The position numbers and the translations under genes are program-made. From a virus, in the IMG/VR virus record IMGVR_UViG_3300032053_000190, positions 1-39,875 of that record: a DNA stretch of 39,875 nt; one strand, given 5' to 3'. Below are positions 1 through 39,875 of the stretch, piece after piece. Each line of letters begins with the position of its first letter. Positions within the stretch are counted from its first letter, which is position 1. The notes beneath the pieces are model-generated. The model had not been told where the DNA came from and did not search any database. It saw only the letters and a list, made by a program, of their open reading frames with translations.

Positions 1-50
1 AAATGTGGCGGAAGGGCATCCCCAAAGATTGCCCGAAATGCCTTTTATAG
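1..50 (+). CDS. 3' end of small membrane protein (complete copy at 39661-39783)
   Basis: The frame that begins inside base 1 codes the last 15 residues of the 40-aa protein found complete at the right end, finishing with a D-C-P-K-C motif and a TAG stop at 48-50. It is partial only because the contig was cut open inside this gene. No separate function is implied. Confidence 0.7.
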   Translation, partial: MWRKGIPKDCPKCLL

Positions 51-142
51 ATTGGACGAACGATGAAAAAGAAACGCTGCGAAATCTGCGACTGTTGGAT
101 TGTTATAGTTTGGAGTCGTTTTTTAACCCCAAAAAGTTCGAC
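1..142. repeat. Left copy of terminal direct repeat
   Basis: Bases 1-142 match 39734-39875 at 141 of 142 positions. The only difference is C at 127 versus A at 39860. This is typical of a circular or circularly permuted phage genome assembled past its own start, so the contig is probably one complete unit. The repeat carries coding sequence (the end of one small gene and the start of another), which argues against a specialised terminus such as a long terminal repeat. Seen directly; the circularity is inferred. Confidence 0.9.
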
Positions 143-233
143 GATGGGAAAATGTGATAATGTGCAGAGTGAAAAATGCGGCCAAATCACTTTTTGGGAT
201 ACTACTTGCAAAAATTTTGTAGGCGAAAAATGA
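63..233 (+). CDS. Small Cys-rich protein, 56 aa
   Basis: The ATG at 63 opens a 56-codon frame ending at TGA 231-233, overlapping the next gene's ATG by ATGA. The product starts MKKKRCEICDCW and carries six further-spaced Cys, so a zinc-binding microprotein is plausible. The upstream ribosome site is weak (GGA about 8 nt before the ATG). The start of this gene is repeated at 39796-39875, where one base change turns ACC into AAC (Thr to Asn). No family is recognised. It could be a host-takeover or early-type small protein, but nothing in the sequence shows that. Confidence 0.55.
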   Translation: MKKKRCEICDCWIVIVWSRFLTPKSSTMGKCDNVQSEKCGQITFWDTTCKNFVGEK

Positions 234-454
234 AGACTAAAAACTTAATTAGAATAAACTGGATACCAAAAGTCAATGACCAATTCAAAATATTCCATAG
301 AAAAAATGGACGGGAAATTTGGTCGTCATTCAGCCCATTCACAGCAACGAAGATTGTGTTATCGGGGCGTTATCTGGACGCCGTCGGCAAAAATCAGACC
401 TGCTGGAAATTCAGCTTTTGGAAGAATGTTTTTGTAAAATATAGTGCCATGTAG
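230..454 (+). CDS. Hypothetical protein, 74 aa
   Basis: The ATG at 230 overlaps the preceding stop (ATGA), the coupling used throughout this genome, so this start is preferred over the longer in-frame reading from 176. The product is basic and aromatic (starts MKTKNLIRINWIPK, contains many Trp/Phe/Lys) and has no signal peptide or membrane segment. No family is recognised. It is the last gene before the non-coding stretch upstream of the terminase genes. Confidence 0.5.
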   Translation: MKTKNLIRINWIPKVNDQFKIFHRKNGREIWSSFSPFTATKIVLSGRYLDAVGKNQTCWKFSFWKNVFVKYSAM

Positions 455-484
455 CCTGATAAATGAAAAAAGGTGAAGCAAGGG

Positions 485-547
485 AAGGTTCGAATCCTTA
501 GTGAGATAGCCTTGCCATTATCGCAGACCAACTGCTCACAATATCTT
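485..547 (+). ncRNA. T-arm-like hairpin plus small three-way-junction RNA element
   Basis: Hairpin AAGG-TTCGAAT-CCTT at 485-499 has the exact tRNA T-loop pattern. Directly after it, 501-539 folds into a compact three-way junction: GTGA 501-504 with TCAC 536-539, GATA 505-508 with TATC 519-522, GCAG 523-526 with CTGC 532-535 around loop ACCAA, leaving no unpaired junction bases. A run of seven T follows at 546-552. The GCAG-ACCAA-CTGC hairpin abutting the closing stem is shared with the two larger elements near 29 kb. No tRNA acceptor partner could be found for the T-arm. It may be an RNA, a terminator or part of the packaging region. Confidence 0.45.
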
Positions 548-583
548 TTTTTGAGAGATTTTACTGCACATTTAAATTTCTGT

Positions 584-619
584 CCCTATACACCCCCTTA
601 TAACCCCCCTTATACGCCC
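584..619. repeat. Three tandem C-rich repeats upstream of terminase
   Basis: Three imperfect units lie head to tail: CCCTATACACC (584-594), CCCTTATAACCC (595-606) and CCCTTATACGCCC (607-619). They sit about 85 bases before the small terminase gene, where phage packaging (pac/cos) or TerS-binding repeats are commonly found. The repeat is seen; the packaging role is inference. They could instead be an operator for the virion operon. Confidence 0.5.
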
Positions 620-627
620 TTCGAATT

Positions 628-648
628 AGTGAAAAAAAGATTTTCACT
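628..648. promoter_or_regulatory. A/T-rich hairpin upstream of terS
   Basis: AGTGAAAA (628-635) pairs with TTTTCACT (641-648) around a 5-nt loop, 55 bases before the terS start. It is followed by TTAGTGAAG, so a third AGTGAA-type half-site follows. A weak promoter-like pair (TTGCTT near 664, TTATAT near 688, 18-nt spacing) lies between it and the gene. An operator or packaging role is possible. Confidence 0.3.
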
Positions 649-702
649 TAGTGAAGAATAATCCTTGCTTACATCACAAGCGATATAGTTATATCTTACG
701 AT

Positions 703-1230
703 ATGGATAGTATAACTGTATCCAACAGCAAAGAGAATGCGATTGTCCTGGTAGAGACGAAGAGAAAAAGGAAGTATATCCCCCACGGTAAAGTAGGTCG
801 TCCCCCAAAATTTAAAATTGACATTATCGACGATGTCGAAAAACTCGCATCGACATTTTGCGCAAGCGATGCAACGATAGCAACTTATCTCGGAGTAAAT
901 AAAGCAACGTTCTGTAGATGGAAGAAAAAACACCCTGAAATAGCAGAGGCAAGAAGGCGGGGGAAATCAAAAGCCAAGTTAAGATTCGTGACAAGATTAT
1001 GTTCGCTTGCTGATACAGGGGACTTGGCCGCAATTAAATTCATCTTGTGCAATCGCTATAAAAAACTATGGACCAGCGAGAAAATAGTCAGTCTTACAAA
1101 TACAAATATTAACACGATAGGTCAAAATAATGATGCTGACAGAAACAGCGACGAGGCCATTACAGAGCGAAGAGAGCTTGTGGCGAGCTTTAGACGACTC
1201 TATGGCAATGGAGAATCTGTGCAAGAGTGA
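703..1230 (+). CDS. terS: Terminase small subunit (DNA-binding)
   Basis: This 175-aa protein has a basic N-terminus and a helix-turn-helix-like segment at about residues 55-85: a segment like 'ATIATYLGVNKATFCRW' followed by KKKHPEIAEARRRGK. It then has the 'LADTGDLAAIKFIL' helix seen in phage small terminases. Small subunits recognise the packaging site and load the large subunit. It lies directly upstream of the large subunit gene and overlaps it. No good ribosome site is visible before 703, so the exact start is uncertain. Function comes from the domain pattern and gene order. Confidence 0.75.
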   Translation: MDSITVSNSKENAIVLVETKRKRKYIPHGKVGRPPKFKIDIIDDVEKLASTFCASDATIATYLGVNKATFCRWKKKHPEIAEARRRGKSKAKLRFVTRLCSLADTGDLAAIKFILCNRYKKLWTSEKIVSLTNTNINTIGQNNDADRNSDEAITERRELVASFRRLYGNGESVQE

Positions 1231-2587
1231 TTTTCAGGCATTCTTTCACTTCGTATTCTCCAGGGCGATAAAGATTGTCGATGGCGAGTTTGTGCCTGGT
1301 AAGCATATCGGCCAGTGGTGTCACCGTCTGCAGAATCACAACCGCACGGCTACAATAGCAGCTCGGTATCACATGAAGAGCACAACGGCTATCGCATATA
1401 TCGCATGGCAACTTTACAAGTTGGATCGGCCATTCGTAGAGTGGGAGTATATGTGCTACCTGGAGGGACTGGCGGCTTATCACCTTAAGCGACTCAAAAG
1501 ATATTTGGCGGTACTGCCAGAATTCAGCGAATATGAAAATCTAACCATCGCAGAGAGTATTTTGCGATGCAAATATAAAGGCTGTGAATTCCTGTGCATA
1601 CCGTCAGGCATTTTATCATTTAACCGAGGCCGGCACCCGGACGGCTTAATGGTCGACGACATACTCAAAGACCCGTCTACTAAACTTGATATCGGGCAGC
1701 TAAAGAAAATCGAGCAATTGTTCTTTGAAGAAATAGAGCAGATGCCGAAAAAGGAATTACACGTTTTTGGCACTACTCAGGACCAAGCGGATTTATTTCA
1801 TACCTTGCTTGGCCGCAAAGAGTACAGCACGAAGTTTTATCCCGCTGTAAAGAACTTTACAACGCAAGAGGTGTTATGGCCGCAAAAATTCCCATTCAGC
1901 AAGTTAATGGACATGAAGGCCAGAATCGGAGAGAAGGCGTTCAATAAAGAAATCCAGTTACACCCGGCCCGGTCAGAAGATAGTTACATTGGAGAGCAAA
2001 GGCTGGATGCTATTGTCCGGGGCAGACTAAGGAACTACGATCTAAGCAGGACCAAGCCAGTGCTTAGAGAGTTTGCTTATGGTGGGTTTGATATTGGAAA
2101 GAAAAGCCATCCTTCTCATTTTTCAATCTTAGTGCCGGACAGAAAACAACGGATGATTCAGGTCCTTAGCAAATGGATGGACGGCTGGGATTATACCCGC
2201 CAGATAGAATATATTAACGAAGCTATAGAACATTTTCAAATCGAGCGGCTTTACTATGACAATACACGCAGTGAGTTTGAGGGATTTGCTGAATCAGGAA
2301 TATTAAAAGGTGAATGTGAGCCGCTGGTATTTTCAGCCAAGAGTAAATTTGCGATGGCTGCAGACCTTGATAAGTTTATAACCGCGAACAAGATTTGGCT
2401 ATTGAATGACGAGCGGCAAAAAAGACAACTCATAAACGTCGATAACGACTTGCAGAGTTTACAGACAGACGAGGGGCATGGTGACTGTTTTTGGAGTTTA
2501 TGCCTTGCTGTTAAGGCGTACACCGAAGGACAGGGGGACTTTATCAGGATTATAAATTATGAAACTACTCGATTACGTGCAGAGTAA
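1130..2587 (+). CDS. terL: Terminase large subunit (ATPase-nuclease)
   Basis: The DNA-packaging motor, 485 aa. The ATPase part shows a Walker A-like ARYHMKST at residues 78-85 (it lacks the usual Gly before Lys, a known terminase variant), Walker B DGLMVDDI at 171-178 and coupling motif GTTQ at 214-217. The C-terminal RNase H-like nuclease shows acidic residues D321 (GGFDIG), D377 (YYDN) and D452 (GHGD). The annotated start overlaps terS by about 100 bases and has no ribosome site. The in-frame ATG at 1202 (residue 25) would leave a 29-base overlap and is a reasonable alternative. The end overlaps the portal start by 29 bases, consistent with coupling. Confidence 0.9.
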   Translation: MMLTETATRPLQSEESLWRALDDSMAMENLCKSDFQAFFHFVFSRAIKIVDGEFVPGKHIGQWCHRLQNHNRTATIAARYHMKSTTAIAYIAWQLYKLDRPFVEWEYMCYLEGLAAYHLKRLKRYLAVLPEFSEYENLTIAESILRCKYKGCEFLCIPSGILSFNRGRHPDGLMVDDILKDPSTKLDIGQLKKIEQLFFEEIEQMPKKELHVFGTTQDQADLFHTLLGRKEYSTKFYPAVKNFTTQEVLWPQKFPFSKLMDMKARIGEKAFNKEIQLHPARSEDSYIGEQRLDAIVRGRLRNYDLSRTKPVLREFAYGGFDIGKKSHPSHFSILVPDRKQRMIQVLSKWMDGWDYTRQIEYINEAIEHFQIERLYYDNTRSEFEGFAESGILKGECEPLVFSAKSKFAMAADLDKFITANKIWLLNDERQKRQLINVDNDLQSLQTDEGHGDCFWSLCLAVKAYTEGQGDFIRIINYETTRLRAE

Positions 2588-4520
2588 AATCGCAGAACGA
2601 TATTTGGCGAAGTCATCGAATATATTCTCTCAGGCTTTTGAGCGGGGCTTGTCCTTGATTAGTACCTCGGTAACAAAGCCTTACAGCCAGATAAGCAGCG
2701 TCTACAAAGCGGTCAAGGCAATAGCGGATAACGTGCCGCAGGCCGAATTATGTTTTTACGATTACAATTCCGAGGACGAGGTATTTCCCGACGACCTTGT
2801 GAAATTATTTGAGAAGCCAAACCCGCTTATGAGCGGTATGGATTTTATTCAAGCGGTGGTCGGCTTTTATGCCCTTTATGGCGAGGCGTTCATAGTCAAA
2901 CAGCAGAGTATCGGGCAGATGACAGGGGCAAGAAAACTGCCCGCAGAGTTGTGGACGTTCAATCCATCCGATTTTCACGAGGACGAAAAGGACGGCTTAG
3001 TTTGGCAATGGCGGCTTGGGAATGATAAGTACCCGGCTGATGAAGTGATTCACTTTTCCGACTTTAATCCATACTCGAACACGCGGGGGCTTGCTCCGAC
3101 CGAACCTATTAAAAAGATTATCGACATCGACTGGCAAAGTCTGGTTTACAATAAGGCGTTCTTCGACAATTTCTGTCAGTTTGGCTCATACATGACCTCC
3201 GACCAGAAATTGACCGACCAGCAATTAGACCGCGTAGAGGCAAAGGTAAAAGAGATGCACGAGGGGGCAAGTAAAGCGTTCAAATTCGCCGTCCTGCACG
3301 CTGGCCTGCAATTAAAGAACGAGCAGCCGACGCACAAGGACATGGACTTTTTGGATCAGAAGAAATTCGCGCGTGAGGAAATACTTGGTATCTGGCGGGC
3401 ACCGAAGGCCCTGTTTAATATCACCGAAGATTTAAACTATGCGACCTTCGTCGGCCAGATGAAAATATTCTGGATTTATACGATAGAGCCGATATTACGT
3501 AAGGTGGAGAGTGCGTTCAATTCGATGCTGATTCAGCCGTACAATCCGAATATATATTGTAAATTTGATACTCAGAACGTCCCCGCCTTTGTCGAGGATT
3601 ACAAAGACAAGATAAGTTCGGCAAAGATTCTATTCGATATGGGATTTACCGGCAACGAGGTAAATGAGAAATTGCAACTTGGTTTTGAGGATAAGCCCTG
3701 GCGTGATAGTTGGTGGGTGCCGTTCACTATGGCCCCTGCAGGATCAGAAACACCACCGCTGGAAGTGTTACCAGCGAGAATAGAACCTGCAAAATCAATG
3801 CGGCGACTTGAAAAAAGAGGATTATTAAAAAGCAAGTTTGCGAATTTGCACGGCAATATCGAGGTCCGGTTTGTCAGCAGCTTGAGACGTTTTTTCTTTG
3901 AGCAAAGAAAACGAGTGCTTGCTCATATCGAAAAGAGCAAAGGGGATTTAATAACGAAGGATGTTTATGCCAATTGGGATTCCGAGGATGCTGAGCTTAT
4001 CAAACGTGTAGCCCCGCATCTGCTGGCGGGCATTACCGAAGGCGTGGACTTTGCTGAGGCTATTGCGGGCGAGCAGGCCAATGCCGAAGCGGTCAAGAAT
4101 AGAGTCAGTAGTCTTTTAGCCTATAAATCGAAAAAGATTACGAGAATCAATAGGACGATTAAAGAGCAGATTGCAGTGGCTTTAGACGAGGGTGTTGCAG
4201 AGGGTGAGACAATAACGCAATTAGCAGACAGGGTTCGGGGCGTCTACAACATGGCAACGAGCAGGGCACAGTTGATTGCAAGAACCGAAACAACGGGAGC
4301 GATAAATGGCGGAAGCGTTTTGTATTATGAAGAGTCCGGCGTAGAGAAACTCGAATGGCTTACAGCAAGAGACGAACTTGTAAGGCTGACACATCAGATA
4401 GAAGGTGAGACTGCGATCGTCGGTCAGCGATTTAGTAATGGTCTGGACTTCCCAGGTGGTGATGGGCCGCCAGAGGAGGTCTGCAATTGCCGGTGCAATG
4501 TCGCTCCGGTTTTGGAGTAA
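2559..4520 (+). CDS. Portal protein fused to Mu F-like head morphogenesis domain
   Basis: This 653-aa protein has an HK97-type portal core in residues ~1-400, with features such as VIHFSDFNP, a conserved DxDW region and the 'LGIWRAPKALFNITEDLNYA' stretch. The portal forms the dodecameric DNA gate at one capsid vertex. Residues ~410-653 match the Mu gpF/SPP1 gp7-like minor head family: a helical segment, then SRAQLIARTETTGAINGG, then GLDFPGGDGPPEEVCNCRC at the end. In most phages these are two genes; here there is one uninterrupted frame. Ribosome site AGGA lies 9 nt before the ATG, which overlaps terL. The prohead protease follows after 6 bases. Confidence 0.85.
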   Translation: MKLLDYVQSKIAERYLAKSSNIFSQAFERGLSLISTSVTKPYSQISSVYKAVKAIADNVPQAELCFYDYNSEDEVFPDDLVKLFEKPNPLMSGMDFIQAVVGFYALYGEAFIVKQQSIGQMTGARKLPAELWTFNPSDFHEDEKDGLVWQWRLGNDKYPADEVIHFSDFNPYSNTRGLAPTEPIKKIIDIDWQSLVYNKAFFDNFCQFGSYMTSDQKLTDQQLDRVEAKVKEMHEGASKAFKFAVLHAGLQLKNEQPTHKDMDFLDQKKFAREEILGIWRAPKALFNITEDLNYATFVGQMKIFWIYTIEPILRKVESAFNSMLIQPYNPNIYCKFDTQNVPAFVEDYKDKISSAKILFDMGFTGNEVNEKLQLGFEDKPWRDSWWVPFTMAPAGSETPPLEVLPARIEPAKSMRRLEKRGLLKSKFANLHGNIEVRFVSSLRRFFFEQRKRVLAHIEKSKGDLITKDVYANWDSEDAELIKRVAPHLLAGITEGVDFAEAIAGEQANAEAVKNRVSSLLAYKSKKITRINRTIKEQIAVALDEGVAEGETITQLADRVRGVYNMATSRAQLIARTETTGAINGGSVLYYEESGVEKLEWLTARDELVRLTHQIEGETAIVGQRFSNGLDFPGGDGPPEEVCNCRCNVAPVLE

Positions 4521-4526
4521 ATAAAA

Positions 4527-5438
4527 ATGGCAAAAGAGAAAAAGCAAATACAGAAAATATTCAAGTCATATAAGGCGGAGACAAAATCGGTCGATATCGA
4601 GAACCATATCGTCGAGGCTTTAATTTCGACAGCCTCGGTGGACAGAGACAGCGAGATAATCAATCCCGATGCTTTTACCAAGAGCATACCTACCTATATG
4701 CAGCACGCTGTTTTGTTGAGTTCGCATAATTATTATGCGGGATTGACTTCGCAAATTGGGGCTGCAATATCGGTTACTGTCGACAAGGATGGCGTTAAGG
4801 CTCGATTCAAATACTTTGTTGGAGAGGGCAATGATGAGGCGGACTGGGCATTCAATTTGGCGAGCAAAGGTATGGCTGCTTACTCGGTAGGGTTCATGCC
4901 AAAGAAATGGGAAGATAAGACACCGACCGCAGATAACCTTGCAAGGCGGGTATATACAGAAATCGAACTTGTCGAGGTATCTCAGGTTCTCATACCGAGC
5001 AATCGGGGGGCTTTGGAAAACTATCAGAACCAGGCTGAAGGTATCGAGAAGGAACTATGCGAGTTGGTCTTAAAAAGTTCAGACTTTACAACACCTGAAT
5101 CGTATGAGTTGAAAAGTAGCGACAAAGAATCGTTCAGAAAAATGCTTTACGATATATTGACCGAGAATGAATCTGAATTAGCGGTATTGTTAAAACCCAA
5201 GACGGACGCAAAAGAAAGCAAAACAGAAAATGACCTAAAAGAAAAGGTCTTTAAAATATTAAGCGAAAACATATCCGAACTTGCGGGTATGCTCGAAGCA
5301 GACAAGAAAAGTTATATCGACGAGGTTTTGAGTGCTGCTGGCGGAAGCCAAAGCAAATCACTTACAAAGCCGGAAGTCGGCATAGACAAAGTTGCTCTGC
5401 GTGAATTGATTATCAAGACAATTAAGGAAGTAAAATAA
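4527..5438 (+). CDS. HK97-type prohead protease
   Basis: A 303-aa serine protease of the HK97 gp4 family (Peptidase U35) that matures the procapsid. The expected catalytic residues are in order: H67 in LLSSHNYY, S120 in GMAAYSVGF and acidic E150 in ELVEVSQVL. The C-terminal ~130 residues are charged and helical (coiled-coil-like), so a scaffold role fused to the protease is possible. GGAG lies 10 nt before the ATG. It sits between portal and capsid, the standard order. Confidence 0.88.
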   Translation: MAKEKKQIQKIFKSYKAETKSVDIENHIVEALISTASVDRDSEIINPDAFTKSIPTYMQHAVLLSSHNYYAGLTSQIGAAISVTVDKDGVKARFKYFVGEGNDEADWAFNLASKGMAAYSVGFMPKKWEDKTPTADNLARRVYTEIELVEVSQVLIPSNRGALENYQNQAEGIEKELCELVLKSSDFTTPESYELKSSDKESFRKMLYDILTENESELAVLLKPKTDAKESKTENDLKEKVFKILSENISELAGMLEADKKSYIDEVLSAAGGSQSKSLTKPEVGIDKVALRELIIKTIKEVK

Positions 5439-5439
5439 T

Positions 5440-6771
5440 ATGGACGAAGATGAAAAGGAAAAAGTTCTTAGCATTAAGGAAAAAGTTCTTAGCATTGAGG
5501 ATGTGAAGGCGGCTCTTACTGACAGTATGGAGGCCGTCAAAGGAATGGTCCGGCAAGAGATTACCCCTTTTGCTGAATCAGTTAAGAAAATCGACGAGCG
5601 ACTTACGAAGATTGAGGCATTGCCTGTAAGTAAGGTCAGGTTGCCAGCGATTATCAGCAGGGATATTTACAGCGGCCGGCGACTGGATTTACAGGGTGAA
5701 GAACTCCGTGATAAAATAAAAACCTGCAAATATCCTTTGCGGGCATTGCGGACAATGGACGGCCAAATTAACGAAGACGAGTACACCAGGTTCAAAAAGA
5801 TAGTGCTCGATTTGTCTTTGGCTGTTCTGCCTGTAAACAAAGTAGCGGGTGCCGGTGATGCTCAAATGCGGCTGAAAGAATTGATAACCAAAACCGATTT
5901 AACAATCGCTACCAATGCAACTGTTGGCTACCTTGTGCCCGATGAGTATCTTTGGGATATGGTCCAGCTGGCTCGTGAGAAGACTTGGGCGTTAAATGAA
6001 TGCACGATTGTAAATATGAGTCAAAACGACTTGTATTTACCTGCTGAATTGACGCTCGTATCCACATCATGGAAAGATGAAGCTGCCCAAATGACTGGCG
6101 TAAATCCGACCGTCTCTCAGGTCCATTTACAGGCTAAAAAACTAACCGGCATGACAACTAATATTTCGATAGAAACGATTCAGGATTCGGCTATCGATAT
6201 TGTCGGTATGTTGACTGATCAGTTCGGTTACGCTATTGACCTGGAGCTGGATAATCAGGTGCTTAATGGCACTGGTAGTCCGGTTTCCGGCGTGCTGACC
6301 GCCGCTGCAGGCTTTAGCGTGGTCATGGCCAATACCGGTTCAGGGGCATTCAGTTCAATTGCCGCCGACCAGTTGCGGAATATGATTAGAAAACTTTCCT
6401 CTGTCGATTCGGTGAATGGCAAGTTCGTTTACAGCAAAGATGTCCAGTATTGGATTGATACGCTGAAAGATACCTACGGCCAGTATATTTATAGGCAACC
6501 TGCTTCTGACCGTCCTGCTGCTTTGTGGAGTAGGCCAATAATTGAGGCTTCAAATGCGCCTCTTGAGGCTGCAACCGGTGCTGGAACTGGTTTTGTAGCT
6601 TTCGGCGATTGGAAGAAATTCTATATCGGTCGAAGACTTGGGCCTACATCGCTTGAGGCTGACCCGTACTACAAGTTCGACTACAACCAGATACGGTACA
6701 GGTTGATAAGCAGGTGGGCTTTGACTTATGGACGTGCAAGTGCTCTTTGTAGGTTAATGACCGGATCGTAA
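5440..6771 (+). CDS. Major capsid protein, HK97 fold
   Basis: This 443-aa protein starts two bases after the protease stop, with AAGGAAG 8 nt upstream. Residues 1-70 form a charged helical delta-domain-like region that would be cut by the protease. The rest matches the HK97 capsid family: 'GYLVPDEY' near residue 165, then the segment around 'KKLTGMTTNISIETIQDS', the 'GSPVSGVL' loop and the C-terminal 'DYNQIRYRLISRWAL'. A 21-base in-frame tandem duplication at 5458-5499 repeats one heptad (EKVLSIK then EKVLSIE) in the coiled-coil region. Confidence 0.9.
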   Translation: MDEDEKEKVLSIKEKVLSIEDVKAALTDSMEAVKGMVRQEITPFAESVKKIDERLTKIEALPVSKVRLPAIISRDIYSGRRLDLQGEELRDKIKTCKYPLRALRTMDGQINEDEYTRFKKIVLDLSLAVLPVNKVAGAGDAQMRLKELITKTDLTIATNATVGYLVPDEYLWDMVQLAREKTWALNECTIVNMSQNDLYLPAELTLVSTSWKDEAAQMTGVNPTVSQVHLQAKKLTGMTTNISIETIQDSAIDIVGMLTDQFGYAIDLELDNQVLNGTGSPVSGVLTAAAGFSVVMANTGSGAFSSIAADQLRNMIRKLSSVDSVNGKFVYSKDVQYWIDTLKDTYGQYIYRQPASDRPAALWSRPIIEASNAPLEAATGAGTGFVAFGDWKKFYIGRRLGPTSLEADPYYKFDYNQIRYRLISRWALTYGRASALCRLMTGS

Positions 6772-6805
6772 GGTTCGGGTTCATAGTTTCTGTCCTTTCG
6801 ATTAA

Positions 6806-6838
6806 GGGGTGGTGGCTTGTAACCACCACCCCAGTTTT
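6806..6838 (+). terminator. Intrinsic terminator after capsid gene
   Basis: GGGGTGGTGG (6806-6815) pairs perfectly with CCACCACCCC (6823-6832) around a 7-nt loop, followed by AGTTTTG. It is a 10-bp GC-rich stem 35 bases after the capsid stop. It would lower transcription of the downstream glycan cassette relative to the head genes. The T-run is short, so partial termination is likely. Confidence 0.75.
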
Positions 6839-6854
6839 GAAAAAAGGTTTTAAG

Positions 6855-7715
6855 ATGCGTATCGTTTTTGTGGCGGACAATTTTACAGATAAGTATATCG
6901 GCGGATCGGAGTTCTCAATTCAGACGCACATCAATAGCTGTCCGTTTAGCCATATTGAGATTAAGAGTAACGAATTGAATTTGCAGCAGCTAAACAAAGA
7001 AACCGACTTTTTGGTTTTTGGTAATTTTACGGCTTTGCCGCACAATGTTTTCTTGGAGGTACAATCCGGCTGGCGTTACGTAGTTGAGGAGTGTGATTAT
7101 AAATACTGCCTTTACAGGTCAAGTCATAAGCACAGATTCTTCGCCGGAAGGGATTGCGATTGTCATTTGCACAGTGGCTTGGAGATACAGGATTTCTTTA
7201 TGAATGCCCTATACCTATTCTGGAAGTCGGAAAAACAAAGAGACGAATATTCCAGGTTATTTCCGAAACTGAGAAAAGTACAAAGTGAGATTATGGGAGG
7301 GGTCTTTAGTGATGTGGACCTTAATTATATCCTATCGCTTAAAAACAAAAGAAGGGACAATAAATATTTCGTCCTGAAATCGGATAGTTGGATTAAAGGT
7401 TCTCAAGATGCGATTGATTATTGCCATAAAAATAAAATGAGGTTCAGACTTGTCGGCAATGTACCATATCACAAGGTGCTCCGCAAAATGGCAAAGAGCA
7501 AAGGCATAGTTTATCTGCCGAGAGGATTCGACCCATCCTGCCGAATGATTACAGAAGCTAAACTGCTCGGCATTGAGATTATCACCAACGACCTTGTGCA
7601 GCATACAAAGGAGAACTGGTTCAACAACGGCGAGAAGGGGATGCTCGAATTTCTGAAAAGTAGAAACGCAATATTTTGGAAAGTGCTTTATGGATATTTG
7701 GTTGGCAAGTCATAA
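6855..7715 (+). CDS. GT-B-type glycosyltransferase
   Basis: The ATG at 6855 has AAAGG 7 nt upstream and is preferred to an in-frame TTG at 6837. The 286-aa product starts MRIVFVADNF and contains IGGSE, a C-D-C-H segment near residue 95 and a C-terminal nucleotide-sugar-site-like 'YLPRGFDPSCRMITEAKLLG', the form found in GT4-like transferases. It probably transfers a sugar from an activated donor; donor and acceptor are unknown. It is the first gene of the sugar cassette and overlaps the next. An 83-base stretch inside it (7137-7219) recurs at 36633-36715 in another reading frame. Confidence 0.7.
   Translation: MRIVFVADNFTDKYIGGSEFSIQTHINSCPFSHIEIKSNELNLQQLNKETDFLVFGNFTALPHNVFLEVQSGWRYVVEECDYKYCLYRSSHKHRFFAGRDCDCHLHSGLEIQDFFMNALYLFWKSEKQRDEYSRLFPKLRKVQSEIMGGVFSDVDLNYILSLKNKRRDNKYFVLKSDSWIKGSQDAIDYCHKNKMRFRLVGNVPYHKVLRKMAKSKGIVYLPRGFDPSCRMITEAKLLGIEIITNDLVQHTKENWFNNGEKGMLEFLKSRNAIFWKVLYGYLVGKS
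7137..7219. repeat. 83-nt repeat, copy 1 (in glycosyltransferase gene)
   Basis: This stretch matches 36633-36715 at 77 of 83 positions. The first 50 bases are identical, and mismatches fall only at 7187, 7193, 7200, 7211, 7214 and 7215. Here it is read as F-A-G-R-D-C-D-C-H; at 36.6 kb the codon boundaries are shifted by one base. This copy looks like the source because the Cys-Cys-His segment belongs to the transferase type. Confidence 0.9.
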
Positions 7716-8220
7716 CGACGACGAGACGCTTTACGGTGCATATACAATCATGCGTGAAAAACCGCTGGTTGTAATCGTGACCGATGGCTATCTGCATGTT
7801 CCTAAAGGTGTACAGCCGGAAGACCGCAGGCAGGAGAGCATAAGGGCCATGCTGATATTGGAGGCCCCGGTAGTTTTCCTCGGCCTACACGATGATAACC
7901 TAAAAGAATACGAGATATATACCCGACTGTGCAATCTTAAAAATATTGATAAGGTATATGCCCCTGCTGTTTATGAGGACGGCCACAAGCATCATAACAT
8001 GGTCGGGCGGGTAGCTTTGGAATTGTGGGGTTTTAAGGTGGGGAAATATGCGACCTATACGATGGACAATCCAGTGCCGCAAGGTAATATTGAGGTTGTG
8101 CCAAGCGAGGAGGAGCGGCTGTTAAAATCGCTGGCGTTAAAAGAATATGATTCGCAGTTGAAATTGAACAAGTTGTATTTCGACGCGGTCGATGGGAAAT
8201 CAGAATGGCTTATAAGATAA
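7690..8220 (+). CDS. PIG-L/LmbE-like deacetylase
   Basis: A 176-aa protein of the zinc-dependent N-acetyl-sugar deacetylase family. The family's AHPDDE motif appears as S-H-N-D-D-E at residues 7-12, and the distal metal-binding HxxH-type motif as HKHHN at 99-103. DRRQES at 45-50 matches the conserved helix. Members remove acetyl groups from GlcNAc-containing molecules, so the substrate is likely an N-acetylated sugar made or attached by the neighbouring enzymes (inference). It starts inside the end of the transferase gene (26-base overlap) and its end overlaps the next gene by 16 bases. Confidence 0.75.
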   Translation: MDIWLASHNDDETLYGAYTIMREKPLVVIVTDGYLHVPKGVQPEDRRQESIRAMLILEAPVVFLGLHDDNLKEYEIYTRLCNLKNIDKVYAPAVYEDGHKHHNMVGRVALELWGFKVGKYATYTMDNPVPQGNIEVVPSEEERLLKSLALKEYDSQLKLNKLYFDAVDGKSEWLIR

Positions 8221-8783
8221 AATTTGACGATTACTTCAGGCAGATAATCAGGAATGCCCTGAAATATAAGTTGCGTCATCTTGCACCGTCCTTATCTTGT
8301 GCAAGGATTCTTTTTGTGGTCTATTCAAAGATGAAAAAAAACGACCGATTTATTCTGAGTAAGGGACATGCCTACCTTGCTCTTGCTACTATGCTTGAAA
8401 TGAGAGGCAAGCATCCTAAGTTTTCGGAGCATCCTGATATTGATACTGAGAACGGTGTTGAGATAACAGCCGGTAGCCTCGGTCACGGCCTTGCGATAGC
8501 AGTGGGCATGGCTAAAGCGAAGCAGATAAAAAAAGAGAAGGGTAGAATCTTTTGCTTGTGCGGTGATGGTGAATTTCAGGAAGGAATAATTTGGGAAGCG
8601 TTGGGACTGACCGAAGGATTAGACAACCTAAAAATCCTCGTCGATTACAATAGACAGTCGGTTCTGCAAAAGGTTTGTCTGGTTAATACGGTAAAGGGCA
8701 GGGGCCTTCCATTTATGGAAGGCAAATTAGAATGGCACGCACGGGTGATAAATGAGGCAGATGTTCAAAAATACATTGCTTGA
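8205..8783 (+). CDS. Miniature transketolase, N-terminal (thiamine-pyrophosphate) part
   Basis: A 192-aa protein matching transketolase N-terminal subunits: LSKGHA at 51-56, TAGSLGHGLAIAVGMA around 88-103, the diphosphate/Mg motif GDGEFQEG at 120-127, NL..LVDYN to 149, TVKGRG at 162-167 and a final WH at 177-178. Family members have roughly 270 residues. Here the segment normally lying between the DYN motif and the TVKGKG motif (about 50-55 residues) is missing, with no frameshift. TPP-binding residues remain. With the next gene it would form a split transketolase-like enzyme moving a two-carbon unit, perhaps making an unusual sugar for the glycan. Activity is unproven. Confidence 0.7.
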   Translation: MAYKIKFDDYFRQIIRNALKYKLRHLAPSLSCARILFVVYSKMKKNDRFILSKGHAYLALATMLEMRGKHPKFSEHPDIDTENGVEITAGSLGHGLAIAVGMAKAKQIKKEKGRIFCLCGDGEFQEGIIWEALGLTEGLDNLKILVDYNRQSVLQKVCLVNTVKGRGLPFMEGKLEWHARVINEADVQKYIA

Positions 8784-9225
8784 GCTGGCGGCAAAGGACA
8801 AAGATATAATTTTGCTTGTCGGTGATATGGGATTTGGAATTGTGGAAGATTTCAAAAAGAAATATCCGAAGCGGTTTTGGAATTGCGGCTGCAGAGAGCA
8901 GGCAATGGTAGGCATTGCGGCGGGCATGGCCTTATCAGGCTTAAAACCTTATGTCTATACCGTAACATCTTTCCTTTTGGAGCGTGCCTTTGAGCAGATA
9001 AAAATCGATGTCGACGCTATGCAGACGAATGTAAAACTTATCGGCTACGATTCTTATGAGGGGCAAGGCGTAACGCATAAGGCACTTAACTCGAAAAAGC
9101 TATGCAGTATGTTCAAAAATGTAATCTGTTATTTTCCTAAAGATTCAGCCGAGACAAGGAAGGCTTTAATCGATAGTCACAAAGATAATCGACCGGCGTT
9201 TATAAATTTGACAAAGGATATATGA
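8752..9225 (+). CDS. Transketolase-like pyrimidine-binding domain, C-terminal partner
   Basis: A 157-aa protein matching the central PYR domain of transketolase. CREQAMVGIAAGMAL at 47-61 contains the glutamate (E49) that activates thiamine pyrophosphate, followed by LERAFEQIK near 77-85 and QGVTHKAL with H109. The third transketolase domain, usually ~120 residues after this, is absent, so the pair (192 + 157 aa) is much smaller than a normal split transketolase. It overlaps the N-terminal gene by 32 bases in another frame, and its stop overlaps the epimerase start (ATGA), consistent with joint translation. Confidence 0.7.
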   Translation: MRQMFKNTLLELAAKDKDIILLVGDMGFGIVEDFKKKYPKRFWNCGCREQAMVGIAAGMALSGLKPYVYTVTSFLLERAFEQIKIDVDAMQTNVKLIGYDSYEGQGVTHKALNSKKLCSMFKNVICYFPKDSAETRKALIDSHKDNRPAFINLTKDI

Positions 9226-9992
9226 AGGTTCTCGTTACAGGTGGTAGTGGTTTTATAGGCAAGGTGCTCGTGCGAAAGCTCAAAGAGCAAGGCGTCGTCG
9301 TTTCTGAATTGAATAAATCCGAAGGTAACGATATTCGGGATTGTAATCTCGATAGTGACTTCGACATGATTTTTCATCTTGCATCCGGTATATCGGTTAA
9401 AGAGAGTATCGAGAAGACGGAACTATATTTCGATACGATTCTTTGGGGTACTTATAGACTGCTTGAAAAATACAAGGGCATTCGTTTTGTAAATATCAGC
9501 AGCAATTCAGCGGTGGATTTCTTTAGAAGTCCTTATGGCCTGTTTAAGCAGATGTCGGAATTTATGACCGACCGATTCCCGAATACTATTTCCTTGCGGC
9601 CGTATCATGTCTTTGGAGAGGGCGAGAGAAAACGTGTTATACATGCGTGGGCGCGTGCGATGCTCTTGAATCAGGGTATCGAGATATTTGGCGACGGCAC
9701 GATGACGAGGGATTATACATACGTCGAAGATGTGGCCGATGCGATAATCGAATATGGCTTGTCAACCGAAGAAATTGGCGTTATCCCGATAGGTTACAGC
9801 AAGGGCACAACTTTGAATGAGTTATTCGAGATTATGTCCGGGCTGACCGGCTATAAGAAAAAGCCTATTTACAGGCCGACGCGAGAGGGCGATTCAGAGA
9901 TTTCGATTTCTCCGGTAGCAATTAAGGGAATAGGCTTTGAGGCCGGCCTCAAAAAAACTATTGACTATCTTAGGACGGAATATGCTGCGTAA
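9222..9992 (+). CDS. NAD-dependent sugar epimerase/dehydratase (extended SDR)
   Basis: A 256-aa protein with the Rossmann dinucleotide motif GGSGFIG at residues 7-13, HLASGISV near 52-59, a catalytic YxxxK at Y105-K109 preceded by Ser 93-96, and 'LRPYHVFGEGE' and 'DYTYVEDVADAI' typical of nucleotide-sugar epimerases. It probably remodels a nucleotide-activated sugar for the adjacent glycosyltransferases. It is shorter than the usual ~310 residues but has all core motifs. Start and stop overlap both neighbours. Confidence 0.82.
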   Translation: MKVLVTGGSGFIGKVLVRKLKEQGVVVSELNKSEGNDIRDCNLDSDFDMIFHLASGISVKESIEKTELYFDTILWGTYRLLEKYKGIRFVNISSNSAVDFFRSPYGLFKQMSEFMTDRFPNTISLRPYHVFGEGERKRVIHAWARAMLLNQGIEIFGDGTMTRDYTYVEDVADAIIEYGLSTEEIGVIPIGYSKGTTLNELFEIMSGLTGYKKKPIYRPTREGDSEISISPVAIKGIGFEAGLKKTIDYLRTEYAA

Positions 9993-10707
9993 ACTTTTTA
10001 TACAGAGCTTGTTTGATTTTAAGATTGACTGGATGGACCAGTATATCGCCAATTGCAATTCGCTCGCTAAGGAAGGTTGGGATTGGCTTACATTCACAGA
10101 CCAGAAAATAGAGAGCAAGGAAAACTTCAAAGTAGTTTACATGGACATTAACGGATTCAAGGATTTAGTATTCAATAAAACCGGCGTCAAAACGAACATG
10201 ACGACCCACAATGTGAAGTACGGCGATTTCTTTTGCTCCTATGGATTTTTATTCGATGAGTTTACAAAGGGATATGACTTTTGGGGCTTTACGAATTTTG
10301 ATGTCGTATATGGTCGGCTAAGTCATTATCTGCCGGATTCATTCTTGGAAACGATTGACGTTTATGGTAATGACCCGAACGATACTTGTGGTCACTTTAC
10401 ACTGATTAGAAATAACGAATTTTTGAAGACCTTGTTCAAAGAAAATCCCAAGTGGGAAAAGGTCCTGGAGGATTATTGGTGGCAGGGATATGACGAGGGC
10501 GGATTCAGTGACTTAGTCAAAAAAGCAAGGGACGAGGGAAAGGCGAAGGTGGAGTTTAGGTTCTGGCAGGAACATGACAAGCAGGCCGACCATAATCCGA
10601 ATCCTCATCTGAGAATACTCGATGACGGTCAGCTTATAAATTCCATAACAGGCAACGAAATGTTGCTGTTTCATTTCCGAAGGTCAAAGGAGTGGCCCAT
10701 AAAGTAG
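9982..10707 (+). CDS. DUF6625-like putative glycosyltransferase
   Basis: The ATG at 9982 overlaps the epimerase stop and has AGGA just upstream, so it is preferred over 9937. The 241-aa protein contains 'YGDFFCSYGFLF' and 'GYDFWGFTNFDVVYG' near the middle and 'GHFTLIRNN' later, a pattern of DUF6625 proteins found in polysaccharide loci. The D-F-D type motif could bind a nucleotide sugar. Function is by context only. Confidence 0.55.
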   Translation: MLRKLFIQSLFDFKIDWMDQYIANCNSLAKEGWDWLTFTDQKIESKENFKVVYMDINGFKDLVFNKTGVKTNMTTHNVKYGDFFCSYGFLFDEFTKGYDFWGFTNFDVVYGRLSHYLPDSFLETIDVYGNDPNDTCGHFTLIRNNEFLKTLFKENPKWEKVLEDYWWQGYDEGGFSDLVKKARDEGKAKVEFRFWQEHDKQADHNPNPHLRILDDGQLINSITGNEMLLFHFRRSKEWPIK

Positions 10708-11304
10708 ATGATGAATAAAGTATCTGCAATCTTGGTGACATATAAAAGACCTAATGAGTTAAGGCAGATTGTCAAAGTGCTCGGTGATTATCCGTTCATC
10801 GACGAAATACTCGTGAGAGACAATGAGGTTGAATCTGAAAACCTGAAATGTTATGGCCGATATGTAATGGCTCAGCAGGCAAGGAATGAATGGCTTTATA
10901 TGCAGGACGATGATTGCATAGTAAAAAATATCTGGCAGATGTACGAATTGTTCGACGGTAGCCAGTTTGTAAATGCCATTAAGATTGACCGTATGTCTTT
11001 TTATTCTGGTCGAGATTCTTTACTTGGCTGGGGTGCCTTCCTTTGCAAAAGTTGGATAAGTGTTCTGGATAAATATATCGCAAAATATGGTGAGGATATG
11101 ATTTTGAAAAGGGAAGCTGATCGGATATTCACGAGTCTTTTGGGAGTGCCGAAAAGGACCGTCGTTGCTAACGTGACGGATTTCCCGTGCGCGATGGACC
11201 CGAAATCACTTAGTTTACAGCCGGACCATTTTAATTTCAGGAATCTTGCAATCAACAGATGTAAGGAGATTTTGAAAAATGAAAATAGCGTTGTCAGTCT
11301 ATGA
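10708..11304 (+). CDS. GT-A/GT2-like glycosyltransferase
   Basis: A 198-aa protein starting with 'VSAILVTYKRPNELRQIV', the beginning of GT2-type Rossmann folds. LYMQDDDC near residue 70 supplies the DxD-type metal/nucleotide-sugar motif, and LLGWGAF occurs about 35 residues later. It is shorter than most GT2 enzymes and lacks membrane segments. It abuts the previous stop (TAG ATG) and overlaps the zinc-ribbon gene by 26 bases. Confidence 0.68.
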   Translation: MMNKVSAILVTYKRPNELRQIVKVLGDYPFIDEILVRDNEVESENLKCYGRYVMAQQARNEWLYMQDDDCIVKNIWQMYELFDGSQFVNAIKIDRMSFYSGRDSLLGWGAFLCKSWISVLDKYIAKYGEDMILKREADRIFTSLLGVPKRTVVANVTDFPCAMDPKSLSLQPDHFNFRNLAINRCKEILKNENSVVSL

Positions 11305-11413
11305 ATGCTCAAAGTGTGGCAGGCAGATACAAAGGAAGGCGACCATTAAGATAAAGTGCAAAATCTGTCATAACACAATGAAGGAAGTGGTGTCAGGAAT
11401 TATAAACAAATGA
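11279..11413 (+). CDS. 44-aa zinc-ribbon microprotein
   Basis: A short frame between two glycosyltransferases. The ATG at 11279 has AAGGAG upstream; the stop TGA 11411-11413 overlaps the next ATG (ATGA). The product has two Cys pairs, C10-x2-C13 and C27-x2-C30, i.e. a minimal zinc ribbon (MKIALSVYECSKCGRQ at the start). It could be a regulator or an accessory subunit of the glycan enzymes; no family is assigned. Ribosome site and overlaps support expression. Confidence 0.65.
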   Translation: MKIALSVYECSKCGRQIQRKATIKIKCKICHNTMKEVVSGIINK

Positions 11414-12555
11414 CGCAAATGACGATACGAAAATCCGAATTGATAAAGCCAGTAATAGAGAAGCAGAAACTATGCTGGGTGAGTGTGCCTTACGAGAAGG
11501 TGGGTAATGCCTACGGATATGCCGTGCACAACAAAATGATGCACGAATATGGCAGGAAATATTTCGATTATAACAACGATGCTAAGATAGCCTTGCAGAT
11601 AATCAACGCCGACAATTTTGTTTATGTAAAAGACAAAGTTAATACGCTCTTCACGATGTGGGAATTTCTGGACCTGCCGGACAGTTACAGGCGTGGCTTG
11701 TATCAGGCCGATGCGATTATAACACCATGTCATTTCTGCCGGGACCTATTTGTCAAGAACACCACGAGGCCGGTTTATGTGTGCCCTGAAGGTGTTGATG
11801 ATAAAATGTTCCAATATCACCAGAGACATTACACTCCCAAAAGGGACAAATTCAGATTTTTATGGGTGGGTGCTCCGAACCCACGCAAAGGATTTCCGAT
11901 AATGCTGTGGGCAGAGCAGATATTTGAGAAATTTCCGAACATTGAATTGTATCTTAAAACTACGGTGCCGAAAATGAACTGGAAACAGACATTCAAAAGT
12001 TGCCGTAAAAACTGGAAAACCATTATCTGGGACAAAGATAAAAGGCTCTCGCTTAAAAGAATGATAGGACGAATATCAAAACCGGACATGTCGGATAAGG
12101 TACAATATTTAGGCAAACACAAAAACATTATAATGGATACTCGAAGATTAACAATCGAGGAGCTTCGAGACCTATATAATTCAGCCCATTGTTTTGTCAT
12201 GCCTTCAGTTGGTGAGGGTTGGGGACTGACTTTGATTGAGGCAATGGCTACCGGATGCCCGTGCATAGCACCGATGCATACGGGGATTGCCGAATATTTC
12301 GACCGTTCAAATGGCTACCCTATAAATTACGACATCGCGGAATTTGACCTGACAAACTACAAACTAAGGACAAGGGGATATCAGCCAAACAAAGAGCACA
12401 CAATGGATTTGATGATTGAGGTGATACAGAATTACGACGCGGCCTTGCGAAAAGGCAGGCGGGCGAGTGAGGATGTGCGAACCCGCTTTACTTGGGATAA
12501 GTCAGCTTATAAGTTGTCCTGCATTATGCAGGACATTGAAAAGAAATTTGTTTAA
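11410..12555 (+). CDS. GT4-family glycosyltransferase
   Basis: A 381-aa GT-B enzyme. Residues 148-163 (FRFLWVGAPNPRKGFP) and the donor-binding EGWGLTLIEAMATG with the E-x7-E pair E269/E277 identify a GT4 retaining transferase. ITPCHFCRDLF near 104 and VCPEGVD near 124 match the domain linker. It is the last gene of the sugar cassette and is coupled to the zinc-ribbon gene. The substrate is unknown; the acceptor may be the secreted or beta-helix proteins that follow, or host surface glycan (inference). Confidence 0.82.
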   Translation: MTQMTIRKSELIKPVIEKQKLCWVSVPYEKVGNAYGYAVHNKMMHEYGRKYFDYNNDAKIALQIINADNFVYVKDKVNTLFTMWEFLDLPDSYRRGLYQADAIITPCHFCRDLFVKNTTRPVYVCPEGVDDKMFQYHQRHYTPKRDKFRFLWVGAPNPRKGFPIMLWAEQIFEKFPNIELYLKTTVPKMNWKQTFKSCRKNWKTIIWDKDKRLSLKRMIGRISKPDMSDKVQYLGKHKNIIMDTRRLTIEELRDLYNSAHCFVMPSVGEGWGLTLIEAMATGCPCIAPMHTGIAEYFDRSNGYPINYDIAEFDLTNYKLRTRGYQPNKEHTMDLMIEVIQNYDAALRKGRRASEDVRTRFTWDKSAYKLSCIMQDIEKKFV

Positions 12556-12565
12556 GGAGAATAAA

Positions 12566-13237
12566 ATGTTAAAGAAATTAACTATTGCGATTTTGGTCTT
12601 TTGTCTGAGTTTGTTTATCATTGCCCAGGCCGGAGGAAGAAAACTTACCCGCTCTTTGGAAGACAACTCTCGGTTACCTTCGCCAGATATAGTCTACGAA
12701 TGTGGGGACAGTTCACAACTTGTAACGCCTGGGGGTCGTGAATCCTGCGTGGTTACTCTGGATGTTAATTCTGTTGCGATAACGACTGGTTATCTTTTGA
12801 TTGACTTGTCCAATACCACAAATTATCCACACACAAACGACGGGTCGGTAAATGTGATTGACGTTCTGTCTTTAATGGTCAACGCTTCTGCCCTCAGTTC
12901 TTTCGGCGGGGATATAGAAATAGGTTATTTGACTGTGGCTGATGCTAATGGTGCTATATTTCACAGGGTCTGGGGATTCCCCGTAACCGAAGACCCGAAC
13001 AATACTATCGTTCAGAATTTTACCTGGGGTGAGAACTACAACTTTTCGCCGGTAATACTGTCAACGAGTTACTGCCTGAGTTATCCATACACGGACACGA
13101 CTTTTCAGACTGATGTTGCACTTACTCAACCGAATAGTGGAACGGCATATCCTGGCAATGGCGACTTGGTTATGAAGATTACAAGGTCGGCGGGTACAGT
13201 TTCCGTAACTGCAACTGTAGTTTACAGGACAAGATAA
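12566..13237 (+). CDS. Secreted beta-rich protein, 223 aa
   Basis: AGGAG precedes the ATG at 12566, so this start is used rather than one 99 bases upstream. Residues 1-22 are a clear signal peptide (basic start, hydrophobic core, cut near A-Q-A-G). The rest is rich in Thr/Asn/Val with many beta-type segments and a 'NDGSVNVIDVLSL' stretch that resembles dockerin/dockerin-like calcium loops of planctomycete extracellular proteins; the similarity is short. A signal peptide is unusual for a virion protein, so it may be a lysogenic-conversion or cell-surface product. Confidence 0.6.
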   Translation: MLKKLTIAILVFCLSLFIIAQAGGRKLTRSLEDNSRLPSPDIVYECGDSSQLVTPGGRESCVVTLDVNSVAITTGYLLIDLSNTTNYPHTNDGSVNVIDVLSLMVNASALSSFGGDIEIGYLTVADANGAIFHRVWGFPVTEDPNNTIVQNFTWGENYNFSPVILSTSYCLSYPYTDTTFQTDVALTQPNSGTAYPGNGDLVMKITRSAGTVSVTATVVYRTR

Positions 13238-13251
13238 ATAAGGAGTTTTTT

Positions 13252-15672
13252 ATGTTCAAAAAGGCGAACAAATTCTGTTTGTTGGCGTTGATGGTTTTGT
13301 TGTTTTCTTGCCAAAGTTATGCAAATTACCATTACGTCAGAGCTGGTGCCGACGGCAATAACACGGGTCTTAACTGGACGGATGCCTGGGACGACCTTCC
13401 TTCAAGTTTAACAAGAGGTGATACTTACTATATCGCCGATGGCACTTATGGACGGTACACTTTTGACGATGCATTAGATGGTGTAAAGTATATTTATATT
13501 AAAAAAGCAATAGTAACTGACCACGGAACAGAGACGGGATGGTTAAACACATACGGTGATGGCCAGGCTATATTCTTAGTGCCCTCTCTTGGTATTGGAG
13601 AATACGGATGGCGTTTTATAAGACCAAGATATATTATTGATGGTCAGGTCGGTGGGGGGCCAGGCAGTTGGGATTCGGGACACGGAATTAAAATTCATGG
13701 CCCGTCTGATGGAGATTTAAGTAATACCAGTTCTCCACAGCTCATACGGTTGGGAAATACAGATAATCCAACTGATAATCCAGACTATCTCGAAATTCAT
13801 CATGTCGAAATTACTACTTGGCCTTTTTGTGCAGCTACACCACAAACATGTACCGAGAGTCCTGTCGTCTGTGGAGGTAATTTAGTTCAAGCGGGAATAA
13901 CGGCAAAAACATATTTAGATATGGAAGAATGTCAGGGTGGGAACAATTTTACTTTTGATAGTTGTTACTTTCATCATGCCGGTATTGGTATGTATTTCAT
14001 GGCTTGTCAAAATGTTACTATAGAAAAATGTTACTTTACGAACATATACCCCTGGGCCTGGAACACTCAAGGAGGAGGCAGCAGGACAATTACGGCATAT
14101 AGGGGAGATAACTTTATAATCCGTAACAACTGGTTTCATAATGCCACTAACGGTACGGGTTGTATAGTTTTTTATTGCAGCAGTTCTGACCAATATGATT
14201 ACTGTATTTTTCATAACATCAAAATTTATGGTAATATTTTTGACATAGACACAAGCTGGCCCGCTGGAAATCATCTTGGCACAGGACAAGGTGGCCATAT
14301 TCTTCTTGGTGCCCCTCATTCTATTCAACCCAGTGGAGTAATCGGATTCAAAGTATACAACAATACTTTTTGTAATTCGTTATCTAATCCAGCATACGGA
14401 GGATTGGGAAGTTTCTCCTTTTCACCGTTTGGTGCGGGCGATTTAGATATTGTCGAAGATGCAAACGCTTATAACAATCTTTTTTATCTCGGTTATAGTT
14501 CTGATTTCCGGCCTGGAGGAGATGGAGGACTACCGGGTACTTACTTTCTAAATTGGTATTATAAAACGGCATACGATACAGATATGCAGTACAATTGGTT
14601 TGATTCTACCTATGTATATACATGGGCGAGTGGTTGGTATAATTACGATGCTGCCCTTGCTACATTGGAAGGAAACGGTCAAAATGGTTCGGGTAATCCA
14701 TTTACAAGTTATACAACTGGAGATTTTACTTTAACGGCGGCAACAAATGACGGGATAGATTTAACATCCGAAGATGCAAACTATGCCACTGATATGTATG
14801 GGTTTACAAGAGGCTCAGACGGAATTTGGGATAGGGGGGCCATCGAATATTATACGACTCAACCTGTGCCGGACAAAGTTGTTTATTCTTCAACAACACA
14901 ACCGCACGATGGTTATTTTTCTGGTTATTGGGCTTGGGGCAAAAAGGAAGTTTTACTTGGCGGTAATATGGCTACTTATCATAAACTACATTGTGTTTGG
15001 CCTGCTTATTGGACACCGACGGCAAATGCAACCAACTACATTGTAAAAATGAAAATTTTCGATAACGTAAACGAGATTGATATTGGGGGTGTCGGTTCTG
15101 AATTGCCAGTTGTTGCGGTAGTTGATGTTAATTATTGGTATTTGCCAGATATAAATGCGGGCAATTACTTGTATTATCAAATTGATGCCAATAATCTAAC
15201 CGGCCCAAATTCGATGTATATAGATGTTAATGATACTGCTCGCAGTTGGACAAAATTGGTGGGTTATATTTCCGATTGGCCTTTGGGTTCATCTCCTGGT
15301 TATGATACAAATGGACCTACAGGCGAACCGAACATTCCAGACACAAACAATATTTTGAATAACTCGATGCCAACTTTAGTATGGGGAATACATTATGGAA
15401 TGAATTATAACTTGTATATAGGAATAGACCCTAATTCGTTGGATTTTGTGGACAATTTGCCTTTTGAATGGGACATTGCTTATTGGACAGGAAAACTTAA
15501 ATTTAATACAACCTATTATTGGCGAGTGGATGCTAACTATCCAGACCCAAATTGTGTTGTCATCGGTCCAGTTCAAGTTTTTAAGACCCTCAAGACCAAA
15601 CGGGGTAGTATAGATATTGGCAAGAAACACAGGAAATTCAATGTTCACGAGGTAAATAATACAGGATTATAA
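13252..15672 (+). CDS. Secreted right-handed beta-helix protein, 806 aa
   Basis: AAGGAG is followed by the ATG. Residues 1-25 form a signal peptide; L-F-S-C near residue 20 could be a lipobox, otherwise cleavage follows S-Y-A. YHYVRAGADGNNTG then opens a parallel beta-helix domain, with turn-rich repeats at ~200-400 (FDSCYFHHAGI, IEKCYFTNI, IRNNWFHNA, IYGNIF). The C-terminal ~130 residues form a fibronectin-like module ending in TTYYWRVDANYPDPN, a style common in planctomycete surface proteins. Beta-helix proteins often bind or cut polysaccharide, so a tailspike-like depolymerase or surface lectin is possible. Catalytic residues cannot be assigned by eye. Confidence 0.65.
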   Translation: MFKKANKFCLLALMVLLFSCQSYANYHYVRAGADGNNTGLNWTDAWDDLPSSLTRGDTYYIADGTYGRYTFDDALDGVKYIYIKKAIVTDHGTETGWLNTYGDGQAIFLVPSLGIGEYGWRFIRPRYIIDGQVGGGPGSWDSGHGIKIHGPSDGDLSNTSSPQLIRLGNTDNPTDNPDYLEIHHVEITTWPFCAATPQTCTESPVVCGGNLVQAGITAKTYLDMEECQGGNNFTFDSCYFHHAGIGMYFMACQNVTIEKCYFTNIYPWAWNTQGGGSRTITAYRGDNFIIRNNWFHNATNGTGCIVFYCSSSDQYDYCIFHNIKIYGNIFDIDTSWPAGNHLGTGQGGHILLGAPHSIQPSGVIGFKVYNNTFCNSLSNPAYGGLGSFSFSPFGAGDLDIVEDANAYNNLFYLGYSSDFRPGGDGGLPGTYFLNWYYKTAYDTDMQYNWFDSTYVYTWASGWYNYDAALATLEGNGQNGSGNPFTSYTTGDFTLTAATNDGIDLTSEDANYATDMYGFTRGSDGIWDRGAIEYYTTQPVPDKVVYSSTTQPHDGYFSGYWAWGKKEVLLGGNMATYHKLHCVWPAYWTPTANATNYIVKMKIFDNVNEIDIGGVGSELPVVAVVDVNYWYLPDINAGNYLYYQIDANNLTGPNSMYIDVNDTARSWTKLVGYISDWPLGSSPGYDTNGPTGEPNIPDTNNILNNSMPTLVWGIHYGMNYNLYIGIDPNSLDFVDNLPFEWDIAYWTGKLKFNTTYYWRVDANYPDPNCVVIGPVQVFKTLKTKRGSIDIGKKHRKFNVHEVNNTGL

Positions 15673-15674
15673 AT

Positions 15675-16373
15675 ATGGCCCAGCTAATCATATACGGTGA
15701 GACATCCGACGGTTATTTAAAAAAACAAGGTCCTGAGGATGGCGAGTTTAAACCTCAAAGGATTGCTCAAGTTGCTGATTATACTTTTCTGATTTCAGAC
15801 GAGTTGGGTTGCGGAATATATTGGGATGAAGAGACAATAAAATGGAGTATTTACAGACCTATTGTTGTTTTCAATACGAATATAGTCACCCATCCCGAAC
15901 TTATTGGTGCAACGATAACCGGATTGCAATTATCTCTTTTTGTAACTTATGTGGATGCTTATGACGATGGATATAATAATGCACTTTCTGTGCAAAAAGG
16001 TATTGAACATGATGAAGATAGATACCCACATATTCCTATTGAACTCGCCGATTATCTTTACACGCACTGGGAAGGCAATGCCGGGCATCTACATTTTTTG
16101 GATTTAGGAGCACCAGGTTCAACGCCGGAAGTTTATCGTACCTGGAACCTCGCAGATGGTTTGACCTGGTTACAATTAACAGGGGCAGGTTTGACGAAGT
16201 TAATTATTCGGCACAACTGGGACATAACTGGTGCAGATAACGAGCAAGCTGGCCGTTTTTACTTTTCATCCGCCAAAGGAACGAACAAGCCGAAACTGAT
16301 TGTAGATTACACACCAGGCGGGATAGCGATTCCGGTTGCAAGTATGCACTATAAAAAATTAGCAGGAGATTAG
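15675..16373 (+). CDS. Putative virion appendage protein, DNRLRE/TNFR-like beta-sandwich
   Basis: A 232-aa protein without a signal peptide, starting one base after the beta-helix gene stop, with AGGA upstream. Its second half (LADGLTWLQL, LIIRHNWDI, AGRFYFSSAKG, KLIVDYTP) resembles the ~150-residue beta-sandwich DNRLRE domain seen in extracellular and fibre proteins. It probably caps or binds a fibre; this is inferred from fold pattern and position. Confidence 0.5.
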   Translation: MAQLIIYGETSDGYLKKQGPEDGEFKPQRIAQVADYTFLISDELGCGIYWDEETIKWSIYRPIVVFNTNIVTHPELIGATITGLQLSLFVTYVDAYDDGYNNALSVQKGIEHDEDRYPHIPIELADYLYTHWEGNAGHLHFLDLGAPGSTPEVYRTWNLADGLTWLQLTGAGLTKLIIRHNWDITGADNEQAGRFYFSSAKGTNKPKLIVDYTPGGIAIPVASMHYKKLAGD

Positions 16374-16374
16374 T

Positions 16375-16740
16375 ATGCAATTCTTAAAGGCGGATACAGC
16401 GGTAATAGTTAGAATCGGGCCTTTTGTAGATATAACCGACGGCCTGACTCCTGAAACAGGAGTAACACTAAGCGGTGCAGACGAAGCGGAAGTGTTAAAA
16501 CACAATGGCGTGGGCACATCGAGTATTGCCGCCAGCACATGGGCAGCAATCTCAGGTTGTGATGGCTGGTATGATTTGACATTAACCACCGGAAATACTG
16601 ACACGGAAGGCCTGCTTACAGTAGTCGTGCAGGACGACAATGTATGCCTGCCGGTGTTTGTGCATTTTATGGTTTTGTCGGCGAATGTTTACGATGCTCT
16701 ATTTGCCGACAACAAAAAATGGCAATCTTATGTCGCTTAA
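16375..16740 (+). CDS. Conserved phage structural protein, 121 aa
   Basis: It starts MQFLKADTAVIVRIGPFVD and contains TLSGADEAEVLKHNG and DGWYDLTLTTGNTDTEG, a compact beta-sandwich pattern recurrent in environmental siphovirus genomes next to fibre genes. AGGAG precedes the ATG. The exact role is unknown; its neighbours suggest a fibre base or collar. Confidence 0.6.
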   Translation: MQFLKADTAVIVRIGPFVDITDGLTPETGVTLSGADEAEVLKHNGVGTSSIAASTWAAISGCDGWYDLTLTTGNTDTEGLLTVVVQDDNVCLPVFVHFMVLSANVYDALFADNKKWQSYVA

Positions 16741-16752
16741 AGGAAAAACAAA

Positions 16753-18102
16753 ATGATACCATATTTATTCGATTCAAACAGAACACTGCACGTTTCAAAG
16801 GCTGGCAGTGATAGTAACGACGGGCACGCAAAACAATATCCGGTCAGTCTGGCCAACGATTCGATGTTGACAATCGGTGCGGCAGTTACCGCAGCCGCCG
16901 ATGGGGATACTATCGTTATCTGGCCCGGCGATTATGCTGAATCAGTTCTTTTGGATGATGCCAATAAAGGACTTAATCTTATTGGCACTAACCGAATGAA
17001 AAGCAGAATAGTGCCTGCGACCGGAGCGGCTATTGATTTGGAAGATAATTGTAGTATCCGAAATCTATATGCTCACTCAACTAATTTGCAGGCAGTAGTG
17101 GCGACAGGAAAGGAAAATTTCACTCTCGAAGATTGCTATTTCTCAAATGCCGGTGCAAATACTTTATGCCTTAGCCTTTCAGTAAATGTTTTAATAAGAA
17201 GATGTTTTATATTGGGAAAATGCCTACCTCTTTATACTGGGTATTCCACGATAGTCGAGGATTGTTTTCTTATAAGTACCTGCCGATATACCTTAATCAA
17301 TTCTGGTGGAATTAGCGGGCCAGGTTTTGATGATGTTGTTGTAATATTGAAAAATTCTTCTATTTTGGTTCAGCCTGGTTATAAAGAAGATGGTATTGTA
17401 TATACAAACGCCAAAGATATAAAAGGTATTTATAACGTAAGTAATCTTATTATCGATAACTGCAATATAAGAGTGGATGGATATAAGGTTGCTGCGGCCC
17501 ACGCCAATTCTGTTCTTACCGGTAATGCCTACGGTATTCACCAGTGCATGAAGACATCCATTGCCAACAGCAATATATTTGTAAGAGCCGACCAGAATCA
17601 AGTTAAAACAGCTTATGGAATATTTCATGCGTTTGACGCAATAAGTTACTTAACGCAATTATTAAATACCGGAATAAAAACAGAAAGTACGTTAGGTTCT
17701 TCTTATGATTTGTACGCAACGACAACGGCCAGGACCATATATATGACCGGCTGTACTTACGACTCAGCGAAGAAAAACAGTCTTGTAACGGTCAAGGAAT
17801 ATGCGATTGAGGGCGTGTCGGGTACAGGCGAGATTAGCGTTGATCACGATTACGGCGGAACGGATGTTCTGGCTTATAAGACTGCGGGCGGTGTGGGAAT
17901 AGATAATGCCACAATCAAGGCATATCTGAAGACTGATTATGACGCGGGCAATGTTAGTGCCGAGTACGTAAAGGCAATATCGACTACAGATGTAAATGGC
18001 AGGTGGGACAACGCCATGCTGCTCGATGCGGCAACTTATACGCTTTACTATTACAAACAGGGCGAATACGGCCCGAATACTAAGGAAGTGACGGTGACTT
18101 AA
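16753..18102 (+). CDS. Right-handed beta-helix (pectin-lyase-like) protein, probable tailspike
   Basis: A 449-aa protein without a signal peptide. It opens with TLHVSKAGSDSNDG, the DUF1565-type start of a parallel beta-helix, followed by TIGAAVTAAADGDTIVIWPG and repeated coils (IRNLYAH, LEDCYFS, IRRCFIL, VEDCFLI, IDNCNI, IYMTGCTY). The last ~90 residues form a beta-sandwich (GGTDVLAYKTAGGVGIDNA ... LYYYKQGEYGP), like carboxypeptidase-regulatory domains. It probably recognises or degrades host surface glycan. AGGA is 9 nt upstream. Confidence 0.68.
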   Translation: MIPYLFDSNRTLHVSKAGSDSNDGHAKQYPVSLANDSMLTIGAAVTAAADGDTIVIWPGDYAESVLLDDANKGLNLIGTNRMKSRIVPATGAAIDLEDNCSIRNLYAHSTNLQAVVATGKENFTLEDCYFSNAGANTLCLSLSVNVLIRRCFILGKCLPLYTGYSTIVEDCFLISTCRYTLINSGGISGPGFDDVVVILKNSSILVQPGYKEDGIVYTNAKDIKGIYNVSNLIIDNCNIRVDGYKVAAAHANSVLTGNAYGIHQCMKTSIANSNIFVRADQNQVKTAYGIFHAFDAISYLTQLLNTGIKTESTLGSSYDLYATTTARTIYMTGCTYDSAKKNSLVTVKEYAIEGVSGTGEISVDHDYGGTDVLAYKTAGGVGIDNATIKAYLKTDYDAGNVSAEYVKAISTTDVNGRWDNAMLLDAATYTLYYYKQGEYGPNTKEVTVT

Positions 18103-18103
18103 T

Positions 18104-18667
18104 ATGGCAGTTACAGGGACTCCAATTTCATCGAGTGATACTCTCGATGCGGTAAAAGAATATTTGAGAATCTCATCAAGCAATGATGATACTTTGCTTA
18201 ACAATCTAATCGCAAGGGCTGAGGACGAGGCCGATATGTACTGCCACAGAGTCTTTGCGGCGGCAACATATACGGAATATTACGACGGCAACGGCCTATC
18301 AAAGATGAACCTTAAGCATTATCCTGTCAATTCTATTACGTCGATTCACGATGACTTAGATAGGGAATACGGGGCCGACGATTTAATTGATTCCGACGAT
18401 TATGTCTTTGAGGCTGACAGCGGGATTGTCAAACTGGACGGTCTGACTTTTACAGGTGGCATACAAAATATCAAGGTAATTTACAACGCCGGATATGCGA
18501 CACTTCCCGATGATGTTACCGATGCGATTGTAAAACTGGTGGCTGCAAAATATCTGTTGGGGCAGGGTGCTATAAACGCTATTGAGGGAGAGGAAAACTT
18601 TGGTCGACCGGCTGGCCTGAGAAAACAGGCACTTTTGATTTTGGATAAATATTTGAAATATGCCTAA
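18104..18667 (+). CDS. Head-tail connector, gp6-like
   Basis: A 187-aa protein with the HK97 gp6/phage QLRG connector pattern: 'LDAVKEYLRISSSNDDTLL' and 'LIARAEDEADMYCHRVF' at the N-terminus, central beta strands (YYDGNG, LKHYPVNSITSI, NIKVIYNAGY) and C-terminal helices beginning DDVTDAIVKLVAAKYL. It forms the ring under the portal. It overlaps the next gene by 8 bases. Confidence 0.82.
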   Translation: MAVTGTPISSSDTLDAVKEYLRISSSNDDTLLNNLIARAEDEADMYCHRVFAAATYTEYYDGNGLSKMNLKHYPVNSITSIHDDLDREYGADDLIDSDDYVFEADSGIVKLDGLTFTGGIQNIKVIYNAGYATLPDDVTDAIVKLVAAKYLLGQGAINAIEGEENFGRPAGLRKQALLILDKYLKYA

Positions 18668-19283
18668 CGAACTTGAATTAGTTTTTGATAAAGAAAAATT
18701 GAACCGAATGCAGGATATGTTGCAAAATCTATCTCCGCAAAAACAAGGTGGCATAATATTCAGGGCATTCAAAGAAGGGGCAATGGTAGTTGAACGTGAA
18801 CTAAAATTTGCAACAAGTGGCGAAATACTCAAAAATCGAACTGGATATTTAAGTGCGAGTATTGGTTCTCGTGTTGAACAGGCGGGCGGTTTTATTACCG
18901 CCACAATTGGTAGTGGAGTCCGGCCTACAGGCAGGAAACGATTACCTTATGCAAACATTCACGAGACGGGCGGCATAATAAAACCGAGACCAGATAATCC
19001 AACAGGATATTTGTTTATTCCTATTCGCGCAGGCAGTCAATATGCGATATCATCGGGTTTGTGGTCATACAAAAGAGGTCCGAAAAAAGGACAGGCAAAA
19101 AAGGGAATTTCTTTTAGTTCGAAGATTCTATCTTTCAGAATGAAAAAACAGGTAACTATCCCAGCCCGACATTATATGTCTAAGACACTTGCTCGCTGCC
19201 GGTCTAAAGTAACTCAGGTAATTTCGACATCTATAACCAGTCAAATAATTGGCTGGACTTCAAAAATGGGTTTTAAGGAATAA
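18660..19283 (+). CDS. HK97 gp10-like tail-completion protein
   Basis: A 207-aa protein. Residues ~25-120 show the gp10 pattern (RAFKEGAMVVERELK, NRTGYLSASIG, PYANIHETGG). Residues 130-175 form a basic loop (WSYKRGPKKGQAKKG), and the C-terminus has 'IPARHYMSKTL'. It acts at the head-tail joint. It starts inside the connector gene, consistent with coupling. Confidence 0.75.
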   Translation: MPNELELVFDKEKLNRMQDMLQNLSPQKQGGIIFRAFKEGAMVVERELKFATSGEILKNRTGYLSASIGSRVEQAGGFITATIGSGVRPTGRKRLPYANIHETGGIIKPRPDNPTGYLFIPIRAGSQYAISSGLWSYKRGPKKGQAKKGISFSSKILSFRMKKQVTIPARHYMSKTLARCRSKVTQVISTSITSQIIGWTSKMGFKE

Positions 19284-19288
19284 AAAAT

Positions 19289-19729
19289 ATGAGCAGCCCA
19301 GCAGACGCCTTAACGAGATTAAATACTTTACTGACGAACCACGCGAATCTGACCTACGTTAAGCAATTTATGTTCGGTGTTCGTGAAAAAATAACTTTAT
19401 ATCCGGTGCTTATTATCGAGCCAGTGAGCGTCGGTAAAGAGGACAACTTAATGTCGGCGGTTGCGGACCTGAAATTAGAGGTCGATATTTATGGCCTGCT
19501 GACTGTCGAAGGATATGACAAGGACAAACAGATTGTCGGTGATGCAACTTACAAAGGCATTCTGGACTTTGAAAACGATGTAAAGATTGCGATTGATTCA
19601 GACCAAAATTTGGCGGGTAATGTTATCGACATGATTATCGGAAATATAGAATACGCAGTTGAATATCCTGTCCGTCAATTCAAGCTGCGATTGACTATAT
19701 TTTTAAGGCAGGTAATTGGAACAAGATAA
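19289..19729 (+). CDS. Tail terminator-like protein
   Basis: A 146-aa protein in the position of the tail terminator (lambda gpU/HK97 gp11-like), between gp10-like and tail-tube genes. The pattern fits a small alpha/beta ring protein (LTRLNTLLTNHANLTYV, YPVLIIEPVSVG, KLEVDIYGLL, QFKLRLTIFLRQ). AAGGA lies about 12 nt before the ATG. The assignment rests on gene order plus size. Confidence 0.55.
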   Translation: MSSPADALTRLNTLLTNHANLTYVKQFMFGVREKITLYPVLIIEPVSVGKEDNLMSAVADLKLEVDIYGLLTVEGYDKDKQIVGDATYKGILDFENDVKIAIDSDQNLAGNVIDMIIGNIEYAVEYPVRQFKLRLTIFLRQVIGTR

Positions 19730-19750
19730 AATTTTTTAGGAGATATACAA

Positions 19751-20683
19751 ATGGCTTTAAGTGCACCACTATTAACACGGAAAAAGACCTTAATGGTCAA
19801 AATCGAATCAGGCAAAGGAACTTATGCAGCCGGTGACCAGGCGATTTTAGCGTTCGACCTTGCGATAAATCCGACCGCACCTTTTGAGGAAAGAAGAGGA
19901 ACGGGTATATATCGGGGTGTATCTAATGCAGGCTTTCACGGCCTTAAAACCGGCACCTGCTCTTTTACCACTGAACTAAGAGGTACAGGTTCGGGCGGCA
20001 TGGAAGCTGGGCTTGCCATACTTCTGCAGGCTTGCGGATTGAAAAAGACTTCCGAGGTTTACCAGGTGCAATCAACACATACCGCCGACAGTACCATCTC
20101 GATAGATGTTTGGGAAGATGGAGTTGTCAAAAGTCTCGGTGGGGCTTCTGGTAACGTGGTCTTTGAGGGTGAGGCCGGTAATCGTATGATGTGCCGTTTT
20201 GACTTTACGGGTATCTGGCAGGACCCGGTGGCAGGCAATGCTCCGTCACTGACAACTTTATCAACCACGAATCCTTTGCTCGTCAAGGGCGGTTCTTTTT
20301 CGCTCGATGCCAACTCAATTAAAATCGGCAAATATAATCTCGATATGAAAAACACCATAACGGTCCGAAAAGATGCAGGCTCGGCAAGCGGCATAGCCTA
20401 TTGCATGATTACCGATTATTCGCCGACGATTAGTTGCGACCCGGAAGCTGACTTGATAGCCGGTTACGATTATGACCTGCATCGACGAGACGGCACTTTA
20501 TCAGCGATAACACTCGAAGTTGATAACCAGACCGACCAAGTGACCTTCAGCACGCCGAAGGTACAGATAACAGACCTGAAGGAAGGTGACCGGGAAGGTA
20601 TTCAGATTTACGACTATACCGGCGTGGCAGTACATAACGCAGGTGATAACAGCGTGGTTATTACAGCGGCTGCACACGCATAA
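19751..20683 (+). CDS. Major tail (tube) protein
   Basis: A 310-aa beta-rich protein with AGGAG upstream. It has features of Phage_tube_2-like tail tube proteins: 'LLTRKKTLMVKIESGKGTY' at the N-terminus, 'GLKTGTCSFTTELRGTG' near 75, SGNVVFEGEAGNRMMCRFDF near 140-160 and NTITVRKDAGSASG later. It forms the hexameric tube around the tape measure. It directly precedes the frameshifted tail-chaperone gene, as expected. Confidence 0.8.
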   Translation: MALSAPLLTRKKTLMVKIESGKGTYAAGDQAILAFDLAINPTAPFEERRGTGIYRGVSNAGFHGLKTGTCSFTTELRGTGSGGMEAGLAILLQACGLKKTSEVYQVQSTHTADSTISIDVWEDGVVKSLGGASGNVVFEGEAGNRMMCRFDFTGIWQDPVAGNAPSLTTLSTTNPLLVKGGSFSLDANSIKIGKYNLDMKNTITVRKDAGSASGIAYCMITDYSPTISCDPEADLIAGYDYDLHRRDGTLSAITLEVDNQTDQVTFSTPKVQITDLKEGDREGIQIYDYTGVAVHNAGDNSVVITAAAHA

Positions 20684-20703
20684 AGATTTTAGGAGGATTA
20701 TTT

Positions 20704-21117
20704 ATGCCGATAGCAGTAGAACCGAACAAGAGTTTTAGAGTGGTCTTAAAAAGCGATGCTGATAAGCCGATAGAAAGCCAGCCGTATTTCCTATTCCGGT
20801 ATTTGTCCGGGCGGGATTGGCGAAGTCTAACCGAGAAGGTCAACAAACTGGGTGACAAAGATACCGGCAAATCCGCACTGGATGGGATATTCGACATCCT
20901 GCAATTCGGACTTGTCGGCTGGAAGAATATGATTGCTCCTGACGGACAGCCAATTCTTTATGACCCTGCAGAACTTGACCGGCTCTTGACTATCACCGAG
21001 TCAAACGAATTGCTGATAAAGTTCCGCAATCAGGGTATCGAGGCGGAAGAACTAAAAAACTCAGGCTTGCCGTCGGACTCCAATTCGGCGGCGTCTGCAA
21101 GCGATGTCAAGGTATAA
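20704..21117 (+). CDS. Tail assembly chaperone, short form (G-like)
   Basis: A 137-aa protein with a strong GGAGG site. Located between tail tube and tape-measure candidate, it is the lambda gpG equivalent, an assembly chaperone for the tape measure. It is the zero-frame product; ribosomes that slip at 21054-21060 make the longer GT form. Its C-terminus after the slip site (SGLPSDSNSAASASDVKV) is low-complexity, as if coding pressure lies mainly on the other frame. Confidence 0.72.
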   Translation: MPIAVEPNKSFRVVLKSDADKPIESQPYFLFRYLSGRDWRSLTEKVNKLGDKDTGKSALDGIFDILQFGLVGWKNMIAPDGQPILYDPAELDRLLTITESNELLIKFRNQGIEAEELKNSGLPSDSNSAASASDVKV

Positions 21118-21410
21118 AAAAATGCAAGGACAAGCCGAGCAAGTACGAACCGATAGTTTTAAGGTGTATAAATTGTGATGGAAAAGGCTGCGAACAATGC
21201 GGTAATAGCGGCGAGGTCAAGATTGAGCAATGCCCGTTGGAGATTATAGGCAAGGACATTTGGGACATTCTGGAATATGCAGACTTGTATGAAAAAGGAT
21301 TGCCACCGATTGAGGGCGGGGTGCTCGACCAGTCGAAAAGTTTCGTCGATGCGTGCAGATTTGTTTTTCGTGAACAGAGATATTGGAAGTCTAAACTTGG
21401 GATAAACTAA
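20704..21410 (+). CDS. Tail assembly chaperone, -1 frameshift form (GT-like), 235 aa
   Basis: The first 118 codons (20704-21057) are shared with the short form. After a -1 slip on A-AAA-AAC the ribosome reads 21057-21410, adding 117 residues. The extension is clearly coding: it has Cys pairs C-K-R-C, C-I-N-C and C-E-Q-C plus single Cys (two zinc-knuckle-like groups), then 'DIWDILEYADLYEKG' and 'FVFREQRYWKSKLGIN'. It has no ribosome site or suitable ATG of its own and stops 1 base before the next gene. This is the classic G/GT arrangement. The zinc-knuckle extension is typical of some siphovirus chaperones. Confidence 0.8.
21054..21102 (+). promoter_or_regulatory. Programmed -1 frameshift signal
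   Basis: The canonical slippery heptamer A-AAA-AAC at 21054-21060 is in the correct phase (codons CTA AAA AAC). Four bases later a hairpin begins: GCTTGC 21065-21070 pairs with GCAAGC 21097-21102, and CGTCG 21071-21075 pairs with CGGCG 21089-21093 (one G.T), with a 3-base bulge and a 13-base loop. Phase, spacing, hairpin and coding downstream frame all agree. Confidence 0.85.
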
Positions 21411-21411
21411 A

Positions 21412-22383
21412 ATGACTTTTGCATCAGCAGCAACAACAGACATGAACATCATAATCAGGGGTATTGACCAGGCAAGTAAACAGTTCGATACGGTCAGCCA
21501 AAGCGTCAAGAAATTAGATACAACTTTGAAATCTCAATTTAAAACATTCGCTGAATATAACAGTTTAATGCGAGCGGCCTTTAGAATAAGTTTTGCTGTT
21601 AAAGCAGTTGAGGGTTTAACAGGCGCACTTATCGAACTTAGAGATAAGGGTTTTGGGGCTGGCTTTGAGGCAATCGTAAAGGCTTTCCCGATTATCGGGC
21701 CGATGATAGTTGGATCTGGCAAAAACATAGCCGAATTGATAATGAACGAAAACGCCTTGACCGAGGCGTTAAAAAAGCAGAACCAAGAATATGACAAGAT
21801 GACAAAAAAATTGAATCAGAGATTAGCATTAGAAAAATCGGTCGTAGACGAAATAACGGCCTATGAGGAATATGTCTATAAAGGTGAGAACGAAATTATA
21901 AATAAAGGATATGAAGAACAAGAAAAAGCATTCGAGAAAATGCTGGCGGATAGAGAGGATGCCGTTGCGGAGTATGGCGAGTATGAAAATCAAATGGTCA
22001 CTGATTTACTAAAGATGGATAAAGAGAGAAATGCTTTTCAAAGACAGATGGCCCTTGTCGGCAAAAAATCATACGAAGGCACATTGTTCGATTTAAGCGA
22101 ATTGGGTGCGGCAAAAAGTGACTTGGAAGTATTGCGGAATTTATACGAGCAAATCGACCGCTTAGGAGTTAAGCAGCAAAGTCAGGTGGGTCGCAATCCA
22201 GCAATCAGGCGAGAGGATTTGACTTATGACCCGCAATATAGATTTACCTTACAAAGCAGAGAGGCGACGGAGCAAAGAGAAGCAAGAGTTAAAGAAAATG
22301 AACTGCGATTGAAACTGATACAAATGTTAGAAAAGATAATGGCCGATAGGGGCCAGTGGATTCATATTGAAAATTTAAGGTAG
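21412..22383 (+). CDS. Probable tape-measure protein (short, 323 aa)
   Basis: It follows the GT chaperone, the usual place for the tape measure. The N-terminus NIIIRGIDQASKQFDTVSQSVKKLDTTL is typical of tape-measure starts. Residues 60-115 are hydrophobic with 'AFPIIGPMIVGSG' (membrane-active-like). The remaining ~200 are charged helix/coiled coil rich in Glu/Lys/Gln. Using the common relation of about 0.15 nm per residue, the tail would be only about 48 nm. If instead the true tape measure is elsewhere, no longer candidate exists in the window. Confidence 0.65.
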   Translation: MTFASAATTDMNIIIRGIDQASKQFDTVSQSVKKLDTTLKSQFKTFAEYNSLMRAAFRISFAVKAVEGLTGALIELRDKGFGAGFEAIVKAFPIIGPMIVGSGKNIAELIMNENALTEALKKQNQEYDKMTKKLNQRLALEKSVVDEITAYEEYVYKGENEIINKGYEEQEKAFEKMLADREDAVAEYGEYENQMVTDLLKMDKERNAFQRQMALVGKKSYEGTLFDLSELGAAKSDLEVLRNLYEQIDRLGVKQQSQVGRNPAIRREDLTYDPQYRFTLQSREATEQREARVKENELRLKLIQMLEKIMADRGQWIHIENLR

Positions 22384-22392
22384 GATTACAAA

Positions 22393-23268
22393 ATGGCTGT
22401 GGTAGACATTTTAGAAAATTGGACTGGACACGATGTGCAGGGCGGGGAAGGCACTCAGCAGATAACCAGGAGTTTTTCGGTCACCTTCGATACGGGCGAC
22501 GATTCATATAAGAGGCCGGTTTTGGCGTGGGGGGCTACCGGCGTGCCTGTTCTCTACTCGGTTCATCCTTACGTTTCGGGGTTTTACTGTTGTGATAAAA
22601 TGGTCAGGCCAGGCGAGGGGCCTTTTCTTTATTATGTCGATGCGATTTATAAAACCGGCGAAAGAAGAAGTCAGGGCCTTGATTACAATTCGTCGACTCC
22701 GCCGCTCAGCCGGTCTGATGTTTATAGTTATTCGTTTATGCCGAGGATGGAGATTTGCACGAAAACTATTACTGATACTGGCATTCTTAATTCAGCGGGA
22801 ATCCCTTTTGACCCGCCGCCACAGCACGAGGTTTACGATTTGAGTATGCGAGTAGAATGCAACAGAAGCACTTATAGCCCGTCAGCATTTGCGGATTATA
22901 TCGGTGCAATTAACAGTGATGCTTTCAAGGGGTTCGCAGCCGGAACGGTACGATGTATTAGAGTCGACGCACAACAGGCGACTTTTGCGGGTTCTACATA
23001 TTGGGAAGTCACCTTTGAATTTGCGATAAGATATGTCTGGAAAGGTGGCACGCAAAAAGGATGGAAGTTGATTTTGCCGAGTATGGGATTAGTAGAATAT
23101 GTCGATTCAAAGTGGAAGGATATTATGGATGAATCAGATACGCCACAAAAAATATCCGACCCTGTTTATTTGGCTTCTACCGGTGCGAAGTTAGCCAAAG
23201 GCGGGACGGTCTATTACGTGGAATTTGATATTTATAAACAGGGAAATTTTAGCGGTCTTGGCTTATGA
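22393..23268 (+). CDS. Distal tail protein candidate, 291 aa
   Basis: AGGA is 8 nt before the ATG. The protein is beta-rich, with 'TRSFSVTFDTGDDSYKRPVL' near the start, 'GPFLYYVDAIYKTGERRSQG' and 'STYWEVTFEFAIRYV' later. Its position right after the tape measure fits the distal tail/baseplate hub, but I do not recognise a family. It overlaps the next gene by 4 bases. Confidence 0.45.
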   Translation: MAVVDILENWTGHDVQGGEGTQQITRSFSVTFDTGDDSYKRPVLAWGATGVPVLYSVHPYVSGFYCCDKMVRPGEGPFLYYVDAIYKTGERRSQGLDYNSSTPPLSRSDVYSYSFMPRMEICTKTITDTGILNSAGIPFDPPPQHEVYDLSMRVECNRSTYSPSAFADYIGAINSDAFKGFAAGTVRCIRVDAQQATFAGSTYWEVTFEFAIRYVWKGGTQKGWKLILPSMGLVEYVDSKWKDIMDESDTPQKISDPVYLASTGAKLAKGGTVYYVEFDIYKQGNFSGLGL

Positions 23269-23915
23269 TAAAAGGGCACATTCTATCTAATCAGGGCTTT
23301 GCTCATCTTAAAGAGATGTACGAGTGGTGGCTGCATAATCGGCACAAGACCAATATACAAAATCCGTCAAGAAGGTCACCGCCAGGAGAAGGCGGGGGGA
23401 CAATGAAAATTTTTGAGGTTCAATCAGCGGCAACAGGCGACGGCGTTTATAACTGTTACGAACAGACCCTAAATACCGACAACTGGACAGACACATCTGG
23501 CAAAGATAAATTTACTGATACTAATTCTACCGAAATTAAAGTTTTGAATATGTACGAATCAAGCGTATTATCTGCATACGAAAGAAGTTTGGCTAAATAC
23601 GATTTATTGGCCGCTTGGCTAATGTCTGATAAGTATGTTGGAATTCCATTGGGGACATACACAAGACAAGCCAGAGCTATTAATAGTCCTGGAGTATCAT
23701 ATATTGAAATAGATTTAATTAGTAGACTTGGCTCGCAAATAACAAGTGGCCTCGGCCATAACTTAGATGCTTATTTTAATATTACACAGGCGGGAAGTGA
23801 TTTGGCGGCTGCATTGCCACGACCAGCATGGGATGATTATCTTACGGTATATAACTTCCGAGGCAAATGGTACTGCACGTCACTTGCCAATCCGACAGTA
23901 CCGTGTAGTTATTAG
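23265..23915 (+). CDS. Tail-tip-region protein, 216 aa
   Basis: The overlapping ATG at 23265 gives an N-terminal Trp/Arg-rich helix (MYEWWLHNRHK) and Pro/Gly linker before a beta-rich region starting KIFEVQSAATGDGVYNCYEQ. An internal ATG at 23403 has a very strong GGGGGGAC site and would give a 170-aa form, so two products are possible. No family name. It is probably a baseplate or fibre attachment part, judged by position. Confidence 0.5.
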   Translation: MIKGHILSNQGFAHLKEMYEWWLHNRHKTNIQNPSRRSPPGEGGGTMKIFEVQSAATGDGVYNCYEQTLNTDNWTDTSGKDKFTDTNSTEIKVLNMYESSVLSAYERSLAKYDLLAAWLMSDKYVGIPLGTYTRQARAINSPGVSYIEIDLISRLGSQITSGLGHNLDAYFNITQAGSDLAAALPRPAWDDYLTVYNFRGKWYCTSLANPTVPCSY

Positions 23916-23925
23916 GAAAGATTAA

Positions 23926-25044
23926 ATGCCAGAATTTGTTATATTAAGAGGGGGTGACGACGGAGAACTTATTACCTGTCAGAAACTACATCCAGAAAAA
24001 ATTTGCGGGTCGTATGACTTAGTAAGTGATGTTACTTGTTGTCCCATAGCACACGAACCTATTTATATCGCGCCTTCCGCCGGTGGTTCTATAAGACAAT
24101 ATTCTGGCGACCCTACTGCGTGCGAGGAAGGATGGTTATATGAATCAAATAATATTAAAGCAAATCCCAAAGTATGTTTAAGTATGGAAGGCGAAGGAGA
24201 AACGACTCCTTACCTTTATGTTGTTTCTGCGATAGAAGAAGACGGAGTTTATAATTTATATACCGTAAAATTGGATGCGGCTGGAGTACTTGTAACATCA
24301 ACAGCATACGAAATGACAACTAATGACGAAACATTACATGATGTATGCACCGATGGCACTTCAATATATATTCTCTTGCAGACCTCCTCTGGTTATTACC
24401 ACAATCTTCTTATTCTGAATAGTTCTTGTATAGTAACAGCTTCTGCAAATAAAAGAGAGGCTTATAAAATTAATTATATTCCAGGTTTTGGGGTATATAT
24501 ATTTACAACTTATCCCAATCCCAGAGTCGTTAGAATAAATCCTTCTACTGGAGCAGACCTTTATTATCTTGATTTTACAACTTACAAAAAGCCGTATGAT
24601 ATAATTGACAGTAATAGTTATCTTTTTGTTACGACAAGTTACGATGCTTACCATGATACTTATTTGTATAAATTAGCAGATAGTGGTTCTGCAATAACAG
24701 AAGTATGGAACGTAGAACTATATAATTCTCCTAATTTGCTCGCAGCCATAGCAAAAGGGCCAGATGGACATTTGTGGTTAGGAGGCAGCAAGGGTAGTGG
24801 TTATTTTACCTTGTCCAAATATAGATATACGGACGGCGTAAAAATTGATACTGGAGGTGTCTGGGGAGCTACTTACAAATTACAAATAGACACTAATGGT
24901 CTGTTTTATTATTGGTTAGTTTCTCCATATAATTTATTCAGAACATTAAAACCAGAATCTCTTGAGGACCCTATAACTGGTTGTAAAAATTGTTGTTTTA
25001 CATATGGCTCAATATCAGACTGGACAATTGTACCTTATAGATAA
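23926..25044 (+). CDS. Beta-propeller-like tail-tip protein, 372 aa
   Basis: AGGA precedes the ATG. Residues 80-345 contain repeated strand blocks of ~40-50 residues (TPYLYVVSAIEEDGVYNLYT, ICTDGTSIYILLQ-like, FGVYIFTTYPN, SYLFVTTSYD, DGHLWLGGSKG), a pattern of WD40/NHL-type propellers. The N-terminus holds several Cys (C18, C27, C38, C39) and the C-terminus CKNCC, so metal binding or disulfides are possible. It is likely an adhesin at the tail tip (inference). Confidence 0.5.
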   Translation: MPEFVILRGGDDGELITCQKLHPEKICGSYDLVSDVTCCPIAHEPIYIAPSAGGSIRQYSGDPTACEEGWLYESNNIKANPKVCLSMEGEGETTPYLYVVSAIEEDGVYNLYTVKLDAAGVLVTSTAYEMTTNDETLHDVCTDGTSIYILLQTSSGYYHNLLILNSSCIVTASANKREAYKINYIPGFGVYIFTTYPNPRVVRINPSTGADLYYLDFTTYKKPYDIIDSNSYLFVTTSYDAYHDTYLYKLADSGSAITEVWNVELYNSPNLLAAIAKGPDGHLWLGGSKGSGYFTLSKYRYTDGVKIDTGGVWGATYKLQIDTNGLFYYWLVSPYNLFRTLKPESLEDPITGCKNCCFTYGSISDWTIVPYR

Positions 25045-25046
25045 AA

Positions 25047-25286
25047 ATGGAATATTCGTCAATCGGAAAAATGGGAATGAATTTTGCAAAGGCGGCAGGC
25101 CAACATATTGCATCGGGTCTTAAGACCCGAACAGAACAAGAACAATTAGTCTGTATGGAATTGTGCCAGAAATGTGAATATTATATTGCTGAAAGTAAAA
25201 TCGGCCCACGATGTAAAAAGTGCGGCTGCTGTATAAAACTAAAAACAAGGTGGGCAACTTCTCATTGCCCGCTAAATAAATGGTAA
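25047..25286 (+). CDS. Small zinc-cluster protein, 79 aa
   Basis: Cys-rich C-terminal half (CMELCQKC, CKKCGCC, final SHCPLNKW) in the arrangement of a small conserved phage/bacterial zinc protein. Residues 1-30 are an amphipathic helix. No ribosome site is visible at 25047; translation may be coupled to the upstream stop 2 bases away. Function unknown. Confidence 0.6.
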   Translation: MEYSSIGKMGMNFAKAAGQHIASGLKTRTEQEQLVCMELCQKCEYYIAESKIGPRCKKCGCCIKLKTRWATSHCPLNKW

Positions 25287-25297
25287 AGGAGTTTTTT

Positions 25298-25858
25298 ATG
25301 AAACGATTTAAGCAATGGTTTATTATGGTTATGCTGATTTCTCTTGTCTGCCTTATCGCTTACGCAAGTGTCGAACTGGGCACAACACAAATTCAATTCA
25401 ATATCCGTTACAGCGCAACGTCTGGGCTTGGAACGATGAATCTATCCAGCAGCAGGGGGGTGAATTTCACGAGCGGGACCGGAGCCAGTCAAGTCAATAC
25501 CGCGTGGGCGGCCACGAGAACTTTAGCCGATGATGTAAATGAAGTGCTCGATGTAAACGACGGCACATTAAAAGATGCCTTCGGTGTCGGCGTTACTCTC
25601 AATAAAATCAAGTTACTCTATATCAAGAACAATGCAACGTGGGCGAATCTGCTTATCGGCGGCGATGCAAATAATGTCGGCCTGTATAGTAGCTCCAGTG
25701 ATATTTTGAAATTGCCGCCTACTGGTGAGCTGCTTTATATCGCACCGGACGTAAACGGACTGAGTGTAGCGGTTGACCCGAACCTGAAAATCGCCCACGA
25801 TGGAACTGGTTCGGCCTCTTTGACTTACGATATAATAATACTGGGCGTGCAACAGTGA
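25298..25858 (+). CDS. Secreted or virion protein with signal peptide, 186 aa
   Basis: AAGGAG lies before the ATG at 25298, so this start is preferred over the in-frame 25280. Residues 1-24 are a signal peptide (hydrophobic core, YASVE boundary). The rest is beta-rich: ELGTTQIQFNIRY, DDVNEVLDVNDGTLKDAFG, KIKLLYIKNNATWANLLIGG and a closing TYDIIILGVQ. The middle resembles small phage receptor-binding or head-decoration proteins, making the signal peptide notable. Confidence 0.55.
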   Translation: MKRFKQWFIMVMLISLVCLIAYASVELGTTQIQFNIRYSATSGLGTMNLSSSRGVNFTSGTGASQVNTAWAATRTLADDVNEVLDVNDGTLKDAFGVGVTLNKIKLLYIKNNATWANLLIGGDANNVGLYSSSSDILKLPPTGELLYIAPDVNGLSVAVDPNLKIAHDGTGSASLTYDIIILGVQQ

Positions 25859-25890
25859 TAACTGAAGTATTATCAAAGGAAACTGAAATC

Positions 25891-26124
25891 ATGGAATCTA
25901 AAGTTTGCGAACATCACAGTGGAATTGACGAGCAATTAAAGGCCTTGCAAATAAGTGATGTAAAACAATGGACTGCGATTGAGAAATTGCAAAATCGACT
26001 GCCTCTTTGGGCGACATTGTTCATATCATTCTTGACGTTCTTGCTCGGAATAAGTCTGTCGAATTATATCAAATGGCAAGCGATATATAGTTTTGCCGGT
26101 TTCTGTAAGTGGCTCTTCGCTTAA
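25891..26124 (+). CDS. Holin-like small membrane protein, 77 aa
   Basis: The ATG at 25891 has AAGG 11 nt upstream; a GTG at 25855 is a longer alternative. Residues ~1-45 are helical and polar (HHSGIDEQLKALQ), followed by one membrane segment (LWATLFISFLTFLLGISLS) and a short aromatic tail. This is the layout of XhlA/holin-like lysis accessories. It is the last gene of the rightward virion operon, where lysis genes often lie. No endolysin is next to it. Confidence 0.5.
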   Translation: MESKVCEHHSGIDEQLKALQISDVKQWTAIEKLQNRLPLWATLFISFLTFLLGISLSNYIKWQAIYSFAGFCKWLFA

Positions 26125-26170
26125 AATGCGACATATAGTTATCGGCGAAAATTGGGGCGTTTAGTTTTTT

Positions 26171-26189
26171 AACCGGCCATAGGCCGGTT
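26171..26189. terminator. Strong GC hairpin after the virion operon
   Basis: AACCGGCC (26171-26178) and GGCCGGTT (26182-26189) form a perfect 8-bp stem with an ATA loop. Six T precede it and no T-run follows on the + strand, so it is not a textbook terminator, but it lies just where rightward transcription should stop. Confidence 0.4.
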
Positions 26190-26273
26190 GCTATAATACT
26201 TGTAATAAGAACGTGGATTGTTATCAGTTAAGCCGAAAAATGGAAATAGTTCTCATTCTCATGCTCTCCTCCG

Positions 26274-26307
26274 TTCGGGCTGTGCTCGTTATGGGCAGCC
26301 CGAATTT
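26274..26307 (+). terminator. Terminator-like hairpin between convergent genes
   Basis: TTCGGGCTG (26274-26282) pairs perfectly with CAGCCCGAA (26296-26304), followed by TTTATC on the + strand. It sits immediately before the end of the minus-strand gene at 26310, i.e. between converging transcripts, and would separate the two operons. Confidence 0.5.
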
Positions 26308-26309
26308 AT

Positions 26310-26699
26310 CTAATTGCGGTTCCTTGCTCTTTGCAAGTCCTTTTCCAACTCATTTTTCATCTTTTCTTTTTCAATTTCTGCCGAATCCTCAGCTTTTTTT
26401 GTTTGTAGTTTTAGGTTTTCATCTTTTTGTTTCTCTATGAGTTCGGCTTGGTGAAGGCGTTTTCTCTTTATCAGTTCCTTTTGCAATGCCTTCTCGTCGT
26501 CTAACTCAGACACTTGCTGTTGCTTTTTTAGTGACAATAACTGTCGTACCTGCGATTCGAGGGTCTGTACCTTTTGTTCCAGTTTACAGATACGGCTTTC
26601 GATTAAATTGCTGGCCGGCTGATTCACGTCCGAGCCTTGAATCCCCGCCGCAAGCAAAAAACCAATCACTGTTATTAAACCTAAGATTCTCGTTTTCAT
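26310..26699 (-). CDS. Secreted coiled-coil protein, 129 aa
   Basis: Minus strand. AGGAAAAG lies before the ATG. Residues 1-22 form a signal peptide (MKTRILGLITVIGFLLAAG). Residues 35-129 are almost entirely charged coiled coil rich in Glu/Lys/Gln, without Pro. It could be a periplasmic spanin-like or superinfection/lysogeny-expressed protein; no family recognised. Being on the opposite strand to nearly all genes suggests expression from the prophage. Confidence 0.5.
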   Translation of the reverse strand: MKTRILGLITVIGFLLAAGIQGSDVNQPASNLIESRICKLEQKVQTLESQVRQLLSLKKQQQVSELDDEKALQKELIKRKRLHQAELIEKQKDENLKLQTKKAEDSAEIEKEKMKNELEKDLQRARNRN

Positions 26700-26719
26700 A
26701 ATACTTTTCCTAAAAAATG

Positions 26720-26911
26720 TTATTTACCCTTTTTTGTTTCGATGCCCTGAGCATCATTTATAGCCTTCATTTTCTCGTCCGCTGAAAGTTTATCAAGCAA
26801 AATCAGACCGGCGGACAGGATGTTTTTCAGACCAAAGACCGGGGCCAAATCCTCTTTGACTAATTTAGCTTTTCCGGTCAAAACAACCGTAGTCGTTTTT
26901 TGTTTGCTCAT
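26720..26911 (-). CDS. Small regulator-like protein, 63 aa
   Basis: Minus strand; the ATG at 26911 is preferred over an upstream non-ATG start at 26929. The start MSKQKTTTVVLTGKAKLV resembles the beta strand of ribbon-helix-helix proteins, followed by two helices (KEDLAPVFGLKNILSAGL and LLDKLSADEKMKAI). It faces the promoter region at 27.0 kb and may bind it, as a lysogeny or copy-control repressor. Sequence evidence is the fold pattern only. Confidence 0.5.
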   Translation of the reverse strand: MSKQKTTTVVLTGKAKLVKEDLAPVFGLKNILSAGLILLDKLSADEKMKAINDAQGIETKKGK

Positions 26912-27012
26912 GGTTATTAAATTTAGCAAGTTTTTTTATTTCCGCAAGTCTTTATGCCACAAATATTTACATTCAATAAGTTAGATATTTTTATTTATTA
27001 TCAATATTTTTA

Positions 27013-27041
27013 TTGACATTTGCCGATGATTCTTTTAAAAT
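27013..27041 (+). promoter_or_regulatory. Strong sigma70-type promoter
   Basis: A perfect TTGACA at 27013-27018 and TAAAAT at 27036-27041 are separated by exactly 17 bases in an AT-rich divergent region. Transcription would start near 27048 and run rightward toward the zinc protein and integrase. AT-rich sequence upstream (26930-27010) includes a weaker candidate promoter for the minus-strand genes. Confidence 0.75.
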
Positions 27042-27072
27042 AACACCATGATAATTTAATAAGGTGATACTT

Positions 27073-27264
27073 ATGTTGGTTCGGTACGCAAAATCAATCA
27101 GAAACATATCAACAGTATATAAAGCCTGTTCTCCGTCCAAACCTAAAGTCGTACCGGACCCTAAGTCTAAACGAGAGCAGGCTTTTTTCTTTTGGATTAT
27201 TATGAGGACTTCCTTGCCCGAACTGGCAGGGGGGTTTGTCATGTTGCCCATATTAACATTCTAA
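27073..27264 (+). CDS. Possible leader peptide/small ORF, 63 aa
   Basis: The ATG at 27073 has AAGGTG 6 nt upstream and lies ~25 bases after the predicted start of transcription. The frame runs through the leader hairpin at 27121-27188, so translation would disrupt it, as in attenuation. The product (starts MLVRYAKSIRN) has no recognisable domain. The ribosome site is convincing, the protein less so. Confidence 0.4.
   Translation: MLVRYAKSIRNISTVYKACSPSKPKVVPDPKSKREQAFFFWIIMRTSLPELAGGFVMLPILTF
27121..27192 (+). terminator. Leader terminator/attenuator
   Basis: AAAGCCTGTTCTC (27121-27133) pairs with GAGAGCAGGCTTT (27173-27185; one G.T), followed by a long T-rich run to 27192. The 39-base loop contains a further GTCC/GGAC stem. 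Placed about 75-140 bases after the promoter, it would release a ~140-nt transcript unless read through. It is either an attenuator controlling integrase expression or the end of a small RNA. Confidence 0.7.
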
Positions 27265-27284
27265 AAAGATAAGTCAATAAAAAA

Positions 27285-27644
27285 ATGCAAAGAATTATTC
27301 CAATAAGTTTTCGTAAATTATACGACCGATGCCTGAGCGGCAAGGCGGGGCCCCGGCAAGCAATTAAGATGCAATGTGTCGAATGTACCTATTACGACCG
27401 GAACGAAGTAACGAATTGCACTGATACTGGCTGCCCACTTTATAACTATCGTCCTTATTCGGGCATTAAAAGACAAGGTAGACGTTCTACAATCACCAAA
27501 AACATAGTAGGGACTACGGAAAATCAAGCAAACATACGCCAAAAGGCTTTAGCTAATGATAATTACTCGGAGAGGTCAAAATCGAAAATAGCCAGCTTTT
27601 ACGCATTGCCCATTGCGATAATCGCAGGGAAGCGGGGCTGGTAG
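27285..27644 (+). CDS. Zinc-binding conserved phage protein, 119 aa
   Basis: It carries PISFRKLYDRCLSGKAGPR, then AIKMQCVECTYYDRNEVTNC, then CPLYNYRPY: an arrangement (C-x2-C ... C ... C-P-L-x2-YRPY) seen in a small zinc protein common in phages and prophages. The C-terminal 45 residues are basic and disordered. It lies between the early promoter and the integrase, so it may be a DNA-binding regulator. There is no clear ribosome site before 27285. Confidence 0.6.
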   Translation: MQRIIPISFRKLYDRCLSGKAGPRQAIKMQCVECTYYDRNEVTNCTDTGCPLYNYRPYSGIKRQGRRSTITKNIVGTTENQANIRQKALANDNYSERSKSKIASFYALPIAIIAGKRGW

Positions 27645-27759
27645 AAAAATAGCTCTTTTACAATTTTAGGAACGGAAGACCATTGATAGAAACTCGCCTT
27701 CGATATATACTGGCGGCTAAAGCAGCAGCCGTCAGACGAAAAGGAAAGGAAGGTGAGTT

Positions 27760-28695
27760 ATGGAAAAAGCACAACTGACGGTCAGTCAATTATTCAGTTT
27801 GTATTTGTCCAGAAGCGATTTAAGACCTGCAACTATTGAGATTTACGGCAGGGCGGTCAGGTGGTTTACTGAACTTTTTGGCGATACTTTGCAAGTCAGA
27901 TATTCAACTTTTGACGATTTCAAGTCTTGGCTTGCTAAAGGACGTTCAAAGAGTGCGGCAAATTCATATCTGCGGGCGTTAAAGTCTTTTTATTCTTGGC
28001 TGTATAAATCAGGACATATTACCGAAAACCCCCTGAGCCAGATAAATTTGTATGTAGTTGGCGAAAGGGCGGTAACGGTTTATACGGCTTCAGAGATAGA
28101 AAGAATCCTTGCTGTATGCAACCTTAGATGGCAGGTAATTGTTTGTTTGGGTTTATGCTCAATGCGGCGGTCAGAGATTTTGAATCTTGTTATCAGTGAC
28201 ATCGACTATTCAAACAACTTGATTAAGATACAGCCAAAACAAGAATCCGAAGGAATCTGGGCGTGGGAAATCAAGAATCACGCTGAGGCCTTTATCGGCA
28301 TCCCAGAATCAGTAGCCGCCTTGATGATAAAACTACAGGAGAATCTGCCGCCCAAGCAACCATACTTAGTTATCCCGCCACAACGATATGAGTATCTTGT
28401 TCAACAACAAAAGGATAACAAACTACCGGACCCGCACCGATTAGAGCCTTTTGGCAATTTTACGAGACGGTATCGAGCGATTCTAAAACGAGCTAAGGTC
28501 TTGCCAAAAAGATTTCACGACTTACGGTCAACTTTCGCAACGGACAAATATCAGGAAGGTTACGACATAAGACGGATTCAGTATTTACTGAGACACTCAA
28601 GCATAAGTACTACAGCACGATATTTGGAACGTCTGGAAGTCAAAGAACTGGCCGCAAAGTCAGCCAAAACCTTCAAATATATTATCTCGGCTTAG
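27760..28695 (+). CDS. int: Tyrosine recombinase (phage integrase)
   Basis: A 311-aa protein with all catalytic residues in order: R136 (MRRSE), K172, H253-x2-R256 (HDLR), H279 (LRHSS) and nucleophile Y288. Residues 5-95 form the SAM-like core-binding domain. It mediates integration and excision of the phage at an attachment site. A strong AAGGTGAG site precedes the ATG. The preceding 115 bases (27645-27759) hold no gene, only a 7-bp hairpin at GGCGGCT/AGCCGTC near 27712-27733. The attachment site is probably in the non-coding 28.7-29.5 kb, not identified. Confidence 0.9.
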   Translation: MEKAQLTVSQLFSLYLSRSDLRPATIEIYGRAVRWFTELFGDTLQVRYSTFDDFKSWLAKGRSKSAANSYLRALKSFYSWLYKSGHITENPLSQINLYVVGERAVTVYTASEIERILAVCNLRWQVIVCLGLCSMRRSEILNLVISDIDYSNNLIKIQPKQESEGIWAWEIKNHAEAFIGIPESVAALMIKLQENLPPKQPYLVIPPQRYEYLVQQQKDNKLPDPHRLEPFGNFTRRYRAILKRAKVLPKRFHDLRSTFATDKYQEGYDIRRIQYLLRHSSISTTARYLERLEVKELAAKSAKTFKYIISA

Positions 28696-28831
28696 CCCTA
28701 TAATATATGGCTTCGGACGAGTCACAGGACGGTTTTTGAAATTATCAGACTGGCGGTTGCTGCTTTTAATAATTGGCCGGCGGTGCCGTGATACCCGTTG
28801 GCCGCACTAAATCTCCCTCTCCTTTTCGAAA

Positions 28832-28883
28832 GCTAACAGCGAACAAATCTTTTCTCCTCAATGTATAGCAATTCGCTGTTAGC
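28832..28883. repeat. 12-bp perfect inverted repeat after integrase
   Basis: GCTAACAGCGAA (28832-28843) and TTCGCTGTTAGC (28872-28883) are exact complements separated by 28 bases, followed by an AT-rich run with six T. It may be the integrase terminator, or arm-type/excisionase binding near attP. The 136 bases between the integrase stop and this repeat show no gene. Confidence 0.6.
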
Positions 28884-28904
28884 GCAATCATATTTTTTAT
28901 CAAT

Positions 28905-29048
28905 GGTCTTAGGCATTGCGGCGGCGTGGTAGCCGGACAATGCGATAGAGATTTTGATTGCCAGAGACGAAAGGCGAAATAGAAATCAAAATGGCCTACG
29001 CGGTTGATTGCAGACCAACTGCCCGCAATGCTTTTTATAAAATAGACC
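28905..29048 (+). ncRNA. tRNA-like structured RNA element A
   Basis: Closing stem: GCATTGCGG (28913-28921) with CCGCAATGC (29023-29031), 9 bp, extended outside by GGTCT (28905-28909) with AGACC (29044-29048). One base inside is a D-arm-like hairpin GGC-GTGGTA-GCC (28923-28934), alternatively a 9-bp stem with 28993-29001. A 9-bp arm pairs ATTTTGATT (28951-28959) with AATCAAAAT (28984-28992). Hairpin GCAG-ACCAA-CTGC (29010-29022) abuts the closing stem. A T-run follows. The same architecture is repeated in element B and, in reduced form, near 501-539. No matching known RNA family. Confidence 0.6.
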
Positions 29049-29180
29049 GGCGGCGATGTACCTATCATCGTGGCGGGATTATTGAGGTCAACCACAACAA
29101 CGTATTTTCGATAGGTGATTATACGTTCTTTGTGGCGGGTTACTGTTTCAGTAGAAACGGAAATAATCCTGCCCGCTGGT

Positions 29181-29298
29181 TTGTCCGCATAGAGAAGTGG
29201 GTATCTCTGGCAGGCCTGCCCGCAAGGGTTGAAAGCGACGGTTGCAAGTAACCAACATAAGGCTCTTGCAGTATTGGTTCGATTCCAATGGCGGACAA
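29181..29298 (+). ncRNA. tRNA-like element C: acceptor, D-arm and T-arm but no anticodon arm
   Basis: TTGTCCGC (29181-29188) pairs perfectly with GCGGACAA (29291-29298). After two bases comes a 5-bp D-arm AGAGA-AGTGGGTA-TCTCT (29191-29208) with the GG of tRNA D-loops. The T-arm ATTGG-TTCGATT-CCAAT (29273-29289) is perfect and one base from the acceptor strand. The 64 bases between D-arm and T-arm hold a GGCA-GGCC-TGCC hairpin and a 9-bp arm (29222-29230 with 29261-29269), but no 7-base anticodon loop on a 5-bp stem. It is a decayed tRNA, a tRNA mimic or part of the attachment site. Confidence 0.55.
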
Positions 29299-29315
29299 TT
29301 TGAAAAATTAATAAG

Positions 29316-29451
29316 GCATTGCGGTGGCACGGTAGCCTGACAAGTGGTTCGATTCCACCTGTTTTAATTGGACACTTGGTTGCTCTTGCGAAAGGTTGAA
29401 ACGTCGTAACTGGATTGTTGTTGCAGACCAACTGCCCGCAATGCTTTTTAT
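29316..29451 (+). ncRNA. tRNA-like structured RNA element B
   Basis: Closing stem GCATTGCGG (29316-29324) with CCGCAATGC (29436-29444). D-arm-like hairpin GGC-ACGGTA-GCC (29326-29337). A variable arm includes CAAGTG (29341-29346) with CACTTG (29373-29378) and a T-arm-like GTGG-TTCGATT-CCAC inside it. Hairpin GCAG-ACCAA-CTGC (29423-29435) abuts the closing stem, and TTTTTAT follows. The arm sequences differ from element A while pairing is kept, which suggests selection on structure. No gene between 29452 and 29536; the tract after B (AGACCGGCGGCG at 29458-29469) also follows element A. Confidence 0.6.
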
Positions 29452-29536
29452 AAGTTTAGACCGGCGGCGGCTGTAGCAGGACATTCGTGGCTTGCATATA
29501 TCATTAAGTCCAAACTGCCGGTTTTTGAGGTGAAAA

Positions 29537-29620
29537 ATGAAATACCTAAAAGCAATAATCGCAGCAATATTAACCGTGTTTAAGTGGGACATTATCGATT
29601 GTCCCTGGGTGAAAAAATGA
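29537..29620 (+). CDS. 27-aa hydrophobic peptide
   Basis: The ATG at 29537 follows GAGGTG at 6-nt spacing and ends in an ATGA overlap with the next gene. Product MKYLKAIIAAILTVFKWD plus 9 residues: a short membrane-seeking N-terminus and a CPWVKK tail. It could be a small membrane peptide or only a leader that couples translation of the next gene. Confidence 0.5.
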   Translation: MKYLKAIIAAILTVFKWDIIDCPWVKK

Positions 29621-29793
29621 TATTCCAAAATGAAAATCTGGCTTGGTGGAAGGCGTACTTGGTTTTTTTGAAAAACGCCGCCCGCAACATGAAGGATGAA
29701 GTCTGGCGACAAGTAACGTGGCAAGATATTAGATACGCTTGCAGACAAATAGAAAAATTGGAGCGGCAGATTTTAGGGCCGAAGGTGAAATAA
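29617..29793 (+). CDS. Hypothetical helical protein, 58 aa
   Basis: It starts by ATGA overlap with the 27-aa frame (29617). Product begins MIFQNENLAWWKAYLVFLK and continues with a basic helix (DIRYACRQIEKLERQI). No family recognised. Its end overlaps the following ATG. It is the first gene of the replication operon. Confidence 0.55.
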   Translation: MIFQNENLAWWKAYLVFLKNAARNMKDEVWRQVTWQDIRYACRQIEKLERQILGPKVK

Positions 29794-30140
29794 TGCAAAC
29801 TCTTTTTGACATTCCAGCAACACATACAGTAGACCCGATAACATCTTTTGTAGCTGAGGATAAGATAAGCAAAAGCGGCAAAAGGCAGGCGCATATAAAG
29901 ACCGTTATTGACGTCCTTGAAAAATGTCCTGAGCTTACCTACTCCGAAATTGCTGTCCGTTGCGGTTTGTCTGATATGCAGGTTGAGCGGCGGCTATGCG
30001 ATTTGAAAAAGACAGGGATTGTAAAAGTTGCGGCGGAGCGTATTTGCTCAATCAAGAAAAGCTTATGCAGCACTTATTATTTAAGGAAGGCCCCTGCCCT
30101 TTACCGTATTAACCAGACAAACCTTTTGTGGAATCAGTAA
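29793..30140 (+). CDS. Winged-helix DNA-binding protein, 115 aa
   Basis: AAGGTG precedes the ATG at 29793, so this is preferred over 29739. Residues 30-85 show a winged-helix pattern: KRQAHIKTVIDVLEKCPELT, YSEIAVRCGLSDMQVERRLCDLKKTGIV (recognition helix then wing). It may regulate the early operon or assist replication. Confidence 0.65.
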   Translation: MQTLFDIPATHTVDPITSFVAEDKISKSGKRQAHIKTVIDVLEKCPELTYSEIAVRCGLSDMQVERRLCDLKKTGIVKVAAERICSIKKSLCSTYYLRKAPALYRINQTNLLWNQ

Positions 30141-30141
30141 A

Positions 30142-30357
30142 ATGATGAAAAAGGAAGTAAATATCGAAATGATATTGTCTCAGGGGCATTGGGATTACGA
30201 AAACTTTACACAGAGATTAACAACTAAACAATGGAGAATTTTATTATTGAACAAAAAAGATACGCTAATTTTCAATGGTCGCTTACGACAATTAAAAGCT
30301 AAAAACCTCGGAGCTGGCGTTTACGAAATAAGCAAAGAACCACTAAAAGGAGAATGA
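30142..30357 (+). CDS. Hypothetical protein, 71 aa
   Basis: A small mixed-charge protein (starts MMKKEVNIEMILSQGHWDY), with no ribosome site of its own; the start is one base after the previous stop. It ends one base before the ATPase gene with AGGAG inside its last codons. Operon position suggests a replication or recombination accessory. No family recognised. Confidence 0.55.
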   Translation: MMKKEVNIEMILSQGHWDYENFTQRLTTKQWRILLLNKKDTLIFNGRLRQLKAKNLGAGVYEISKEPLKGE

Positions 30358-30358
30358 G

Positions 30359-32302
30359 ATGAATATAACACTTAACAAACTAACAATCGCAAATTTCAAA
30401 GGCATCAAATCTCTTGCGTTGGATTTTGCAGGTGAAAACGCAGTAATTGCCGCTGAGAACGGCATAGGCAAGACAACTGTGTTTGACGCTTTTCTCTATC
30501 TTTTATTTGGCAAGGATAGCACCGGGCGCAAGGACTTTGAGTTACGGCCGCTCGATAAAAACAACCAGTTGATAAAAGGTTTGGTCCTGGCCGTCGAAGG
30601 TGAGATTGATTTTGATAGCAGGATTCATACCCTGCGAAAAGAGCAGCACGAGAAAATTGTCAAGGGCCAGATTAAAAGCTACGAGACTTTATGTTACATC
30701 GACGAGGTGCCTAAAAAGGTGGGTGAATTTGATGTTTTTATCTCGTCGATAATATCCGAAGATACCTTCCGGCTGCTGACTGACCTATACTTTTTCAATT
30801 CAAAGCAGTTCGGCTGGACCAAACGGCGATCCATACTTCTCGATATTGCCGGAGAAATCGGAACACCGGGGGGCTTTGATAATTTGATTGCCGATTTGAA
30901 TGGCCGCTCTATCGATGAATATAAGCAGGTTTTGGCCGAGCAGAAAAAACGCCACGTTAAGGAAAGGGACGAAATCGGGCCCCGGGTAGATGAGATTCAG
31001 CACAATCTTGATGAGTACGCGGGGGCTGATAATGCTGCTATCGAAAATCAAAGACAGATAATCAAAACTGAGATACAGCTTTTAGATTCACAGCGGCAGG
31101 ATTTGCTTGACCAAGAACAGGAACGGCAGGGCAAAATTGACAAACTCAATCAACTCAAAGCCGACCGGATTCAGAGGGAGGCAGAATTGAAAAGTGACAC
31201 CTCTGCTATGCAAGCCTTGTTCGACGAGAAGACCCAAATCTCAACAGACATATCCAGCAAGCGGCAATCCATAGCAAAAATGGTTAGTGACCTTGAAACT
31301 AAGCAGTCCGAATTATCCGGCAAGAAAAATATGCTCGCCAATTTTATGAGCCAACTTGATTCTGTTCGCAAAGATTATAATTCAATAAGTGAAACCACTA
31401 TTGAGACAAACTGTTATGCTTGCGGTCAAAAACTACCCGCCGACAAACTAACTGAGAACCACGAAAAACAAAAAGCAATGCTGGCGGAAATCACCAAGAG
31501 GGGAAATGACATTAAAAAAAGTGTCGATGCGTGCAAAAAAATAATCGAAGGTATTGAGACCGAACTTAGAGAGCAGACAGAAAAAACAGAACAATTTAGA
31601 AAAGATTTTGAAAAGGAATATTTTCACTTGGCACAGAGAGATGCCGAAATCGATAAGGCTCTTAAAAATCGACCGGCCCCGGACTTTACGATAGACCTCA
31701 AATGGACGCAACTTACCTCTGAGATTGTCAAGGCTCAGGACAGTATCGGCCCTTCTATTTCCGAGCAGTTACAAACGATAGAACTTGAGCGGTCAAGCAA
31801 GCAGGAAGCACTTAACCAGCTTAACAACGCTCTTGCCCAGGTTGACCGACTGAAAAAAGACGCAGCCCGAATCAAAGAACTTGAGCGCAACGAAAAGGAC
31901 CTATCACAAAAGATAACAGACATCGACCGACAACTTGCAGACATCGATAATTTTAAGGCAGCACAAAGCGAATTGATAGAAGAATCAGTCAATAAGAAAT
32001 TCAAATATGTCAACTTTAAGCTGTTTAATAACTTACTCAACGGCGGCTCAGAGGATTGCTGCGAGGCTACTTACAACGGCGTGCCCTGGCTGGACCTAAG
32101 CACAGGCCAGCAGATAGTTTGCGGTATCGATATCGTGAATGTCCTGTCGGGGCACTATGGTTTGTCGGTCCCATTGTTTATCGACCATTCCGAAAGTCTA
32201 ACTCTACCTATTGAAGCCAAAAGTCAAACAATATGCCTTAAGGCGGTCAAAGGAATAAAGAAACTCACAGTAAAAACGGAAGGAGAATTAGCCCATGTCT
32301 GA
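30359..32302 (+). CDS. Rad50/SMC-like ATPase with zinc hook
   Basis: A 647-aa protein. Walker A ENGIGKTT at residues 33-40; long coiled coils ~190-345 and ~365-545 flank a zinc hook CYACGQ (C352, C355). ABC signature LSTGQQ at 580-585; Walker B VPLFIDHSES at 604-613, with His-Ser in place of the usual Asp-Glu/Asn. Such proteins process DNA ends with a nuclease partner. No SbcD-like nuclease is adjacent, but RecT and an MBL-fold hydrolase follow. GGAG lies upstream and the end overlaps RecT by 8 bases. Confidence 0.82.
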   Translation: MNITLNKLTIANFKGIKSLALDFAGENAVIAAENGIGKTTVFDAFLYLLFGKDSTGRKDFELRPLDKNNQLIKGLVLAVEGEIDFDSRIHTLRKEQHEKIVKGQIKSYETLCYIDEVPKKVGEFDVFISSIISEDTFRLLTDLYFFNSKQFGWTKRRSILLDIAGEIGTPGGFDNLIADLNGRSIDEYKQVLAEQKKRHVKERDEIGPRVDEIQHNLDEYAGADNAAIENQRQIIKTEIQLLDSQRQDLLDQEQERQGKIDKLNQLKADRIQREAELKSDTSAMQALFDEKTQISTDISSKRQSIAKMVSDLETKQSELSGKKNMLANFMSQLDSVRKDYNSISETTIETNCYACGQKLPADKLTENHEKQKAMLAEITKRGNDIKKSVDACKKIIEGIETELREQTEKTEQFRKDFEKEYFHLAQRDAEIDKALKNRPAPDFTIDLKWTQLTSEIVKAQDSIGPSISEQLQTIELERSSKQEALNQLNNALAQVDRLKKDAARIKELERNEKDLSQKITDIDRQLADIDNFKAAQSELIEESVNKKFKYVNFKLFNNLLNGGSEDCCEATYNGVPWLDLSTGQQIVCGIDIVNVLSGHYGLSVPLFIDHSESLTLPIEAKSQTICLKAVKGIKKLTVKTEGELAHV

Positions 32303-33422
32303 AACACAAAACCCAATAGCGAAAAATCCAGTAGCGTTAATCAAAAATTATCTGAGTAATGAAGCGGTCAGGAAACGCTTTGAGGAAATGATGGGCAAGA
32401 GGGCCGGGGCCTTCACCAACAGTATCATAAATTTGGTGCGGAATAGTAACCAGCTACAGAAGTGCTCGCCTGAAAGTGTTATCAGCTCTGCAATTGTGGC
32501 CGGAACGCTTAATCTGCCTATCGACCCGGCTATAGGTCAGGCGTCCATTGTACCTTACGGAAGCTCGGCCCATTTTCAAATCATGTATAAAGGCTTGACC
32601 CAACTTTGTATCAGGACCGGTCTATATCAGACGATTCATTGCACAGAGATCTACAGTGACGAGTTAAAGTCTTGGAATCCCGTTACCGGCACAATTAAAT
32701 TTACAGACGAATCAACTTGGAAAATGCGTTACGCCGACAAGAGCAAAAATATCATCGGCCATTACGCATTCCTAAAATTGATGTCTGGCTTCGAGAAGAG
32801 CGATTACATGAAGTGCGAAGAGGTTATGGCCCACGCCAAGAAATACAGCAAGGCTTATCAGTACGATTTATCGGCCAAGAAACAAACGTCGGCATGGTCC
32901 ACAAATCCGGTTGCAATGGGCAATAAGACGGTATTGATTCGACTACTTACTCACTATGGGATTATGTCAATAGAAATGCAAACGGCTATAACTTCGGACC
33001 GCAACACCTTTGAAGAGACTGAGGCAGAGACTGCCAAAAGAATAGATTCTGAGGCCGGTAGCGAAATCGTGGATGCGGAATTTGAAAAACCCGCACAAAT
33101 CGGCGACGAGGTTAAAAAGAAAATCGAGGACATGAAAAAGGCCGACAAAAAGGCCAAGAAAAAACGAGGTCGGCCAGCAAAGAATCAGCCGAAGGAAGAA
33201 CCGCCGGTAACGGAACAGCAAATCGAGCCGGACCTGTCGCCCGATGGTGATGAAGGCGAACCACCAGAAGGAGAATTTCAGTATCAATGTGCAAAGGGCC
33301 ATATATTCGACACGCCGACAAAGGGCGGCAATGGTGTTGATTTGTGCCCGAAATGTCTGACGAATAATCTCAAGATGATTGAGAAAACCGATGGAGAAAA
33401 TCCAGCATTCTTAAAGGATTAA
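32295..33422 (+). CDS. recT: RecT-family single-strand annealing protein with C-terminal zinc ribbon
   Basis: A 375-aa protein. Residues 1-240 match RecT: SVISSAIVAGTLNLPIDPA, IVPYGSSAHFQIMYKG, SGFEKSDYMKCEEVMAHAKKYSK, WSTNPVAMGNKTVLIRLL. It anneals complementary single strands in phage recombination and replication. The C-terminal ~120 residues are unusual: an acidic linker, an AT-hook-like KKKRGRPAK (291-294 RGRP) and a zinc-ribbon-like motif with C332, H336, C351 and C354. AAGGAG precedes the ATG. Confidence 0.85.
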   Translation: MSETQNPIAKNPVALIKNYLSNEAVRKRFEEMMGKRAGAFTNSIINLVRNSNQLQKCSPESVISSAIVAGTLNLPIDPAIGQASIVPYGSSAHFQIMYKGLTQLCIRTGLYQTIHCTEIYSDELKSWNPVTGTIKFTDESTWKMRYADKSKNIIGHYAFLKLMSGFEKSDYMKCEEVMAHAKKYSKAYQYDLSAKKQTSAWSTNPVAMGNKTVLIRLLTHYGIMSIEMQTAITSDRNTFEETEAETAKRIDSEAGSEIVDAEFEKPAQIGDEVKKKIEDMKKADKKAKKKRGRPAKNQPKEEPPVTEQQIEPDLSPDGDEGEPPEGEFQYQCAKGHIFDTPTKGGNGVDLCPKCLTNNLKMIEKTDGENPAFLKD

Positions 33423-33425
33423 AAA

Positions 33426-33588
33426 ATGCGTAAAAAAGAATCAAATTGAAGGTGTAATTTTAGGCCGGACAGAATATGCCACTGGTCGCAGACAATACGG
33501 AGTCTGCGCAGGTCCCGCCTGGGAATGGTTCGATGAAACACGCCTGGAAAAAACTGGCAAAAAAATTAAATCATTATCAGATATATGA
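33426..33588 (+). pseudogene. Small gene with apparent frameshift near its start (53 aa if repaired)
   Basis: The ATG at 33426 has AAAGGA 8 nt upstream but ends after MRKKESN. The +1 frame from there (33433-33588) is open and protein-like, containing VILGRTEYATGRRQYG and AWEWFDETRL, and its TGA overlaps the next gene's ATG (ATGA at 33585). Removing one A from the six-A run at 33432-33437 gives one intact 53-aa frame. This suggests an assembly/sequencing indel, a recent mutation or, less likely, frameshifting. A perfect hairpin CGCAGAC/GTCTGCG lies at 33487-33508. Confidence 0.55.
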
Positions 33589-34307
33589 AATTCGAGCAAT
33601 TTTACTCATCGAGCAAAGGCAATCTGTATCAAGTCACGACCAACAACGGCAAGCGGCTGCTGATAGAGTGTGGCGTACCCTGGCGGCTTCTACAGAAGGC
33701 TCTCGATTATAATTTGGGCGGGATTGAAGGGGTATTATGCAGTCACGAGCACAATGACCACAGCAAAGCCATTAAAGACATCCTAAAGGCGGGGATAAAT
33801 ATTTATGCAAGTCTTGGTACTATTGATTCGCTTGGCATTTCAGGGCACCGCAAAGTCAATGTCCTTGAGAGTACAAGAACTTTTTCATCTTCCGCAACTC
33901 TTCGAATGGATTTTCAAGTTTATGCTTTTAACCTCAATCACGATTCCGCCGAACCTTTAGGCTTTGTAATTAAATGCGACAACGAATATCTGCTTTACGC
34001 CTGCGACACAGCGTTCATTAAGCAGCGATTCAAAATACCGTTCAACATCATCGCAATCGAGTGCAGTTACGATAAAGAGATTCTCCAGGAGCGGCTTGAC
34101 ACCGGCAAGATAAACGAGGAACTGGCTAAGCGACTTCTAAACTGCCACATGGAAAAACAGACGGCGATTAAGTATCTGAAAGAGTTCTGTGATTTAAGCC
34201 GGTGCTCCGAAATTCATTTGCTCCACATGAGCGAAAATACTACCGATAAGGAAAAAACGAGGCAGGAAATTGAGGATAAGTTTTTTGTGAAGACAATTAT
34301 CAAGTAA
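33585..34307 (+). CDS. MBL-fold metallohydrolase
   Basis: A 240-aa beta-lactamase-fold hydrolase with metal motif SHEHNDH at residues 53-59, then NHDSAEPLGF, a YACDTAF aspartate and C-terminal HLLHMS. It resembles YycJ/WalJ-like and phage MBL proteins that sit next to RecT, where a nuclease role in making single strands is suggested for the family. Its start overlaps the previous frame. Confidence 0.78.
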   Translation: MKFEQFYSSSKGNLYQVTTNNGKRLLIECGVPWRLLQKALDYNLGGIEGVLCSHEHNDHSKAIKDILKAGINIYASLGTIDSLGISGHRKVNVLESTRTFSSSATLRMDFQVYAFNLNHDSAEPLGFVIKCDNEYLLYACDTAFIKQRFKIPFNIIAIECSYDKEILQERLDTGKINEELAKRLLNCHMEKQTAIKYLKEFCDLSRCSEIHLLHMSENTTDKEKTRQEIEDKFFVKTIIK

Positions 34308-34319
34308 CAGGGCGGCGAA

Positions 34320-35399
34320 ATGGATTGTATTGTGGGAACGGATTCGGTAAAGCTAAGAAAACAAACGCCGCTCTGTTTTTCTATAGGCAAGAAAATGACC
34401 CAGCAGGAATTTGAAAAAATCCCCGAACTTATGGATAAAAGATTAAAAGCTCCGTTTCCTTATTTTGGCGGCAAGGGAAGGGTAGCTGACCGAGTGTGGC
34501 GTTATCTCGGAGATGTAAAACAATATATCGAGCCGTTCTTCGGCAGTGGTGCGGTGCTATTGAAACGACCACCTACAAAATTAGATAAGATTTACGAAAT
34601 TGTAAATGACAAAGACGGCTGGCTCTGTAATGCTTGGCGAGCAATACAGTTTTCGCCGGATGAAGTTGCAAGATGGTGCGATTGGCCGGTTAATCACGCC
34701 GATTTGATAGCCAGAAAAAAAGTGTTGATAGATAACGAGCAAAAGTTACTCGACGGATTGCAAAACGACCCTGAATGGCACGACGCAAAATTGGCTGGCT
34801 ATTGGGTATGGGCGACTTCCTGCTGGATTGGGACTGGAATGCTCTGCCCTAATCAAATACCGCACTTGACAGACGATAAGGGCATCACATCTCAAATACC
34901 GCACTTGACACGCGATAGGGGCATCACAACACGCGATAGGGGCATTTACGAACGGATGAATTTATTATCGAAACGCCTGCGATATGTTAAGGTTGTTTGT
35001 GGTGACTGGACGAGGGTTTGTGGCGGAAATTGGCAGGACAAAAATAAGCCTGTCGGGATGTTCTTTGACCCGCCCTATGCAACAATGGGCCGTGATAAAA
35101 ATATTTATTTTCACGATAGTTTACAAGTAGGAAAGGACGTTGAAAAATGGGCTTTGGAGAGGGGTAAAAATCCGAATTACCGAATAGTTGTTTGCGGCTA
35201 TGAAGATGAGTATAAAACCCTTTTGGACAGTGGTTGGATTTTTGAGAAGTGGTCCACTGGCGGGGGTTATGCAAACCGAAATTCAAAAGGACGAGGAATG
35301 TTAAATCGGCACAGGGAGCGATTATTTATAAGTCCTCACTGTTTAAAAATCAAAAAGACAAGGGATGGACAGATGACACTATTTGAGGTGGAAAAATGA
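34320..35399 (+). CDS. DNA adenine-N6 methyltransferase (D12/Dam class)
   Basis: A 359-aa protein. SAM-binding FPYFGGKG at 46-53 and FFGSGAVLL at 73-81; catalytic DPPY at 250-253 (MFFDPPYATMG). It methylates adenine in a short target, probably protecting phage DNA. A 39-base tandem repeat (34853-34930, third partial unit to 34946) codes two QIPHLT-type loops. The first 25 residues look extra; ATG 34395 or 34431 are alternative starts that keep all motifs. AGGG lies before 34320. Confidence 0.82.
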   Translation: MDCIVGTDSVKLRKQTPLCFSIGKKMTQQEFEKIPELMDKRLKAPFPYFGGKGRVADRVWRYLGDVKQYIEPFFGSGAVLLKRPPTKLDKIYEIVNDKDGWLCNAWRAIQFSPDEVARWCDWPVNHADLIARKKVLIDNEQKLLDGLQNDPEWHDAKLAGYWVWATSCWIGTGMLCPNQIPHLTDDKGITSQIPHLTRDRGITTRDRGIYERMNLLSKRLRYVKVVCGDWTRVCGGNWQDKNKPVGMFFDPPYATMGRDKNIYFHDSLQVGKDVEKWALERGKNPNYRIVVCGYEDEYKTLLDSGWIFEKWSTGGGYANRNSKGRGMLNRHRERLFISPHCLKIKKTRDGQMTLFEVEK

Positions 35400-35626
35400 T
35401 ATATGAAATCTTAGGTACTATCGCAATGATTCTCGCTGTAATAGGCGTATATCTTAACAACCACAAATTGATTATGTGCTTCTGTTTTTTCCTGATAAGC
35501 AACTGTATTTGTCTTTATCTGCACAGCCATTTTCAAATTTGGTCTATGTGCGCACGAGATGCGATTTTAATTTTGCTGGCTCTGCATGGTTGGCATAAAT
35601 GGCGAGGAGTCAAGGTCGATAAATAA
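35396..35626 (+). CDS. Small three-segment membrane protein (PnuC-like fragment)
   Basis: A 76-aa protein with GAGGTGG upstream, overlapping the methylase stop (ATGA). Two or three membrane segments (ILGTIAMILAVIGVYLNN, IMCFCFFLISNCICLYLHS, AILILLALHGWHKW). The final GWHKW recalls PnuC nicotinamide-riboside transporters, but the protein is far shorter. Likely an inner-membrane protein; the transport role is speculative. Confidence 0.5.
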   Translation: MIYEILGTIAMILAVIGVYLNNHKLIMCFCFFLISNCICLYLHSHFQIWSMCARDAILILLALHGWHKWRGVKVDK

Positions 35627-35808
35627 TGGCAAAGGTTAAAAAAGCAGCAACTTATATGATTGGGCACATGATATGTTCGTTTTCTGCCCTCTTATCCGGG
35701 ATTGGTCTTGGCACCTTTGCGTTCGTTTGTTGGAATCCGTTTCATCTTATATTGTGGGCAGTATGGTTTATTACTTATTATCGATGGCTTTATTTGGAGT
35801 TGAGGTAA
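35626..35808 (+). CDS. Small membrane protein, 60 aa
   Basis: The start overlaps the previous stop (TAATG). Two hydrophobic segments (ICSFSALLSGIGLGTFAFV and HLILWAVWFITYY) after a basic N-terminus. Probably acts with the preceding membrane protein; no family recognised. Confidence 0.5.
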   Translation: MAKVKKAATYMIGHMICSFSALLSGIGLGTFAFVCWNPFHLILWAVWFITYYRWLYLELR

Positions 35809-35812
35809 AAAA

Positions 35813-35917
35813 ATGAATCAATGTAACCAATGTACAAAAACAATGCGGCCTGTTGATACTAATGACCAAAGATATAACCTGCGACCGGCGATTGAGGAGA
35901 AAAAGAATGGCAAATAG
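35813..35917 (+). CDS. 34-aa CxxC peptide
   Basis: The ATG at 35813 has GAGG upstream. Product begins MNQCNQCTKTMRPVDTND and has one C-x2-C pair. It overlaps the start of the replication initiator by 11 bases. Its size is small, but the ribosome site and overlap fit the operon style. Confidence 0.4.
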   Translation: MNQCNQCTKTMRPVDTNDQRYNLRPAIEEKKNGK

Positions 35918-36545
35918 ATTTACACAGACAGATAAATGGAAGGACAAATGGTTTCATAAATTGTCTATCGAAGGCAAATTACTCTTTCAATATCTCTGTG
36001 ATAATTGTGACATAGCTGGTTTTTGGGAAATAGATTTTGAGCGAGCAGCCTTCGAGACGGGATTGCCTTTATCTCTCGAAGGATTACTTGAAAATTGCAA
36101 GGGGTCTTTTGGACCCCTACCAGAGGTCTTCGAGGAGTTAAAAAGAGCCTATATAAAAGAAGGTGAAATGATCTGGTTAATAAATTTTCTCTATCATCAG
36201 AAAAATCTACCTCTTAATCCAGAAAGTACCTTTCATAAAGGTATATTGAAAATTATCCATTCGCATAACTCTTTTGGGGATAAGGTTTTAGAAGAGATTT
36301 CACAGATAATAACAAAAAGGGGTCTCGGAGACCCCACAGGTAATAGTAATAGTAAAGGTAATAGTAAAGGTAATAGTAAAGGGGGAATTGTTAAGGGGGG
36401 AAGACTTTTCCCAATATCCGGTAAAACTTGTGGTCGTCCTGCCTGCGGTCTTCCGGCTGTTTATAAAGACATAAGCGGGAACTACGACCAATTTCTTTGT
36501 GAAGAACATCTGCCCGAAAAGGTTAAGAAAAAATATGGAAGGTAA
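35907..36545 (+). CDS. Replication initiator/organiser protein
   Basis: The ATG at 35907 has GAGGAG upstream, so it is preferred over 35853. The 212-aa product starts MANRFTQTDKWKDKWFHKLS and contains LLFQYLCDNCDIAGFWEIDF and WLINFLYHQKNLPLNP, the winged-helix pattern of phage replisome organisers. A Gly-Asn-Ser-Lys repeat linker (~145-158) leads to a zinc-ribbon-like C-terminus (CGRPACGLPAVY, CEEHL). It probably binds the origin inside its own gene (see iterons). Confidence 0.68.
   Translation: MANRFTQTDKWKDKWFHKLSIEGKLLFQYLCDNCDIAGFWEIDFERAAFETGLPLSLEGLLENCKGSFGPLPEVFEELKRAYIKEGEMIWLINFLYHQKNLPLNPESTFHKGILKIIHSHNSFGDKVLEEISQIITKRGLGDPTGNSNSKGNSKGNSKGGIVKGGRLFPISGKTCGRPACGLPAVYKDISGNYDQFLCEEHLPEKVKKKYGR
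36101..36380. other. Candidate replication origin (iterons within initiator gene)
   Basis: Two 17-bp palindromes of identical form lie inside the initiator gene: GGGGTC-TTTTG-GACCCC at 36101-36117 and GGGGTC-TCGGA-GACCCC at 36319-36335. Just after the second come direct repeats of GGTAATAGTAAA (36357-36368 and 36369-36380, with an 18-base variant at 36339-36356). Iterons within the initiator gene next to repeats recall lambda-type origins. Seen directly; origin function inferred. Confidence 0.5.
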
Positions 36546-36583
36546 ATAAATTATAAACCCAGGAAAATTTAAGGAGCATTACA

Positions 36584-36799
36584 ATGACAAAGAAAGAAAA
36601 AACAGTAAGATACGTGCGAGGAAATTTTCCGGTTCTTCGCCGGAAGGGATTGCGATTGTCATTTGCACAGTGGCTTGGAGATTCAGGACTTCTTTTTGAA
36701 TGCCCTGTATTTATTGAGGAAATCGGAAGGGATGAGGAAAAACAATCGACTTTACCATTCGATGATGGGACAGAAACAATCAAAGAAGAGGTGATATGA
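36584..36799 (+). CDS. Hypothetical protein, 71 aa, partly built from copied DNA
   Basis: AAGGAG precedes the ATG, and the end overlaps the next gene, so it is expressed. Residues ~17-44 are coded by the 83-nt repeat also present in the glycosyltransferase gene, but read one base out of phase, giving LRRKGLRLSFAQWLGDSG. The C-terminus is acidic (IEEIGRDEEKQS...). No family recognised. It looks like a gene partly created by overprinting. Confidence 0.55.
   Translation: MTKKEKTVRYVRGNFPVLRRKGLRLSFAQWLGDSGLLFECPVFIEEIGRDEEKQSTLPFDDGTETIKEEVI
36633..36715. repeat. 83-nt repeat, copy 2 (frame-shifted use)
   Basis: 77 of 83 bases match 7137-7219, and the first 50 are identical. Codons begin one base earlier than in the first copy. 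A TTCCGG/CCGGAA hairpin straddles its left edge (36627-36645). Confidence 0.9.
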
Positions 36800-37245
36800 T
36801 GGCAACTAAAGGGCTTTCGTATACACAGAGAACACTACGGGCTTTGCGGGACCTGGGCCGGATATGTGCTATCTCCGAAAAGTGGAATCCTTATGGTGGA
36901 CCGGTGATAAACGGCAAACAAATAGGTCGCCGTGTTGACCTTTTCGGCTTTATAGATATTGTTTGTCTTGGACCCGGACAAAAGATTTTGGGCATTCAAT
37001 CGACCGGCCCATCTGGCTTTTCATCACATAGAAAAGCGGTCCTTGAAAACGAATTGGCAATCGAATGGCTGAAAGCAGGAGGGTATATTGAATTATGGAG
37101 CTGGCGAAAATTACTTAAACGCCAAGAGCGTGGCGGCAAATTGCGCACTTGGCAGGCTAAAATTTTAGAATTTACTTTGCAGGATTTTGAATTGAAGCCG
37201 ACAATTGAAAAACAACCTAACCCGATGGTTATGAGCAAATTCTGA
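36796..37245 (+). CDS. Restriction-endonuclease-fold nuclease-like protein, 149 aa
   Basis: GAGGTGAT precedes the ATG. The core RRVDLFGFIDIVCLGPG, then ILGIQSTGPSGFSSHRKAV, then WLKAGGYIELWSWRK matches the pattern of PD-(D/E)xK-like proteins (D-x-n, Q-x-S/T, K/W) common in phages. It could be a Holliday-junction resolvase or end nuclease working with RecT and the SMC-like ATPase. Assignment by fold pattern. Confidence 0.55.
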   Translation: MMATKGLSYTQRTLRALRDLGRICAISEKWNPYGGPVINGKQIGRRVDLFGFIDIVCLGPGQKILGIQSTGPSGFSSHRKAVLENELAIEWLKAGGYIELWSWRKLLKRQERGGKLRTWQAKILEFTLQDFELKPTIEKQPNPMVMSKF

Positions 37246-37257
37246 AAGGAGAATCCG

Positions 37258-38157
37258 ATGGCAAGTAAAATCCCTTGGACTGAACAGACATGGAATCCGG
37301 TTTCCGGCTGTACTAAAATCAGCGCAGGCTGTCTGAATTGCTATGCCGAGCGAATGGCTAAGCGTCTGCAGGCGATGGGGCAGGAGCGGTACAGAAATGA
37401 ATTCAAAGTTACGCTGCATCGCGAAGCACTCGACGAGCCCTTTCACTGGAAGAAGCCCCGTAAAATTTTTGTTTGCAGTATGGGGGACTTATTCCACGAA
37501 AAAGTGCCGTTTGATTTTATAGACAGAGTAATGGCTGTAATAACTTTGTGTCATTGGCATACTTTTCAGATTTTAACCAAACGAGAAAAAACGATGTTTG
37601 AATATTTTAATCAGCCTGACTTATGGACTTATCACGTGCCAAATGCAATGAATGAATTTTGGAGACATAAAGGCATACGAGAACCTTTGTTGGATTATAT
37701 TTATTTCAATGGCGCAGAATCTATCGGCGGTCATCCAGGCCGAGAATGTAAACTCGAAGCCAATACTGAAATTATACATAATCCCTTGCCCAATATCTGG
37801 CTCGGCGTTTCAGTTGAGAATGAAAAAAATCTGCACCGCTTAAACGACTTAATCCAAATACCAACAACGTTGAGAGTTGTCAGTTTAGAACCATTATTGT
37901 CTGATATTTACATCTCTGATTATCTGAAATATCTACAGTGGGTAATTATTGGTGCAGAATCTATCGGCGGTCATCCAGGCCGAGAATGTAAACTCGAATG
38001 GGTACGGGATTTGGTTGGACAATGCAATGCCGCAAGCGTGCCGGTGTTTATAAAGCAACTTCACATTGGTGGCAAACTTAACAAGAACATAAACGAATGG
38101 CCCAAAGACCTGCAATTACAGGAATGGCCAAAACAAATAACTTTTTTTAAGGAGTAA
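37258..38157 (+). CDS. DUF5131 (phage Gp37/Gp68) family protein
   Basis: A 299-aa protein starting TWNPVSGCTKISAGCLNCYAERMAKR, with the three-Cys motif (C-x6-C-x2-C) suggestive of a radical-SAM-like iron-sulfur cluster, then KIFVCSMGDLFHE, HTFQILTKR, NIWLGVSVENE and WVIIGAES. All family blocks are present. Phages use the family widely; the reaction is not established. Residues ~152-167 duplicate residues ~232-247 (GAESIGGHPGRECKLE), with near-identical DNA. AAGGAG precedes the ATG. Confidence 0.82.
   Translation: MASKIPWTEQTWNPVSGCTKISAGCLNCYAERMAKRLQAMGQERYRNEFKVTLHREALDEPFHWKKPRKIFVCSMGDLFHEKVPFDFIDRVMAVITLCHWHTFQILTKREKTMFEYFNQPDLWTYHVPNAMNEFWRHKGIREPLLDYIYFNGAESIGGHPGRECKLEANTEIIHNPLPNIWLGVSVENEKNLHRLNDLIQIPTTLRVVSLEPLLSDIYISDYLKYLQWVIIGAESIGGHPGRECKLEWVRDLVGQCNAASVPVFIKQLHIGGKLNKNINEWPKDLQLQEWPKQITFFKE
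37711..37998. repeat. Internal 48-nt direct repeat in DUF5131 gene (37711-37758 and 37951-37998)
   Basis: The two copies differ at one base (C37713/T37953); 45 bases are identical. The second copy is in the family's conserved position. The first sits in a variable loop, so it is an in-frame insertion of copied sequence. Confidence 0.9.
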
Positions 38158-38162
38158 AAAAA

Positions 38163-38777
38163 ATGAAAAAGTGGATTGTAATAATGTGTATGCTGGCCTT
38201 GTTGGCCGGTGGTTGTGAGTTCACTACTTCCCTAACACCGGAACAAGCCAAAGAGTATGTCAGGACCGAAGTGCCGAAATTGCAGGTCCAGGTGGATAAT
38301 TACCAAAAAATACAGCAAGGTATATTGGCAATGATTACCGATGCCAATTCTCCACTTGACCCAAACACAATCATAAAGTTGAAAGCGGCCAATATCGAAT
38401 TGCAGACAAAGATTGATAACGCACAAAAAATACTGGCTGATGTTACGGTGGCAATAGCAAATGTGCAACCCTCTGGCAATACGTTTGCAGACTGGATAGC
38501 TATTGCTCGTGTTATAAACGCAGGCTCTGCCCCATTAAATCCATACGCACCTGTAGTAGAAGGAATACTCGGCATACTTGTTTTGGTCGGCGGGATAGGA
38601 ACATATTTAAAAGACCAAAAAGCCAAAAAGAACGATGCAAAGTATCAAGCTCATAAACAAGGCACAGAATTAACAATGAAAGAAGTATCAGCTTCTACAA
38701 CGCCGGAAGTTAAGGCGGTCGAAACTCTCTTATATAAGAATATCGGCGAAGCAAGAGCGAATTTGGGCGTGAAGTAA
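38163..38777 (+). CDS. Lipoprotein with internal membrane segment, 204 aa
   Basis: AAGGAG precedes the ATG. The signal sequence ends in lipobox LAGGC (Cys18), so a lipoprotein is predicted. Residues 25-105 are helical (coiled-coil-like); ~130-150 is a hydrophobic segment (VEGILGILVLVGGIGTYL); the C-terminal 55 residues are charged. It could be a spanin- or exclusion-type envelope protein. No family recognised. Confidence 0.6.
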   Translation: MKKWIVIMCMLALLAGGCEFTTSLTPEQAKEYVRTEVPKLQVQVDNYQKIQQGILAMITDANSPLDPNTIIKLKAANIELQTKIDNAQKILADVTVAIANVQPSGNTFADWIAIARVINAGSAPLNPYAPVVEGILGILVLVGGIGTYLKDQKAKKNDAKYQAHKQGTELTMKEVSASTTPEVKAVETLLYKNIGEARANLGVK

Positions 38778-38791
38778 ACACAGAACGAATT

Positions 38792-38823
38792 GTGTCCGTT
38801 GGGTACGGAGACCTGACGGACAC
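38792..38823. promoter_or_regulatory. 8-bp hairpin before the hexapeptide-repeat gene
   Basis: GTGTCCGT (38792-38799) pairs with ACGGACAC (38816-38823); inside, GGGT and ACCT can pair further. It has no T-run, so it is more likely a translational or processing hairpin than a terminator. The repeat gene starts 17 bases later. Confidence 0.35.
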
Positions 38824-38840
38824 GGCTTTGAGGCAAAATT

Positions 38841-39647
38841 ATGAAAATAAAAATATGGACACAAGAAGATGTTGATGAAGTAAAACCTAATGAATTGGGC
38901 ATAAGACAATTTCCTGCATATAGCAGCTTCGCAGAGGGGTGCAGCTTCGCAGAGTGGAATAGCTTCGCAGAGTGGAATAGCTTAGCAGAGGGGTGCAGCT
39001 TCGCAAAGGGGTGCAGCTTCGCAAAGGGGTGCAGCTTCGCAAAGTGGAATAGCTTCGCAGAGGGGTGCAGCTTCGCAAAGGGGTGCAGCTTCGCAAAGGG
39101 GTGCAGCTTCGCAGAGTGGAATAGCTTCGCAGAGGGGTGCAGCTTCGCAAAGGGGTGCAGCTTCGCAGAGGGGTGCAGCTTCGCAAAGGGGTGCAGCTTC
39201 GCAAAGGGGTGCAGCTTCGCAGAGAGGTGCAGCTTCGCAAAGAGGTGCAGCTTCGCAAAGAGGTGCAGCTTCGCAGAGGGGTGCAGCTTCGCAGAGGGGT
39301 GCAGCTTCGCAGAGGGGTGCAGCTTCGCAAAGTGGAATAGCTTCGCAGAGTGGTGCAGCTTCGCAGAGGGGTGCAGCTTCGCAAAGTGGAATAGCTTCGC
39401 AGAGGGGTGCAAGGCTGTTTCGCCTTTTTGGAATTATGTTTATGAACCACCTTTTAAGACCGAAGGAAAAATTTTACCAACAGAATTATCTCGGTTTTTT
39501 TGGCAGGAAAAATTATCAAAATGGAAATTAGATTTATCTGGATGTTATTCGGCAATAGATGGCAAAATAAAACCGCATCTAAAAAAGATTCTCAAAGATA
39601 AATCTTGGACAAAATGTGAAAGAAGAATATTGGAAAGCTGGCTTTGA
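38841..39647 (+). CDS. Hexapeptide-repeat protein, 27 copies of S-F-A-[EK]-x-[CN]
   Basis: A 268-aa protein with GAGG before the ATG. Residues 1-28 form a lead-in, residues 29-190 are 27 uninterrupted six-residue units (SFAEGC, SFAKGC, SFAEWN, SFAKRC variants; one SLAEGC), and the C-terminal ~78 residues form a distinct domain (SPFWNYVYEPPF ... KCERRILESWL). The period matches the left-handed beta-helix rule (large hydrophobic, small, x, x, small, x), here with Phe and Cys/Asn stacks. A helical rod with aligned Cys is predicted. Function unknown. Long open frames on the opposite strand are repeat artefacts. Confidence 0.7.
   Translation: MKIKIWTQEDVDEVKPNELGIRQFPAYSSFAEGCSFAEWNSFAEWNSLAEGCSFAKGCSFAKGCSFAKWNSFAEGCSFAKGCSFAKGCSFAEWNSFAEGCSFAKGCSFAEGCSFAKGCSFAKGCSFAERCSFAKRCSFAKRCSFAEGCSFAEGCSFAEGCSFAKWNSFAEWCSFAEGCSFAKWNSFAEGCKAVSPFWNYVYEPPFKTEGKILPTELSRFFWQEKLSKWKLDLSGCYSAIDGKIKPHLKKILKDKSWTKCERRILESWL
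38925..39410. repeat. Tandem 18-bp repeat, 27 units
   Basis: Units of the form AGCTTCGCAGAGGGGTGC run without gaps for 486 bases. They differ mostly at two codons (GAG/AAG; GGG TGC, TGG AAT or AGG TGC). Near-identical synonymous positions point to recent expansion or active homogenisation. Assembly of copy number in such a repeat may be unreliable. Confidence 0.95.
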
Positions 39648-39660
39648 AAGAAGGTGCAAA

Positions 39661-39783
39661 ATGAATAATAGTAGTGAAATACTTATTGTGGTTGGTTTAA
39701 TATTGATAGTAACGGTACGAACCTCTTTGTCCCAAATGTGGCGGAAGGGCATCCCCAAAGATTGCCCGAAATGCCTTTTATAG
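39661..39783 (+). CDS. Small membrane protein, 40 aa
   Basis: AAGGTG precedes the ATG. Residues 6-20 form one membrane segment (ILIVVGLILIVTV) followed by a basic tail with D-C-P-K-C near the end. It runs into the terminal repeat, and its end is repeated at 1-50, confirming continuity across the contig ends. Function unknown. Confidence 0.6.
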   Translation: MNNSSEILIVVGLILIVTVRTSLSQMWRKGIPKDCPKCLL

Positions 39784-39875
39784 ATTGGACGAACGATGAA
39801 AAAGAAACGCTGCGAAATCTGCGACTGTTGGATTGTTATAGTTTGGAGTCGTTTTTTAAACCCAAAAAGTTCGAC
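39734..39875. repeat. Right copy of terminal direct repeat
   Basis: Same sequence as 1-142 apart from A at 39860 (C at 127). The last 80 bases contain the start of the Cys-rich gene that is complete at 63-233; the mismatch changes its codon from ACC to AAC. Confidence 0.9.

Follow-up and report, generated by a model that had tools for sequence, protein, structure and literature searches.

A family of cloverleaf-folding RNAs between the genes of otherwise unrelated phages

Three copies of a structured element in one phage record

The window, the whole stretch of DNA analysed here, is a 39,875-base virus record (IMGVR_UViG_3300032053_000190) with a 142-base direct terminal repeat and nearly all of its genes on the + strand. 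The ORF calls behind our statements on gene context are crude; the proteins recognised by PHROGs in the window are the terminase large subunit, portal, integrase, an SbcC-like and a RecT-like protein. Two copies of a structured element, A and B, lie downstream of the integrase, where the early region begins, and a third, C, lies just upstream of the terminase-portal operon, both genes of which were named by PHROGs. A and B share an identical 33-base 3' part and a 30-base 5' part that is 87% identical, and the sequence GCAGACCAACTGC has three exact matches in the window. The copies were scored with two covariance models, R1, built from ten members of the family described below with the helices P1, D-arm and last hairpin, and R2, which adds P2 and rests on 25 members. 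The features are as follows.

28913-29031, + strand: element A, full cloverleaf (R1 82.4 bits, R2 67.3 bits)
28913-28921 / 29023-29031, + strand: A closing stem P1, GCATTGCGG / CCGCAATGC
28923-28934, + strand: A D-arm, GGC-GTGGTA-GCC
from 28936, + strand: A P2
29010-29022, + strand: A last hairpin, GCAGACCAACTGC
29032-29036, + strand: T-run directly after A P1, seen in the sequence and not conserved in the family
29316-29444, + strand: element B (R1 86.3 bits, R2 70.3 bits)
29316-29324 / 29436-29444, + strand: B closing stem P1
29326-29337, + strand: B D-arm
29339-29343 / 29418-29422, + strand: B P2
29344-29358, + strand: B apical hairpin like a tRNA T-arm, GTGGTTCGATTCCAC, by its T-arm motif
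29423-29435, + strand: B last hairpin
29445-29449, + strand: T-run directly after B P1, seen in the sequence and not conserved in the family
439-544, + strand: element C, a full-length, more diverged copy (R1 24.8 bits, E=5.4e-4)
within element C, + strand: C closing stem, ATATAGTG / CACAATAT, with one A-A mismatch
457-461 / 518-522, + strand: C P2, GATAA / TTATC
485-499, + strand: C T-arm-like hairpin, AAGGTTCGAATCCTT
523-535, + strand: C last hairpin

A reading made earlier from the sequence only had taken C for a reduced copy at 501-539; its full extent was recovered by R1, in whose building C was not used. The R2 score of C is higher, 45.6 bits, but C belongs to the R2 training set. Minimum-free-energy folding gives ambiguous results when applied to the window copies alone; sequence comparison decided the structure.

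The spacer between A and B holds another structured stretch (29182-29293), which a possible ORF overlaps in its 5' part. It is closed by the stem TTGTCCGC/GCGGACAA; inside are a hairpin resembling a D-arm and, adjoining the closing stem, a canonical T-arm, ATTGGTTCGATTCCAAT. The models detected no family member in the spacer and neither ARAGORN nor Rfam a tRNA there, and ARAGORN found no tRNA in the whole window. We rejected the idea that 29182-29291 is a tRNA fragment of an attachment site, as it had no match in 392 genomes and no match to a tRNA model.

Homologues in viral contigs

The family comprises 27 distinct sequences of 68-151 nt from about 23 distinct virus records and one metagenome-assembled bacterial contig, with only one to three copies per phage. 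One element shared by loci L009, L011 and L014 and another shared by L033 and L036 were each counted once. The first pattern run on viral contigs fixed only the 3' side of the D-arm and GCAGACCAACTGC, leaving P1 free. All nine stretches that it returned were real: their sequence differs outside the fixed bases, yet P1 pairs, and does so with a sequence different from that of the window copies. Looser patterns added L029-L033, L035, L037, L047, L073, L074, L077, L078, L084, L088 and L135. In the two loosest scans P1 paired at 8 of 8 bases in real members, compared with 3-5 of 8 in chance matches.

A strict pattern run on 85,000 bacterial genomes gave 13 matches, 12 of them without a closing stem; the single real one, L018, has the closing stem and is a short contig of an Anaerolineaceae assembly. 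Scanning 392 genomes of one phylum (centred on a Planctomycetia assembly) and 301 of another (centred on that Anaerolineaceae assembly) yielded no new member; L018 was found again, and L097 was discarded as a false positive without the conserved hairpin. Isolate phages gave short chance matches only, and the plasmids searched gave no member. One 21-base match in an isolate phage falls in a region annotated as tRNA-Met, probably reflecting the T-arm motif. R2 run on 700 kb of phage sequence detected one further plausible weak copy (L131, 4697-4811, E=0.0019) with D-arm GAG-GTTGTA-CTC and loop ACTAA, in a 203-kb phage that is the same record as L029.

Searches of the window and of the elements of eight loci against Rfam 15 yielded nothing at the gathering level, and a scan at E up to 10 that covered 26 elements, 27 short stretches and the A-B spacer gave no convincing match. 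A partial literature search of open-access full texts found no description of the family. This is a previously uncatalogued RNA family that fits no family tested, and its mechanism could still be of a known kind. The sequence-only reading had recognised no known RNA family and had proposed that structured RNAs, repeated in the window, form a family in which selection maintains pairing. Both views held when a covariance model was built, Rfam was compared and homologues were sought: none of the members tested matched Rfam, and the homologues carry compensatory changes.

Compensatory changes in four helices

The consensus runs P1, one nucleotide, D-arm, one nucleotide, P2, last hairpin, P1. P1 is variable (5-13 bp) and is followed by a 1-nt linker, usually U; the D-arm has 3 bp and the loop nnGGUA; P2 begins with a G-U (22) or G-C (5) pair, continues with an invariant A-U pair and carries a variable apex of 21-90 nt; the last hairpin, of 4 bp with the loop ACCAA, abuts P1. 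Compensatory changes were first counted on an alignment made without any model. They occur in all four helices, at 16 of 21 pairs (147 cells; shuffles, 0/500), with a covariation score of 0.655 against 0.07-0.14 in slid controls, the alignments A3 and A4 having been fitted to models with most of these pairs, so that counts lean towards them. By helix, the pairs with a compensatory change are 9/9 in P1, 2/3 in the D-arm, 3/5 in P2 and 2/4 in the last hairpin, where only L135 and the weak candidate in L131 supply the changes; 95% of cells are paired. The cleanest test is P2 on A3, since R1 lacks P2.

The inner arms change locally. The D-arm stem GGC/GCC becomes GGG/CCC in L073, L077, L078 and L088 and GAC/GTC in L084, with the last hairpin unchanged in each. 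In L135, CCC-GACCAA-GGG replaces GCAG-ACCAA-CTGC and the loop ACCAA is kept. Judged by comparison of sequences, these many paired changes show an RNA family predicted to fold as a cloverleaf in otherwise unrelated phages.

RNAalifold first gave one long irregular stem. We rejected this fold: its core pairs lack covariation, the GGG/CCC members break two of them, and the local change of the hairpin stem in L135 also stands against it. By energy folding alone L029, L007, L013 and L078 reach the cloverleaf hairpins, L078 with altered inner arms, and several other members prefer the single-stem alternative.

The sense strand shows 37 GU wobbles as against 5 AC mismatches (15 against 5 when the first P2 pair is excluded), indicating that the sense RNA is the folded strand. 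The neighbouring genes are mostly co-oriented with the element, upstream in 21/24 and downstream in 21/25 cases. From this bias and this orientation we take it that the element acts as RNA. Integron attC sites are variable inverted repeats with a variable apex that lie between genes, and the family resembles them in outline, being an intergenic, covarying inverted repeat with variable sequence and apex. Terminase, portal or head genes are near neighbours of five members, while many members lie elsewhere. The outline and these five positions would suit a folded single-stranded DNA site for attC-like recombination, packaging or replication. The strand-biased wobble and the co-oriented neighbours point to RNA instead, the D-arm is a separate hairpin, as is the last one, and no cassette array was seen, all of which differs from attC; we regard a DNA site as very unlikely. 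The packaging RNA of phi29 (pRNA) likewise has a closing stem and two loops able to pair. It differs in having a three-way junction and in belonging to phi29-like phages with their own ATPase, whereas the family has a four-way junction, up to three copies per phage and ordinary terminases.

Conserved loops and likeness to tRNA

GGUA of the D-arm loop and ACCAA of the last hairpin are near-constant, an invariance that is partly ascertained, as the pattern searches fixed the loops and under-sampled loop variants. The two loops could pair as UGGU/ACCA or as GGU/ACC, the latter in nearly all members. Their GG and CC are invariant, which makes covariation uninformative here, and one scan that freed both loops returned no compensated pair. 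By analogy with the contact between the D- and T-loops of tRNA, we infer that the loops may kiss through GGU/ACC.

Four helices with compensatory changes stand in the order of tRNA, and the tRNA-like branching of the sequence-only reading is thereby upheld in both its parts, the D-arm-like hairpin and the last hairpin that abuts the closing stem. With tRNA and tRNA-like RNAs (RF00005, viral TLS, mascRNA) the family shares the succession of closing stem, D-arm, middle arm and abutting last hairpin, and with tRNA also the D-loop-like GGUA, the potential loop-loop contact and the T-arm-like hairpins of some apices, the canonical T-arm motif GGTTYRANNCC occurring in 7/27 apices against a mean of 0.013 in shuffled ones. 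In tRNA, however, a 7-nt T-loop sits beside a 7-bp acceptor stem, and there are a CCA end and an anticodon arm; the family has the 5-nt ACCAA, a closing stem of 5-13 bp followed by a 1-nt linker, no conserved CCA after P1, no anticodon and a variable apex. The length range of P1 and the missing CCA end make ordinary tRNA processing unlikely. RF00005 matched none of 26 element stretches except L078, at 21.5 bits, below the threshold of 29. Folded by energy, L078 (1672-1777) forms additional arms, among them a T-arm and one like an anticodon arm.

Genomic context and cis-acting alternatives

Members lie between genes, mostly in sense, in both early and late regions, and the flanking genes serve replication, recombination, methylation and packaging. 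The usual order is stop codon (2-20 nt away in many members), element and the ribosome-binding site of the next gene. Some positions depart from it: L009 lies in a 3' UTR at an operon end that faces a convergent gene, and L135 lies at a gene end, with a long hairpin and its T-run downstream. The place between stop codon and ribosome-binding site on the sense strand, together with the free sequence of the closing stem, would suit a compact intercistronic knot, acting as a barrier to exonucleases or as the mark of a processing site and thereby setting the levels of the flanking mRNA, and the 3' UTR positions fit it too. A plain stability hairpin would not need the conserved GGUA and ACCAA, and one to three copies per phage are few for such a role; we consider the knot rather unlikely, yet a close rival of the reading that we favour below.

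The sequence-only reading treated the T-run as a defining feature and listed processed terminators among the possible roles. A U-run directly follows P1 in A, B, C, L006, L009, L033 and a few others, about 8/27, which does not define the family. An intrinsic terminator with an elaborate loop thus accords with a minority of members, L009 at its convergent junction among them. About two thirds of members lack the U-run, several lie inside operons just before the next gene, and L012 and L135 have a separate terminator-like hairpin downstream; for the family as a whole the terminator reading is already unlikely, and we give it very little weight. Intrinsic terminators directly downstream of members are not enriched either (2/25), on which ground we rejected attenuator terminators. 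A ligand-binding riboswitch-like leader, suggested by the conserved loops and the frequent place before genes, is the least probable of the explanations considered: we found neither a consistent class of downstream gene nor a consistent expression platform, and some members lie in 3' UTRs.

To our knowledge few phage RNA elements that work without a protein are known, and put is the textbook case. In HK022 it consists of two adjacent stem-loops, ~70 nt in all (PMC9378689). The family is like put in being a short phage RNA that apparently needs no phage protein and is present in few copies per phage. No protein is common to the 15 phages compared, the widest clusters (methyltransferase, terminase-like) occurring in five, and a shared trans-acting phage protein as partner was discarded. 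Such a spread is expected of an RNA that acts on host polymerase, where the nascent RNA would dock and suppress pausing or termination without a protein. Several positions also suit this mode of action: L012, between terminase and portal, is preceded by TTGACA-17-TATATT and followed by a terminator-like hairpin, giving the order promoter, element, terminator, late genes; in L032 a promoter-like TTGACT-17-TATAAT lies 12 bases upstream of the element; A and B stand at the start of the early region and C just before the late operon. The architecture, however, is unlike put, a closed four-way junction in place of two adjacent stem-loops, and both the lack of terminator enrichment and the members at operon 3' ends (L009, L135) speak against it. 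A short-motif scan of the HK022 early region was empty and R1 had no match in the region examined, so homology with put was rejected. We think a put-like cis element unlikely, slightly more so than the knot, and it too is a close rival of the favoured reading.

A possible RNA gene addressing the host

We tentatively favour, short of calling it probable, a reading in which the element is a gene for an RNA and lies within transcription units of the phage, as the tRNA genes of phages do; its product may engage a conserved host machine. The fixed loops, the free stems, the absence of a phage partner and the positions early and late, 5' and 3', argue for it, and L009 in its convergent 3' UTR and L135 before a terminator fit it better than they fit a 5' leader. 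A cis element also fits, as most members are tightly placed between stop codon and ribosome-binding site. In the favoured scheme some phages would transcribe the RNA from a promoter of its own and others would carry it within a polycistronic RNA. The last hairpin would stack on P1 and the D-arm on P2, and the kissing GGU and ACC loops would close a compact, L-like body resembling the tRNA elbow. This elbow, GGUA with ACCAA, might be presented to an RNA-binding machine of the host, be it a tRNA-handling factor, RNA polymerase or the ribosome, and the variable arms would only hold the RNA body together.

A bolder proposal, which we judge unlikely and no better placed than the put-like one, is that a phage-specific tRNA-shaped RNA passes among unrelated phages and takes over or blocks a conserved tRNA- or RNA-handling machine of the host, possibly as an anti-defence decoy. 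Here the Watson-Crick kissing of GGU and ACC would form the elbow in place of the D/T-loop fold, and the defence decoyed would be one that targets tRNA. Of the roles listed in the sequence-only reading, tRNA mimic, decoy and regulatory RNA would each fit, and the shape speaks for tRNA-likeness.

Fixed loops with fully changing stems, in phages without a common protein, suggest an RNA that is probably of general use through host machinery. Through its firm structure and searchable model the family may lead directly to a target that phages have in the host.

Other repeats in the window

Two stretches of the terminal repeat (18-50 and 39751-39783) are 67% alike to the 3' end of the elements (GGGCAT...ATGCCTTTTATAG); the covariance models had no match at either. 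A 96-base stretch occurs twice, at 7137-7232 and 36633-36728, with 91% identity, inside two different predicted ORFs and apparently in different frames. Between 38833 and 39500 an 18-base repeat that encodes SFAEGC/SFAKGC occurs 25 times; the repetitive ORF in which it lies (38841-39647) is open in several frames.
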